From: Polyangiaceae bacterium
Lineage (GTDB): Bacteria > Myxococcota_A > Polyangia > Polyangiales > Polyangiaceae
Assembly: GCA_029266615.1 (NCBI GenBank)
Contig: JAQSWN010000024.1
Location: 1-64,000 of the forward strand
Direction of reading: 5' to 3'
Length of the DNA stretch: 64,000 bases
Below the pieces are notes generated by a model. It saw only the letters and a list, made by a program, of their open reading frames with translations. It ran no database searches and had not been told where the DNA came from. Position numbers and translations under genes: made by a program. The stretch's first letter is position 1, and each line of letters begins with the position of its first letter. Positions 1 to 64,000 of this stretch are shown piece by piece.

Positions 1-8327: not shown

Positions 8328-9725
8328 ATGGCAAAAACGCTGTTCCAAAAGGTCTGGGAAAATCACCTCGTCGTGGAGGAGCCGGGGCGCCCGAGCGTGC
8401 TCTACATCGACCTGCACCTCATTCACGAAGTGACGTCACCGCAGGCCTTCGCCGGTCTCCGCGCACGCGGCATCGGAGTCCGCCGCCCGGACCGCACGGT
8501 CGCGACGATGGATCATTCGACCCCCACGCTTCCGAAGCACCTTCAGGTGATCGACGAACAGGCTCGCGCGCAGCTCTCGCAGCTCGAGAAAAACTGTGCG
8601 GAGTTTGGGATTCGCTTGTTCCCCCTGGGGGATTCGAAGAACGGCATCGTGCACGTGGTCGGTCCAGAACGCGGCTTCACGCAGCCGGGCATGACCATCG
8701 TCTGCGGTGACAGCCATACGTCCACCCACGGCGCGTTCGGCTCGCTCGCGTTCGGCATCGGCACGAGCGAAGTCGAGCATGTGCTCGCGTCGCAGTGCCT
8801 GCTCCAGACGACGCCGAAGACGATGGAAGTACGCGTCGAAGGGTCGCTTGCGCCGGGCGTCACCGCCAAGGACATCATCCTGGCGCTGATCGCCAAGATT
8901 GGCACCGCGGGCGGCACCGGTTACGTGCTCGAGTACACGGGCTCGGCCATTCGCGCGTTGGAGATGGAAGCGCGCATGACCGTCTGCAACATGAGCATCG
9001 AAGGCGGAGCTCGTGCCGGCATGATCGCGCCGGACGACTACACGTACCAGTTCGTCGCGGGCCGTGAGTTCGCGCCCCAGGGCGCCGACTTCGACAAGGC
9101 CGTCGAACGCTGGAAGAAGCTCCCCAGCGATCCGGGCAGCACCTACGATGCAACCGTGGACATCGACGCGAGCGTGCTCGAGCCGATGATCACGTACGGC
9201 ACGCATCCGGGCATGGGCGTCGGCATCACGCAGGCGCTGCCATCGGCTTCGGACTTCAGCGGCGCCGAGCGCGCCGCCTTCGAAAAAGCCATGACTTACA
9301 TGGGCTTGGAAGACGGAAAGCCGCTCCTCGGTCACAAGGTGGACGTGGTGTTCGTCGGCAGCTGCACCAACTCGCGCATCTCGGACCTGCGCGCCGCGGC
9401 CAGCATCATGAAGGGCCGCAAGGTCGCGACGGGCGTCCGCACGCTCGTCGTCCCGGGCTCGCACGACATCAAGAAGCAAGCCGAGGCCGAAGGCCTCGAT
9501 CGCATCTTCACGGACGCCGGCGCAGAGTGGCGCGAGCCGGGCTGCTCGATGTGCATCGCCATGAACGGCGACCAGCTCTCGCCCGGTCAGTACGCCGTCA
9601 GCACCAGCAACCGCAACTTCGAAGGTCGCCAGGGCAAAGGCGGCCGAACCTTCCTCGCCTCCCCCCTCACCGCGGCCGCCGCCGCCGTCACCGGCAAAGT
9701 GACGGACGTTCGCACCCTCGGCTAA
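8328..9725 (+). CDS. leuC: 3-isopropylmalate dehydratase, large subunit
   Basis: The 465-residue aconitase-family subunit carries the 4Fe-4S cluster. The cluster ligands are visible in [15 protein letters not shown] and [14 protein letters not shown]. Other hallmarks are [26 protein letters not shown] and [13 protein letters not shown]. Together with LeuD it isomerises 2-isopropylmalate to 3-isopropylmalate. Length is normal. It lies between leuA and leuD in the same direction, though the gap to leuD is 194 bp and holds palindromic element B. Confidence 0.97.
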
Positions 9726-9744
9726 CCCCTATGGGGCCGAAGCC

Positions 9745-9888
9745 TCACAGGAGACAAGAGACAGGAGCTACGTGAGCGAGAATTTTAGGGTTTGCGCTGC
9801 CGCCGGCGAGCTCCCCGCATGTCATGCGCGGCGCAGGCGCGGCGAACCCCAGAAAACTCACGTGCCTCCCGTCTCCCCTCTCCTGTGA
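9745..9888. repeat. Palindromic intergenic element, copy B (full)
   Basis: A 144-bp imperfect palindrome lies between leuC and leuD. The ends pair as TCACAGGAGA (9745-9754) with TCTCCTGTGA (9879-9888). Inner segments also pair: ACGTGAG with CTCACGT, and AGGGTTTGCGC with the GCGGCGAACCCC region. Compared with copy A the tips differ (AGGAGA versus AAAGAG), yet both arms have changed together so the palindrome is kept. That implies selection on pairing or frequent arm-to-arm correction. Confidence 0.75.
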
Positions 9889-9919
9889 ATCTCGGCCCTC
9901 CGCATCAGAGCTAAACAGT

Positions 9920-10507
9920 ATGGCAAGCTTTACGACTCTCACTTCGCACGCTGCGCTCCTCTCGGCCGAAAACGTCGACACGGATCAGATCATCCCCGCG
10001 CGTTTCCTGAAGACGCTGGACAAGAACGGGCTTGGGAAACAGCTGTTCTTCGACTGGCGCTACCTGCCTGACGGCTCGGACAACCCGGACTTCGTGCTCA
10101 ATAAGCCCGAGGCTCAGGGCGCGCAAATCCTCGTCGCGGGCGACAACTTCGGTTGCGGCTCCTCGCGCGAGCACGCGCCCTGGTCGCTCATGGGCTGGGG
10201 ACTGCGCGCTGTCGTCAGCACGTCCTTCGCCGACATCTTCAAGGGCAACAGCCTGAAGAACGGCCTCCTACCGATCGTGGTGGACGCGCCGACGCATGCG
10301 AAGATCGTCGCGGCCGTGAAGGCGAACCCGAAGGCAGAGCTCAAGGTGGACCTCGCCAAGACGGAGCTCACGCTGCCGGACGGCGCGGTCGTGAAGTTCC
10401 CAATCGACGGTTTTGCCCAGCACTGCTTGCTGAACGGCATCGATCAGCTCGGCTACATCTTGTCGTTCGACGACAAGATCAAGGCGTTCGAAGCCGCGCA
10501 GCCATGA
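9920..10507 (+). CDS. leuD: 3-isopropylmalate dehydratase, small subunit
   Basis: The 195-residue small subunit has the swivel-domain marks of LeuD: NVDTDQIIPARFLKT at the N terminus, FDWRYLPDG, and GDNFGCGSSREHAPWSL, the loop that reaches the LeuC active site. The start is the ATG at 9920; the frame is open further upstream but that stretch is palindromic element B and not protein. The likely source transcript is ilvB-ilvN-leuA-leuC-leuD. Confidence 0.95.
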   Translation: MASFTTLTSHAALLSAENVDTDQIIPARFLKTLDKNGLGKQLFFDWRYLPDGSDNPDFVLNKPEAQGAQILVAGDNFGCGSSREHAPWSLMGWGLRAVVSTSFADIFKGNSLKNGLLPIVVDAPTHAKIVAAVKANPKAELKVDLAKTELTLPDGAVVKFPIDGFAQHCLLNGIDQLGYILSFDDKIKAFEAAQP

Positions 10508-10928
10508 GCTAGCTCGCGCTCGCGGGCGCGTCGTCGGCAGCCGACGCGCCCCGCGACGCCGCGCCGGCTGGTGCAGCGCGAGTGAGATGCCAGCAACTTT
10601 TTCAACCGGCGCTGCATTAGGCCCTAAACAAGCAGACGCGCGTCGCCTATCGCTTGTTTAGGGGCTAGGCGGACGCGACGCGCGGACTCGGGGTCTGGCG
10701 CGAAGCCCCAGCGAGGAACCTTAGTAGGGGCCACGCTGCGGAGCGCACCACCGCGGGCTCAGCCACTGACCGACCTTCAGGAGGTCGGCCCCGTGTACTC
10801 ACCTCGAGCCCCGATCAATTCGGGATGCTCGCTGGAAAATCCTTTTTTCGTCCAGGGGCAGCCGGCCTGCGTCGAAATGAGCCGAAGGGGCGGGCGGCCT
10901 CCGACCATTCACGGGTATGTGCCCGCGC
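10508..10928. other. 421-bp non-coding gap with two hairpins
   Basis: No convincing gene lies between leuD and the convergent sigma-factor gene. The gap holds a perfect 12-bp inverted repeat, CCCTAAACAAGC (10622-10633) and GCTTGTTTAGGG (10652-10663), and a 7-bp GC hairpin, CCGACCT (10770-10776) and AGGTCGG (10782-10788). Neither is followed by a T tract on either strand, so neither is a clear intrinsic terminator. No tRNA-like cloverleaf was found by eye. Confidence 0.5.
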
Positions 10929-11519
10929 TCAGGACTCCTGGCGTGCGTCCCTCGCGCGCTGGCGCGAGAGCGCGCGCAAGAAAGCTTTGCGCGCGCGGTG
11001 CAAGCGCGAATAAACCGTGCCCACGGGAACGCCGATGTTCTCACCGATCTGGTCGCAGGTGAGCCCTTCCAGCTCGAACATGGTGAAGACCACCCGCTGC
11101 TCCAGGTTGAGCGAGCTCAAGATGTCCTGAAGGCGATCGGCCGCCTGACGCTTCTCCACTTCACGTTCCGGGGTCGGCGTGGGTGCGGCGACGTAGGCCA
11201 CCGACGCGGCGTCCGGCACCAACTGCTCGCGACGGAAATGCGCGCGGCGCCGGTAGCCCGCCGTTACGCGGAAGCACACCTCGAACAGCCACGTGGTGAT
11301 GGCGCAGTGACCAGCATAGGAGTCCAGCCGGCGATGCACGACCAGGAACACCTCCTGGTAGACGTCCTCCAAGTGGGGGGAACGCACGCCCATGCGGTAC
11401 AGCGTCTTCCAAATGAACTCGCCGTGGCGCGCGTGCACCTCGGCGACGGTGAGCCGCGGGCGCGCGAGGGCGGAATCCGCAAAACCTTCGAACGTGTTGA
11501 TGAGCTCGGTCATGGGCAT
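10929..11519 (-). CDS. ECF-type RNA polymerase sigma factor
   Basis: From the ATG at 11519 (MPMTELINTF) the protein is 196 residues. It has sigma region 2 (LEDVYQEVFLVVHRRLDSY, then ITTWLFEVCFRVTAGYRRR) and region 4 (LNLEQRVVFTMFELEGLTCDQIGENIGVPVGTVYSRLHRARK), the usual two-domain layout of extracytoplasmic-function sigma factors. No anti-sigma gene with a zinc-binding or transmembrane sensor is adjacent, so its control is unknown. A start 60 bp upstream is possible but adds residues unlike the family. It diverges from the LacI-family gene across about 390 bp. Confidence 0.85.
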   Translation of the reverse strand: MPMTELINTFEGFADSALARPRLTVAEVHARHGEFIWKTLYRMGVRSPHLEDVYQEVFLVVHRRLDSYAGHCAITTWLFEVCFRVTAGYRRRAHFRREQLVPDAASVAYVAAPTPTPEREVEKRQAADRLQDILSSLNLEQRVVFTMFELEGLTCDQIGENIGVPVGTVYSRLHRARKAFLRALSRQRARDARQES

Positions 11520-11670
11520 TGCTCGGGCAGACGACGACCACGCCGCGCGGCCAGCCCGGACGGCGGCCACGCGGATCAACCAACGGCTGAGATGAGGACG
11601 GCGGACGAAGGCGCTCGCGTGCGAGCTACCTCATCCAACGTGGTCTTGACTGTATCTTCCGAAAACCAGC

Positions 11671-11688
11671 TAGTCAAGCGGTTGACTA
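11671..11688. promoter_or_regulatory. Candidate LacI-family operator
   Basis: The 18-bp palindrome TAGTCAAGCGGTTGACTA has 7-bp perfect arms around a GCGG centre. Its CAAGCGGTTG core resembles the A/T-flanked central CG operators of the LacI/PurR family. It lies in the divergent region between the ECF sigma gene and the LacI-type gene starting at 11909, so autoregulation or control of the sigma gene is plausible. Confidence 0.5.
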
Positions 11689-11908
11689 GAAGGGTGACCA
11701 CAGCGCGCAACTCCGCGGCTTCGAAAATGAAAGCGCAGCTCGGACGCCATTCCTCGCGCGAATACAGCGCAAAAAAAATCACGCGGTCTGAACCACCAGC
11801 TTGAAAAGCTCCACTCCTCCTACCAAACCAGCGCCGGCTCTCACGTCCATCGCGCTCACCCCTCCGGCTGGGCCCGCGTCAGGCGCGCTCCGCGCCGATG
11901 TAGTAAGC

Positions 11909-12907
11909 ATGAGACCGTTGGAAAAGCGGCCTCGCGTCACCATCACGGACCTGGCGGAGATGCTCGGCATGGATAAGTCGAGCGTATCGCTGGCGCTGCG
12001 CGACAGCCCCAAAGTTTCGCTCGCAACCCGCGCGCGCGTTCGGCAGGCCGCCGCGGAGCACAACTACATCCCCAACTGGGCCGCCAAGCGCCTCGCGGGC
12101 TCGAGCGGTCATGCCGTGGGGCTCGTGATGCCGAGCGCGTTCGGTTGCCTCACGGATCCGCCGGTCGTGCGCACCGCCCAGGCGCTCGCCAGGCTGGCGG
12201 CAAATCGACAGCTCACCTTGAATTTAATGGCGCACGAGCAGCTCGCCGAATCGAATGGCGAGAACAGCCTGCCCCTTCACGCGGACGGGCTGCTCGTCTG
12301 GGGGGACGTCCCCGCGCCCGCGGCGGTGCGCTTCTCGAGCGCATATGCGCGGCCCTCAATCGTGCTGGATCCCCATCATCCGAGCTACGCCAAGTACAAG
12401 GGCAACACGATCGCCATCGACAACCGCGGAGGGGCGAGCGCGCTCGTCCGTCACCTGCACGAGCGCGGTACCAAGACCCTCACGTTCGTACAAGTCGAGG
12501 ACCTGCACCTCTCGCACGTCGCGCGCTGGAAAGGGACGCAGGAGACCTGGCAGGAGCTCGCGAAAGCCGAGACGCTCACGAAGCTCACCCTCGCCGAGCT
12601 CGACGACGACAAGCTGCGGGAGCTAGCCGAGCGCGGCGAGGCCGGCGTCTTTTGCTCGAACGACCACGGCGCGATGCAGCTGTGGCACCGCATGCGCCGC
12701 CTGGGCATCAGCGCCCCCCGCGACCTGCGCTTGGTCGGGTTCGATGGCGACGAGTATGGGGAGCTCGTCGGGCTCACCACGGCCGTGTTCGACTCCGAGC
12801 TCATGGCGGAGACGGCGTTCACGCGCCTGATCGGCTTGCTTTCGAACCAGCTGACGACGGTGACGGAGTCCATCCCCGTCACTGTTCGCACCGGCACCAC
12901 CAGCTGA
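11909..12907 (+). CDS. LacI-family transcriptional regulator
   Basis: The ATG at 11909 gives 332 residues, the usual LacI length. An alternative TTG at 11801 would add 36 low-complexity residues before the DNA-binding domain. The N-terminal HTH reads VTITDLAEMLGMDKSSVSLALRD with the hinge region AAEHNYIPNWAAKRLAGSS. Next comes a periplasmic-binding-like effector domain with LRLVGFDGDEYGEL near the C terminus, matching the conserved LacI VGFDD segment. It probably represses genes in response to a small ligand, but no sugar-use genes are adjacent and the ligand is unknown. A candidate operator lies at 11671-11688. Confidence 0.85.
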   Translation: MRPLEKRPRVTITDLAEMLGMDKSSVSLALRDSPKVSLATRARVRQAAAEHNYIPNWAAKRLAGSSGHAVGLVMPSAFGCLTDPPVVRTAQALARLAANRQLTLNLMAHEQLAESNGENSLPLHADGLLVWGDVPAPAAVRFSSAYARPSIVLDPHHPSYAKYKGNTIAIDNRGGASALVRHLHERGTKTLTFVQVEDLHLSHVARWKGTQETWQELAKAETLTKLTLAELDDDKLRELAERGEAGVFCSNDHGAMQLWHRMRRLGISAPRDLRLVGFDGDEYGELVGLTTAVFDSELMAETAFTRLIGLLSNQLTTVTESIPVTVRTGTTS

Positions 12908-12978
12908 GCACGGCTGCCCCGTAGCACCGTTTTCGACACACTCGCGAGCTTGGCGCGGGCTATGCAACGTCACGGGGT

Positions 12979-13176
12979 ATGGAGCACGTCACGCCCCCTG
13001 ATGAACCGGTGATCATCGAGACCACGGGCGAGGAGATTCCGGCCAGCGCACGGCCGCGTCGTTCGGAAAATCCCGCCGTTCGCGCCTCTTCGGAACACCG
13101 TCCGGACGTCATCCCATTCGCTTCGACGTTGCGGCACCTCGCCCCGGAAGCTGCATTCTGGCCCAAGGCCGTCTGA
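12979..13176 (+). CDS. Small hypothetical protein (65 aa), doubtful
   Basis: A 65-codon frame starts at ATG 12979 with a GGGGT stretch before it. The product is Pro/Glu/Arg-rich with no signal, membrane segment or known motif. An equally long frame runs on the opposite strand, so coding is uncertain. The rest of the 12908-13341 gap shows nothing recognisable. Confidence 0.3.
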   Translation: MEHVTPPDEPVIIETTGEEIPASARPRRSENPAVRASSEHRPDVIPFASTLRHLAPEAAFWPKAV

Positions 13177-13341
13177 TAGAGGCTGAACCTGCCCCCGCGC
13201 AGGATGGGCGGCGGAGTTGACTTACGTCCCCGGGGCTGCCCGTCGGCGGCGTACTCGTCCGTCTGCCTCCAGGTTCCGCGGCGGAGCCGCCAGCGCGGAT
13301 AGCACCGCTTCGAGGCGAGGAGTCGCGGCTACACTGCGGAC

Positions 13342-13836
13342 ATGAACCGTACCGCTGGCTTGTTGCTCGTGAGCGCCTCGTTACTGCTCGGTTGCTCCAA
13401 GCCGAAGCCGCCGACGCTCACGCCTCGCTCCGCGCAAGTGACGGCCGTGCTTCCGAGCGGCGTGGAGCTCGGGGTCGAGCTGAACGCCTACAACCCCAAC
13501 GGCTTTCCGTTGATGTGCAGCCAAGTCGATTCAACCTTCGAGCTGCAAGACGGTACGCCGCTGGGCAGCGCGACCAGCAACGAGCCGTTCACGCTGCCGG
13601 CCGAGGGTGACGCGACCATTCGGGCCAAGCTGCAGGTGCGCTTCAGCAGCGCCGCGGCGCTGGCCCCGTATGCGCTCGCAGCCAAGCCGGTGCCGTATCG
13701 CCTTCGCGGCAGCGCGCGCATCGGCGGCGAGCACCTCAACGTGGACGTGCCGTTCACGCTCGACGGCGTGCTCACGGCCGAGCAGGTGATCGCCGCGGGC
13801 TTGCACGGAGCTGCGAACCTGCTGAACAAGCCGTGA
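13342..13836 (+). CDS. LEA type-2 (WHy-domain-like) lipoprotein
   Basis: The 164-residue protein begins with a lipoprotein signal (TAGLLLVSASLLLGC). It continues with a single beta-rich domain whose pattern VELGVELNAYNPNGFPLMCSQVD matches the LEA14/WHy domain. In that family a conserved N-P-N segment lies in an immunoglobulin-like fold. Such proteins are linked to stress and desiccation in plants and are common as lipoproteins in proteobacteria, where function is mostly unproven. It stands alone, 55 bp before the cimA leader. Confidence 0.7.
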   Translation: MNRTAGLLLVSASLLLGCSKPKPPTLTPRSAQVTAVLPSGVELGVELNAYNPNGFPLMCSQVDSTFELQDGTPLGSATSNEPFTLPAEGDATIRAKLQVRFSSAAALAPYALAAKPVPYRLRGSARIGGEHLNVDVPFTLDGVLTAEQVIAAGLHGAANLLNKP

Positions 13837-13891
13837 CAGGCGGGCCATCGCCTTGACGCCCCTCCGCTCCAGGTTCAAGGTTCTGCGCCTC

Positions 13892-13999
13892 ATGCTGCGC
13901 TGCCCGCCCCCGCTCCGCTCCTCGGCGCCTTCGGCGGCCGCAAGTCTGATTCGCTCTGCATCCGGGCTGATTATCGGCTCGGGTGCGGCGGCAAACTGA
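13892..13999 (+). CDS. cimA leader peptide (attenuator peptide)
   Basis: This 35-codon frame before cimA ends SLIRSASGLIIGSGAAAN and TGA. Leu-Ile and Leu-Ile-Ile codons are clustered just before the same tail as in the ilvB leader. Citramalate synthase opens a route to isoleucine, so Ile-codon stalling is the expected signal. The codons for SGAAA coincide with the conserved RNA arm at 13981-13992. A TTGACG at 13853-13858 could be the -35 element of its promoter, though no good -10 is seen. Confidence 0.75.
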   Translation: MLRCPPPLRSSAPSAAASLIRSASGLIIGSGAAAN

Positions 14000-14056
14000 C
14001 GGAAAATCCGGCAGTTTCGTTCCCCCGCGCCGCTCGGTTCGGGGGATTTTTGCTTT
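13981..14056 (+). promoter_or_regulatory. cimA transcription attenuator: antiterminator arm plus intrinsic terminator
   Basis: The terminator pairs TCCCCCG (14021-14027) with CGGGGGA (14040-14046). A C-T mismatch and a 3-bp inner stem (14029-14031 with 14036-14038) close a GCTC loop, and TTTTTGCTTT (14047-14056) follows. The geometry matches the ilvB terminator almost exactly. A competing all-GC pairing is GCGGCG (13985-13990) with CGCCGC (14028-14033), which would break the inner terminator. The leader tail sequence GCTCGGGTGCGGCGGC, then CTGACGGAA after a short variable stretch, is nearly identical to that of ilvB. Confidence 0.8.
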
Positions 14057-14101
14057 GTGCCGCGTTAGCTCGTACTCAAGTCGCAGAAAATCGACCCTCC
14101 C

Positions 14102-15772
14102 ATGGATAGCTACAGCCCGTCCGAACGTGATCTTCGCCCCGCCGTAGACGTCTACGACACCACCCTGCGCGACGGCTCGCAGCGTGAGGGCATTTCGTAC
14201 ACGCTGGACGACAAGCTGCGCATCGCCGACCGGCTGGACGCGTTCGGCGTCAGCTACATCGAGGGCGGGTGGCCGGGCTCGAATCCCAAGGACATGGAGT
14301 TCTTCGAGCGCGGCCGCGAGCGGACTTGGAAGCACGCCAAGCTGTCGGCCTTCGGCATGACCAGGCGCGCCAACACCCGCGCGGAGGACGACAAGAACCT
14401 TCAGGCACTCCTGCTCGCGGAGACTCCTGCGTGCACGGTCGTTGGTAAGACCTCCGTTTTGCACGTGACCGAGGTCGTACGCACCACGCTCGAAGAGAAC
14501 CTGAAGATGATCGAGGAATCGGTCGCCTTCTTGCGCTCCAAGGGGCGGGAGGTGATCTACGACGCGGAGCACTTCTTCGACGGCTACGCGCTCGACCCCG
14601 TGTACGCGGTGGAGAGCTTGCGGGCGGCGAAGCGCGGAGGCGCACGCGTGCTGGTGCTGTGCGAGACGAACGGGGGCGGCCTTCCGTGGGACGTGCAGGC
14701 CGTCGTCGCCAAGGTCGCGGCGGAGCTCCAACATCCGCTCGGTATCCACGCCCATGACGACACCGGCTGCGGCGTCGCGAACAGCCTGGCCGCGGTGCTC
14801 GGCGGCGCGCGCCACGTTCAGGGCACCATCAATGGTTTCGGCGAGCGCTGTGGCAACGCGAACCTCTCCGTGATCGTGCCGAACCTGGAGCTGAAGCTCG
14901 GCTTCAAGGCCCTCCCGGCCGGGAAGCTCGTGGAGCTGGCGGAGCTTTCCCGGTTCGTCGCGGACGTGGCCAACGTGACCCACGACGCGCACATGGCGTA
15001 CGTGGGCCGCAGCGCGTTCGCGCACAAAGGCGGTATCCACGTCGCGGCCATGCGCCGACACGCCGACTCCTACCAACATGTGGCGCCCGAAACCGTGGGC
15101 AACGTGATGCGGGTGGTGGTGAGCGAGCTCTCCGGGCGCGGCTCGGTGCTTTCCAAGGCAGAGGAGCTGGGCCTCAAAATCAGCGAAGGCGCAGACCTGG
15201 AAACGCTGAACGAAATCAAGGCCGCCGAAGCGCGCGGGCTTTCGTTCGAGAGCGCCGAAGCGTCCGTCGCGCTGCTCATGCTTCGTAAGGCCCCCGGCTA
15301 TACGCCCCTCTTCGAGCTGCTGGACTACGAGGCTCAGGTCGGCAAACGCCAGGGCACGGAAATGTACGCCGAAGGCATCGTGAAAGTCCGCGTCGGGACC
15401 CAAGTTCTTCATACCGTGGCGGACGGAAACGGCCCCGTCAGCGCTCTAGACGCGGCGCTCCGCAAAGCTCTTGCGCCCATGTACCCGGCCGTGGAACACA
15501 TGCGCCTCGCGGATTACAAAGTGCGTATCCTGGACGGAACCGAAGGAACTTCAGCCATCACGCGCGTGCTGATCGACAGCCGTGACGACCATGGGGACTG
15601 GAGCACCGTCGGCGCGTCGCCCAACATCATCGAGGCTTCCATGCACGCGCTGGTAGACTCCATCGAGTACGGGCTCGTCAAAGCCGGGGTCACGCACGCG
15701 ACCGGTCCCGCCAGCGGCCGCGCCCAGGCGAGCAAGCCTGCGGCCGAGGTCGCTCGGGCGCCTCGTAACTGA
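14102..15772 (+). CDS. cimA: (R)-citramalate synthase
   Basis: The 556-residue protein is a DRE-TIM condensing enzyme of the LeuA/CimA group. Marks are [69 protein letters not shown] and [13 protein letters not shown]. The [10 protein letters not shown] segment and the overall length are typical of the citramalate-synthase type rather than leucine-type isopropylmalate synthase. The C-terminal part is the LeuA-like allosteric domain. It would join pyruvate and acetyl-CoA to start a threonine-independent route to 2-oxobutyrate and isoleucine, later steps being shared with LeuCD and LeuB. It is 17 bp from leuB and has its own attenuator. Confidence 0.92.
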
Positions 15773-15789
15773 AGAGAAGCAGGATAAGA

Positions 15790-16860
15790 ATGAAAGCCAA
15801 GATTGTCGTTCTCGGGGGTGATGGTGTCGGTCCGGAAGTCGTGGCGGAGGCCCGCAAGGTGCTGGAAGCCGTGGCCAGCAAGAACGGTCACGAGCTGTCG
15901 TTCGAGAACCAGCTGATCGGCGGCATCGCCATCGACGAGACGGGTGACCCGCTGCCGGAAGCGACACTGAACGCCTGCAAGGGCAGCGACGCGGTGCTGC
16001 TCGGCGCCGTGGGCGGACCGAAGTGGGACGACCCCAACGCCAAAACTCGTCCGGAGAAGGGCCTCTTGGCGATTCGCAAAGGCCTGGGCTTGTACGCGAA
16101 CCTACGCCCCGTGAAGAGCTACCCCGAGCTCATCGATTCGTCGCCGCTCAAGCCGGAGCGAATCGCGGGCGTGAACATGCTCCTCATTCGGGAGCTGACG
16201 GGCGGGCTGTATTTCGGCAAGCAATACCGCGAAAAGACCGAGACCGGCATCAAGGTCGTGGACACCCTAGAGTACACGGACAAGGAAATCGAGCGCGTGT
16301 GCCGCCTCGCGTTCGAGCTGGCGCGAGGCCGTAGCAAGAAGGTCACCAGCATCGACAAAGCCAACGTGCTGGAGTCTTCGCGCGTGTGGCGCCAGGTGGC
16401 GGTGGAGCTGGGCAAGCAGTACAGCGACATCACGCTCGAGCACCAGCTGGTGGACAGCTGCGCGATGCGCCTCGTCACCGCCCCTGGCAGCTTCGACGTC
16501 ATGGTGACGGAGAACATGTTCGGCGACATTTTGTCGGACGAAGCCGCGGTGCTCACCGGCTCACTCGGTATGCTCCCCAGCGCTTCCCTCGGCGAAGGCA
16601 AGCTCGGCCTGTACGAGCCGATCCACGGCTCGGCGCCGGACATCGCCGGCAAAGGCATCTGCAACCCGCTCGGCACGATCTTGAGTGCAGCCATGCTGCT
16701 CCGCCACAGCTTGGGTCTCGAGGCGGAAGCGCAGTCGGTCGAGCGCGCGGTGGAGGCAGCGCTCGCGGCCGGCGCCCGCACCAAGGACCTCGATCCGAAG
16801 GCGGAAAAGCCCCTGTCGACCAGCGCTATGGGCGACGCCGTGGTCAGCCGTTTGGGCTGA
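15790..16860 (+). CDS. leuB: 3-isopropylmalate dehydrogenase
   Basis: The 356-residue NAD-dependent decarboxylating dehydrogenase shows [16 protein letters not shown], the [13 protein letters not shown] loop, and the substrate-binding arginines in [12 protein letters not shown]. It also has [14 protein letters not shown] and the signature around [31 protein letters not shown], plus [14 protein letters not shown]. It acts in leucine synthesis and in the citramalate pathway. Co-transcription with cimA fits this double use. The start has an AGGA six bases upstream. Confidence 0.97.
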
Positions 16861-16931
16861 AGGCGACGGCAACGTCAATCGTTGCCTCAATTTCGGCGTG
16901 GTGCGCGCACTAACCCAAGAGGGAGCGCACC

Positions 16932-18278
16932 ATGCCGAGACTGGGATTGAGTCGGAGGGCTGTACTGAGGGGTGCCGGGGGCGTGGCGGTAGCGCTGCCC
17001 TGGCTGGAAATCATGCAACCGGAGCGGAGCGCCCGAGCGGCAGCGGCCCCCGCGCAGCGGCTCCTCTGCGTGTTCACGCCCGGCGGTACCGTTCTAGATA
17101 ATTGGCGCCCCAGCGGCACGGAGGACGACTTTCAGTTCGGGCCCATCTTGGCGCCCCTGACTCCGCTTCAAGATCGCGTCTTGGTGCTGGACGGCGTGGA
17201 CATGAAGTCGGCGAAGGGGGAGCAAAATCAGGCGGGTCTGGTCGCGTGGCTCACCGGGAGCGCCCAAGGTCTTCTGAACGGTTTCGCGTCGGGCCCATCC
17301 ATCGACCAAGTCCTGGCGGGTCGGCTGTCGCGCGGCTGTCGACTGCCGAGCTTGGAGGTCGCAGTGCGCTGGGGCACCGGCAAGTCGCGCGGGCTGCGGT
17401 CGCCATTCAATATCACCGCCTTCGCGGACACGCCGACTTTCGATCCGATCATGCCGCGGCTGGATCCGGCAAAGATCTGGGAAGAGCTGTTCGGCGCGGC
17501 TCCCGCGGATCCGCGAGGTGTCGCCTGGGATCGCTCGATTTTGGACGCGGTGAGCGAGCGCTACGCGAAGCTGAGCCGAAAAGTGGGCGCGGCCGACAGG
17601 CAACGCTTGGAACGCCATGGGGACGCGATCCGAGAGCTGGAGAAAAGCCTGGGATCCGTCAGCGAGTGTCGCGGTCCGGAGCGGGTCGACACGAGTGACT
17701 ACGACCCTCTCTCCGGTATCCATCACCCCTCGGACGCGGGCGAAGATCGCGACCCGGTCACGGACGCCGCGATCCCCAAGGTGGGAAAGCTGATGATCGA
17801 CATGCTGGTGATGGCGCTCGCCTGCGACATCACGGCCGTGGCGACGCTGCAGTGGAGCGACACGGAGGCCAAGCACACATTTCCTTGGCTCGGTTTGAGC
17901 GAGCACCTGCACTTCTACATGAACGACGGTGGCTACCAGCCGGAGCCGCTGACGGAAATCTTCACCTGGTACGCCACCCAGCACGCGTACCTGCTCGAGC
18001 AGCTCGGCCAAGCTCGTACTACCGAGGACCGCAGCCTGCTGGACGACAGCATCGTCTTCTTCGGCTCACAGCTGCAGCACCCCGCCAATCACGCGAAGAC
18101 GGACATGCCGTTCTTACTCGCGGGCAACGGCGGTGGTCTCCGGACCGGGCGCTACGTTCGACAAGCTAGCCAGTCGCACAACGACTTGCTCGTCTCGTTG
18201 CTCAACCTCTGTGGCGATAGCCGCACGACGTTTGGCACGCCCGAATATTGCAGCGGCGCCATGCAGGGGCTCACATGA
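16932..18278 (+). CDS. DUF1552 secreted protein
   Basis: The 448-residue protein starts with a twin-arginine-like leader (LSRRAVLRGAGGVAVALPWLE), so folded export is likely. The body matches the DUF1552 family by eye: LCVFTPGGTVLDNWRPSGTEDDFQF, an early VLDGVD segment, ELEKSLGSVSEC in the middle, and IVFFGSQLQHPANHAKTDMPFLLAGNGGG near the end. The family is common in Planctomycetes and myxobacteria, usually beside DUF1592 cytochrome-like proteins; biochemical function is unknown. Its stop overlaps the next start by 4 bp. Confidence 0.85.
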   Translation: MPRLGLSRRAVLRGAGGVAVALPWLEIMQPERSARAAAAPAQRLLCVFTPGGTVLDNWRPSGTEDDFQFGPILAPLTPLQDRVLVLDGVDMKSAKGEQNQAGLVAWLTGSAQGLLNGFASGPSIDQVLAGRLSRGCRLPSLEVAVRWGTGKSRGLRSPFNITAFADTPTFDPIMPRLDPAKIWEELFGAAPADPRGVAWDRSILDAVSERYAKLSRKVGAADRQRLERHGDAIRELEKSLGSVSECRGPERVDTSDYDPLSGIHHPSDAGEDRDPVTDAAIPKVGKLMIDMLVMALACDITAVATLQWSDTEAKHTFPWLGLSEHLHFYMNDGGYQPEPLTEIFTWYATQHAYLLEQLGQARTTEDRSLLDDSIVFFGSQLQHPANHAKTDMPFLLAGNGGGLRTGRYVRQASQSHNDLLVSLLNLCGDSRTTFGTPEYCSGAMQGLT

Positions 18279-19936
18279 AAGCGCGCTTGGCCATCGCCCT
18301 GTCGTTGGTGCTCGGCTGCGGGCGAACGTCGACGATCACGCCTACCCCGTCGACGGCGGGTGGGAGCGCGAGCACGCCGGGCCCGGTCGGCGCGGGCGCG
18401 GGTATGGCCGGTACCGCCGGTACCGCCGAGGTGCCGCCGACTTGCGACGCGAGCCAAGGCTCCGCGTCGCCCCTCGCGGCGTTGAATGACGTGGAGCTTT
18501 CGCGCTCCGTTCGCGCCGTGCTTTTGGAACCCGCACCTCCGCGGGAGTCGCCCGAGAAGCACATCGGGTTCGAGCCGGTCGAGCATGGGCCGAGCTCGGC
18601 TCTGGCGTTGCACGAACGAGCGCACGCCATCGCGCTGCGCGTGAGTCAATCGGCACCGCAACTACTGGAGCTCGCCGGCTGTAGTCCGGTCACGAGCGAA
18701 GAGGAGCAGTGCCGCGGACAATTCCTCGACCGCTTCCTGCGACGTGCCTTCCGTCGCCCGGTCACGGACGAAGACCGGAGCGACATGGGAGTGGTGTTCG
18801 ACCGCGGGCGCGAGCTGGGAGGTGACTTCGCGAGCGGCGCGCGCGCCGTGATCGAGGTGGCCCTCCAGAGCCCCGAGTTTCTGTACCTGGTCGAGCAGGG
18901 CAACGGCGTCGTTCGAGGGAGCTCCACGGAGCTCACGTCTCACGAGGTCGCGGCGCGGCTTTCCTACTTTCTCACCGGCGCGCCACCCGACGACGAGCTC
19001 GCCGCCATCGCCAACCTCGGCACGTTCGACGCGGTCGCGCGACGCGAGCAAGCGGAGCGGCTCATTGGCTCGGAGCCGAACCGGCGGCAGGTGCAAGCGC
19101 TGTACGAACGCTGGTTCTCCACCCGTTACGCGGGAGCAGAAGACGACGCCTCGTTCCCGCCCGAGCTCGCGGCCGCGGCCGTTCAAGAGACCCGGCGCTT
19201 CATCGATGACGTGACGTTCGATGGCGCCGGCACCTTCCGCGCTTTACTGACCGAGCCTTCGACCTGGGTGAACGAGCCGCTCGCGCGCCTTTACGGAAAC
19301 CTCGAGGTGAGCGGCGATGAGTTCCAGAAAATAGCGCTGGATCCGCGGGAGCGGGGCGGCATCTTCACTCAACCGGGCTTTCTCCGCGCCGGCTCTCGGT
19401 CGAACGAGACCGATCCGATCTGGCGCGGAAACGTGGTGCTGAGCGCGCTCCTTTGCGTGAAGGTCCCGCCGCCGCCAGACGTGAGCCCGGTCCCGCCGCC
19501 AGTCACGGGCGCGACCCGCCGCGCCATGTTCGAGGCGTTGACCGCAGGAAATGCGTGTCAATCTTGTCATCGCGACCTCAACGGCGCTGGGTTCCCCTTC
19601 GAGAGCTACGACGCGTTCGGGCGGTTTCGCGACACCGAAAACGGCGCACCGATCGACGCGAGCGGTGAGCTCTTCGCCGGGAACAGCGCCGGAAAGGTGG
19701 GAAATGCGCTAGAGATGATGGTTCAAATCGCGCAGAGCGAAACGGCGCGGGAATGCTTCGTGACCCACTGGTTGGAGCAGTCACGGCGCCGTGCGGCCAC
19801 GCCCGAAGACGCGTGCGCTCTCGACCGCCTCAAGCGCGCCTTCGCCGAGACGGACGGCAACGTGACGGAGCTCATGCTGCAGATCGCCACGAGTCCGGAG
19901 CTGGGTTTGCGCCCTAATCGGGAGCTTGCGCCCTAG
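18275..19936 (+). CDS. DUF1592/DUF1588/DUF1585-type lipoprotein with a heme-binding CxxCH motif
   Basis: The 553-residue protein has a lipoprotein signal (AIALSLVLGC) then a Gly/Ser/Thr linker. Domains in order appear to be DUF1595/DUF1592 (from about residue 150, FLRRAFRRPVTDEDRSDM and SHEVAARLSYFLTGAPPDDEL), DUF1588 (RGGIFTQPGFLRAGSRSNETDPIWRG), and DUF1585 (GFPFESYDAFGRFRDTENG). The motif ACQSCHRDLNG is a c-type heme attachment site. This is the usual partner of DUF1552. The pair is probably an exported redox system, but no substrate is known. The ATG overlaps the previous stop (ATGA). Confidence 0.85.
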   Translation: MKARLAIALSLVLGCGRTSTITPTPSTAGGSASTPGPVGAGAGMAGTAGTAEVPPTCDASQGSASPLAALNDVELSRSVRAVLLEPAPPRESPEKHIGFEPVEHGPSSALALHERAHAIALRVSQSAPQLLELAGCSPVTSEEEQCRGQFLDRFLRRAFRRPVTDEDRSDMGVVFDRGRELGGDFASGARAVIEVALQSPEFLYLVEQGNGVVRGSSTELTSHEVAARLSYFLTGAPPDDELAAIANLGTFDAVARREQAERLIGSEPNRRQVQALYERWFSTRYAGAEDDASFPPELAAAAVQETRRFIDDVTFDGAGTFRALLTEPSTWVNEPLARLYGNLEVSGDEFQKIALDPRERGGIFTQPGFLRAGSRSNETDPIWRGNVVLSALLCVKVPPPPDVSPVPPPVTGATRRAMFEALTAGNACQSCHRDLNGAGFPFESYDAFGRFRDTENGAPIDASGELFAGNSAGKVGNALEMMVQIAQSETARECFVTHWLEQSRRRAATPEDACALDRLKRAFAETDGNVTELMLQIATSPELGLRPNRELAP

Positions 19937-19975
19937 GATTGACGGGCGCCGCCCCGCACGCGATCCTGCGTCGGC

Positions 19976-21256
19976 GTGGCACCCAAATACGATGCGATCG
20001 TGATAGGTGGCGGGCCGAGCGGCTCGACGGTAGCGACTCGTCTCGCTCAACGCGGGCGCAACGTGCTGCTGCTCGAAAAGGAGCGCTTCCCGCGCTTCCA
20101 CATCGGCGAGTCCTTGCTGCCTTGCTCGATGCCGTTGATCGAGCAACTGGGCGCCATGCCCGCGATGGAGGCGCACGGCTTCCTCGTGAAATACGCGGCC
20201 GAGTTCGTGACCGGGGACGGAACGATGACCCGCCGCTACGCCTTCGCGGACGGGCTGATCGCCGGAGCGCCGTCCGCGTTCGAGGTCGACCGCGCCGAGT
20301 TCGATCACTTGCTGCTCAAGAACGCGGCGCGGCTCGGGGTCGAAGTCCGAGAGCAGACGGCCGTGACCCGTTTCGAGATCACTCCCGACGGCGCGACCGT
20401 CGTCGCGCGCGACGCCCAGGGCAAGGAGAGCGAGCTCTCGGCGCACCTGCTGATCGACGCGACCGGGCAAAGCTCGTTCATGGCCGGCAAGCTCGGCATG
20501 CGGGAGATGGACCAGAGCCTGAAGAACTTCGCCGTCTTCTCGCACTTCGAGGGCGCGACGCGCCACGAAGGCAAGCAAGAGGGTGACATTTCCGTGGTGC
20601 TCGTGCCGGGCGGGTGGTGGTGGGTCATCCCGCTCGCGGACGGCCGCACCAGCGTGGGCCAAGTCGGGCCGCGCACGCTGCTTGGCGGTCGCAAGCCGGA
20701 CGAAGCCTATTTTCACGAGCAGATCGCGGCCACGCCCTACTTGGCCAAGCGGCTCGAAAGGGCCACGCGCGTCGCGCAAGTTCGTACGATTTCTGACTAC
20801 TCGTACGTGTCCAAGAAGCTGGCCGGCGATCGCTTCGTGCTCGTTGGGGACGCGGGCGCCTTCATCGACCCGGTGTTCTCGACCGGCGTCTACTTGGGCA
20901 TGGTCGGCGCCTTCAAGGCCGCGGAAGCGGTGGACGCCGCCTTGACCGCCCAGCGTTTCTCACGCCGAGAGTTCGCGGCCTACGAGGCGTGGGTCCTCAA
21001 GCAGGTGGAGGCCTACAAGAAGTTCGTGCGGGGCTTCTATCGTCCCGAGTTCGTGGAGCTGCTCATGGCCCCGAGCGACTTTCTGGACCTGCGGGCCGCC
21101 ATCACTTCTTTGCTGGCCGGCTTCGGCGTGGACCGGCCGGAGATCAACGCGCGCGTGCTCGTGTTCTTGGGACTCGCGCGCCTGAACAAGCGCTTCAGCT
21201 TGGCGCCGCGTATCAAGGAGCGCCGCTCCGTTCAGTCGGGCGAGCAGGGTCTGTGA
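19976..21256 (+). CDS. FAD-dependent oxidoreductase, flavin-halogenase-like
   Basis: The 426-residue protein starts at GTG. It has the FAD-binding GxGxxG-type segment IVIGGGPSGSTVA, the GESLLP segment after the first Rossmann part, and FVLVGDAGAFIDPVFSTGV near the middle. Two halogenase hallmarks are present: WxWxIP (W214, W216, I218, P219 in GGWWWVIPL) and a Lys at 72 in GFLVKYAAEF, placed like the catalytic Lys of flavin-dependent halogenases. Related non-halogenating oxidoreductases share the fold, so halogenation is an inference. No biosynthetic carrier-protein gene is adjacent. Its end overlaps the convergent sulfurtransferase gene by 44 bp. Confidence 0.8.
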   Translation: MAPKYDAIVIGGGPSGSTVATRLAQRGRNVLLLEKERFPRFHIGESLLPCSMPLIEQLGAMPAMEAHGFLVKYAAEFVTGDGTMTRRYAFADGLIAGAPSAFEVDRAEFDHLLLKNAARLGVEVREQTAVTRFEITPDGATVVARDAQGKESELSAHLLIDATGQSSFMAGKLGMREMDQSLKNFAVFSHFEGATRHEGKQEGDISVVLVPGGWWWVIPLADGRTSVGQVGPRTLLGGRKPDEAYFHEQIAATPYLAKRLERATRVAQVRTISDYSYVSKKLAGDRFVLVGDAGAFIDPVFSTGVYLGMVGAFKAAEAVDAALTAQRFSRREFAAYEAWVLKQVEAYKKFVRGFYRPEFVELLMAPSDFLDLRAAITSLLAGFGVDRPEINARVLVFLGLARLNKRFSLAPRIKERRSVQSGEQGL

Positions 21257-22067
21257 TCCATTCACTCCAAGAGCCGGCGTAAAGTCGCGGAACAGGCAGC
21301 CCCGCGCGTGCAAACGCGAGCACGTCGTGACACGCCGTGACCCCGCTGCCGCAGTAGACGACGGCTGACTCGGGCCGCGTTCCGTCCAGCGCGGCCGCTA
21401 GGCGCGCGCGCAGCTCCGCCGGCGGAAGAAACCGACCGTCGCGCAAGTTGCCGGCGAAGGGCAGGTTCACGGCTCCCGGGATGTGACCTGCCACGGGATC
21501 GATCGGCTCCACGTCGCCGCGAAACCGCTCGGGCGCGCGCGCGTCGAACACCTTGCGAGCAGTCGACTCCAGCGTCGCCAGCTCCCGCGCAGAAACGAGC
21601 AACTCCGGGCGCGGTTCCCCTGCGAAGTCGCCGGCGGGCACGCTGACGACTTCGTCCGTCACCGGCCAGCCCTCCCCCACCCAAGCTGGAAAGCCGCCAT
21701 CCAGCACCGCCACCGCGTCGTGCCCGAGCCAGCGCAGCATCCACCAAAGGCGGGCCGCGAAGGCCCCCGCCGCGTCGTCGTAGACCACCACTTGGTGCGT
21801 GCCGCTGATTCCCCAGCGGCGGAGCTTGGCGACGAAGGCGTCCACCGCCGGCAGCGGGTGGCGCCCCGTTCGTCCGGGCACGACGGGCCCGGAAAGATCT
21901 TCGAGCAGATCTGCGAAGACGGCGCGCGGAACGTGGCTCTTGGCGTAAGCCTCGCGACCCGCAGTGAGGCTTTGCAGGGACGCACGGCAGTCCACGACGC
22001 GCAGCGTGGGCTCGGCCAAGCGCGCCTGAAGCTCGGTCGGGGAAATGAGGTCGCGGAATCGGGTCAC
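21213..22067 (-). CDS. Thiosulfate/3-mercaptopyruvate sulfurtransferase (two rhodanese domains)
   Basis: Two rhodanese domains are visible. The N-terminal inactive one contains RVVDCRASL, VVVYDDAAGAFAARLWWML and LDGGFPAW. The C-terminal active one contains KVFDARAPERF, HIPGAVNLPF and the catalytic loop VVYCGSGVTACHDVLA. It transfers sulfur from thiosulfate or mercaptopyruvate to a thiophilic acceptor. The frame stays open upstream to the start of the divergent gene at 22159. The GTG at 22067 is preferred because it gives a typical 284-residue protein, has GGAAG just upstream and leaves room for promoters. ATGs at 22160/22157 are the alternative. Confidence 0.85.
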   Translation of the reverse strand: MTRFRDLISPTELQARLAEPTLRVVDCRASLQSLTAGREAYAKSHVPRAVFADLLEDLSGPVVPGRTGRHPLPAVDAFVAKLRRWGISGTHQVVVYDDAAGAFAARLWWMLRWLGHDAVAVLDGGFPAWVGEGWPVTDEVVSVPAGDFAGEPRPELLVSARELATLESTARKVFDARAPERFRGDVEPIDPVAGHIPGAVNLPFAGNLRDGRFLPPAELRARLAAALDGTRPESAVVYCGSGVTACHDVLAFARAGLPVPRLYAGSWSEWITDPARPTERSGAP

Positions 22068-22158
22068 GGCTTCCGAATCGAGCACGGCCGGGTGTTTCTC
22101 GTCCAGCGCCGTGAACGTTCCGGAGCCGAGCGGGCACGGAGCACGAAACGAGGACATC

Positions 22159-22866
22159 ATGGGCAAATTCACCCTTATTTTAGTGGGCCTGGCCGCGCTG
22201 GGCTCGTCAGCGTGCGCGGACGGCGTGGACGGCAACGGGGACCGGGTCGAGAAGGCGCGTAGCGTGGACGCTTTCACGCGTATTCGCACGGATTGCGAGC
22301 TATCCGTCCAGGTCCGCCAGGGGGACGAGCCGTCGGTCGTCGTCGCCATCGACTCCAATTTGCAGGACTTGGTGCGAACGTCCGTGGTGGACGGCACCTT
22401 GAACATCGACCTCAGGGAGGACGTGAACGACGTCGTCTCCGGACCTCATGTTCGCGTCACCGTGCCGGCGCTCAGCGCGGCCAAGCTGGACGGCTCGGGA
22501 AGGCTCGCGGTGGCGCTGGACGCACCGACCGCGCCGTTCGACTTGTTCCTCAGCGGCTCGGGCGACGTGCGCTACGAAGGGCGCAGCGCGGCGCTCGGCG
22601 CTCACCTGAGCGGCTCCGGCGAGATGCGCCTCGCCGGCGAAACCAGCGACGTGGACATCGCGCTGAGCGGCTCGGGCGAGGTCTCGGCAAGGGACCTTCG
22701 CGCCGAGAGTGGCACCCTCGATCTGAGCGGCTCCGGCCAGATATCGGCCACCGTCACCGAGTCGGTGCGAGTGTTGCTGTCCGGTTCCGGCGATATCGAC
22801 CTGTACGGCGGCGCGAGCGTGGACGAGCTACGCCGGAGCGGCAGCGGTGAATTCGACCGGCACTGA
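22159..22866 (+). CDS. DUF2807 (GIN-domain) lipoprotein
   Basis: The 235-residue protein has a signal with a Ser-Ala-Cys lipobox (VGLAALGSSAC). A beta-helical DUF2807 domain follows, with regular LSGSG turns about every 20 residues (LDGSGRL, LSGSGDV, LSGSGEM, LSGSGEV, LSGSGQI, LSGSGDI). Such head-GIN domains are cell-surface beta-solenoids, found widely in Bacteroidetes and Proteobacteria, with adhesin or polymer-binding roles suggested but not shown. The chosen ATG is the one before the signal peptide. Gene starts here and in the divergent sulfurtransferase are close or overlapping. Confidence 0.8.
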   Translation: MGKFTLILVGLAALGSSACADGVDGNGDRVEKARSVDAFTRIRTDCELSVQVRQGDEPSVVVAIDSNLQDLVRTSVVDGTLNIDLREDVNDVVSGPHVRVTVPALSAAKLDGSGRLAVALDAPTAPFDLFLSGSGDVRYEGRSAALGAHLSGSGEMRLAGETSDVDIALSGSGEVSARDLRAESGTLDLSGSGQISATVTESVRVLLSGSGDIDLYGGASVDELRRSGSGEFDRH

Positions 22867-22871
22867 GCGCG

Positions 22872-25553
22872 TCACGAAAACGGCAAAAACAGCTTGCGAC
22901 TACGCGCGTCCAGCTGCTCGACGCGAGGCAGCACGTAGCGCATGCCGTGCGAGTCCGTGATGAGGTGGCGCCCATCGGCCAAGCGACGAATGTGATCCTC
23001 CTGCTCGACCACGAAGCGACGCAGACCGCGCTCGGTGAGCACCTGCCAGCGCGACTGCGTCGCCTCCTCGCGCAGGCTCTCGATCGCCTCTACGCGGGGC
23101 AGGAGCTCGTGCGAGGCGAGCGCGGACGTGAGCGCCTCGCGGTAGGACGGCTCGAGCGCGGAGATGGACTCGATGCATGCGCGTTCGTGGCCGCGCGCGT
23201 CTACCAAGCTCACGTGGTGCTCCGGATCCGTCAGCGGGAAACAGCGCCGCGCGGAGACGACGAGCGGACCGGCCGCGGACTGCAGGGTGAGCGTGTCCGT
23301 CTCCGGGGACCAGTGCAGCCGAACCGCGGCGTCCGCTACGGCTACCACCGGCGGCTCTTCCTCGACCGGCGGCTCTTCCTCGACCGGCTCCGCGGGCTCG
23401 CTTGGCTCCACCTGCTGCTGCGTGCGTTGGAGCTTGGCGTACTCGCCCCCCGCCGCCAATAGCTCGGCGTGGGTGCCCGTCTCGACGACCCGGCCGTCTT
23501 TCAACACCAGCAGTCGGTCCGCCTTGGCCAACGTGCTCAGGCGGTGAGCGATGGCGATGGTGGTGCGCCCCGCCACCACGTTGTCGAGGGCGCGCTGAAT
23601 CTCTCGTTCGGTTTGCACATCTACGGCGCTGGTCGCTTCGTCCAGCACCAAAATCTGCGGATCGACGAGGATGGCGCGCGCGATCGCGACGCGTTGCCGC
23701 TCCCCGCCGGAGAGAGACTGACCGCGCTCTCCGACGAGCGAATCGTACGCCTCCGGCAGCTTGAGCACGAACTCGTGAGCGCGCGCGGCCCGAGCGGCAT
23801 CCAGCACCTTGGTGAGTGGCGCGTCCGGCACCCCGTACGCGACGTTTTCCGCGATGGTGCCGAAGAAAAGGAACGAATCTTGGAGCACGATACCGATGTG
23901 GCGGCGGTACTGCTCCACGGAAAGGGTCGTCACGTCCGTGCCGTCGAGCCGCACACGCCCGTCGGTCGCGTCGTAGAAGCGGCACACGAGGTTCGCGACC
24001 GTGCTTTTCCCGGAGCCGGTATGACCCACGATGCCCAGCATCTGCCCTGGTGCGACCGTGAAGCTGACGTCGTTCAGGACCAGCCGGGTGCCGTAGCGGA
24101 ACGAAACGTGCTCGAACGCGAGCTCGCCCTTGACGCTGCCGAGAGGCACCTCCGCGCGCGGCACCATCGCGCTCGGAGCGCGGTCCAAGATCTCGAAGAG
24201 TCGCTGGGCCGCGGCGGACGCGCGCTGGGTGAGGCCCAGCATGCGGCTCATGCTCTCCACGCGGGTATAGAAACGCCCGACGTAAGCGATGGCCGCGGTG
24301 AGCCCGCCGACCGTGATCTCGTGATGATAAACCTGGTAAGCGCCGACCCCCCACACCACCAGAAGGCCGATGCTGTTGAGCAGCACCACCAGCGGCCAAA
24401 ACGACGTCCACAGCCGGTTGTTGCGGTTGTTCACGTCCACCACGCGCTGGTTGGCTTGCTCGAACCGCTGAATTTCGCGCGCTTCTTGCGAGAACGCCTT
24501 CACCACCCGAATGCCCGGGATCGTGTCCGCCAAAATGTTGTTGAGGTGCGCCCACACGCGCCCGCTGCGCAGAAAGCCATGGGTGAGCGAGCCGCGCACT
24601 TTGACCATGAACCACGCGATCGGCGGAAAAGAGACGAGCGCCGCTAGCGCGAGCGTGCCGTTGAGCTTGAACAGCACGATCGCGGTGCCCACGATCATGA
24701 GCACGTCCGTGATGAAGTCGATGAGCGTGTCGGACAGGAACGAGCACAGCCGATCCGTCTCGGTGCTGATGCGCGCGATCAAATCGCCGGTGCGCTTGCC
24801 GCCGAAGTAGCGGATGCTCAAGCGCGTCAGGTGCGCGAAGGTGCGGTTGCGCAGATCCGCGGCGATGACCTCGCTCACCCACGCCAGCACCGCTCCCTGG
24901 GCCCACGCGAGCAGCCATGTCACGATCGCAGCGAGCAGGAAGCCGCCGAGGTACGTGAACAGCACGCGCACCTCGGGGTCGGCTCCGGGCGCGACTTGCG
25001 CCTGCCAAGGGACGAGCACGTCGTCGACGAGAGGCATGGTCAGGTACGGCGGCACCAGACCAACCGCCGTCGACGCGACCGTGAGGCAGAGCGCGAACAC
25101 GACGATCCCGAGACGCGGCCGAGCCAGAGCCAACAGGCGAAGCAGCGGTGCGCGTACGGGAGGGGCGGCGACTTCCGCCTCTTCTTCGTCCGGAGCCGCG
25201 TCGTTGGATACTTCCGGCGCGCGACCGAGCGCCTCCGCGAGGTTCGCGGCGTCTCTCGCCTGCGCCAACGTGTAGCGAAAGCGGGCGCTCTCGGCGCCCC
25301 GACGCAGAAAGAGCTCGCACACGCCAGCGTGCTCTCGGCGTTCCACGGAGATGGGCTCGTCGCGGTGAAGCTCGCCGCCTTGGCCGTTTTCGTCTCGGAA
25401 CCACACCCGCGACGTCGTGACCACCACGATGCCGTCCGCGAAGCGCAGGGCCGGGCTCAGGTCCGGGCGAAACACGGCCAAGATCCGCTCGCCGGGCGCG
25501 ACCTCGAGCCCCGAAACGTCGCTTCTTTCTGCGCTACTCACGGGATTTTTCAT
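22872..25553 (-). CDS. ABC exporter fused to a DUF1854 domain, cyanophycin-associated
   Basis: The 893-residue protein has four parts. Residues 1-115 form a beta-rich PH-like domain. Residues 140-440 are a six-helix ABC exporter domain. Residues about 475-715 are the ATPase with Walker A GHTGSGKST, signature LSGGERQRVAIARA and Walker B ILVLDEATSA. After an acidic Pro/Glu linker, about 130 residues resemble DUF1854 (FPLTDPEHHVSLVDARGHE..YREALTSALASHELLPRVEAI). In many Betaproteobacteria, DUF1854 and ABC genes sit beside cyanophycin synthetase genes as separate proteins. Here they are fused and face the cphA pair across 138 bp. The transported substrate is unknown. Confidence 0.85.
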   Translation of the reverse strand: MKNPVSSAERSDVSGLEVAPGERILAVFRPDLSPALRFADGIVVVTTSRVWFRDENGQGGELHRDEPISVERREHAGVCELFLRRGAESARFRYTLAQARDAANLAEALGRAPEVSNDAAPDEEEAEVAAPPVRAPLLRLLALARPRLGIVVFALCLTVASTAVGLVPPYLTMPLVDDVLVPWQAQVAPGADPEVRVLFTYLGGFLLAAIVTWLLAWAQGAVLAWVSEVIAADLRNRTFAHLTRLSIRYFGGKRTGDLIARISTETDRLCSFLSDTLIDFITDVLMIVGTAIVLFKLNGTLALAALVSFPPIAWFMVKVRGSLTHGFLRSGRVWAHLNNILADTIPGIRVVKAFSQEAREIQRFEQANQRVVDVNNRNNRLWTSFWPLVVLLNSIGLLVVWGVGAYQVYHHEITVGGLTAAIAYVGRFYTRVESMSRMLGLTQRASAAAQRLFEILDRAPSAMVPRAEVPLGSVKGELAFEHVSFRYGTRLVLNDVSFTVAPGQMLGIVGHTGSGKSTVANLVCRFYDATDGRVRLDGTDVTTLSVEQYRRHIGIVLQDSFLFFGTIAENVAYGVPDAPLTKVLDAARAARAHEFVLKLPEAYDSLVGERGQSLSGGERQRVAIARAILVDPQILVLDEATSAVDVQTEREIQRALDNVVAGRTTIAIAHRLSTLAKADRLLVLKDGRVVETGTHAELLAAGGEYAKLQRTQQQVEPSEPAEPVEEEPPVEEEPPVVAVADAAVRLHWSPETDTLTLQSAAGPLVVSARRCFPLTDPEHHVSLVDARGHERACIESISALEPSYREALTSALASHELLPRVEAIESLREEATQSRWQVLTERGLRRFVVEQEDHIRRLADGRHLITDSHGMRYVLPRVEQLDARSRKLFLPFS

Positions 25554-25691
25554 GGCACCGGCCGGCGCTCCAGCAGGGCATCGGTCGAATCGGGCGCCGA
25601 ACGTGACCCGCGGGTGGGGGTCGAGTCAACGCGGCGAAGTGGCGCGGCAGCCTTTCTGCGAATAAGGATGACCTACCCTCCTCGCGCTCCC

Positions 25692-27821
25692 ATGCAGATC
25701 CGAAAAATCTTCGACCTGAATGGCCCGAACATCTGGACCAACACCCCCGCCCTCGAGGCGTGGGTAGATCTCGGGCACTTCGAGGAGCTGCCGACCAACA
25801 AGCTCCCCGGCTTCACGGAGCGGATCATGGCTCATCTGCCCTCGCTCATCGAGCACCGCTGCAGCATCGGCGAGCGGGGGGGCTTCCTTCAGCGACTGGA
25901 GACTGGCACCTGGCTCGGCCACGTGCTCGAGCACGTCACGCTGGAGCTTCAGTCCATGGCGTTCGCGCCCGTCGGCTTCGGGCGAGCACGGGAGACGCTC
26001 GAGTACGGCGTCTACAAGGTGGTCGTGCGGTGTGAGAACGCGCGCTTCGCCGAGACCTGCATGCGCTCCGCGCGCGAGCTAATCCTCGCCACCATCGAGG
26101 ATCGGCCCTTCGATTTGGAGGGCGAGCTCAAGCGCCTGCGCGGCGTCGGTGACCAGTGGTGCCTCGGTCCCGGTACCCGCGCGATCGTGGAAGCGGCGCG
26201 CGCGCGCGGCGTGCCACATCTGCGGCTCAATGACGGCAATTTAATCCAGCTCGGCTACGGCAAGGCCCAGCGCCGCATCTGGACCGCCGAGACGGATTGC
26301 ACCTCCGCCGTCGCGGAGAGTATCGCCCAGGACAAAGATCTCACCCGACGCCTGCTCGCCGCCGCGGGAGTGCCGGTTCCGGCGGGGCGCGCGGTGTCCA
26401 GCGCTGCAGACGCGTGGCTCGCGGCACAGGAGCTGGAGGGGCCGGTCGTGGTCAAGCCCATCGACGGCAACTACGGCCGCGGCGTCTCGATCAAGCTCGA
26501 TACGGAGGCGGCAATCCGCGAAGCGTACGATTTGGCGGCCAAGGAAGGCAGCGGTGTCGTGGTCGAGAGCTTCATCCCCGGCACCCAACACCGCGTGCTC
26601 GTCGTGGGGGACAAGGCCGTCGCGTCCGTACGGGGCGACGCGGACGTGCTCACCGGAGACGGCGTCTCGACCATCGTCCAGCTCGTCGAGCAGGCCAACC
26701 GTGATCCGCGCCGCGGCCAAGATCACCAAACCTGGGTGCTCACGCGCATCGAGCTCACACCCATCGTGCTCGAGCTCCTGCACCGCCAAGATCTCGCGCC
26801 GGACTCCATCCCGGCCGCCGGCCAGCAGGTGCTCATCCAGCTCCACGGTGATCTGACGGTGGACGAGACAGAGCGCATCCATCCGGAGGTGGCCGCCATG
26901 TGCGTGCTCGCGGTGCAGACCGTCGGCCTAGATATCGCCGGCTTGGACGTGGTGGCCGCCGACATCGGAGTGCCCCTGAGCGATCAGGGCGGGGCCGTTA
27001 TCGAGGTCAACGCCAGCCCAGGCCTCCTCGCGCACTTGAAGCCGCTCGCCGGCAAACCCCAGCCGGTGGGCGAAGCCATCGTCGATCGGCTGTTCGCAGG
27101 CGAGGACCAAGGTCGGATCCCGTTGGTCGCCGTGTCGGGTACGGAAGGGCGCGCCAAAACGACACAATCTATTGCCCGATGCTTGGCGGCCGCAGGGCAC
27201 CAAGTAGTGAGGGCCGACAGCTCCGGTCTCTTTCTGGGCGAACGCGCCCTCAGGCCGGGGGCGGCTGACAACGCGCTGGGAGCGCGCCACGCGCTGATGA
27301 ACCCCGGCGCTGACGCGGCCGTGCTCGAGGTCAGTGAGCTGTCGGTCCTGGAGGAAGGGCTCTGCTTCGACGCGTGCCAAGTCGCGGTGGTGACGACGAC
27401 GCGGGGAGCCGAAGCGGTCGCCCGACCCGGAGTAGAAGACCGGACCGCGATCGACAAGGCCATCCGTGCGCCAGCCGACGTCGTTATTTCTGACGGATTT
27501 TCGGTCCTCAATGCGGACGACGAAGCGGTCGTCGCCATGGCCGAACGGGTGACGGGCAACCTGATGTGGTTCGGCGGCTCTCTGCAGGCTTCTCCCGTCA
27601 AAGAGCACGTAGAGAGTGGTGGCGCGGCGCTGGTTCGGCTGGGCAGCCAGCTCCAGTGGTGGGTCCGAGGGGAGTTGCGGGCGGCCTTCGGCGTAGCCTG
27701 GATGACTGAATCAACCCCGCGGACGCTCGTCGAACCCCTGATGGCAGCCGCCGCCGCAGTCCTCGCGCTTGGGGTGTCGCGCGGCGCCGTGATGGATTTA
27801 ATCAATAAATCCGCACAGTAA
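25692..27821 (+). CDS. Cyanophycin synthetase-like protein, C-terminally shortened (CphA'-type)
   Basis: The 709-residue protein has a complete N domain (IRKIFDLNGPNIWTN, GGFLQRLETGTWLGHVLEHVTLELQ) and an ATP-grasp domain (residues about 200-460; VVVKPIDGNYGRGVSI, VIEVNASPGL). The Mur-ligase-like domain has an altered nucleotide loop, GTEGRAKTT at 483-491 in place of GTNGKTTTT, and ends before the C-terminal lobe present in the neighbour. In CphA the ATP-grasp part adds aspartate and the Mur part adds arginine, so this protein probably lacks normal arginine addition. ATG 25692 matches the family start; ATG 25668 is possible. It diverges from the ABC-DUF1854 gene. Confidence 0.85.
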   Translation: MQIRKIFDLNGPNIWTNTPALEAWVDLGHFEELPTNKLPGFTERIMAHLPSLIEHRCSIGERGGFLQRLETGTWLGHVLEHVTLELQSMAFAPVGFGRARETLEYGVYKVVVRCENARFAETCMRSARELILATIEDRPFDLEGELKRLRGVGDQWCLGPGTRAIVEAARARGVPHLRLNDGNLIQLGYGKAQRRIWTAETDCTSAVAESIAQDKDLTRRLLAAAGVPVPAGRAVSSAADAWLAAQELEGPVVVKPIDGNYGRGVSIKLDTEAAIREAYDLAAKEGSGVVVESFIPGTQHRVLVVGDKAVASVRGDADVLTGDGVSTIVQLVEQANRDPRRGQDHQTWVLTRIELTPIVLELLHRQDLAPDSIPAAGQQVLIQLHGDLTVDETERIHPEVAAMCVLAVQTVGLDIAGLDVVAADIGVPLSDQGGAVIEVNASPGLLAHLKPLAGKPQPVGEAIVDRLFAGEDQGRIPLVAVSGTEGRAKTTQSIARCLAAAGHQVVRADSSGLFLGERALRPGAADNALGARHALMNPGADAAVLEVSELSVLEEGLCFDACQVAVVTTTRGAEAVARPGVEDRTAIDKAIRAPADVVISDGFSVLNADDEAVVAMAERVTGNLMWFGGSLQASPVKEHVESGGAALVRLGSQLQWWVRGELRAAFGVAWMTESTPRTLVEPLMAAAAAVLALGVSRGAVMDLINKSAQ

Positions 27822-27888
27822 GGGCGGCCGTTGGGCGGCTGCCCAAGGGTCTGCTATGCGTCCGCCCAGTTTCGCCCCGGCTTCAACG

Positions 27889-28114
27889 ATGAAAATCGAA
27901 TCCGTTCGCTCACTTCGCGGCCCCAACCTCTGGTCGAACCACACGGTGCTCGAAGCTGTCCTCAGCTTCGACGGAGACTTGGCAGCCGCTCGGCAAGTAG
28001 CGCAGCGCGCGCTGGACCTACAGCAAGCCGTCGGCTCGCCCGTCGCGTTCTGCGAGGTGCGTCCGATCTCCGCGCAGCAATGCCGGCTCTTGGTGCAGCC
28101 TGGTCCAGTTCGGG
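27889..28114 (+). pseudogene. N-terminal remnant of cphA, out of frame with the catalytic part
   Basis: The frame from ATG 27889 (MKIESVRSLRGPN) is the start of a cyanophycin synthetase N domain. Relative to the upstream paralogue it lacks about 40 residues after LEAVLSFDG. It then matches again (ALDLQQAVGSPVAF, up to CRLLVQ) and loses homology at 28098. The homologous frame resumes one base over at AGC 28097 (SLVQFGMGSRMRRIW), skipping about 68 residues. The junction lies between two similar 9-mers, TTGGTGCAG (28090-28098) and CTGGTCCAG (28100-28108), which suggests a microhomology deletion. The original frame runs on without homology to 28266. Confidence 0.65.
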
Positions 28115-30238
28115 ATGGGCTCGCGCATGCGCCGCATCTGGGCCGCGGAGACGGATCGCACGAGCGCTATCGGCGAAGCCATCGCCCAGGACAAGGAGCT
28201 CACCAAGAGCCTCCTCTCCTCTATCGGCGTGCCTGTTCCCGAAGGCTCCGTTTGCACTACTGCTGAACAGGCGTGGGCAGCCGCCCAAGCGATTGGCGTG
28301 CCGGTCGCCATCAAGCCGCGGAAGGGCAACCAGGGTAAAGGCGTTTCGACCGGCCTCGAGACGAAGGAAGCCGTCATCACCGCCTTCCAGATCGCGGTGA
28401 CGCACGATGGTCAAACCATCGTGGAGCGGCACCTGCACGGCGCGGACCATCGCCTGCTCGTAGTCGGGGACCGCCTCGTGGCCGCTGCGCGGCGAGAGCC
28501 TCCGAGCGTCGTTGGGAACGGCCGCTCGAGCATCGCGGAGCTCGTGGCCGAAGAGAACGAGAACCCGCTGCGCGGGGACGACCACTCGACGAGCTTGAGC
28601 AAGCTCCGCCTCGACGCCATCGGTGTCGAGCATTTAGCCGAGCTCGGTCTGACCCCGGAGAGCGTGCCGGCGGTGGGTCAAAAAGTGTCGCTGCGCCGCA
28701 ATGCCAACCTCAGCACCGGCGGTAGCGCGACGGACGTGACGGACACGGTGCATCCGGAAGTCGCCGCTCGCGCTGTGGAAGCCGCCAAAATGGTCGGCTT
28801 GGACGTGGCCGGCATCGACATCGTCGCTCCCCGAATCGACCAGCCGCTCGAGGTGACGCGCGGCGCGATCGTGGAAGTGAACGCAGCGCCCGGGCTCCGC
28901 ATGCACTTGGAGCCGTCGGCCGGCAAAGGCCGCGCGGTGGGCGAGGCCATCGTGGACATGATGTTCCAGCCGGGCGACGACGCCCGCATCCCCATCGTCT
29001 CCGTCACGGGCACGAACGGGAAGACGACGACGACGCGCTGCATCGCGCACATTTTGTCGCGCACCGGCTTGCGCGTCGGCATGACGTGCACGGACGGCAT
29101 CTACGTCGAGGGCCGCCGCATCGACACGGGAGATTGCAGCGGGCCCAAGAGCGCGCGCGCCGTCCTCGCCCATCCGCGGGTGGACGCAGCGGTGCTGGAA
29201 ACGGCGCGCGGCGGCATCCTTCGGGAAGGCTTGGGCTTCGACTTGTGCGACGTGGCCATCGTCACGAACGTCGGCGAGGGCGACCACCTGGGCCTCAACG
29301 GCATCGACGAAATCCGCGACTTGGCCCGTGTGAAGGCGGTTCCGGTGCGCGCGGTGTCGTCGCGTGGCGCGGCCGTGCTCAACGCGGACGACGCGCTGGT
29401 CGTCGAAATGGCCAAGCTGTGCCGCGGCACCGTCGTTTACTTCAGCCGTAACCCAAGCTCGCCCGTGTTGGCCGCGCACCGCGCCGCCGGCGGGACCGTC
29501 GTGACCGTGATCGACGGGCAGATCGCGATCGCCCGAGGCCGCCAGGTGACATCGGTCGCCAAGGTGGAGCAGCTACCGCTCACGGTGGGTGGACGCGTCG
29601 GCTTTCAGGTCGACAACCTGCTCGCTTCCGTAGCGGCCGCGCACTGGCTGGGCTTGCCGCTGGAAGCGATTCGGCTGGGCATCCGCACCTTCACGAGTGA
29701 CGTCGCGAGCGCTCCTGGCCGCTTCAACGTGCTCACGCACCAAGGCAGCACCATCGTGCTGGATTATGGGCACAACTCGTCGGCGCTCATCGCGCTGCAC
29801 GACGCGCTCGCCAAGTTCCCGCACAAGCGCCGCAAGGTCGTGTACACCGCCGCTGGCGACCGCCGCGACGTGGACATCCGCCGCCAAGCCGAGCTTCTCG
29901 CCGGCTTCTTCGACGAAATTTACATCTACGAGGACCAGTGCACGCGCGGTCGCGGGGACGGTGAGATCATCCGCCTGATGCGTGAAGGCTTCGTCGCGTC
30001 TCAGCGCAAGCCGCGCGTGTTGCAAGCTCCCGGGGAAATGGCCGCCATCGGCGCCGCCATCGCCAAGCTGGAACCCGGCGACTTGCTCCTGTGCCAAGTC
30101 GATCAGGTCGAGGAAGCGCTCAGCTTCGTCACCGGCATGCTCAAGCAAGTCGAAGGCAGCCATCGCTCGCTCGGCTCCGTCACCGCGCATTTCGCGGCCG
30201 CCGTGCTCGTCGTCCTCGGCGGCATGAGCGGCGCCTAA
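28115..30238 (+). CDS. cphA: Cyanophycin synthetase catalytic domains, lacking an intact N domain
   Basis: From ATG 28115 the frame gives 707 residues that carry the ATP-grasp domain (AAETDRTSAIGEAIAQDKEL, VAIKPRKGNQGKGVS, AIVEVNAAPGLRMHL). The complete Mur-ligase domain follows, with GTNGKTTTTR, ETARGGILREGLGF, NVGEGDHLG and the C-terminal lobe APGRFNVL..VLDYGHN. These are the aspartate- and arginine-adding modules of cyanophycin synthetase. The N domain that binds the growing polymer is lost or out of frame (see 27889-28114), so full CphA is 5'-disrupted. Whether translation starts at 28115 is uncertain since no strong ribosome-binding site is seen. A sequencing error alone would not explain the missing ~68 residues. 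Confidence 0.8.
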   Translation: MGSRMRRIWAAETDRTSAIGEAIAQDKELTKSLLSSIGVPVPEGSVCTTAEQAWAAAQAIGVPVAIKPRKGNQGKGVSTGLETKEAVITAFQIAVTHDGQTIVERHLHGADHRLLVVGDRLVAAARREPPSVVGNGRSSIAELVAEENENPLRGDDHSTSLSKLRLDAIGVEHLAELGLTPESVPAVGQKVSLRRNANLSTGGSATDVTDTVHPEVAARAVEAAKMVGLDVAGIDIVAPRIDQPLEVTRGAIVEVNAAPGLRMHLEPSAGKGRAVGEAIVDMMFQPGDDARIPIVSVTGTNGKTTTTRCIAHILSRTGLRVGMTCTDGIYVEGRRIDTGDCSGPKSARAVLAHPRVDAAVLETARGGILREGLGFDLCDVAIVTNVGEGDHLGLNGIDEIRDLARVKAVPVRAVSSRGAAVLNADDALVVEMAKLCRGTVVYFSRNPSSPVLAAHRAAGGTVVTVIDGQIAIARGRQVTSVAKVEQLPLTVGGRVGFQVDNLLASVAAAHWLGLPLEAIRLGIRTFTSDVASAPGRFNVLTHQGSTIVLDYGHNSSALIALHDALAKFPHKRRKVVYTAAGDRRDVDIRRQAELLAGFFDEIYIYEDQCTRGRGDGEIIRLMREGFVASQRKPRVLQAPGEMAAIGAAIAKLEPGDLLLCQVDQVEEALSFVTGMLKQVEGSHRSLGSVTAHFAAAVLVVLGGMSGA

Positions 30239-30308
30239 CCGCGCCCACCGCCAAGCTCCGCCCGCACGAGCCAAGGCACCAAACAAACGGACAGGCGCTG
30301 CCCGTCGG

Positions 30309-30365
30309 AGGCGGCAGCGCGAACCCCCCAATATCTCGCTCCTCCCCTCCTCCCCTCTTTGTGAA
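30309..30365. repeat. Palindromic intergenic element, copy C (right half only)
   Basis: This stretch matches the right half of copies A and B: GGCGGCAGCGCGAACCC, an AT-rich step, TCTCGCTCCTCCCCTCC and the terminal CTCTTTGTGAA (30355-30365). No matching left arm is seen. It lies in the 215-bp gap between the convergent cphA and patatin genes. A nearby GC hairpin around 30418-30436 has no T tract. Nothing else is recognised in the gap. Confidence 0.65.
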
Positions 30366-30453
30366 ATTCGCCCGCACCAACTGGACCGAACACGGCACGA
30401 AGTGACTGCAGGCGGGCTGCGGGGGCGGCAGCCAAAAAGAAGGACGGGCGGAG

Positions 30454-31668
30454 CTAGGCGAAGAACTCGCGGATCTCGTCGGCGCGCGCGCGCGCGTCGG
30501 CTTTGCCGACTTCGATGAGCTCGTGGGCGAAGCCTCCGTCGAAGAGCATGTAGGAGGCCCAGTCGGCTTCGGTCTCCGCGGAGTCGCGCGCGGCGCGCTC
30601 CAGCAGATAACGGGCGATGCCTGTCAGGCCCTTCAGGGTGACGGACTTTCGCATGTACTCGGCGGCGAGGCGGCCGAGGTCGCGCGACGGCGTGAAGGTG
30701 AGCGTCTTGATGCGACGGTACGCGCTGCCGCGGTGGCGCACCCAGACGCGGTGGAAGCGCTCGAGATCTTCGGGCGAGAGCGTCTCTTCCAACACTTCCA
30801 TCATTTGGTTGACGCGGTCGAGCACTTGCAAGTCGTACTGGACGGGGTCGAGCAACAGCGCGTTGAGCAGCTTGCCAACGAGGAAGACCGGGCTGAGATT
30901 TTGCATCTCCGCGTGGTCGGCGGCTTCGACGGCCGCGACCTCACGCACGGAGCGCGCGTGGCGCACGGAGACGACGACGAGGCGCTCCGCGCCGGCGCGG
31001 ATGGCGGGCGCGATCGGCGTGTTGAAGCGGAGGCCGCCGTCGCAGTAGTAGTGCTCACCCAGCTTGCGCGTCGGGAACAAGAGCGGGATGGCCGCGGATG
31101 CGAGCACGTGGTCGGCCGTGATGCGCTCGAAGGCGGTGACGCGGCGCTCGTCGCGCGTGTCCGCGATGTGCACTCCGGGGGCGCCTTCGGTGAACATGGT
31201 GGTACGGCCGGAGACGACGTGCAGCGCCGCGACCATGAGCGCGCGGACGATGCCGGCGTCCACGTTTCGGTGGAGGCGCTCCCAATCCACCGTACGGCGC
31301 ACCAGCACCTCCACCGCCCGCGTATCCAGCAAGGATTTGCCGAGCAAGGTGGACTTGGCGAAACGCGAGAGGGTTTCCGGCATCGGGGTGAGGCCGAGCA
31401 GGCGTACTCGCGCGTGGTCGTTCAGACGCAGGCTCTGCCAAGTGTCCACCAGGCGCTCGACACGGTGATCGTGCGCGTCCGCGTTGGCGGCGAAGTAAGC
31501 GGCGTTGATGGCGCCCACCGAGGTGCCGGCGAAGATATCGAACAGGGCCGGCGTGCCCGGGTCCGTATCCAGCACCTCCGCGATGCCGGCCACGACGCCC
31601 ACTTCGTACGCGCCGCGCGTCCCGCCGCCGGAGAGCACCAGAGCCGTCGGCGGCCGAGGGGGGCGCAT
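30454..31668 (-). CDS. Patatin-like phospholipase
   Basis: The 404-residue protein (ATG 31668; a TTG 18 bp upstream is possible) has the patatin marks. The oxyanion-hole segment is LVLSGGGTRGAYEVGV, the Ser nucleophile elbow is FAGTSVGAINAAYF (G-x-S-x-G), and the Asp of the Ser-Asp dyad is in YYCDGGLRFNTP (D-G-G). These enzymes hydrolyse acyl esters of lipids. The C-terminal 150 residues are helical and not part of the core. No signal peptide is seen, so it is probably cytoplasmic or membrane-associated. It diverges from the PP2C gene across 96 bp. Confidence 0.88.
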   Translation of the reverse strand: MRPPRPPTALVLSGGGTRGAYEVGVVAGIAEVLDTDPGTPALFDIFAGTSVGAINAAYFAANADAHDHRVERLVDTWQSLRLNDHARVRLLGLTPMPETLSRFAKSTLLGKSLLDTRAVEVLVRRTVDWERLHRNVDAGIVRALMVAALHVVSGRTTMFTEGAPGVHIADTRDERRVTAFERITADHVLASAAIPLLFPTRKLGEHYYCDGGLRFNTPIAPAIRAGAERLVVVSVRHARSVREVAAVEAADHAEMQNLSPVFLVGKLLNALLLDPVQYDLQVLDRVNQMMEVLEETLSPEDLERFHRVWVRHRGSAYRRIKTLTFTPSRDLGRLAAEYMRKSVTLKGLTGIARYLLERAARDSAETEADWASYMLFDGGFAHELIEVGKADARARADEIREFFA

Positions 31669-31764
31669 CACTTCATTGTGACTCAATCCCCGGGCCTAAG
31701 TCCAAAAACGGCGCGGGAAAGGGTTTTCAAGCGTGCGCTCCGCTGCGACACTCACCGCTCGAGC

Positions 31765-32748
31765 ATGACAGCAGACACCGCTTTTTCAGCCGGCACGCGC
31801 CCGCAAGCGGCCTTGACCCTGAAAGCGGCCGGCCGAACTGACATCGGCAAGCGCCGTCAGCACAACGAGGACGTGGTGCTGGTGCGGGAGGACTTGGGGT
31901 TGTTCGTCGTGGCCGACGGCGCGGGAGGGCACAACGCGGGTGAGGTCGCCAGCGCGCTCGCGGCCCGGTCGATGGAAAACTACTTCGGCGCGACCATCCG
32001 GGCGACGCACGACGCTCCTGAGTTCAATCGGCTCGGCCTTCCCAATGGCGCGCGGCGGCTCTCTTCCGCGGTGCACAAGGCCAATCGGGACGTCGTGGAG
32101 ATTGCGCGGACCTCGCCCAAGCACCGTGGCATGGGGACGACGGTCGTAGCCGCGTGTTTTTCGCCGCGCTCGGGGCTCATGCACGTCGCCCACGTCGGGG
32201 ACAGCCGCTGCTACCGCATGAGGAACGGGGATTTGGAGCTTCTCACCCAAGACCATTCGCTGCTCACGGACGTGCTCGAGCAACGGCCGGACATCGACGA
32301 AGAGGTCCTGGCCGGCCTTCCGAAGAACATTGTCACCCGCGCCATCGGGCTAGACGGACAGCTGCGCGTCTCCATCCGCTCGTACGCGGTCGTGGAAGGA
32401 GACCGCTACCTGTTGTGCTCGGACGGCCTGAGCGGCCCCGTAACGGCTTCGGAGGTCGCGGAGCTGCTCGCCCTGGCGGAGCCAGCGGGGGCCGTGGTGG
32501 AGCGTCTGCTCGCACGCGCACTGGCGAACGGCGGGCCCGACAACATCGCGGCGTTGGTCATCGACTGCCAAGGCGGGCACAAGGCCGCGCTGCCGGCGGA
32601 CAGCGTGCCGCCTCCCTCGAGCGATGCGGAAGCGGCGCCGGAGCCGGAGCTGCTCATTTTGGGCATTCAAGATTTGGACGTGGCGGACGCCGTGAGTGCC
32701 AGCGACGACCTGTTGAAAGCGATCGAGGATCTACTTGGAAACCATTGA
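31765..32748 (+). CDS. PP2C-family serine/threonine protein phosphatase
   Basis: The 327-residue protein has PP2C motifs with metal-binding Asp residues: TDIGKRRQHNEDVVLV, LFVVADGAGGHNAGEVAS, MGTTVVAACF, VGDSRCYRM, LLCSDGLSG and GGPDNIAALVI. It would remove phosphate from Ser/Thr residues and oppose Hanks-type kinases like the one at 43774-45378, though no direct link is shown. An acidic C-terminal extension of about 75 residues follows the catalytic domain. The frame is open far upstream of ATG 31765, but that part is antisense to the patatin gene. It overlaps truD by 14 bp. Confidence 0.9.
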   Translation: MTADTAFSAGTRPQAALTLKAAGRTDIGKRRQHNEDVVLVREDLGLFVVADGAGGHNAGEVASALAARSMENYFGATIRATHDAPEFNRLGLPNGARRLSSAVHKANRDVVEIARTSPKHRGMGTTVVAACFSPRSGLMHVAHVGDSRCYRMRNGDLELLTQDHSLLTDVLEQRPDIDEEVLAGLPKNIVTRAIGLDGQLRVSIRSYAVVEGDRYLLCSDGLSGPVTASEVAELLALAEPAGAVVERLLARALANGGPDNIAALVIDCQGGHKAALPADSVPPPSSDAEAAPEPELLILGIQDLDVADAVSASDDLLKAIEDLLGNH

Positions 32749-33859
32749 AGAGCGCGGCGACGTCACGCTGCACGAGCCGCCCGTTGCGTACCCGGATTTG
32801 CCGCCCGTCGGCGGCCGCGTCGGGCCGGAGCCGGAAGACTTTCGCGTCGACGAGGTGCCGGCCTACGCCGCAAGCGGTAAGGGCGAGCACCAGTACGTTC
32901 GAGCCCAGAAGCGGCTCATCACGACGCAGGAGCTGGCCAAGCGCCTCGGGCGCGCCGCGGGCGTACAAGAGCGAGACGTCGGCTACGCGGGAATGAAGGA
33001 CAAATACGCGGTCACGACCCAGTGGCTCAGCGTCTCCAGCAAAACGCCGCTCACGAAGGAGCTGGATCTGGGTCCCGGCGTCGAGATCCTCGAGGTGACA
33101 CGGCACGAGAACAAGCTGCGCACCGGGCACCTCCTGGGCAACCGCTTCACGATCACGCTCGTGGGTGTGCACGAGGATGGCCTGGCGCGCGCGACCGCCA
33201 TCGTGGCGCGGCTTCGCGAGGACGGCCTGCCCAACTACTTCGGCGCGCAGCGCTTCGGACACGGTGGCCGCAACTTGCCGGACGCGCTCTCCTGGCTTGC
33301 GCGGGGCGGGCGCGGGCGTGGTCGCTTCGAGCAAAAGCTGTTTCCCAGTGTGGTGCAGTCGGAGCTCTTCAATCGCTACCTCACCGCGCGGCTCGCGCTC
33401 GGCGCGCGCCAGCTCATCGAAGGTGAGGTGGTGCGCTTGGAAGGGGCAGGCGCGATGTTCCGCGTGGAAGACCTCGCCGCCGAGCAGCCACGGCTGGAAA
33501 AGCGAGACCTTCACCTCACGGGGCCCATGCTGGGACCCAAGCTGCGACCTGCCTCCGCGGACGCGCTCGCTTTGGAGCAGCGCCTGACCGCCGAGCTCGG
33601 CCTGAACGAAGCGATGCTGGGCACGCTGGGTCGCGAGGCGCCCGGCGTGCGCCGCGATCTGTTCGCGCCCCTAGAGGATTTGAGCATCCAGGCCGTGACG
33701 GGCCGTGACGCGCCGGCGCTATCGCTTTCGTTCACGTTACCGGCGGGCGGCTACGCAACAGAAGTGCTGCGACAGCTCACCCACGAGCCGTTTCTGAGTG
33801 GCTCCGGTCACGGCGCGCCCAGCAAATCCGCAGAGCCGGCCGCGACGGACGACGCCTAG
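32735..33859 (+). CDS. truD: tRNA pseudouridine(13) synthase
   Basis: The 374-residue protein shows the TruD catalytic segment VGYAGMKDKYAVTTQW with the nucleophilic Asp in G-M-K-D, the N-terminal PEDFRVDEVP, and RTGHLLGNRFTITL. It also has the LPNYFGAQRFGHGGRN box unique to TruD. It converts uridine 13 of tRNA to pseudouridine. The start is TTG 32735, inside the end of the PP2C gene, a 14-bp overlap suggesting translational coupling. Length agrees with the family. Confidence 0.93.
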   Translation: METIEERGDVTLHEPPVAYPDLPPVGGRVGPEPEDFRVDEVPAYAASGKGEHQYVRAQKRLITTQELAKRLGRAAGVQERDVGYAGMKDKYAVTTQWLSVSSKTPLTKELDLGPGVEILEVTRHENKLRTGHLLGNRFTITLVGVHEDGLARATAIVARLREDGLPNYFGAQRFGHGGRNLPDALSWLARGGRGRGRFEQKLFPSVVQSELFNRYLTARLALGARQLIEGEVVRLEGAGAMFRVEDLAAEQPRLEKRDLHLTGPMLGPKLRPASADALALEQRLTAELGLNEAMLGTLGREAPGVRRDLFAPLEDLSIQAVTGRDAPALSLSFTLPAGGYATEVLRQLTHEPFLSGSGHGAPSKSAEPAATDDA

Positions 33860-33916
33860 GGCTTATAGAAGCCGGTTTGTTGCCTCGGTCGCGCGGGGGT
33901 TGCCAAAATTCCGCGC

Positions 33917-34765
33917 GTGACGCCGGTGCTCTACCGCTTGCTCGTTGCCCTGCTTCCCATCGCGCTGCTGCCGGGGTGCGCCCGTGAAGCCGGAGAGGCT
34001 CAATCGCCAGCTCCCGGCTGGGCCGCCGGCTGGGTCATTCCCCTCGACGAGCAGTACGAATTTCCGCCCAAAACTCTGCCGCGCAAGGTGGAGCGCGCGG
34101 CGTCTTCGGGCCCCGCACCTACGCGCGGCAACGTGCTCAAGCCGGAGCCGGTGACGCTCTCACCCCTGCGGTTCGCGGCCGCGCCCGGCGTTCCAACGTA
34201 CGCCGACGGGCGGCCGCGCCCCCTACCGCCGGAGCTGATCGCGGCGGAGTTCCCGACCGGGGACGCCTGCCTCGAGCAGCTGCGCGGCGCGGGCGTTTCA
34301 TTCCACGCGCTGGAGGACAAGCGCGGCGTCCAGACCCCGGTCGAAATCGACGGGTCGATCGGAGGCGTGCGCTACTGGACGGTGGGAGCCGGGCCGATGG
34401 TGTCGGATTGCCGGCTGGTGCTCGCCCTTGCGCGGGTCGCGCCGGAGCTGCGCGGTCTCGGAATCAGCGCGATTCGCTTCTCCGGAGCCTATTCGTATCG
34501 CATGGCGCGCGTCGGCCGGCTCAGCTTGCACGCCTACGGGCTCGCGCTGGACGTGCACGAGGTGACGGCAGACGGAAAGAGCTACGTCGTCGCGCGCGAC
34601 TTCCGCCGCGGACTCACGAACGGATGCGCCGAAGAAGCGCCGCTGCTGAATCGCTTGGCGTGCCGCTTCGCGCAGACGCGCCTCTTCCAAGAGCTGCTCA
34701 CGCCGGACAGTAACGCCGACCACCGCGACCACCTGCACTTCGCGATTGCCCGTGCGCCCGGTTGA
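33917..34765 (+). CDS. Extensin-like (M15-type carboxypeptidase fold) lipoprotein
   Basis: The 282-residue protein starts at GTG with a lipoprotein signal (LLVALLPIALLPGC) and a Pro-rich linker. The C-terminal half is an extensin-like domain: AIRFSGAYSYRMAR, the metal-site segment LSLHAYGLALDVHEV (H-x(6)-D), and DHRDHLHFAI. These match the His/Asp/His zinc ligands of the DD-carboxypeptidase-like fold. It probably acts on peptidoglycan in the periplasm. It is 58 bp after truD and ends near palindromic element D. Confidence 0.8.
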   Translation: MTPVLYRLLVALLPIALLPGCAREAGEAQSPAPGWAAGWVIPLDEQYEFPPKTLPRKVERAASSGPAPTRGNVLKPEPVTLSPLRFAAAPGVPTYADGRPRPLPPELIAAEFPTGDACLEQLRGAGVSFHALEDKRGVQTPVEIDGSIGGVRYWTVGAGPMVSDCRLVLALARVAPELRGLGISAIRFSGAYSYRMARVGRLSLHAYGLALDVHEVTADGKSYVVARDFRRGLTNGCAEEAPLLNRLACRFAQTRLFQELLTPDSNADHRDHLHFAIARAPG

Positions 34766-34768
34766 GTC

Positions 34769-34812
34769 GAGAATTTTACGACTCGCTCCTCCCCTCCTTA
34801 CCTCTTTGCAAA
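34769..34812. repeat. Palindromic intergenic element, copy D (diverged right half)
   Basis: The gap between the extensin-like and fRMsr genes contains GAGAATTTTACGACTCG then CTCCTCCCCTCC and CTCTTTGCAAA (34802-34812). These match the right arm of the element with two changes at the tip. It is the most degraded of the four copies. Confidence 0.5.
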
Positions 34813-34824
34813 ATCTCCCGCGCT

Positions 34825-35301
34825 TCAGACGAGCCGAGAAAAGTCCGAGCGTTCGAGCAGGATACGCGCGGCTCGTTCCAGGCCGGCGGCGTCCTCCGCG
34901 TCGAAGCGTGCGAGCTCCGGGCTGTCCACATCCAAGACGCCGAGCAGCGTTCCGTCTTGGATGAGCGGGACCACGATCTCCGAGCGCGACGCCGAGTCGC
35001 AGGCGATGTGACCGGGAAATTCGTGCACGTCGGGCACGACTACCGTCTCGCGCCGCACCGCGGCGGTGCCGCACACGCCGCGGCCTAGTGCGATGCGCAC
35101 GCACGCCATTTTGCCCTGGAACGGCCCGAGCACGAGCTCATCACCGCGGCGGAGGTAGAACCCGACCCAGTTCAAGCCAGGCAGGTGTTGGAACAACAGG
35201 GCCGAGAAGTTGGCGGTGTTGGCGAGAGCGTCGGTTTCGCCAGCGAACAGCGCCTCGAGCTCGGCGGCGACGTCACGGTAAAGCTCGGGCTTGGAAGCCA
35301 T
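34825..35301 (-). CDS. Free methionine-(R)-sulfoxide reductase (GAF domain)
   Basis: The 158-residue GAF-domain protein has all three conserved cysteines of the fRMsr family: C67 (MACVRI), C77 (GRGVCGTA) and C101 (GHIACDSAS). It also has the diagnostic VPDVHEFPGHIACD and SEIVVPL segments. It reduces free methionine-R-sulfoxide in the cytoplasm through a disulfide relay. It is 10 bp downstream of mutH and probably the last gene of the SpoIIE-mutH-fRMsr operon. Confidence 0.93.
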   Translation of the reverse strand: MASKPELYRDVAAELEALFAGETDALANTANFSALLFQHLPGLNWVGFYLRRGDELVLGPFQGKMACVRIALGRGVCGTAAVRRETVVVPDVHEFPGHIACDSASRSEIVVPLIQDGTLLGVLDVDSPELARFDAEDAAGLERAARILLERSDFSRLV

Positions 35302-35311
35302 GCGCGGCAGC

Positions 35312-35989
35312 TTAGCGCGGCAGCGCGAAGTGTCGGGCCAAGAGCGACCCGGTGAAGCTCGGCCTCAAGTAGAAACCGCGCGGCAGGGCCGCAAACGGCG
35401 CACCCTCCGCGTCGAAGCCCAGCCGCCGAGCGCGCGAGTGCGCAGCTTTTGGCCGAATTTGTAGGACTTTTCCGAAGTGGCCGCGCAGCTCTTCCACGTG
35501 GCCGCGGCCGATGTAGCCGGAGAGCTCCTCCCAATCCGCGCGCAGCAGCGCTTCGTCTTCCGCCGTGAGCTCGTACAGCAACGCCTGACCGATGCGTCGC
35601 TCCGCGACGACAATCGTGCGTTCCCCCTCCACCGGCACCCAGAGCACGCGCGACAGCTTGCGGCGCACGCGCGACTCCGCCCACTCCACCTCGCCAATCT
35701 CCGCGAGCGGAATCGTGCACACGAACGTCGACTCCACCGGGGAGCCGCCGCGATCCACGGGCAGGGTCTTGAGCTCGATGTGCAGGTCCGGAAAGTCCGG
35801 AACCGCTCGTGAGCCCGCGGTGGCGCCGAGCGCGCGCTCCAAGAGCCCTCCGACGAAGCCCTTGGCGCGGCGCAAGTCCGGTGGGACCGCCACCGCGAAA
35901 CGCCCGGCCAGCTCCGCGAGCCGCAGACCGGCCAGCTCCGCCGCGCGAGCCAAGAGCTCGGCTTCGTCGCGCGGAGGCAGCACGATCAT
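35312..35989 (-). CDS. mutH: MutH-like methyl-directed mismatch-repair endonuclease
   Basis: The 225-residue protein follows MutH closely: KGFVGGLLERALGATAGSRA, then PDFPDLHIELKTLPVD. The catalytic Asp65, Glu72 and Lys74 fit the D-x(6)-E-x-K pattern of E. coli MutH. Later segments STFVCTIPL and VRRKLSRVLWVPVEGER also match. In E. coli, MutH nicks the unmethylated strand at hemimethylated GATC under MutS/MutL control, with Dam supplying methylation. No dam gene is in the window. The related Sau3AI restriction nuclease is larger, so MutH is preferred. It starts in a 4-bp overlap with the SpoIIE-type gene. Confidence 0.9.
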   Translation of the reverse strand: MIVLPPRDEAELLARAAELAGLRLAELAGRFAVAVPPDLRRAKGFVGGLLERALGATAGSRAVPDFPDLHIELKTLPVDRGGSPVESTFVCTIPLAEIGEVEWAESRVRRKLSRVLWVPVEGERTIVVAERRIGQALLYELTAEDEALLRADWEELSGYIGRGHVEELRGHFGKVLQIRPKAAHSRARRLGFDAEGAPFAALPRGFYLRPSFTGSLLARHFALPR

Positions 35990-38499
35990 GACTGCGCTCG
36001 GTAGCGAGCCACCAAGAGCGCAATGTCGTCTTGCTGCTCGTGCATGAACGCGCGAACCCCGTCGGTCAGGGCGTCACGCACGGCCGCCACCGGCTGCTCG
36101 GCAACGCTGCCAAAAGCCTGCTTCAGTCGCTCCGAGCCGAAGTACTCGCCGGCCGTGCTGCGTGCCTCGGTCACGCCGTCCGTATACAGCAAAAGCACGT
36201 CGCCGTCCGCGAGCGAAAGCTCGCTGTCTTGGGTCACGTCGTCGATGTCGCGCGTCGCCCCGACCCAGGTGCCGAGCGTCGGCACGACCTCCACCCGAGC
36301 GCTCGCCGCGCGGTACACGAGCATGTCCTCGTGAGCGCCCGCGAACGTGAGCCGCCCGTCGGCTCGGTAGCGAATCAAGCTCAACGTCGCGTGCTCGTCC
36401 TGTTCCAGCCGCGTGCGCACGTTGTCGTGCAGCACCGCGTTGAGGACGCGTAAAACCTCGCGCGGGGCCGCATCCGGCCGCTGCCGTACCAAGGAAGCGA
36501 CGATGCTCTGCAGCATCATCATCACCAGGCCCGAGCGGAGCCCGTGCCCAGCGACGTCCCCGATGCCGATCCAGCAACCGTCGTCCGTCGGCAGCACGTC
36601 GTAGTAGTCCCCGCCGACTTCCGTCGCCGGGAGCATCGTGGCCGCGATGTCCAGGCCGCGCACCGCGAGATCGCGCGGCAAAATCGAAGTTTGGATCCGG
36701 GTCGCGATGGAGAGCTCCGATTCGAGCCGCTGCTTTTCGGCGTGCTCGCGCGCCGCCGCCTCCACTTGGACGCGCCGCATCAGCTCCGCGCCGTGTAGGG
36801 CCGCGCTCACGAGCTCGCGCAAGAGCTCGTACACCACGCGGCGGCGCGGGCCCAGCTCGAGCAGCGCGAAGCCGAGCTGCGCGTTCTCGAAGAACAGCGG
36901 CTCGACGACCATGGCGTGCCGGCGGGCGTCCAACAGGCCGGGTGGCGCGAGCTCCAGGGTGTCGAACAGGAGCCCACCGGGAGGCAGGTCGAGGAGGCGG
37001 CTGCGATCGTACGCCACGATCAGGCGCGACTTCGCGGGGGGCGTGCCGAACCCGTCGTAGAGCGCCACGAAGCAGCTACGAATGCCGAGCGCGGGGAGGC
37101 GATCCGCGAGCGCGCGCGGCAAGCTCTCCACGTCGAAGGACGTGATGAGAGATTCGCTCGTATCCGTCAGAATGCTGGCGGACCGCTCGGCCTCCGTGCG
37201 CAGCGCCCGCTGCTCGCGATCCACCGCGTCCGCGATCAAGACGCGGAGGCGCTGCCACACGTCCTCCATGCGCATCCAACGCTTGGCGTCGCCGCGCACG
37301 GCGGGCAAGAGCTTGCGCCGCAGCTCGGAGAGCGTCGTTTGCCACGCGACCACGTCGCCGCCGGACTCGATGGTGCGGGACAGCACTTGGTCCAGCCGGT
37401 CGATGAGCCGCCGATCCGAGACGTGGTCCAGCGCCTCGCCCAGCCCATCCAGCAATCCGTGCTCGAAGCCGCTCTCTGCGTTGGCGCGCGCGCGCCGCGC
37501 GGAGGCGACGAGCTCTCGCGCCAACTGGGGCCGCAGCCGCTCGAACGCGTCGCGGAACGGCTCCGAAACCGTGCTGAGCGATGGCGGGGCGTCGGAGGGC
37601 GCGCCGTCGGAGAGGCAGCCGCAGGAGCGACGGCGCACCAGGCGCGAGCCGAGCACCAGCCGCTCTGGCGGCGGCTTCCCGTCCATCATGAGCGCGAGCG
37701 TATCCAGAGCGTGGGTGGCGAGCTCGAAATAGGGCTGCCGGACCGTGCTGAGGGTCGGGGTTGCCCCGCGTGCTTCGTCCGCGTCGTCGAACCCAATCAC
37801 GGCGACCTGGTGTGGCACGTTGATGTCCCGCTCGCGCAGCACCTCCAGCGCGCCGAGCGTAGAGAAATCGTTTGCGCCCACCACGGCGTCGAAATCTACA
37901 CGTCGGTCCAGGAAGTCCCGCATCGCGCGGCGCCCCGCGTCGGCCCCGAACTCCCCCTGCAGCACCAGCGCCGGGTCGTAGCTGAGCCCGAAGTCCAGCA
38001 GCGCGTCGCGGTACGCCTGAAAGCGCGTTTGCGCCTCTTGATTCGTCGTTGGTCCACGCAAGAACACGAGCCGGCGCCGACCGTGCGCGCTGATCAGGTG
38101 TACGACCGCTTCGCGCATACCGGCGGCGTTGTCGGCCGCGACCACCGGCACGCCCGGCACCACGTGCCCGACCGTGACCTTCGGCAGGCCCGGATAGCGC
38201 GCCAGGAAGGACTCGATGACCTCGCTCGAGGCGGTCAGGCTCAACACCGCTATCGCGTCGAGCGAGCGCGTCGACACCAAGTCGTAGCAGCGGTTGCGAG
38301 ACAGCTCGTGACCGGCCAGCGAATGCAGCGCCCCGCCCGCGAAGCAGTAGAGGTCCAGCTCCCGCGCGCGCGCTTCGAATTCGAAGGCGGTGACGAGGAG
38401 GCTCGCGTACTCGTTGTAGAGCGCGTCGAGCAGCACGCCGATGCGGCGCCGCGCACGTGGCGGCGCCGGCAGGCTAGTTGCGGGCGGCGCCAGGTTCAC
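35986..38499 (-). CDS. SpoIIE-type Ser/Thr phosphatase with N-terminal LacI-like ligand-binding domain
   Basis: The 837-residue protein has no DNA-binding helix at its N terminus. It opens with RIGVLLDALYNEY and contains a full LacI/periplasmic-binding sensor domain over residues about 20-300 (VHLISAHGRRRLVFLRGP, VAVIGFDDADEARGATP). A helical and GAF-like region of about 270 residues follows. The C terminus is a PP2C/SpoIIE phosphatase (ILPRDLAVRGLDIAATMLPA, EVGGDYYDVL, GIGDVAGHGLRSGLVMMML, LLLYTDGVTEARS). It looks like a sugar- or nucleoside-sensing phosphatase in a partner-switching pathway. No signal peptide is seen, so sensing is probably cytoplasmic. Confidence 0.88.
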   Translation of the reverse strand: MNLAPPATSLPAPPRARRRIGVLLDALYNEYASLLVTAFEFEARARELDLYCFAGGALHSLAGHELSRNRCYDLVSTRSLDAIAVLSLTASSEVIESFLARYPGLPKVTVGHVVPGVPVVAADNAAGMREAVVHLISAHGRRRLVFLRGPTTNQEAQTRFQAYRDALLDFGLSYDPALVLQGEFGADAGRRAMRDFLDRRVDFDAVVGANDFSTLGALEVLRERDINVPHQVAVIGFDDADEARGATPTLSTVRQPYFELATHALDTLALMMDGKPPPERLVLGSRLVRRRSCGCLSDGAPSDAPPSLSTVSEPFRDAFERLRPQLARELVASARRARANAESGFEHGLLDGLGEALDHVSDRRLIDRLDQVLSRTIESGGDVVAWQTTLSELRRKLLPAVRGDAKRWMRMEDVWQRLRVLIADAVDREQRALRTEAERSASILTDTSESLITSFDVESLPRALADRLPALGIRSCFVALYDGFGTPPAKSRLIVAYDRSRLLDLPPGGLLFDTLELAPPGLLDARRHAMVVEPLFFENAQLGFALLELGPRRRVVYELLRELVSAALHGAELMRRVQVEAAAREHAEKQRLESELSIATRIQTSILPRDLAVRGLDIAATMLPATEVGGDYYDVLPTDDGCWIGIGDVAGHGLRSGLVMMMLQSIVASLVRQRPDAAPREVLRVLNAVLHDNVRTRLEQDEHATLSLIRYRADGRLTFAGAHEDMLVYRAASARVEVVPTLGTWVGATRDIDDVTQDSELSLADGDVLLLYTDGVTEARSTAGEYFGSERLKQAFGSVAEQPVAAVRDALTDGVRAFMHEQQDDIALLVARYRAQS

Positions 38500-38539
38500 G
38501 GCTGTCGATCATACACAGAAGAGCCGCGGGGCCCCTCGC

Positions 38540-39055
38540 TTACTTGTCCTTGTAGGTCACGGACCCGATGAAGTCCCCCTTCCCTAAATCCACCCCGTTG
38601 TGCCGCAAAATCGCGTACGCCATGCTGGCGTGAAAGTACACGTTCGGCAGCTGGCGTTCGGTCAAGTAGTCCGCGCCCGTCATTCCCTTTCCCTCCGGGA
38701 AGAATGGCAGGGAAATCAGCCGCTCCGCCGTGCCTTCGAAGTCAGCGGGCGTGAACGTATCCAGGTAAGCGATGACCGAGTGTAGGCGCTTGCGTAACTC
38801 GTCGAACGTCTCCTCCGTGTCCGCGTGCTTGGGTGGGTCTTTGGCGGTCAAACGCGCACAGGTCAGCTTGCATTGGTCAGCGACCGACTGAACCTGGCGG
38901 ACGAGCGCAAACTGGTCCGGAGCGAGCCGGGCCGTGAGCAGCGTGTTGGGGTCGAACTTCTTGGACTCGGCGAAGGCGACGGACTTGTCGATCCAACGCT
39001 CCACATTCTGGAGGAGGCGCTTGAACTGCGGAACAGTGGCTGAGTAGAGGTTCAT
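38540..39055 (-). CDS. DUF1993 family protein (DinB-like helical bundle)
   Basis: The 171-residue protein matches DUF1993 by its start (LYSATVPQFKRLLQNVERWIDK), the LAPDQFALVRQVQSVADQCK segment, and the end (LPNVYFHASMAYAILRHNGVDLGKGDFIG). The family is a four-helix bundle related to DinB, with no assigned reaction. Length is standard. It stands alone between the SpoIIE gene and the divergent L,D-transpeptidase-like gene. Confidence 0.88.
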   Translation of the reverse strand: MNLYSATVPQFKRLLQNVERWIDKSVAFAESKKFDPNTLLTARLAPDQFALVRQVQSVADQCKLTCARLTAKDPPKHADTEETFDELRKRLHSVIAYLDTFTPADFEGTAERLISLPFFPEGKGMTGADYLTERQLPNVYFHASMAYAILRHNGVDLGKGDFIGSVTYKDK

Positions 39056-39189
39056 CGGAATTTCCTTCTCGGGCCGGGGTTCTAGAGCCCGCCGAGCGCC
39101 GCCGTAAGTGCCCCACCCGCCGGACGCGCAACCTCCGCCGAATTGGCGCGGATTTGGCGCGTTCTCGACGCCTGGGCTACGGTCGGCCC

Positions 39190-40575
39190 GTGCGTGCCCT
39201 CGCGCTAGTTTTTTTCAGTCCTCTCGCCCTCGGAGGCTGCGCACGCGCCGAGCCCAGCGCGCACGCGTCGCCGGCCGTCCCCGCTTCCGTAAGTGCAGCT
39301 CCGCCGCCCACGCGCGAGCCAACGACGGCCCTGGCCCCGGCCCCGCCAGCGCCGGCCGTTCCCGAAGGGCCGCGCGTTTACGCCAAGACGCGCTTCGTTT
39401 GGATCCGCCAGGAGCCGGACACCTCCAAGCAGTGGATCGGCTACTTGTGGTCGGGCGAATCCGCCAAGCTTGCCACCGGCAAGGTCGTTTACGGCCCTGG
39501 CTGCGACACCTGGTATGCGGTCGAGCCGGTCGGCTTCGTGTGCGTGGACGGCCTGCGCGCCACCTTGGACGAAAGCGACCCTGGCTACGTCGCCACTAAA
39601 AAATACGCGGCGGATCTCAGCTCGCCGTGGCCTCATCGATACGGGGAGGCGCAGACCATGAAGCGCCTGCTCACCGTCGCCGGCTCCCCGCTCAACTTCC
39701 CGAACCTGCCCAATAGCGTGCAGGACGGACGAGTGCAGATGCGCAAGGGCTCCACTGTCGCGTTCGTTTCGGACGTCCAAATCGACAGCCAGAGTTACCT
39801 GCTCGGCGCGGACCTCACTTACATCCCCAAAGAGCGCATCACGCCGCTTCCGCGCTCCGACTTTCACGGCATCGAGCTGGGAGCCGAGCAGAAGCTGCCG
39901 CTCGCGCTCTTCCGGGGCAAAGACCGGCCGAAGCTCAAGCGCGAAGGCGACCGCTTCGTGGAAACCGGCGAAAAATTCGCGCGGCTTTCGCACGTGTCAC
40001 TCACGGGCAAAACCGACGGCGCCGGCGCCGACAAGCTGCTGGAAACCGCCGATGGGAGCTGGGTGCGTGCGAGCGACGCCGTCGTGCCCGTGGCGAGTGA
40101 AAAGCCCCCCTGGGGCACGGCAACGCCCAAGGGCCGCGCGACGTGGATGGAGGTCTCCGTAAACGGCGGCTGGCTCATCGCTTACGAGAACACCACGCCC
40201 GTTTTCGTTACGCTCGTCTCCCCCGGCCGCGGTGGCCCCGCGAAAAAGGACGAGGACCCGATCCCAGAAGCGCGAACCCCGCTCGGCGTCTTCCCCATCT
40301 CCGGCAAGTTCGCGACCGCCACCATGGAAGCGCCTGGAAACTTGCTGCACAGCGCGGTGCCGTGGACGCAAAACTTCTCCGGCCCTCACGCACTTCACAC
40401 CGCGTACTGGCATGACGACTGGGGCAGTCCCAAAAGCGGCGGATGCATCAACGTCTCCCCGTTGGATGGCAAAAGGCTCTTCGCCTGGACCGAGCCCGCG
40501 CTCCCCGAAGGTTGGCACGGCACCCGGTGGATGCCTTGGCGCGGGCCCGCTACGATCCTCATCGTTCATCGCTAA
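39190..40575 (+). CDS. L,D-transpeptidase (YkuD) lipoprotein
   Basis: From GTG 39190 the 461-residue protein has a lipoprotein signal (VFFSPLALGGC) and a Pro/Ala linker. An SH3-like region and a C-terminal YkuD domain follow, with TPLGVFPISGKFATATM, HTAYWHDDWGSPKSGGCINV and a final catalytic Cys. The usual S-H-G-C-x-N motif reads S-G-G-C-I-N, so the conserved His next to the Cys is Gly. The earlier His is kept. It probably cross-links peptidoglycan or attaches proteins to it in the periplasm. A TTG at 39154 is an alternative start but would put 12 residues before the signal. Confidence 0.85.
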   Translation: MRALALVFFSPLALGGCARAEPSAHASPAVPASVSAAPPPTREPTTALAPAPPAPAVPEGPRVYAKTRFVWIRQEPDTSKQWIGYLWSGESAKLATGKVVYGPGCDTWYAVEPVGFVCVDGLRATLDESDPGYVATKKYAADLSSPWPHRYGEAQTMKRLLTVAGSPLNFPNLPNSVQDGRVQMRKGSTVAFVSDVQIDSQSYLLGADLTYIPKERITPLPRSDFHGIELGAEQKLPLALFRGKDRPKLKREGDRFVETGEKFARLSHVSLTGKTDGAGADKLLETADGSWVRASDAVVPVASEKPPWGTATPKGRATWMEVSVNGGWLIAYENTTPVFVTLVSPGRGGPAKKDEDPIPEARTPLGVFPISGKFATATMEAPGNLLHSAVPWTQNFSGPHALHTAYWHDDWGSPKSGGCINVSPLDGKRLFAWTEPALPEGWHGTRWMPWRGPATILIVHR

Positions 40576-40615
40576 AACAGGGTGGATAGGCGCTCTTTCG
40601 AGCGATACTCGCGCC

Positions 40616-40813
40616 ATGACACGGCTCGCGCCCGCTTCGCTTCTGCTCATGCTGCTGTCCGCCTGCCCCGGGGGTAATTCCAGCAAGCCTGCGCCGCCCC
40701 CCTGCACGAAGCTCGGCGAACAATGTGTGTTCGAGCCCGGCAAGCTCGGCGCCTGCTCCTACCGTGCCAATTGCGACGGCCCGAATTGCCTCTATTGCCA
40801 GTCGCAGCACTGA
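40616..40813 (+). CDS. Small Cys-rich lipoprotein
   Basis: A 65-residue frame begins with a lipoprotein signal (LAPASLLLMLLSAC). The mature part of about 48 residues has six Cys residues (PPPCTKLGEQCVFEPG, GACSYRANCDGPNCLYCQS) that could form disulfides. The frame is open upstream, but that is antisense-like overlap with the L,D-transpeptidase. The function is unknown; it ends just before the convergent lipoprotein gene. Confidence 0.6.
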   Translation: MTRLAPASLLLMLLSACPGGNSSKPAPPPCTKLGEQCVFEPGKLGACSYRANCDGPNCLYCQSQH

Positions 40814-40825
40814 AACTCTACGCGG

Positions 40826-41644
40826 CTACGGCTCGATGCACGGGTCGCCTCCCATGGCGTGCGGACAGTGCTCGTCGTGGGCGCCTTGCTCGAGGCCGGC
40901 CGCCAGATGGTACGTCCGGCAATAGATGGTGTTGCCGATGAACGACGAAGGCTCGGCGCTAGCGGAGGAAGAGTACGCCGTCGGGTCGTCCTCGTGAGTG
41001 GGGATGCCGCCGCACGCTTCGAGGCACGCCTGAGAGGAGTCGTAGTAACTCGGCTCGAGGTTGCCTTCGGTACTGAGCGGCGTGCACGCGGACTGCATCA
41101 GCGAGCAGTAAGAGACGCAGTTGGAGCCGCACTTGCCCGTGCCCAACGGCCCCGCGGATTTACAGTAGACGAACGGCTCGCTCTCCGCGAAATCCGCCTG
41201 CCGAACGCGGCATTCCGCGGTGTTGACGTCCTCGTCGCCGGTCTGTCCGGGCGGAAGTCGCTTGCAGACCTCGATGCATTGATCGAACGAGCGGTACTGC
41301 TCGTACTTGCCCTTGCAGTGGGTCATCACTTTGTCGCAGTAGCGCTCGCAAAGCGTGGGTGGGGTGGGCTCGTCAGGGCTTCCCCCTGCGTTGGGCACGC
41401 CCGCCGCGCCTGGCAACACGCTGCTGTTGCCCGATTTGCCCCCCGTGGCAACGGGCCCAGAGGTTTCGTCCCCACCGTCGGCGGTCGACGCGGAACCGGA
41501 AGTAGCCAGGGCGCCGCCCTTGCCGGCGGTGATGGCCGGCTCGGTCAGGGACGTATCGACGCGAGCGTCTTCGATCCCGAGGACTTGCGTGCACGCGGCC
41601 AGCATCGGCAGCACGATGCACCATAGTCGAGCGTAGCGCGTCAT
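40826..41644 (-). CDS. Cys-rich lipoprotein, last gene of kinase operon
   Basis: From ATG 41644, which overlaps the previous stop in TGATG, the protein is 272 residues. It has a lipobox (LPMLAAC), a Gly/Ser/Ala-rich spacer of about 80 residues and a Cys-rich domain with two similar halves (CERYCDKVMTHCKGKY..FDQCIEVCKRL and SNCVSYCSLMQSAC..SQACLEACGG). The duplicated Cys pattern suggests a disulfide-stabilised helical repeat. No named family was recognised. Its place in the operon links it to the upstream kinase and lipoproteins. Confidence 0.65.
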   Translation of the reverse strand: MTRYARLWCIVLPMLAACTQVLGIEDARVDTSLTEPAITAGKGGALATSGSASTADGGDETSGPVATGGKSGNSSVLPGAAGVPNAGGSPDEPTPPTLCERYCDKVMTHCKGKYEQYRSFDQCIEVCKRLPPGQTGDEDVNTAECRVRQADFAESEPFVYCKSAGPLGTGKCGSNCVSYCSLMQSACTPLSTEGNLEPSYYDSSQACLEACGGIPTHEDDPTAYSSSASAEPSSFIGNTIYCRTYHLAAGLEQGAHDEHCPHAMGGDPCIEP

Positions 41645-42621
41645 CACCAAGTCCCCGTCAGGCTGACGGCCACTTGCGCGGTCTGTCTCGGCGCGCCCGG
41701 CTCCGCTGCCCGCTCGCTGCTGGGAGCGGTGATGACCAGCGCAAGCCCCGTAACCGTGAGACCGGCCCCACTGATGGTGGCGATGGTGGAGAGCGCCGCC
41801 GCCGCTTTGGCATCTTCACGTTGTTCGACGCCATCGGAAGTGCAGGCGTTCGGATCGTCCGCCCGGCAATCGCCCTTGGACGTCTTGTCGAGCTTGTAGG
41901 CGCGGTAGCCGAGCACGCCGCCCGCCGCGAGCGCGACGATACCGGCCGCTCCGATCACGTACCCGATCGTCTTCTGCGTGGAGCTCGCGGCAGGCTTCTC
42001 GACGGCGAGGACCGCCGCGCGCGGAGCGTCGGCCAGGCGCGGTACTTCCAGCGACTTCACGGTCGCTCCACTTTCGATCTGGAGCCGCGTCGACCAGGGT
42101 TTCTTTCCAGGCGCCCGTGCCTCGACGACGGCATCACCGGGGTCGATTGGCATGGGCCCGTTCCACGAAGCCGCCGGTACCGCCGCGCCGTTGATGCTCA
42201 GCGAAAGGCCCGCCGAGCGCGTCGCTGGGGGCACCGTCAAAGTCAGCTTCGAAAGTCGCGTCTCCAGGCTTGCGGCGCGTTCCGCCGCAATTTGCTCGCG
42301 CTCGGGTTGACCGGCACGCTTCGATTTTTCGGCTGCTTCTCGGAAAAGAGCCCAGGCGCTGGCGGTCCGGCCCGACTGCTCGTAGCAGTCGGCGAGGTAG
42401 AGCAGCGTTCCCAACGCCGGGTCCAATTCCTGGCTTCCCGCGAGCTTCTCGCAAGCTTCCGCGAAGCGCTTTTGGTCCATCAACGCCGTCGCTTGCTGGA
42501 ACAGCGCTTCAGCCGTGGCGCGCTGCGCGGCCGTGGTCTCGGCCCACGCAGTCCCGGCGCCGAGGTGAAGGCAACAGCCGCAGAGCGCGGCGGAGGCGAG
42601 CCTACGAAACGAGCGACTCAT
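41644..42621 (-). CDS. TPR-type exported protein with C-terminal membrane segments
   Basis: The 325-residue protein has a signal peptide ending at AWA, then TPR-like helices (RATAEALFQQATALMDQKRF, GTLLYLADCYEQSGRTASAW). A PEGA-like beta region (LSLSINGAAVPAASWNGP) comes next, and two hydrophobic segments lie near the C terminus (TIGYVIGAAGIVALAAGGVLG and ISGAGLTVTGLALVI). This layout is common in proteins beside Ser/Thr kinase genes in Polyangiales. It overlaps the lipoprotein genes on both sides (4 bp with 42618-43757, 1 bp with 40826-41644), which implies a translationally coupled operon. Confidence 0.7.
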   Translation of the reverse strand: MSRSFRRLASAALCGCCLHLGAGTAWAETTAAQRATAEALFQQATALMDQKRFAEACEKLAGSQELDPALGTLLYLADCYEQSGRTASAWALFREAAEKSKRAGQPEREQIAAERAASLETRLSKLTLTVPPATRSAGLSLSINGAAVPAASWNGPMPIDPGDAVVEARAPGKKPWSTRLQIESGATVKSLEVPRLADAPRAAVLAVEKPAASSTQKTIGYVIGAAGIVALAAGGVLGYRAYKLDKTSKGDCRADDPNACTSDGVEQREDAKAAAALSTIATISGAGLTVTGLALVITAPSSERAAEPGAPRQTAQVAVSLTGTW

Positions 42622-43757
42622 GGCACTGCCGCCGTGAAGCCGGCCGTCTCCGTGCCGTGCAAGTCTCCAGCGATCTCGTCGCCGTGGGCCAGGTACAGCG
42701 GCATTCCCTTGTAAGCGAGCTGGAGGCCGCCCTTGCCTTGGCGCACGAAGACACTGAAGTCCGTCGGCTCCAGCGAGCTGACTGCGCTCAGGTGCTTTTC
42801 GTGAAAGGGCGCGAACGCGTCCAAGCAGTCCCCGCTACAGCTGCTGACTGGGTCTTCGCTGCCGCCGGGCGTGTCGCCCGCGGAGACGTAGAGCGTGCGA
42901 CCATTCCTGTCGGCGAGGTACTTGGCCGTTCCCGCCTTCATGATGACGACCGAAGGGAGCGCGAGCTCGGCGGCGTGCCACGTTTTGCCTTTGCCCTGCC
43001 CGGTGAGCTGCCCGAGCGCGAGGTCCGCTTTGTAATAGTACAGAGGCCAGCCGTAGTACGTCGCTTGAGACGAGCCGTCTCCACGAAGGATGCTGCCGAA
43101 GGCAGCGTCGTCTAGACCCGCACCCAGAACGCGCTGCCCCCCGCTGAAGGTGGGCCAGGAGACGAGACAGTCCGCTTCGCAGCGCGAGACGGGCGCGCTC
43201 TCGCAATCACCGGGAAGGTCCGCGCCGTAGGTGTAGAGGGTTCGGCCCGCGGCGTCGGTCAGGTAGGCGCCCAAGAAGGGACTCTGCTGCACCACCACGT
43301 CCGCGGCAGGAGGCACAGGTCCTGCGCCACCGGTCGCATCGACGGGGGGTGGGGCCTGGGTGTGGAACACGCAGCTCATGGCGACGGAAGGCTCATCCGC
43401 GCCGCCTTCGCCGCCCCCGGGCTCACTGAACGCGCCGCCGAGCGCGGCCACGCCGCCCGAGCCAAGCGGGGGCTCGCCGGGCTCGCCGCCTTCGCCTCGC
43501 GGCGCTCCTGCGCTCCCGCTCCCGCCCCCGCTCGTGGTGCCGCCGGAGACCGCGCTTCCGGCCGAGCCGGCGACGCTCTTGGTCCCCGCCTCGGTCTGTG
43601 TCGCCTCACCGGCGTTGCCCGATGGCTCGCTAGGAATACCCGTCTCGTCGGCCACGCACGCCGTAGCGACGGCTGCGCCAGCGAGCCAAGCGAGCAGCAA
43701 GGGGCGACGCATGGCGCGAGAGGCGGGAGTGATGTTGGCGATTGCTTGGTGTTTCAT
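42618..43757 (-). CDS. COG4315-type lipoprotein with secreted-repeat motifs
   Basis: ATG 43757 has a GAGG ribosome-binding site and gives 379 residues. An internal ATG at 43712 would start directly at the signal (RRPLLLAWLAGAAVATAC). After a long Gly/Ser/Glu-rich spacer, the body carries repeats typical of the COG4315 family. GRTLYTYGADLPGDC and GRTLYVSAGDTPGG fit the Y-x-[FWY]-x-x-D theme, and CEADCLVSWPTF and CSGDCLDAFAPF are C-x(3)-C-x(3)-[WF] elements. These are periplasmic or surface lipoproteins of unknown function. It lies 17 bp downstream of the kinase gene. Confidence 0.75.
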   Translation of the reverse strand: MKHQAIANITPASRAMRRPLLLAWLAGAAVATACVADETGIPSEPSGNAGEATQTEAGTKSVAGSAGSAVSGGTTSGGGSGSAGAPRGEGGEPGEPPLGSGGVAALGGAFSEPGGGEGGADEPSVAMSCVFHTQAPPPVDATGGAGPVPPAADVVVQQSPFLGAYLTDAAGRTLYTYGADLPGDCESAPVSRCEADCLVSWPTFSGGQRVLGAGLDDAAFGSILRGDGSSQATYYGWPLYYYKADLALGQLTGQGKGKTWHAAELALPSVVIMKAGTAKYLADRNGRTLYVSAGDTPGGSEDPVSSCSGDCLDAFAPFHEKHLSAVSSLEPTDFSVFVRQGKGGLQLAYKGMPLYLAHGDEIAGDLHGTETAGFTAAVP

Positions 43758-43773
43758 AAGGTTACCTCGTGGG

Positions 43774-45378
43774 TCAGTGACGACCACCGAATGCGTTGCG
43801 ATCCCACGCGTTGGTCGAAGCGGCTGGGGTCGGTGCGGGCGGCGCGGCGGCGGCAGCGGAGGGGACGACGGCGACCGCGACCGGAGCCTTCGTGGCTCCG
43901 TTGTCGGAGCTGGCTGGCGCGGCGAGCGCGCGAATGGGACGCGCCGAATGATCCTTAGAGCCTCGTTTCTTCGGCTTTTCGGCCTCCGCGTCGGCGAGTG
44001 AGTCAGAGGGCGCGGTCGCTACGGGAGGCGCGCTGGGCTGGGGACGTAGGTCCTCGCCACGCGCTTCGCTCGCGTTGTCCAAGGACGCCATCGGAACCGG
44101 GCTGGACGCGGTCGTGCGAGCATCGCTCGCCCCGCCCCCACGAAGTAGCAGCGGCGCAGCCACGCCGAGCGCAAGCGCGACGACGGCGCCCCCCACGTAC
44201 AGCCGGCGCTTGCGGGAGTTGTCTGGCCGCGGCTGCGAGCTGGGCGTGCTCACCTGGGTCGTACCGACGGCCTCGACCACGATTTGCGGCGAGGACGAGC
44301 TGGGGCTGCCACCTTGGTCGATAGCCAACGCACGCAAGGTAGCGACGCTGATCGAAGAGCTCGACTCGCCTCGCGCTCGGTCGACATGCTCCTGCGCCAT
44401 GCGCAAGGCCGCGCGTCGCTCGGAAGGGCGGCTCCCGAACAGAGTCTTCATGTACTCGGCCACGGTCGCGTCGAAGCTCGCTTCGAGCGGGCCCGGCATC
44501 GCATCCTCCAGAGCCGCGAGCATCTCCGTCGCGGTGCCGAAGCGCGCGTTCGGGTCTTTGGCGATGGACTTCATCACCACTTGCTCCAGGGCGGCGGGGT
44601 AGTCGGCGACGAACGAGCTCGGCGGGGCCGGCGCTGTTTCGGCGCAGATGTTCTGCAGCGTTTGGGCCGGGTGATCCCCCCGAAACGGATGCTTTCCGGT
44701 CGTGAGCGCGTAGAGCAGGATGCCGAGCGCGAACAAGTCCGTGCGGGCGTCGAGCTTCCCCCCTCGGACCTGTTCCGGGGCCATGTACGCGAACTTCCCC
44801 TTGATCTCGCCGGCTTCGGTGAGGCCGGAGGCTTTGCTGGTGGCCTTGGCAATCCCGAAGTCAACGAGCTTGGCCGTGCCGCCGTAAGTGACGAGGATGT
44901 TCTGCGGAGACACGTCGCGGTGGACGACGCCGAGCAGCGCGCCGTAGTCGTCTCGCAAATCGTGCGCGGCATGCAAGCCCTGGCACGCCTGGCCGATGAG
45001 ATTCACACCGATCGCGAGCGGCACGCCTCCGTTCGCCATCGCCTTGGTCAGCACCGCGTTCAGCGGCTCACCCTCCACCCATTCCATGACTAGGTAGAGC
45101 ACGCCGTCTTGCTCTCCCAAGTCGTGCGTCGCGACCACGTTCGGGTGGTGAATCTGTGAAGCGAGCTGCGCCTCCTCCAGAAACATTTGCTCCATGCGGG
45201 TGCTGTCCACGGCGCCCGCCAGGATCGTCTTGATGGCGACGAGCTTTTGAAACCCGCGCGTCCCTCGCATGCGCGCCGCCCACACCATCGCCATGCCTCC
45301 CTTGGCGATGGGGAGGAGCAGCTCGTAGCGTCCGAGGCTGCAGCCGGCTCGAAGGTCGGGTGGGGGCGCGTCGTTCAT
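43774..45378 (-). CDS. Transmembrane Ser/Thr protein kinase (PknB/Hanks type)
   Basis: The 534-residue protein has an N-terminal kinase domain: GRYELLLPIAKGGMAMVWAA (Gly loop), VAIKTI (ATP-anchoring Lys), VVHRDVSPQNILV (catalytic loop) and VDFGIAKA (DFG). YMAPEQVRG, FALGILLYAL and the kinase C-lobe complete it. A spacer leads to one membrane helix (VGGAVVALALGVAAPLLL, about residues 395-415) and an Ala/Ser/Pro-rich outer part with no known ligand domain. It would phosphorylate Ser/Thr residues in the cytoplasm in response to an outside signal. It is the second gene of a five-gene operon; the lipoproteins could supply or modulate the signal. Confidence 0.93.
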   Translation of the reverse strand: MNDAPPPDLRAGCSLGRYELLLPIAKGGMAMVWAARMRGTRGFQKLVAIKTILAGAVDSTRMEQMFLEEAQLASQIHHPNVVATHDLGEQDGVLYLVMEWVEGEPLNAVLTKAMANGGVPLAIGVNLIGQACQGLHAAHDLRDDYGALLGVVHRDVSPQNILVTYGGTAKLVDFGIAKATSKASGLTEAGEIKGKFAYMAPEQVRGGKLDARTDLFALGILLYALTTGKHPFRGDHPAQTLQNICAETAPAPPSSFVADYPAALEQVVMKSIAKDPNARFGTATEMLAALEDAMPGPLEASFDATVAEYMKTLFGSRPSERRAALRMAQEHVDRARGESSSSISVATLRALAIDQGGSPSSSSPQIVVEAVGTTQVSTPSSQPRPDNSRKRRLYVGGAVVALALGVAAPLLLRGGGASDARTTASSPVPMASLDNASEARGEDLRPQPSAPPVATAPSDSLADAEAEKPKKRGSKDHSARPIRALAAPASSDNGATKAPVAVAVVPSAAAAAPPAPTPAASTNAWDRNAFGGRH

Positions 45379-45400
45379 GGAATTTCCAGCTCGTTCGGGC

Positions 45401-46864
45401 TCAGCCGTGCGTGCTGGAGCCGCTCAGGGGATGGGTGGGGCCGCGCGTGGGGTGGGGGCGGTCGTTCAAGAAGTTTTCGAAGATCTGCTTCCTCGCCGGC
45501 AGGAGGTGGTCGACGAGCGTGTCGGATATGCGGAAGCGCACCTGTCCGCCGACCGTTTCGGTCTCGCGCTCGGTGATGTGCGTGAAGCCTTGCGAAGCCG
45601 GCCAGGTCAAGCCGCCGCCCAAGCTCACGTTGTTGCTCAACCGATGACAGCCCGCGCACGTCTGGGTCTGCGCACGCTTGACGATGTCGTCGGGCGTGAG
45701 GGTGCTCCCGCGGCTGGTCAGCTCCGTCTGCAGCGCAGTCCGCAGCGGGCTCGCGGCGGTGCCGAAGTGGTCCGGATAGCGCATCTCGGCCGCGCTGCTG
45801 CCGGAGGCCTGGCTTTGCGCGCTATTGAACACGTCGGGCGTGGCCATGTCCAAGCCGGCGACGCTCGTGCCCGAAAGCTTGGCGACTTGAGAGGGGAAGA
45901 AGGTGCGAAAGTCTGCCGCGCTCGTCAGAGTGGAGGCAGGCGCGAACAGCGGTCCGTAGGGGTTGTTCTTGTTCGTCACCGGCACGAGGGTGACCGCGCT
46001 GCAGCTGGCCCCCGCGCAAGTGCGGAACAGCTTGAATTCGCGCAGCGACCAGCCCGTCGTCGTGTTGGAGAACTGGTTGGTGCGAATTTGTCCGACGCCC
46101 TGTGGGTTGTCTCCGAAGTTCGAGATCGAGACGACGGGCTCGACCGCGCCCTCCCCCTCGAAGTAGAACTCCTCGAGCGCGTCCGCGCGACGTTCGATGT
46201 CGCCTTCCTTGGACAGGTCGTACCAGGTGTCGGCGATTTGTTGGCAACCCTTCAGCCCCTGCTGAGGGTGCGGGTTCGGAAGAACGGCTTCGAAGATGAT
46301 CAGGTTACGGTCGGACGTCGAGGTGATGCCCGACTCCTTGGCGTACACGATGCGATACTCGCCGCAGTGCGCGCCGTTCTCGGGCGCTTGATCGAAGCGA
46401 TTGAAGAGCCCGATGGGAATGTACGCACACGCGCTACCCGCCGCGAACGGATCGCAGGAAGCTTGCGTGCCCTCCGCGCCGTAGCGGCAGAAGTACGGGT
46501 ACCCGTTGATGACGGTGCCCTGGGCGGGATCGGATACCGCGTCGCAGTGTGGGCCCACGTAAGTTCCCGGCGCCGGGTTCTGCGTATCCCACCATTGCTG
46601 AAACAGCTGGAGCCCGCTCGTGCCGGGCACGTTGGCTTGAGTTGCGAGCTGCGTCATGACCCGCGCGAGCGAGAAACGAGCTAGGATAATTTGTTCGCTG
46701 ACGACCAGGGATCGTCGGACATCGATCGTGCGTTGCTGCACCGCTTGCTGAATGAAATCAGTTCCAGCTTCGGGGTCCGCCACGCCGGAACAGCCCGAAA
46801 TAGCCGCCAAACCCGCCAACGATAGGGCGCCAAGGCGCAGTGCAGAATTTGCAGATGGATGCAT
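45401..46864 (-). CDS. CxxCH-containing lipoprotein, first gene of kinase operon
   Basis: From ATG 46864 the protein is 487 residues with a lipoprotein signal (RLGALSLAGLAAISGC). An upstream in-frame start would add 30 residues before the signal. A single c-type heme motif sits near the C terminus (TCAGCHRLSNNVSLGG) and the DIVKRAQTQTCAGC context suggests a cytochrome-like end domain. The middle has several Cys pairs and no family match by eye. Exported, surface- or periplasm-facing location is likely. It is 22 bp upstream of the kinase gene. Confidence 0.7.
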   Translation of the reverse strand: MHPSANSALRLGALSLAGLAAISGCSGVADPEAGTDFIQQAVQQRTIDVRRSLVVSEQIILARFSLARVMTQLATQANVPGTSGLQLFQQWWDTQNPAPGTYVGPHCDAVSDPAQGTVINGYPYFCRYGAEGTQASCDPFAAGSACAYIPIGLFNRFDQAPENGAHCGEYRIVYAKESGITSTSDRNLIIFEAVLPNPHPQQGLKGCQQIADTWYDLSKEGDIERRADALEEFYFEGEGAVEPVVSISNFGDNPQGVGQIRTNQFSNTTTGWSLREFKLFRTCAGASCSAVTLVPVTNKNNPYGPLFAPASTLTSAADFRTFFPSQVAKLSGTSVAGLDMATPDVFNSAQSQASGSSAAEMRYPDHFGTAASPLRTALQTELTSRGSTLTPDDIVKRAQTQTCAGCHRLSNNVSLGGGLTWPASQGFTHITERETETVGGQVRFRISDTLVDHLLPARKQIFENFLNDRPHPTRGPTHPLSGSSTHG

Positions 46865-47150
46865 GCTCGCTTTTTTCCCCGTCCCGCCCCTAGAGGAGCG
46901 TCCTGTTTCGGCTCTCGTCCCCCCGAAAGTGTCGAGTGGGACGGCCGTGCTCATAAAACGGCGTCCCTGCCCGCCACTAAAGCCCTGGGCGTGAGTTCGC
47001 TACGCTCATGTCAGCCTTGGCCCGACGATGTGCGGCAGCGGACGCGCGCCACCCCTTTCGAAAAAGACTCTCACCTGTCAGCGGAGAAGGCCGTTCAACT
47101 CCACGCGCTCGACGTCGAGGCAGACAATCGATCGGGGTGGTGAATACACG
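46865..47150. other. Divergent promoter region of the kinase operon and a cytochrome-like gene
   Basis: This 286-bp gap separates two divergent lipoprotein genes. It should hold promoters for both, but no convincing -35/-10, operator or terminator was seen. Open frames crossing it look non-coding. Confidence 0.35.
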
Positions 47151-47597
47151 ATGACCGGACCAAACGTGCTCAGCCTTTGTCTCCTGCTGGTGGGCGCCGC
47201 GGCGGCGTGCGTGGCAGAGCCTGAAGGGATCCACCCCCTCACGGGCTCGACCGCAGGGAGTCCCGCGAGCGAAGGAGCCAGCGGCGCTTCGCCCGCAGCG
47301 GTCGACGCCTGTGAAGCCATGCGGATCTTGGCCGAGAAGTGCGAGCGCTGTCATGGGGAGCCCCTCGCGCATGGGGCTCCGTTCTCGTTTTCCACCAGCG
47401 ACGACCGGGCGCGAGTCGACGCGAAGGGCGTCTCCCGCAGCGAGCGCATGGCTCAGGCCATCGAGCGAGGCAACATGCCCGCGCTCTTCATCGAGCTCGA
47501 GCCGCCGGTCGAGAGCTTGACTGACGAGGAGCGCGACACCCTCGTGGGCTGGCTGCGCACTTCGGGCACCGCCAGCGAGCCTGCCGCATGCGAATGA
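47151..47597 (+). CDS. Small cytochrome c-like lipoprotein
   Basis: The 148-residue protein has a lipoprotein signal (LCLLLVGAAAAC), a short Gly/Ser spacer and a single CxxCH heme motif in LAEKCERCHGEP. A possible methionine ligand lies in ERGNMPAL, about 65 residues on. The C terminus SLTDEERDTLVGWLRT is typical of class I cytochrome c domains. It is divergent from the CxxCH lipoprotein at 45401-46864 and convergent with nadE, so it may act with the former in the periplasm. Confidence 0.75.
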   Translation: MTGPNVLSLCLLLVGAAAACVAEPEGIHPLTGSTAGSPASEGASGASPAAVDACEAMRILAEKCERCHGEPLAHGAPFSFSTSDDRARVDAKGVSRSERMAQAIERGNMPALFIELEPPVESLTDEERDTLVGWLRTSGTASEPAACE

Positions 47598-47627
47598 GAC
47601 CCGTCGCCGCGCGTTGGCGAGCGCTTG

Positions 47628-49619
47628 TCAGGTGCCGAGCACGTGGCGCCGCAGCTCGGCGAGCTCGCGCTCGTAGCCGCCGGAGAGGATCGGGAAGCGA
47701 CACCAGGTCTTCGGATCCAGGTTCTCGTCGTCGAAATGGAAGGAAGGCGCGTAGCGCTCCCGCTTCCACTGGTTGCGCGTGAAGAGTCGGAAAAAGCGCT
47801 CCAGCCAGGTGACGAGCTGGGGCGCGTCGTACTGCGGGAAGAGCACGTGCATCAGCTCGTACACTTCCACCGGCCCGCGCTTGTCCCGAATGGCCGCGCG
47901 CTCGATCGCGTCGAGCAGGTCGTACGGCATGAGGTCCCCCTCATCGGTCTGGTTTTCCGCGGCCGGGCGCAGCTCTGCGGTCGGCGCTTGAGCGGTAACG
48001 GCCGAGAGCGCGGCGATGGGGCCGAGCCCAGACGGCCCTTCTTGCTCGAGCCAAACCAGCCACTTTCTTAGATATGCTTTGTCGATCCCCGCTATCGGCG
48101 CGAGCCCGCCTGCGGTGTCGCCGTCCATGGTCGCGTAGCCGACGGCAGCCTCCGAGCGATTGCTGGTCGACAGCAGGAGCGCGCCGAACAGGTTGGCCAA
48201 GAGCCAGACGCTCGGGGCGCGAGTGCGCGCCTGGATGTTCTGCAGCGCGATGTCGTCGGTCTTCCAATCCAGCTCGCGGCCGAGCGCGACCTCCACCATG
48301 CCGATGTAGCCTTGGACCTGCGCGTCCACGTCGAGCTCCAAGTGGCGCGCGCCGATGCCCTCCGCCACGGTGCGCGCCGCGCGGCGCGTCACCTCCCCGC
48401 TGTTGCGCGTCGACTGGTACACGGTCGTCAGGAGCGCGTGCACGAGCTCGCGCGCGTCGTTCGCAGCGTTGACTCCCGGCACGTAGCCGAGCACGTCCTT
48501 GACGCCGGCGAGTCCGAGGTCGCGCAGGGCGAAGCCGGCCATGCACGCGCAGGCGCAAGCAATCGCGGCCGAGTCCGCCCCGCCCGACAGGGACACCACG
48601 AAGCCTCGCGATCGACTCTTGCGCACGTAGTCGAACAAGCCGAGCGCGAGCGCGCGCGCCAGCTCCTCTTCTTTGACGTTTGCGCCTTGTTCCCAGCTGC
48701 GGACCTCGAAGCCGATAGGGGTGGGGGCGAGCTTCGGGAAGGTGAACGCCGCCGTGACCAGACTCCCGGGCGCTTCGCTCACGTTGGGCGAGAAGCCGGA
48801 AAGAGCGCCGTGACGAAGGCGAGGAAGCTCGAGATCCACGACCGCGCTGGTGAGCACGCCTTCCGCGAAGCCGAAGCGCGGCGACTCCGCCACCAACGCA
48901 CCGCCAGAGGCGATGATCGCGTCGCCATCGTAGATGGCGCGACCAGCTTCGTTGCCGAGCAGGTTGGCATACAGGTACGTGACCCCGAAGGCCCGAGAGC
49001 CTTCCAACACCAAGCGGCGCCGCACGAGGTGTTTGCCGAACGCGAAGTGGCTGGCGGAGGGGTTACAGATCACGTCGACGCCCGAAAGCGCAAGCGCCGC
49101 GCCGCGCCGATCCGCCATCCACGCGTCTTCGCAGATCTCGAAGCCGAGCCGCACGCCCCCGCAGTCGAACACCACGTCCCCGAGGGGCAGCTCCTGCCCG
49201 CCTACGGAGGTGAACACGCGCGCCCCCGTCGGCCACGGCTTGAACCAGCGCGGCTCGTAGTGGATGCCGTCGCCGGCGAGCGCACGCTTGGCGACGAAGC
49301 CGCACAGCTTGCCGTCCACCGCGAGCGCGCACACGTTGTAGACGCCTTTCTGGTGCGCGAGCGGTAAGCCAAAGCTCACGATCATGCCGGGGGTCTCCGG
49401 CACCAGCGCGGCCAGCACTTGCAAAGCCGTTGCTCGCACCGAAGGCGAGAGGAACGCGTCTTCGCACCCGTAGCCGGTGATGCACAGCTCCGGCAGGCAC
49501 AAGATGCTCACGCCTTCACTGCGGGCGCGGGCGAGCATCTCCCGGATGCGGCGTTCGTTGCCGTCCCAGTCGAGGGGCGTCTGGTTCAACGTCGCGGCGG
49601 CGACTTTCACGAGCTGCAT
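47628..49619 (-). CDS. nadE: Glutamine-dependent NAD+ synthetase
   Basis: The 663-residue protein has an N-terminal nitrilase-type glutaminase domain with a Glu in CLPELCITGYG, a Lys in FVAKRALAGDGIHYE and the nucleophilic Cys in GFEICEDAW. A C-terminal synthetase has the PP-loop VVSLSGGADSAAIA, then GYATMDGDTAGGLAPI and the end LLNAIERA-like helices. It makes NAD from deamido-NAD, ATP and glutamine. Length matches bacterial glutamine-dependent enzymes. It stands alone on its strand and diverges from the small membrane-protein gene. Confidence 0.95.
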   Translation of the reverse strand: MQLVKVAAATLNQTPLDWDGNERRIREMLARARSEGVSILCLPELCITGYGCEDAFLSPSVRATALQVLAALVPETPGMIVSFGLPLAHQKGVYNVCALAVDGKLCGFVAKRALAGDGIHYEPRWFKPWPTGARVFTSVGGQELPLGDVVFDCGGVRLGFEICEDAWMADRRGAALALSGVDVICNPSASHFAFGKHLVRRRLVLEGSRAFGVTYLYANLLGNEAGRAIYDGDAIIASGGALVAESPRFGFAEGVLTSAVVDLELPRLRHGALSGFSPNVSEAPGSLVTAAFTFPKLAPTPIGFEVRSWEQGANVKEEELARALALGLFDYVRKSRSRGFVVSLSGGADSAAIACACACMAGFALRDLGLAGVKDVLGYVPGVNAANDARELVHALLTTVYQSTRNSGEVTRRAARTVAEGIGARHLELDVDAQVQGYIGMVEVALGRELDWKTDDIALQNIQARTRAPSVWLLANLFGALLLSTSNRSEAAVGYATMDGDTAGGLAPIAGIDKAYLRKWLVWLEQEGPSGLGPIAALSAVTAQAPTAELRPAAENQTDEGDLMPYDLLDAIERAAIRDKRGPVEVYELMHVLFPQYDAPQLVTWLERFFRLFTRNQWKRERYAPSFHFDDENLDPKTWCRFPILSGGYERELAELRRHVLGT

Positions 49620-49722
49620 GGCGACGGAAGCTTAGCGCACGCCCGGTGCATGCGGAAATCATTGAGATTTCTAGTAAAACCGGCCGCCCGCACACCGTAA
49701 CAATTATGCTCCCGCCACACTC

Positions 49723-50037
49723 ATGGCCGAAGAGCTCGTCGTCACCACCAAACCGAACCTCTTGCGCCGGCGCGGCATCGAGGTCGCCGTCGGCACCCTT
49801 TCGGGCTTGGTCCTCGCTTGTCTGTTCGGCCCGCAGTTGGTGAGCCTCCAATACAAGCCGCTCAGCGGCTCCGCCACGATCCAATGCGGCAATGACGTGA
49901 CCGCGGCGCTCAGCGAGCTCGTCAAGCTCCAGCTCATCGCGGGCGTGGTCGGCGGCTTCCTTCTATTGCTCATGTCGTTCTTCTTCCGCCGCATGCTGCG
50001 AAAGCGACGCGAGGCGCGGGCGGTGCCTAGCGCATGA
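49723..50037 (+). CDS. Small two-helix membrane protein
   Basis: The 104-residue protein has two predicted membrane helices, GTLSGLVLACLFGPQLVSL (about 25-43) and LQLIAGVVGGFLLLLMSFFF (about 69-88), flanked by basic residues. A single Cys-containing loop (ATIQCGNDV) lies outside. No family is recognised. Its stop overlaps the start of the next gene (ATGA), so the three genes through 51445 probably form one operon. Confidence 0.6.
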   Translation: MAEELVVTTKPNLLRRRGIEVAVGTLSGLVLACLFGPQLVSLQYKPLSGSATIQCGNDVTAALSELVKLQLIAGVVGGFLLLLMSFFFRRMLRKRREARAVPSA

Positions 50038-50990
50038 AGAGCTGGGCGGTCGCGGTCTCTAGCTTGGCCATCGCGGGGGCCTTGGTCGGCGCCGGTCTGC
50101 TCGGTGTTCGCGCGCAGGCCAACGCCGAGAGCGCTTCCAATGCGCTCGTTCTCGCCGAGCGCGCGTCCTTGAGCCAAACCAAGCGAGCGGCGCCGGCCAC
50201 CGAACGCGTCGCAGAAGCGGCACCCTCCCCTGCTCCTTCCCCTGCTCCCGCACTGGCCGCACCCGTCAGCTTCCGCCAGACCTCGACCTACAACGGCGCG
50301 CCCGTGTACGTGCCGCAAGACTGCCAAGGACCGTACGACCTCGTCCTGCACTTTCACGGGGTGCACACGCTCGTGCGCGACAAGCTGCAAAGCGCTGGTA
50401 TTCCCGCGGTACTGGCCGTTTTCAACGCGGGTAACGGCGCCGAGAAGTACTCGCAAGCCTACCAGGCGACAGGCACGTTGAGCTCGCTCTTGCGCCAGAT
50501 CGAGTCCGCGGTCGCGCCCCTGTGCGGAGGCGAAGACAACAAGCCGCGCCGCATTGCGCTGCTGGGCTTCAGCGCCGGCTACGCGGCGGTGGAGAAGCTG
50601 CTGAGCCGTGCGGAAGACCGCGAGCGCGTGGACGCGGCGCTCCTCGCCGACGGGCTGCATGCCGGTTTCACGGACGTGCTGAAGCGGCAGATGGCACCCA
50701 ACGCGCTCCAAGCTTTTCGCGACTTCGGAGAGCAGGCCAAGCAGGGGAAGAAGCTGCTCGCCATCACCCACTCGAGCATCATGACCGACGGCTACGCCAG
50801 CACCACCGAGTGCTCGCGTTACTTGCTCACCGCGCTCGACGTACCCATCGAGGGCGACTTGGTGAGCGGAAAGTCGGGCGACTTTTCGGTAGAGGGCTCG
50901 GCCGGGAACGACAAGACCGCGCACATCGTGCAGTTCCGCCAGATGGACGCCACGCTCCTCGGCAAGCTGCGCGCGCGCTGGTCGCGTTGA
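50034..50990 (+). CDS. Exported alpha/beta-hydrolase-like protein
   Basis: The 318-residue protein starts with a signal or anchor (VAVSSLAIAGALVGAGLLGV), then a Pro/Ala spacer. An alpha/beta-hydrolase core includes DLVLHFHGVHT (oxyanion region), the nucleophile elbow RIALLGFSAGYAAVE (G-x-S-x-G) and AITHSS with further conserved polar residues. Acyl-ester hydrolysis is plausible but the substrate is unknown. It overlaps the preceding membrane-protein gene by 4 bp and its stop overlaps the TTG start of the GNAT gene. Confidence 0.65.
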   Translation: MKSWAVAVSSLAIAGALVGAGLLGVRAQANAESASNALVLAERASLSQTKRAAPATERVAEAAPSPAPSPAPALAAPVSFRQTSTYNGAPVYVPQDCQGPYDLVLHFHGVHTLVRDKLQSAGIPAVLAVFNAGNGAEKYSQAYQATGTLSSLLRQIESAVAPLCGGEDNKPRRIALLGFSAGYAAVEKLLSRAEDRERVDAALLADGLHAGFTDVLKRQMAPNALQAFRDFGEQAKQGKKLLAITHSSIMTDGYASTTECSRYLLTALDVPIEGDLVSGKSGDFSVEGSAGNDKTAHIVQFRQMDATLLGKLRARWSR

Positions 50991-51445
50991 GCACGGACTT
51001 TCACCTCGAGCCGGCTCGGGCCGAAGACTTGGACGAGCTCGTGGCGCTGCGCATCGCGGCCATGCGGGAGAGCTTGACCGCCATCGGCCGCTTCGACCCC
51101 ATGCGCGCTCGGGAGCGCTTCGCGAACGGCTTCGAGCCGGCGTGGACCCGGCACATCGTCGTGGCGGGGGTGCGCGTCGGGTTCGTGGTGTTGAAACCTC
51201 AGGCAGACGGCCTACTGCTCGATCACCTCTACGTGAGCCCGGGCGAGCAAGGCCGCGGATTGGGCGGCGCCGTGCTGGGTCGTATCCTCGCGGAGGCGGA
51301 CGACCGCGGCCTTTCGCTCATGGTAGGGGCGCTGCGCACCAGCCGGGCCAATCGCTTCTACGAGCGCCACGGCTTCATTCTGGATGGTGAGGGAGAGTGG
51401 GATCTTTATTACCGGCGAGCGCCTTGCGTTCGCCCGTCACCGTGA
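50987..51445 (+). CDS. GNAT-family N-acetyltransferase
   Basis: The 152-residue protein has the GNAT fold: a short N-terminal helical part, the acetyl-CoA-binding motif A LLLDHLYVSPGEQGRGLGGAVLGRIL (Q/R-x-x-G-x-G/A), and the closing NRFYERHGFI. The start is TTG 50987, overlapping the previous stop as TTGA, which fits translational coupling; a longer frame upstream has no family match. It transfers acetyl groups to an unknown amine. Confidence 0.85.
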   Translation: MSTDFHLEPARAEDLDELVALRIAAMRESLTAIGRFDPMRARERFANGFEPAWTRHIVVAGVRVGFVVLKPQADGLLLDHLYVSPGEQGRGLGGAVLGRILAEADDRGLSLMVGALRTSRANRFYERHGFILDGEGEWDLYYRRAPCVRPSP

Positions 51446-51613
51446 TAACTGTCAACGCAGTGACGCGCTCCGTGATGCACCACCATCTCTGAAGCGCCGC
51501 CGGGCAAAGGCTCCGTGCGGCACGCAGAGGTCGTGTCCGGAGCCAGCCGAAAATTTCGCTGTTTTCGCTCCGGGCGCGGGTCTCGTTACCGACCCCCACC
51601 AGGAGAAACGAAC

Positions 51614-52241
51614 ATGTTGAGAGGCACCCGAATCATTCAAGGCCGAGAAGCAACGCGCTATGTGCGCCTGACCGACGAGCTCCGGAGGTTACTTCACCGG
51701 CGCTGGCTATGAGGAGGTCATCGTTCCCGCGCTGTGGGAGCAGCAAACCTTCATCGAGAAAGGCGGCCCGGAAATCGTGCAGCAAATGTACGCCTTTCTC
51801 GACAAAAAACAGCGCTCCATCTGCCTCGTTCCCGAGGTCACCGGACTCCTTCAGGAGACGTACAACCGTGACTGGGCGAAGCGGGAGAGAGGCCCCAAAC
51901 GCGTCTTCTACGTCGCGCGCTGCTACCGTTACGAGCGCCCCCAAGCGGGGCGCTACCGCGAGTTCACGCAGGTTGGTGTCGAGCTCTTCGGTGGCCGGGC
52001 CCCGAGCGATCGGCAAGAAGTGGAGCGACTGCTCGTCGACGCATTGGACGGAGCCGGCGTTCGGTACGAGCTGGACCGCGAGGTGAAGCGTGGCCTCGGC
52101 TACTACGTCGAGGACGGCTTCGAAGCGCGCTGTCCGGAGCTGGGCGCGCAGCAGCAGGTGGCTGGCGGCGGTCGTTACGCGGAAGGCATCGGCTGGGCCA
52201 TCGGCCTCGACCGGCTGCTTTTTGCTCTGGGGAAACCTTGA
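51614..52241 (+). pseudogene. HisRS/HisZ-like protein with an apparent frameshift
   Basis: ATG 51614 has AGGAGA in front and opens LRGTRIIQGREATRYVRLTDELRR, a class II HisRS-type N terminus. After AGG 51686-51688 one extra T (51689) shifts the frame: this frame stops at TGA 51710-51712. The +1 frame continues YFTGAGYEEVIVPALWEQQ, and then motif 2-like VFYVARCYRYERPQAGRYREF, VKRGLGYYVEDGFE, AGGGRYAEG and motif 3 GIGWAIGLDRL to 52241. Only about 208 residues are encoded, shorter than HisRS and without an anticodon domain. It resembles histidine-biosynthesis regulatory subunits. The shift sits on a GGAGG sequence, so a programmed shift, real mutation and sequencing error all remain possible. Confidence 0.65.
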
Positions 52242-52249
52242 AAGCGCGC

Positions 52250-53185
52250 TTACTGGCGGACGGAGCTCTTGGCGAATTTGCGCACGCCGGCGAGGCAGCT
52301 GCGCACCGCCTGAGAGAGCTGAGCGGCATCGATCGGCTTGTGAAGCACGGGCCCCGCGAAGGTGGCGAGGAAGCTCATGACCGACGGCGTGCCGGACGCG
52401 CCCGTCGCGACGGCGAAGCGCTGGCGAAAGGATGGCTCCGCCGCCACGGCGCGTTGGTAAACCTCGATACCCGAAATGTCGGGAAGCAGCATGTCGCACA
52501 CGACCGCGTCCGGCGGCGTGTCCGACAGTATGCGGCGCAAGGCTTGCCCGCCGGAGAGCGCAAATTCTATCGACATGTCGTCGTTTTGTAGGTGACGACG
52601 GAAGCCGGACAGCACGCTCATGTCGTCATCGACGAGCAACACCGTCGGCGCGTCTAACCTGAGGGTGCCGCTCGCGCGGCGCGCGGCGCTCAAACCGCTG
52701 GCGGAGTCGCTCGCGGAACCAGAGGTAGGCGCCGCCGCCAAGCGCGTGCTGCTCATCCTTTCATCGCCGGAGGTGACGATCGCGGCGCGCATGTTACCGC
52801 TGTTGGGCGAGCGCTTGAGCCAGCGCGCGACCTCGCGCACCAGCCCGAACGGGTCCCCGCTCTTCTGCATGAAGCCGTGCGCGCCCGCGGTCGTGACCTT
52901 CGCTCGCAGCACCTCCGCCGAGAGGCTCGAGTGCAAGAGCACGATCGTATCGCTCGTGGGCGCCGCTTTACCGAGCACGCTCACGATGGTGTCCCCGCCG
53001 AGGCCCGGCATGTTGACGTCCATCAAAACCAGGTCGGGCTTTTCGTGGAGGATCAAGGCCACGCATCCGGCAGGTCGATCGTGGGTCACCACGTCGTAAC
53101 CAGCGCCTTCGAGGGCGCTCTTCGTGACTTCGAGGACTATCTCGCTGTCGTCGATGACTACGATTTTTGGTTTGCGAAGCGACAC
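52250..53185 (-). CDS. Two-receiver-domain response regulator
   Basis: The 311-residue protein has two receiver domains in series. The first (residues about 7-125) has IVVIDDSEIVLEVTK, the phosphoacceptor Asp in LVLMDVNMPGLGG and the Lys segment FMQKSGDP. The second (about 180-300) has VLLVDDDMSVLSGF, VVCDMLLPDISGIEV, and a HKPID Lys. There is no output domain. It probably works as a phosphotransfer or signal-integration protein beside the Che cluster. A Ser-rich linker joins the halves. Confidence 0.9.
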   Translation of the reverse strand: MSLRKPKIVVIDDSEIVLEVTKSALEGAGYDVVTHDRPAGCVALILHEKPDLVLMDVNMPGLGGDTIVSVLGKAAPTSDTIVLLHSSLSAEVLRAKVTTAGAHGFMQKSGDPFGLVREVARWLKRSPNSGNMRAAIVTSGDERMSSTRLAAAPTSGSASDSASGLSAARRASGTLRLDAPTVLLVDDDMSVLSGFRRHLQNDDMSIEFALSGGQALRRILSDTPPDAVVCDMLLPDISGIEVYQRAVAAEPSFRQRFAVATGASGTPSVMSFLATFAGPVLHKPIDAAQLSQAVRSCLAGVRKFAKSSVRQ

Positions 53186-53630
53186 GTCACTGCTTTCCGC
53201 TCGCGCTCTGCGCTCGATGTCCGAATGCTGGCTTCATTAACCGCCCCTTGCTCGGCTCGGTCAACACTCGCTCGTAGTGCTAGAGCGATTCATCTAAGTA
53301 CCAGTCCCGAGCGACCCGCCCCCCGCCTCACCGACCTTTGTACGTCTGGATTCGTCCGGGACTTAAGTCAGCCGCTGAGCCTGAGGAGCCCCGAAACGTA
53401 GGAAACAGCCCACCGTTGTCGACACTATCCTCGGGCCTGCCACCTCCCCCGCCTGGGAGGCGAATGACTTCACGCCCATCGTGTGGCCTCCGCCCCCACG
53501 ATCGAGTTGGCTACGCCAGCAAGTTTTCCACCGCCCGCGAGTGGATGATACCGTGACCGCTCTGCTGGGCGGCAATCATCACCCGTAGGGTAATACAGCT
53601 CCGGCGGCGAGGCACAAACAGGGTCGGACC
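53186..53630. other. 445-bp gap before the Che operon
   Basis: This divergent gap between the double-receiver gene and the first cheW should carry the operon promoters. Short frames on both strands here look non-coding. No clear sigma-54, sigma-70 or operator motif stands out. Confidence 0.35.
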
Positions 53631-54104
53631 ATGATGCGAGCGTTCGTGCCCGCGAGAATCGCACAGGCTTGGGTGCTGCTAGACGCCGAGCACATCAGGG
53701 AGATCTTGGGCGCCGAAGCCTGGCTCCCCATCCCGGGTGCTCGGGCAGAAATGCCGGGCGTCATCGCGTGGCGCGGCCGTGCGATCCCAGTCGTGGATCT
53801 GGCGGCGCCTTTCGGGTCCGAGCGCCTCGGCCCGGGGGAGCAGCGAGCCCGGACCCTGATCGCGTCGGTGGCCGATAGCATCGTGGCGGTGCCGGTAGAC
53901 GCGGCGCGCGAGGTCCACACGTTCGCCGGCTCGGAGCTGAAGCCGGTTGCCATCACGCAGCTGCCCTACGCCGCCGCGGAAGCAGAGCTGTTCGAGCGCG
54001 TGCTGGCTGTCGTCGATCTTCCGCGCTTCGTGGCCGAAATTCTGGGCGGCGCCACGCCCGAGCTGGGACGCGAAGGAATGAGCCCGCATGTCAGCGCCGA
54101 CTGA
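53631..54104 (+). CDS. CheW-like coupling protein, first of operon
   Basis: The 157-residue protein (ATG 53631, a second ATG at 53634) has a CheW fold. The start is a CheW-like beta strand (AWVLLDAEHIREIL), with the core MPGVIAWRGRAIPVVDLAAPFG, then RTLIASVADSIVAVPVD. Such proteins couple receptor and CheA. Its last codons overlap the next gene by 17 bp. It is the first of a six-gene operon. Confidence 0.85.
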   Translation: MMRAFVPARIAQAWVLLDAEHIREILGAEAWLPIPGARAEMPGVIAWRGRAIPVVDLAAPFGSERLGPGEQRARTLIASVADSIVAVPVDAAREVHTFAGSELKPVAITQLPYAAAEAELFERVLAVVDLPRFVAEILGGATPELGREGMSPHVSAD

Positions 54105-54534
54105 GCCCGCCCCACGGCCGACGACGCTGCTCACGGTGCAGGCTGGCGGCGGCTGCTGGGCCATCCCCAGCGCGGCTGTCACCAACGTGGAGCGTCTGAC
54201 CGCGGGCTCGCCGAGCGACGCCCCGGACGCGCTCGGTCTACTGGGCCTGACTCCGCTCGGCGAAGAGGCGGCGCGCCGCATCGTCGTCGTGCGCGCCGCC
54301 GGTGAGCAAGCTCGTATCCTGGTGAGCGGCGACATCGCTCTCGTCGAGGCGGCGCCGAGCGAGCTCTTGCCACTTCCGCGCGAGCTTCGTACGGCCGCGC
54401 CGCTGGTGAGTCATGTCGCGGTGCTCTCCGGCCGTCCCGCGCTCTTCGTGGTGTCACCGGAGCGCCTGCTGCGCGCGGCGCGGGACACCGCTCTGTTCAA
54501 CGACACCGACGCCGATCGAGGAACCTCATGCTGA
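54088..54534 (+). CDS. Divergent CheW-like protein
   Basis: The 148-residue protein shares weak CheW features: LLTVQAGGGCWAIPSAAVTNVERL near the start, a mid segment RRIVVVRAAGEQARILVSGD, and VAVLSGRPALFVVSPERLLRA at the end. Core residues are poorly kept, so coupling activity is uncertain. Overlaps at both ends (17 bp and 7 bp) place it firmly in the Che operon. Confidence 0.65.
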   Translation: MSAPTEPAPRPTTLLTVQAGGGCWAIPSAAVTNVERLTAGSPSDAPDALGLLGLTPLGEEAARRIVVVRAAGEQARILVSGDIALVEAAPSELLPLPRELRTAAPLVSHVAVLSGRPALFVVSPERLLRAARDTALFNDTDADRGTSC

Positions 54535-56579
54535 AGACCCTGACTCTGAGAGCCACCCTGACCTACGCGGTCCTGGATCTGCTCTTCGCCCCATTCGTCA
54601 TCCTGGCGTTCTCGCTCCTGCTCGGAAGCGTCAATTCCTCCGATCCGATGCTCCTGCTCGCGGGGCTCACGGTGGTAAAAATCGCGGCCTGGGCCGGGTA
54701 CCTCAGCTACCAGCTGTCTCCCTGGGAACGATTCGACCGCACCTCGAAGAAGGGGCGCAGCGCCGAGCTCGTGCAGCGCGCCGATCGCGCGTTGCAGAGC
54801 TTGCCGCTCCGCTTCGCGATCTTCTACGGCTTGACGTGGATCGTCACCTACGGAGCCGCTTTCTTGATCGTGAAAGGCTACGGTCCCGAGCGCGCGCCGC
54901 TGCCACCTCAGGCCGACAACGCGATCGCCATCTTGTGCCTCGCCGTGTTCTTCGGTGGATTTGCGTTCGCGTACCCGCTCGCCTCGACCGTGACTTCGGA
55001 CGCGGCCAGCGAGTGCTCGGCCCTCGCGCGCGCGGGCGGCTACTCGCTGGATCGCAGCCCCAGCTCGCTCCAGCTGCGAATAGCGGTCGTCGCGATGTCC
55101 CTCAGCCTTGGGCCGATGTTGTGGATGGTCGCGCTCGGCTACATGAAGCAGGTGGAGAGCAGTCACGAGGAGCGCGTGGTTCAGGCGCAGGTCTACAGCA
55201 GCGAGCTGGCGCTGGCCACGGCCCAGCTGGGCGCGACGGAGAGCGCGGTTTCGTTGCTGGAGCGCTTCGAAAAGCGCGGCATAGACGGGCTGATCTTGAG
55301 TTCCGGCGCTGCCGAAGGCGTGGAAGCCGCGACGCGTCTGCTGGCCGCGGATCCAGGTCTGGGGCGCTGGCTGCAAACCCAGTCGGCCCGCGTCAATTCG
55401 GCAACGCGGGCTCGCATCGATCTGCCGAACGTCGTTTCGTTTCATCGCGTCGATCCCAGCCGCGTCGCCGTCATCGTGCACTCCGCTCCCGTGGCGGCGT
55501 CCTCGAGCTTCGTTTGGAGCTCGGTCGTGTTCACGATCCTGGTCTGCGTCTGGGCACCGGTGTGCGCGTACGCGCTAGGTCGCGCCGTCTCCCGCCCAAT
55601 CGGAAAGTTGACCGCGATTTCGCGGCGCATCGTCGAGCAAGGCGACCTCAAGGAGATCGGCACCGTCGCGGTGTCGACCAACGACGAAATCGGGGTCTTG
55701 ACGGACAAGGTGAACGACGTCTTGGATCTGATGCGCGACGTGAGCGTCGCCGCGCACGCCATCGCCAAGGGCGACTTGCGAGCCGTGGTCCAAGGCACGG
55801 GCGAGCTACCCGACTCCTTCCGCGGCATGTTGGAGAGCCTCCATGGCATGGTGACGCAAATACGCGAGACGTCTGTCGATCTAGCGAGCGCGGCCGCAGA
55901 GATCTTCGCCGCCTCGCAAGAGCAAGAAGCTGCGGCCGCGTCGCAGTCGAGCGCGATGGTCGAAATCAGTCGCACCATGGACTCGCTGTCCGAGTCCGCA
56001 GCGCACGTGTCGGACGCCGTACAGGGGGTGCTCGGCAACGCGGAGCGCACGCTGCACAATACGGACGACATGGTCCGCCGCATCGGCGAGCTCACCGGCC
56101 ACGCCAATCGCATCGGCGAAATCCTCGAGGTGATTCGAGACATCGCCGATCGCAGCGACCTCTTGGCGCTGAACGGATCTCTGGAAGCGAGCCACGCCGG
56201 GGAGGGCGGCCGCGGCTTCGCGCTCGTAGCGAGCGAGATGCGCCGACTGGCGGAGCGCGTCACCGCCTCCGTGTCGGACGTGAAGAAGCTGGTCTCGGAC
56301 ATTCGCGACTCGGGCTCCTCGACCGTGATGGCCACCGAAGAGAGCAAGAAGCTGGCGGAGGGAACCACGGACGCGGCGCGGCAAATAACGTTCGTGACCC
56401 AGCAACAGCGCAGCGGCACCGAGCAGGTATCGCAGAGCATCAAGGGCATCGCGGACGTCGTGTCCCAGGCCGTGAGCGCGACCTCGCAGACGCGCACGTC
56501 GGCGCAAGGTCTGAAAACGCAAGCCGACAAGCTCTCGGCATTGGTCAAGCGCTTCGAGCTGACCGCGGAGGCTCCATGA
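54528..56579 (+). CDS. Methyl-accepting chemotaxis protein with about six membrane helices
   Basis: The 683-residue receptor has four hydrophobic segments in the first 150 residues, another near 181-203 and a sixth near 325-350. A HAMP domain (PIGKLTAISRRIVEQGDL) and the cytoplasmic signalling part follow. The signalling hairpin reads DIADRSDLLALNGSLEASHAGEGGRGFALVASEMRRLAERV, close to the canonical sequence with N-to-D and A-to-G/S changes. Ordinary receptors have two helices, so the extra ones suggest sensing within or near the membrane. It overlaps cheW-like and cheA genes at both ends. Confidence 0.9.
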   Translation: MLKTLTLRATLTYAVLDLLFAPFVILAFSLLLGSVNSSDPMLLLAGLTVVKIAAWAGYLSYQLSPWERFDRTSKKGRSAELVQRADRALQSLPLRFAIFYGLTWIVTYGAAFLIVKGYGPERAPLPPQADNAIAILCLAVFFGGFAFAYPLASTVTSDAASECSALARAGGYSLDRSPSSLQLRIAVVAMSLSLGPMLWMVALGYMKQVESSHEERVVQAQVYSSELALATAQLGATESAVSLLERFEKRGIDGLILSSGAAEGVEAATRLLAADPGLGRWLQTQSARVNSATRARIDLPNVVSFHRVDPSRVAVIVHSAPVAASSSFVWSSVVFTILVCVWAPVCAYALGRAVSRPIGKLTAISRRIVEQGDLKEIGTVAVSTNDEIGVLTDKVNDVLDLMRDVSVAAHAIAKGDLRAVVQGTGELPDSFRGMLESLHGMVTQIRETSVDLASAAAEIFAASQEQEAAAASQSSAMVEISRTMDSLSESAAHVSDAVQGVLGNAERTLHNTDDMVRRIGELTGHANRIGEILEVIRDIADRSDLLALNGSLEASHAGEGGRGFALVASEMRRLAERVTASVSDVKKLVSDIRDSGSSTVMATEESKKLAEGTTDAARQITFVTQQQRSGTEQVSQSIKGIADVVSQAVSATSQTRTSAQGLKTQADKLSALVKRFELTAEAP

Positions 56580-58558
56580 CCCAGCCGCGCGAGGCCCTCC
56601 TCGCGCGATTCCGGGCCGGCCTCATCGAGCGCGTGCGCGCTACCCAGCGCCTGGTCGACGAGTTCCAAAGCACGAGCGACCCCGAGCGCCTTCAGCTCGC
56701 GCTGGGCGAGCTGCACACGCTCAAAGGCGAGTCGCGCATGCTCGGCCTCTCGGAGATATCCGAGCTTTCCCACGCGCTGGAGACGGAGCTCGGGGCCGCG
56801 CAGCGCTTCTCGCTCGCGCTCGGCGCGTTCGACGCGATGTTGAACGCGCTGATCGGCGGCGAAGGGAACGAAGCCTTGCGCGCGGCGCTCGTCAGCTTGC
56901 AAGGTGAACGGCCCGCCACGTCGCTGCCGCCAGCTGCGCCGGACGCTTCGGAGGTTGCCCCCGCGCCTGAACGCCGAAAAAAAGTGGGTGACCGCTTCAT
57001 GCAAGTCGATGCTGGGCTCATCGACTTGCTTTGCGAGCGCGTCGCAGAGCTCACGGCTGCGTTCGGCCAGCTGGAAACGAACGCCGACGCTCTCATCGAC
57101 CGCAGCGTGCGTCACGCCCGTACGGCCAAGCTGACGGACGCCTTCGAGCGGTGCCGCGCCCTGTTGGACGAAGCCACGTCGACCGCGTGGACCCTTCGGC
57201 TCGTCTCGATCGACCCGCTGCTGGAGGAGCTTGCGCGGCACGCGCGCAACGCCGCGGAGCGCCAGCACAAGCTGGTCGAGGTGCAGACGATCGCCGGGGG
57301 CGTGCAACTCGAGCGCGACGTCGCGGACCAGCTCTGGGAATCGTTGCTTCACCTCGTGCAGAACGCGGTGGATCACGGCATCGAGGAGCCGGAAGCGCGC
57401 GGGGCCAAGCCGCCCGTCGCGCGGCTCCGGCTGAGCGCGGAGTCCGTGGGCCCGAACGTGGTCCTGCGCGTAGAAGACGACGGGCGCGGCATCGATCCGA
57501 CGAAAATTCGCGAGGCCGCAGTCGCGCGCGGCGTTCTCAGCGCCGAGGTGGCGAGCGAGCTGAGCGACACCCAGGCCACGGAGCTGCTGTTCGAGCACGG
57601 CTTTTCGACGCGCAGCGTCACCTCCCGCACATCGGGGCGCGGGGTTGGGCTGGACGTCGTGCGGCGCCGGGTGGAGTCGCTCGGCGGTCACGTCGGCATC
57701 GAGAGCCAGCCCGGCCTAGGAACGCGCTTTTCGCTCGGGGTGCCGTTCGCCATCACCAAAGAGAAACTGCTCGTCGTTGAGCTCAGTGGCGCGCCGTACG
57801 GCTTCCCTGCGCGCGTCGTCCGGGCCGTGCTCGGGCCGAGCGCGCGTCCGCTACCCGGTCAAGACAGCGTCGTCCGTCACAACGGCGAGCTCTTGCCGTT
57901 TCGGAGCCTGTGCGACGCGCTGAGCTTGCCGCAGACCGGCGACGAGAACGTGGTGCTGGTGCTCGAGCTTTCGGGCCGCAAGTTCGGGGCGAGCGTGGGC
58001 CGCATCATCGGCGAGCGAGAGCTCATTCGTCGCCCGGCCGAGAAGCTGCTGCACCAGACGGGAATCGGCGCCAGCGCGGTCTTGGAGGACGGACGCATCG
58101 TGCTCTTGCCAGAGCTCAACTACGTGAACCGGGCTTTGCGCGCGCGCGCCGGGCAAGTTGTTCCAGGCGCGGTAGACCCGGAGCGTCGTCGGCAGCGCGT
58201 TCTGGTGGCGGACGACTCCCCCGTCGTGCGGGAGCTAGTCACGGAAATTTTGAGCGCGGCCGGGCTGATCGTGCAGCAGGCGGTAGACGGCGCCTCGGCG
58301 CTCGAAAGCATCCTTCAGAGCGAGCCGGACCTGGTCGTAAGCGACGTAGAGATGCCCCGGATGAACGGCTTCGACCTGCTGGCGGAGGTACGGAAACGTA
58401 CGCAGCGACTGCCGGTCATCATGCTCAGCACCCGCGGCTCGGTAGAAGACCGCAAGCGCGCGACACGCTTGGGCGCCAACGCGTACCTCGTGAAGACCGA
58501 GTTTCATAGCGAGAGCCTGCTCGAGGTCGTGCGGCGCTTCGTGAACCTGCGCGGCTAA
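56576..58558 (+). CDS. Hybrid CheA histidine kinase with C-terminal receiver
   Basis: The 660-residue protein has an N-terminal Hpt domain (ELHTLKGESRML, phosphorylated His in H-x-x-K-G) and a dimerisation region. The HATPase has N box HLVQNAVDHGIEEPEAR, G1 LRVEDDGRGIDPTKI and G2 GRGVGLDVVRRR. A CheW-like regulatory domain and a receiver follow (VLVADDSPVVRELV, VSDVEMPRMNG, Lys in YLVKTEFH). It phosphorylates CheB and its own receiver. ATG 56576 overlaps the MCP stop. A fused REC is frequent in alternative-function Che systems of myxobacteria. No separate CheY is seen. Confidence 0.93.
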   Translation: MTQPREALLARFRAGLIERVRATQRLVDEFQSTSDPERLQLALGELHTLKGESRMLGLSEISELSHALETELGAAQRFSLALGAFDAMLNALIGGEGNEALRAALVSLQGERPATSLPPAAPDASEVAPAPERRKKVGDRFMQVDAGLIDLLCERVAELTAAFGQLETNADALIDRSVRHARTAKLTDAFERCRALLDEATSTAWTLRLVSIDPLLEELARHARNAAERQHKLVEVQTIAGGVQLERDVADQLWESLLHLVQNAVDHGIEEPEARGAKPPVARLRLSAESVGPNVVLRVEDDGRGIDPTKIREAAVARGVLSAEVASELSDTQATELLFEHGFSTRSVTSRTSGRGVGLDVVRRRVESLGGHVGIESQPGLGTRFSLGVPFAITKEKLLVVELSGAPYGFPARVVRAVLGPSARPLPGQDSVVRHNGELLPFRSLCDALSLPQTGDENVVLVLELSGRKFGASVGRIIGERELIRRPAEKLLHQTGIGASAVLEDGRIVLLPELNYVNRALRARAGQVVPGAVDPERRRQRVLVADDSPVVRELVTEILSAAGLIVQQAVDGASALESILQSEPDLVVSDVEMPRMNGFDLLAEVRKRTQRLPVIMLSTRGSVEDRKRATRLGANAYLVKTEFHSESLLEVVRRFVNLRG

Positions 58559-59631
58559 TGGCAATCCGTGTCTTACTCCTGGACGACTCCGCGATTTGCC
58601 GCGCCCAGCTGCGCGACATCCTGGAAGCCGACGACCAAATCGACGTCGTCGCGGAGGCGAACAACGGCGACCAGGTGCTGCGGCTGATCGACGAGGCGTC
58701 ACCACAAATCCTCCTGGTCGACCTGCAGATGCCGGGCACGGGCGGTCAGGAGACGATCGAGCGCGTCATGGCCCACCACCCGCTCCCGATTCTGATCGTC
58801 ACCGGGCAGCCGGAGGGGGTGCGCCGCCAAGCGGTGTTCGAGGCGATCCGGCGCGGTGCGCTAGATCTCGCCGAAAAACCCCGGCACGGGGACGCCAAGG
58901 CCGAGGCCAAGCTCCGCGCGATGGTGCGGGAGCTTTCGCGTGTGCGCGTGGTGCGGCACGTGGCGGGCAAGCTTTCGCGGCGCGACGGGGGCCCCGGGTT
59001 ACCGACGCCCGTCCCACCGCGTCCGGTAGACGGCTCGAACAGCCCGCTCGTCGTCGGCGTCGCGGCATCGGCGGGCGGCCCCAAAGCTCTCGTCAGCTTG
59101 CTCGCGTCGTGGCCCGCAGACTTCGGAGCCGCGGTCACGGTCGTCCAGCACTTGCCGAACGGGTTCACCACCGCCTTCGCCGAGTTTTTGCAGAGCCGCA
59201 TTCCACTCCGGGTCGTGATCGTCAAGCAGCTGACGAAGCTCGAGCCGGGGCGCGTTTACCTTCCGAGCGACGACCAACACCTGGTAGCGCTCAACGACAA
59301 GCAAGTTGGTCCTGATCGCGGCCCCACCGTGGAAGGGCACCGCGCCTCGGCGACGGTGCTCTTCGAGTCACTCGCGGCCCGCCTTGGCGCGCGCTGCTGC
59401 GGGGTGATCTTGTCCGGCATGGGGAAAGACGGCGTCGCGGGGATGCTGAAGATGAAGGCGCGGGGCGCGCTCACGCTCTCGCAAGAAGAGGCCGGCTGCG
59501 CCGTGTATGGCATGCCCAAGGCCGCGGTCGAAGCCGGCGCGTCCATCGCCGCGCTCGATCCGACTAGCCTCGCGCGCGAGGTGAGCACGTGGATCTCGCT
59601 GCAGCCGTCGCTGATTCCCCGGGGACCATGA
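58558..59631 (+). CDS. cheB: Chemotaxis protein-glutamate methylesterase
   Basis: The 357-residue protein has an N-terminal receiver (RVLLLDDSAICRAQLRDIL, ILLVDLQMPGTGGQETIE). The C-terminal methylesterase has the Ser in GVAASAGGPKALVSLL, His in VVQHLPNGF and the Asp segment VILSGMGKDGVAGML. It removes methyl groups from receptor glutamates. The start overlaps the CheA stop in TAATG. Length matches the family. Confidence 0.94.
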   Translation: MAIRVLLLDDSAICRAQLRDILEADDQIDVVAEANNGDQVLRLIDEASPQILLVDLQMPGTGGQETIERVMAHHPLPILIVTGQPEGVRRQAVFEAIRRGALDLAEKPRHGDAKAEAKLRAMVRELSRVRVVRHVAGKLSRRDGGPGLPTPVPPRPVDGSNSPLVVGVAASAGGPKALVSLLASWPADFGAAVTVVQHLPNGFTTAFAEFLQSRIPLRVVIVKQLTKLEPGRVYLPSDDQHLVALNDKQVGPDRGPTVEGHRASATVLFESLAARLGARCCGVILSGMGKDGVAGMLKMKARGALTLSQEEAGCAVYGMPKAAVEAGASIAALDPTSLAREVSTWISLQPSLIPRGP

Positions 59632-60944
59632 ACGCGCGAAGAGAGCTGAATCGGCTCCTGGAGAGCCAGACCGGCATCGAGGTCACGCGCGGAGGCATCG
59701 ACGCCAGCGTGGACACGTTCTTGGCGCGTCGCCTGAAAGAGCTGAAGCTCACGAGCGTGGAAGACTACCTCCCGCGCCTGTCGGCGGCAGGGGGCGAGCT
59801 AGAGGTGCTGCTCAACGCCATCACGGTGACGCACACCTGGTTCATGCGCGACCCTGGCCAGCTGTCGATCGTGAGCGCGCTGTTCGAGGCCCGCTCGCCT
59901 TCGGCCTCGCCCCTTCGGGTTTGGGTACCGGGCTGCGCGACCGGCGAAGACCCTTACTCGATTGCCATGCTGGCGGAGCAAGCGGGGCGCAGCGTGGAGG
60001 TCATGGGCAGTGACATCAACTCCGCCGCCTTGCGGCGCGCGGCTGCAGGCGTCTACGGCAGCTGGTCGGTGCGCGACATCGTCGACGTGGAGCGCTACTT
60101 CGAGCGCAGTGAGCGCAGCAGCTTCAGCATTGCCCCGCGGCTGAAGCGACACGTCCGCTTCGAGCGGCACAATTTGCTCGAGCAAGTTTTGCCCGGCGAG
60201 TGGGACGTCATCTTGTGTCGCAACGTCCTCATCTATTTGTCACGGGAGCGCGCCCGCGGAGTGGTGGAGCGCTTGGCGGAAGCTCTCGCGCCGGGAGGGT
60301 ACCTACTGCTCGGAGCCAGCGAGGTCGTGTTCGAGGTGCCGCAGCCGCTCGAAGCGACTTACCTCGCCGGGCGGCTCGCGCTCCGGCGCGTCAGCGCGTC
60401 GGAAAAGGTGCGAATCTCGCGTGCGGAGCCGCCGAGTGGGAGCCTGGTTCCGCGAACGCCAGCACCAGCCTGGGAAGCGCCCCTCCCCGCTCTGCCGCGC
60501 GCAGCCGCCAGCATCGCGGAGCCGCGCTCGGCGCCTACGGGCTCGCTGGGCGTCGACTCCTTGCTGACGCGCGGGCACGACTACCTGGATCGCTCGGAGC
60601 TGCCGGAAGCCATCATCGAGTACGAGCTGGCGGTTGAACAGGATGCGACGCGCGCCGAGCCCCACATGTACTTGGGGATCGCTCTTTACCTGAACGGCGC
60701 CATCGAAGCGGCCTTACACGAGCTACGCGCGGCCGTGTTCCTCGACGCGGCACTGTGGCCAGCCGCCTTCTATCTGGCCGTCTGCCACGAGGCGTTGGGG
60801 CAGCTGGTGGAGGCCCAACGTGAGTACCGCCACGTCGTGCGGGTCGCGTCGCGTGGCGGCGCTTCACTCCTTTCTCGCCGCCACAGCGCCTGGCACGACG
60901 ACTTGCTGGATCTGGCGCGGAAGCGTGCCGGGAGCGCAGCCTAA
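59628..60944 (+). CDS. cheR: Chemotaxis protein methyltransferase with C-terminal TPR
   Basis: From ATG 59628 the protein is 438 residues. It has the CheR N-terminal helical domain, SAM-binding VWVPGCATGEDPYSIAMLA and VMGSDINSAALRRAAAGVY, and CRNVLIYLSRERARGVVERL. About 120 C-terminal residues form TPR repeats (ELPEAIIEYELAVEQDA, AEPHMYLGIALYLNGAIEAALHEL). TPR-fused CheR is known from alternative Che systems. It starts in a 4-bp overlap with cheB. Confidence 0.93.
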   Translation: MNARRELNRLLESQTGIEVTRGGIDASVDTFLARRLKELKLTSVEDYLPRLSAAGGELEVLLNAITVTHTWFMRDPGQLSIVSALFEARSPSASPLRVWVPGCATGEDPYSIAMLAEQAGRSVEVMGSDINSAALRRAAAGVYGSWSVRDIVDVERYFERSERSSFSIAPRLKRHVRFERHNLLEQVLPGEWDVILCRNVLIYLSRERARGVVERLAEALAPGGYLLLGASEVVFEVPQPLEATYLAGRLALRRVSASEKVRISRAEPPSGSLVPRTPAPAWEAPLPALPRAAASIAEPRSAPTGSLGVDSLLTRGHDYLDRSELPEAIIEYELAVEQDATRAEPHMYLGIALYLNGAIEAALHELRAAVFLDAALWPAAFYLAVCHEALGQLVEAQREYRHVVRVASRGGASLLSRRHSAWHDDLLDLARKRAGSAA

Positions 60945-60958
60945 GCTATGCTCGCGCC

Positions 60959-61666
60959 GTGACTCGACCCGAGTGGCAGGAGCTGACGGAGCGGTTTGCC
61001 CTCGCGTGCGCGGAGGCGGGGCTGGACCTCTCGACGGCCTTCAACGTCCGCAAGTACAACCTGCAAGCGTTCGGCAACGAGCGTCTCTTCGACTTCGAGC
61101 GCCCGGACGCGCTCGGCATTCTGGTCGGCAACACCCGCCGCCTCTGGCCGGTGTTCAAGCGCGCTTTCGAACGGGACCCGGGGCTGCGGGCGGACGCGAA
61201 CCCGGTGGACCGCTACGTGACGGAGCAGCTCCGAAAGCTCGCCTCGAGCACGCTGGGACGGCCTTTTCAGCTGCTATTTGCGCACGCCACCGCTCCCAAG
61301 CCCTTCCCGTTCCAGCGCTTGGCGGAAGCGGTGGACTTCGCGACCGTGTCCCCCAGCCACCTCGCCGTGCATCCGGAGCACGGTCCGTGGATCGCGCTTC
61401 GCGCAGTCGTGCTCGTCGACGTGGAGGGCCCGCCGCCTTCGCTACAGCAGCTCGTCTCGCCGTGCCGCGGCTGCAGCGCGCCTTGCGTACCGGCCCTGCG
61501 GCGCGCCTTAGAGGTGACGCCGCCTCCGCTTTCGGAGGCGGCGATCGCCGAGCACGCCGCAGATTGGATCGCCATCCGCGACGCGTGCCCGGTCGGGCGT
61601 GCCTCTCGCTATGACGACGAGCAGCTGGCGTACCACTACACGAAGTCGCCGCTGCTCGTCTCTTGA
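60959..61666 (+). CDS. MMACHC (CblC)-like cobalamin-processing protein
   Basis: The 235-residue protein (GTG start) resembles human MMACHC in several ordered blocks: ALGILVGNTRRLWPVFKRAF (51-70), ADANPVDRYVTEQL (78-91), HPEHGPWIALRAVVLVD (138-154), and the end DWIAIRDACPVGRASRYDDEQLAYHYTKSP. MMACHC reductively removes the upper ligand of cobalamins. The C-terminal half has Cys residues (SPCRGCSAPC) absent from MMACHC and similar to iron-sulfur-protein style spacing, so epoxyqueuosine-reductase-like ancestry is an alternative. It converges on metH with one base between the stops, which supports a cobalamin link. Confidence 0.75.
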   Translation: MTRPEWQELTERFALACAEAGLDLSTAFNVRKYNLQAFGNERLFDFERPDALGILVGNTRRLWPVFKRAFERDPGLRADANPVDRYVTEQLRKLASSTLGRPFQLLFAHATAPKPFPFQRLAEAVDFATVSPSHLAVHPEHGPWIALRAVVLVDVEGPPPSLQQLVSPCRGCSAPCVPALRRALEVTPPPLSEAAIAEHAADWIAIRDACPVGRASRYDDEQLAYHYTKSPLLVS

Positions 61667-61667
61667 T

Positions 61668-64000
<2,333 letters not shown>

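Follow-up and report, generated by a model that had tools for sequence, protein, structure and literature searches.

The window analysed here is a 64,000-nt stretch of a Polyangiaceae genome (G000). In it, the cimA and leuB genes lie one behind the other on the forward strand, and are preceded by a compact unit comprising a predicted promoter, a short leader open reading frame and an intrinsic terminator (Table 1). The first-pass annotation had described a 35-codon leader with SLI and GLII clusters followed by a terminator before cimA; this is confirmed.

Table 1. Positions in the window of the cimA–leuB unit, its genes and its paralogue upstream of ilvB.
Feature	Position	Strand	Remarks
Paralogous ilvB attenuator (leader, antiterminator arm, terminator)	3838..4027	+	R1 81.1 bits; one of the copies from which R1 was built
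ECF sigma factor (minus strand) and LacI-family regulator	10929-12907		Between leuD and the cimA unit
Lipoprotein-like gene	13342-13836	+	Label by eye, no NCBIfam match
Predicted cimA–leuB promoter, TTGACG-17-CAAGGT	13853..13881	+	Hexamers identical in G006 (6/6 each)
Leader peptide ORF, 35 codons, MLRCPPPLRSSAPSAAASLIRSASGLIIGSGAAAN	13892..13999	+	ATG 13892, stop TGA 13997-13999
Predicted 1:2 hairpin (anti-antiterminator)	13957..13987	+	About 14 pairs; fold of a 61-nt stretch
Control codons CTG ATT ATC (Leu26 Ile27 Ile28)	13967..13975	+	14, 11 and 8 nt upstream of arm 2
Antiterminator arm 2, GGGTGCGG-C-GGC	13981..13992	+	Within the leader coding sequence
Small hairpin near the stop codon, within the antiterminator loop	13993..14017	+	From predicted folds
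Intrinsic terminator, TCCCCCGCGCCGCTCGGTTCGGGGGA-TTTTT	14021..14051	+	Arms 14021-14031 / 14038-14046, T tract 14047-14051
cimA, citramalate synthase	14102..15772	+	TIGR00977, 673.6 bits (cut-off 450)
leuB, 3-isopropylmalate dehydrogenase	15790..16860	+	TIGR00169; sole match over cut-off in the genome

At the 5′ end of the unit, the −10 box terminates 10 nt before the ATG of the leader. The same promoter layout is present at 12 of the 14 ilvB loci examined, where 8–14 nt separate the −10 box from the start codon. Transcription is expected to start 6–8 nt after a −10 box, which would place the start of the cimA–leuB transcript at about 13887–13890, just 5′ of the leader ATG. Because of this short distance the mRNA is probably near-leaderless, carrying no more than a few nucleotides ahead of the ATG.

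The leader peptide contains four leucine and three isoleucine residues and no valine; SLI corresponds to codons 18–20 and GLII to codons 25–28. The Leu-Ile-Ile codons lie at −14, −11 and −8 nt relative to arm 2 both here and in the cimA copy of the nearest congener (G006). They fall within the predicted 1:2 hairpin, the 61-nt stretch containing which folds with −30.6 kcal/mol in both cimA copies, and which is also part of the minimum-energy fold of the complete 165 nt (13892–14056). Arm 2 consists of GGGTGCGG at 13981–13988 extended by GGC at 13990–13992, and ends 4 nt ahead of the stop codon, so that a ribosome bound at the stop would cover it. The small hairpin that follows is still predicted in G006, where its sequence differs. 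The strand then enters the terminator (−18.8 kcal/mol including a few flanking nucleotides, with a T5 tract), the 5′ arm of which has two possible partners: nucleotides 14025–14031 (CCGCGCC) can pair either with the 3′ arm of the terminator or with GGTGCGG (13982–13988) of arm 2, the latter being the 2:3 antiterminator pairing. A simple terminator scan of the window did not list the 14021–14051 terminator. The fold of the 165 nt has a z score of −2.24 against shuffled sequences, with 6 of 200 shuffles as good, which taken alone is weak.

For the cimA copy of the window considered by itself, the 2:3 pairing does not stand out from shuffled controls of the leader segment, 98 of 200 of which do as well; the high GC content and the U.G pair given by arm 3 account for this. 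The support for this pairing in the cimA unit comes from its relatives. In the ten ilvB copies 79 of 80 alignment cells pair at the antiterminator, compared with 32–75% when slid; these counts are from the ilvB rows alone, and MAFFT set the cimA terminator off by one or two bases relative to ilvB. The helix is nearly invariant in the close ilvB copies, and the covariation counts there are zero. Compensatory changes are found in more distant copies, GGGTGCGA with TCGCACCC in one genome (G063) and GGGCT with AGCCC in another (G046). A terminator could be scored in 36 units; in 25 of them no more than 10 of 200 shuffles attain the 2:3 duplex, and the cimA copy of the window is among the remainder. 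Three further units have no terminator under the rule used and stand outside the 36. The RNA of arm 2 is conserved in the ilv attenuators of the order and is read in two frames, as S-G-A-A-A in 14 rows and as G-C-G(-P-P) in 15, from a total of 32. Translation of one RNA arm in two frames indicates that it is the RNA, and not the peptide, that is preserved. Across genera, the GGGTGCGG arm is seen in both frames (SGAAA or GCGPP) at L105, L107, L127, L129-L135 and similar loci.

The same window contains an attenuator of this kind upstream of ilvB. Its leader has 44 codons with six consecutive valine codons and terminates as GLISSGAAAS*, compared with GLIIGSGAAAN* for the cimA leader, and the DNA of these two leader ends is nearly identical. 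A covariance model (R1) was built from ten ilvB attenuators (alignment A3), these being ilvB upstream regions with a plain core, and no cimA copy was included; the homology of the cimA unit is thus tested without circularity. R1 matches the cimA unit at 13976–14051 with a score of 50.5 bits; the E value is 1.2e-9 for the window and 1.7e-7 for the genome, and the ilvB copies of the genus score 76–89 bits. At E ≤ 0.001 the ilvB and cimA units are matched in the G000 genome, and no third unit; within the window R1 gives one more match, which falls on the complementary strand at the ilvB terminator. Given the match of a model made from ilvB copies, a chance open reading frame and terminator at cimA is rejected. 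It had been proposed that the terminator shares its geometry with that of ilvB, and this proves right, reflecting homology, as seen in the shared leader end and its near-identical DNA. The proposal of a second, separate attenuator before cimA is likewise supported, the unit having its own predicted promoter and being homologous to the ilvB attenuator. No Rfam family reaches its gathering score within the window; the best weak match in the region has 26 bits against a threshold of 112.

In a tree of 11 units the two cimA copies fall together with the ilvB copies from their own two genomes (97/96 support). The branching order inside this group of four is not settled and the cimA branch is long; G009 was excluded from the tree, no promoter having been found for it. 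Most simply, the cimA unit would be a copy of the ilvB unit that arose in an ancestor of G000 and G006. A palindrome (TGGTTGAACCA, 3727–3737) lies upstream of the ilvB promoter, with similar sequences in G006 and G003, and is perhaps an operator; it was not found at seven other ilvB loci checked, nor before cimA.

Genomes with an R1 match (E ≤ 0.001) number 30 of 108 in the family, 32 of 183 in the order and 35 of 317 in the class. The ilvB unit is present in all eight members of the genus examined, all of which are in R1 and therefore match by construction. Thirty of the 32 matching genomes of the order have one attenuator; two copies occur in G000 and G006, and in no further genome among the 183 of the order or the 317 of the class. 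Of the 32 loci of the order, 24 have ilvB within 1.5 kb downstream (blastx), and eight show no match to the branched-chain amino acid proteins of the window; some of these eight presumably begin with dihydroxy-acid dehydratase, judged by eye. None of the 32 precedes cimA, the two cimA copies coming on top of this number. The leader frame could not be assigned by script at two of the 32 (G063 and G081), and the G064 match, which lacks a leader, was counted as a chance hit. The matches outside the order are G207:C638:6415 (E = 4.1e-4), G310:C115:1353 (E = 4.1e-5) and G312:C3:5089 (E = 1.6e-4). A short-core pattern searched in 59 genomes was uninformative, the reversed pattern used as a control matching about equally often.

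The neighbourhood of cimA was compared at 25 loci over the family cut-off, comprising that of G000 and those of 24 relatives. The immediate upstream neighbour is leuD at ten, leuA at six and ilvB/ilvN at one; at eight (G000, G006, G009, G057, G051, G045, G014 and G016) there is no branched-chain amino acid gene within 1.5 kb upstream. The leader is present at two of the 25 loci, those of G000 and G006, the G009 locus lying at a contig end with only 64 nt of upstream sequence. The expectation of a conserved leader and terminator before cimA in the Polyangiales is therefore not borne out, and general conservation in the order is ruled out. Absence of the leader from relatives that keep cimA and leuB together had been put forward as a refutation; such absence is indeed found in most of them, but at 17 of the 25 loci cimA stands directly behind leuA, leuD or ilvN, where a separate attenuator is not expected, so the absence does not refute the attenuator of G000. 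A coarse screen for a leader plus hairpin in 105 cimA upstream regions (the 25 and 80 others) flagged five, among which L189, L191 and L199 were rejected by eye as having no Leu/Ile leader followed by a GC-rich terminator.

The second attenuator is found only where cimA–leuB is split from ilvBN–leuACD, that is in G000 and G006, and it may have been kept because of that separation. In G000 the ECF sigma gene (on the other strand), the LacI-family regulator and the lipoprotein-like gene stand between leuD and cimA. In G006, sequence matching the sigma and LacI genes follows leuD on one contig, and a homologue of the lipoprotein-like gene precedes cimA on another.

CimA serves isoleucine synthesis and LeuB serves both leucine synthesis and the citramalate route to isoleucine; neither serves valine. 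From these roles, leucine plus isoleucine without valine is the expected sensor for a cimA–leuB operon. The cimA leader of G000 has Val/Leu/Ile counts of 0/4/3, compared with 8/4/2 for the ilvB leader of the same genome (Fisher p = 0.018). The contrast is weaker in G006 (1/3/4 versus 5/4/4, p = 0.34), where the sole valine codon of the cimA leader sits 62 nt before the arm. The Leu-Ile pair at the critical site is also present in most ilvB leaders, and is hence not specific to cimA. The earlier reading of a codon bias towards isoleucine rather than valine thus stands as regards the loss of valine, but the bias is towards leucine and isoleucine together, and the Leu-Ile pair is shared with ilvB. 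In line with the products of the operon, valine would have been dropped from the sensor. Lying 32–35 nt upstream of the arm and incompletely conserved (RLI in G006), the SLI cluster probably plays a secondary part in control. The G000 genome has one leuB over the cut-off (that of the window) and a threonine-deaminase-type gene over its cut-off; from the latter, citramalate is probably not the sole route to isoleucine.

Comparison with G006, whose ilvB is 98% identical to that of G000, shows which parts of the cimA unit are held constant. The 17-nt promoter spacer is conserved at 7 positions, compared with full identity of both hexamers. Codons 1–17 of the leader are identical at 31 of 72 alignment columns, versus 27 of 27 nt for codons 25–33, which include the control codons. 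The terminator arms are identical at 10 of 11 and 13 of 14 positions and the loop at 3 of 6. The length difference between the two leaders, 21 nt, is divisible by three and so preserves the frame. This is the pattern predicted for a translated leader with an RNA switch. The conserved block begins at the leader promoter. In G006 it is separated from the lipoprotein homologue by some 1.8 kb of different sequence, which indicates that the promoter and switch are local. In a blastn comparison of that stretch (L223, 2258–4083) with the first 22 kb of the window, nothing matched except the attenuator itself. The cimA copy might instead be a relic, a partial terminator fixed after duplication of the ilvB promoter region that supplies a promoter and no longer regulates. 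Its restriction to two close species would agree with this, as would its R1 score below those of the ilvB copies and, in the window, the drift of arm 3 to a U.G pair with pairing not above that of shuffles. Such decay is difficult to reconcile with retention of every nucleotide of the control codons and arm next to a diverged leader start, or with the preserved terminator, both preserved hexamers and an in-frame length difference, and we regard a relic as improbable.

We conclude that cimA–leuB very probably has a ribosome-mediated transcription attenuator that responds to leucine and isoleucine and that arose within this lineage as a copy of the one at ilvB. RNA polymerase would start just 5′ of the leader ATG. 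With charged Leu- and Ile-tRNA plentiful, the ribosome would reach the TGA codon and mask arm 2, whereupon the terminator would form and transcription would stop. If either amino acid were short, the ribosome would stall at Leu26-Ile27-Ile28 and open the 1:2 hairpin; the freed arm 2 could then pair with the 5′ arm of the terminator, and the polymerase would continue into cimA–leuB. Without a stall, the 1:2 hairpin would hide the antiterminator arm. The ribosome covers about 12 nt downstream of its A site. A stall at codon 26 or 27 would leave most or all of arm 2 free, and a stall at codon 28 less of it.

This mechanism is well supported by sequence anatomy, homology, the pattern of conservation and the distribution of the units; the transcription start, leader translation, the switching itself and the amino acids to which it responds are deduced from these. 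That the leader regulates without classical codon stalling, for example through translation of a near-leaderless ORF or polymerase pausing, seems to us very improbable. It has a precedent in the similar ilvB leader of Streptomyces coelicolor, where codon replacement is reported to have been without effect (PMC1262725). Yet all eleven leaders measured have an isoleucine (ten) or valine (one) codon exactly 8 nt before arm 2, and replacement of the valine codons of the Corynebacterium glutamicum ilvBNC leader abolished the response to valine, as told in a passage of PMC11857589. It is scarcely credible that the hairpin simply serves the lipoprotein-like gene as its usual terminator, with the ORF arising by chance in GC-rich DNA. 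The hairpin is an intrinsic terminator and that gene ends on the same strand 185 nt before it, but a promoter motif stands between them, leader, promoter and terminator all have their homologues in the ilvB unit, and in G006 the block stays with cimA and not with the distant lipoprotein homologue.

Leader-peptide attenuation is textbook knowledge from the enterobacteria. The ilvL, ivbL and leuL attenuators of Escherichia coli control separate branched-chain operons, each through its own leader of differing codon content. Their switching logic is the same as that proposed here, but they do not involve cimA, and the likeness is without demonstrated sequence relation. The closest relatives are the Polyangiales ilvB attenuators, with homologous promoter layout, SGAAA end, antiterminator arm and terminator; they differ in standing before ilvB or another head of an ilv operon and in having mostly valine-rich runs, where the cimA copy has none. 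T-boxes, which control branched-chain genes in Bacillota, bind tRNA directly and without a leader peptide, unlike the cimA unit. They resemble it in sensing tRNA charging at the level of transcription, and a passage of PMC12452182 lists T-box-associated leuA under COG0119, the isopropylmalate, homocitrate and citramalate synthases. No T-box was found beside cimA in 15 of the 80 further loci, 11 of them taken as Bacillota, the Rfam scan of which gave one unrelated match (pan motif).

Attenuation of branched-chain operons by leader peptides is also described in Actinobacteria, in the excerpts seen of PMC11857589 and PMC1262725. The C. glutamicum ilvBNC attenuator, as presented in the former, starts transcription one nucleotide from the leader start codon. 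It is like the cimA unit in having a short leader with Ile, Val and Leu codons and three competing hairpins (anti-antiterminator, antiterminator and terminator), but belongs to another phylum, controls ilvBNC and not cimA, and has a 15-residue leader with a valine run (PMC11857589, same excerpts); this is a likeness of layout without demonstrated sequence relation. A survey of structured RNAs mentions motifs for ilvB and ilvD from Leptospira and Veillonella; the words 'Sorangium' and 'Myxococc' do not occur in its main text (PMC8632094). Attenuation of cimA had been thought little described; in the open-licence literature we found no description of leader-peptide attenuation of cimA or citramalate synthase, nor of branched-chain attenuators in Polyangiales (Myxococcus, Deltaproteobacteria, Sorangium).

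The kind of regulation is thus already known, and the points of interest in the cimA attenuator are the duplication and the loss of the valine run. The attenuator may be a movable module that was duplicated with its promoter onto a detached cimA–leuB when the ancestral ilv–leu–cim operon split, its sensor being retuned from Val/Leu/Ile to Leu/Ile; we give this scenario an even chance. If true, regulatory subfunctionalization would have been caught in the act, with the loss of codons from a near-leaderless leader as its route, and this would be the first leader-peptide attenuator reported for cimA. Leader-peptide attenuation can be traced through the Polyangiales and would extend to citramalate synthase, and the paired copies in one genome, with and without a valine run, offer a natural experiment on how codon content may set the amino acid that is sensed.
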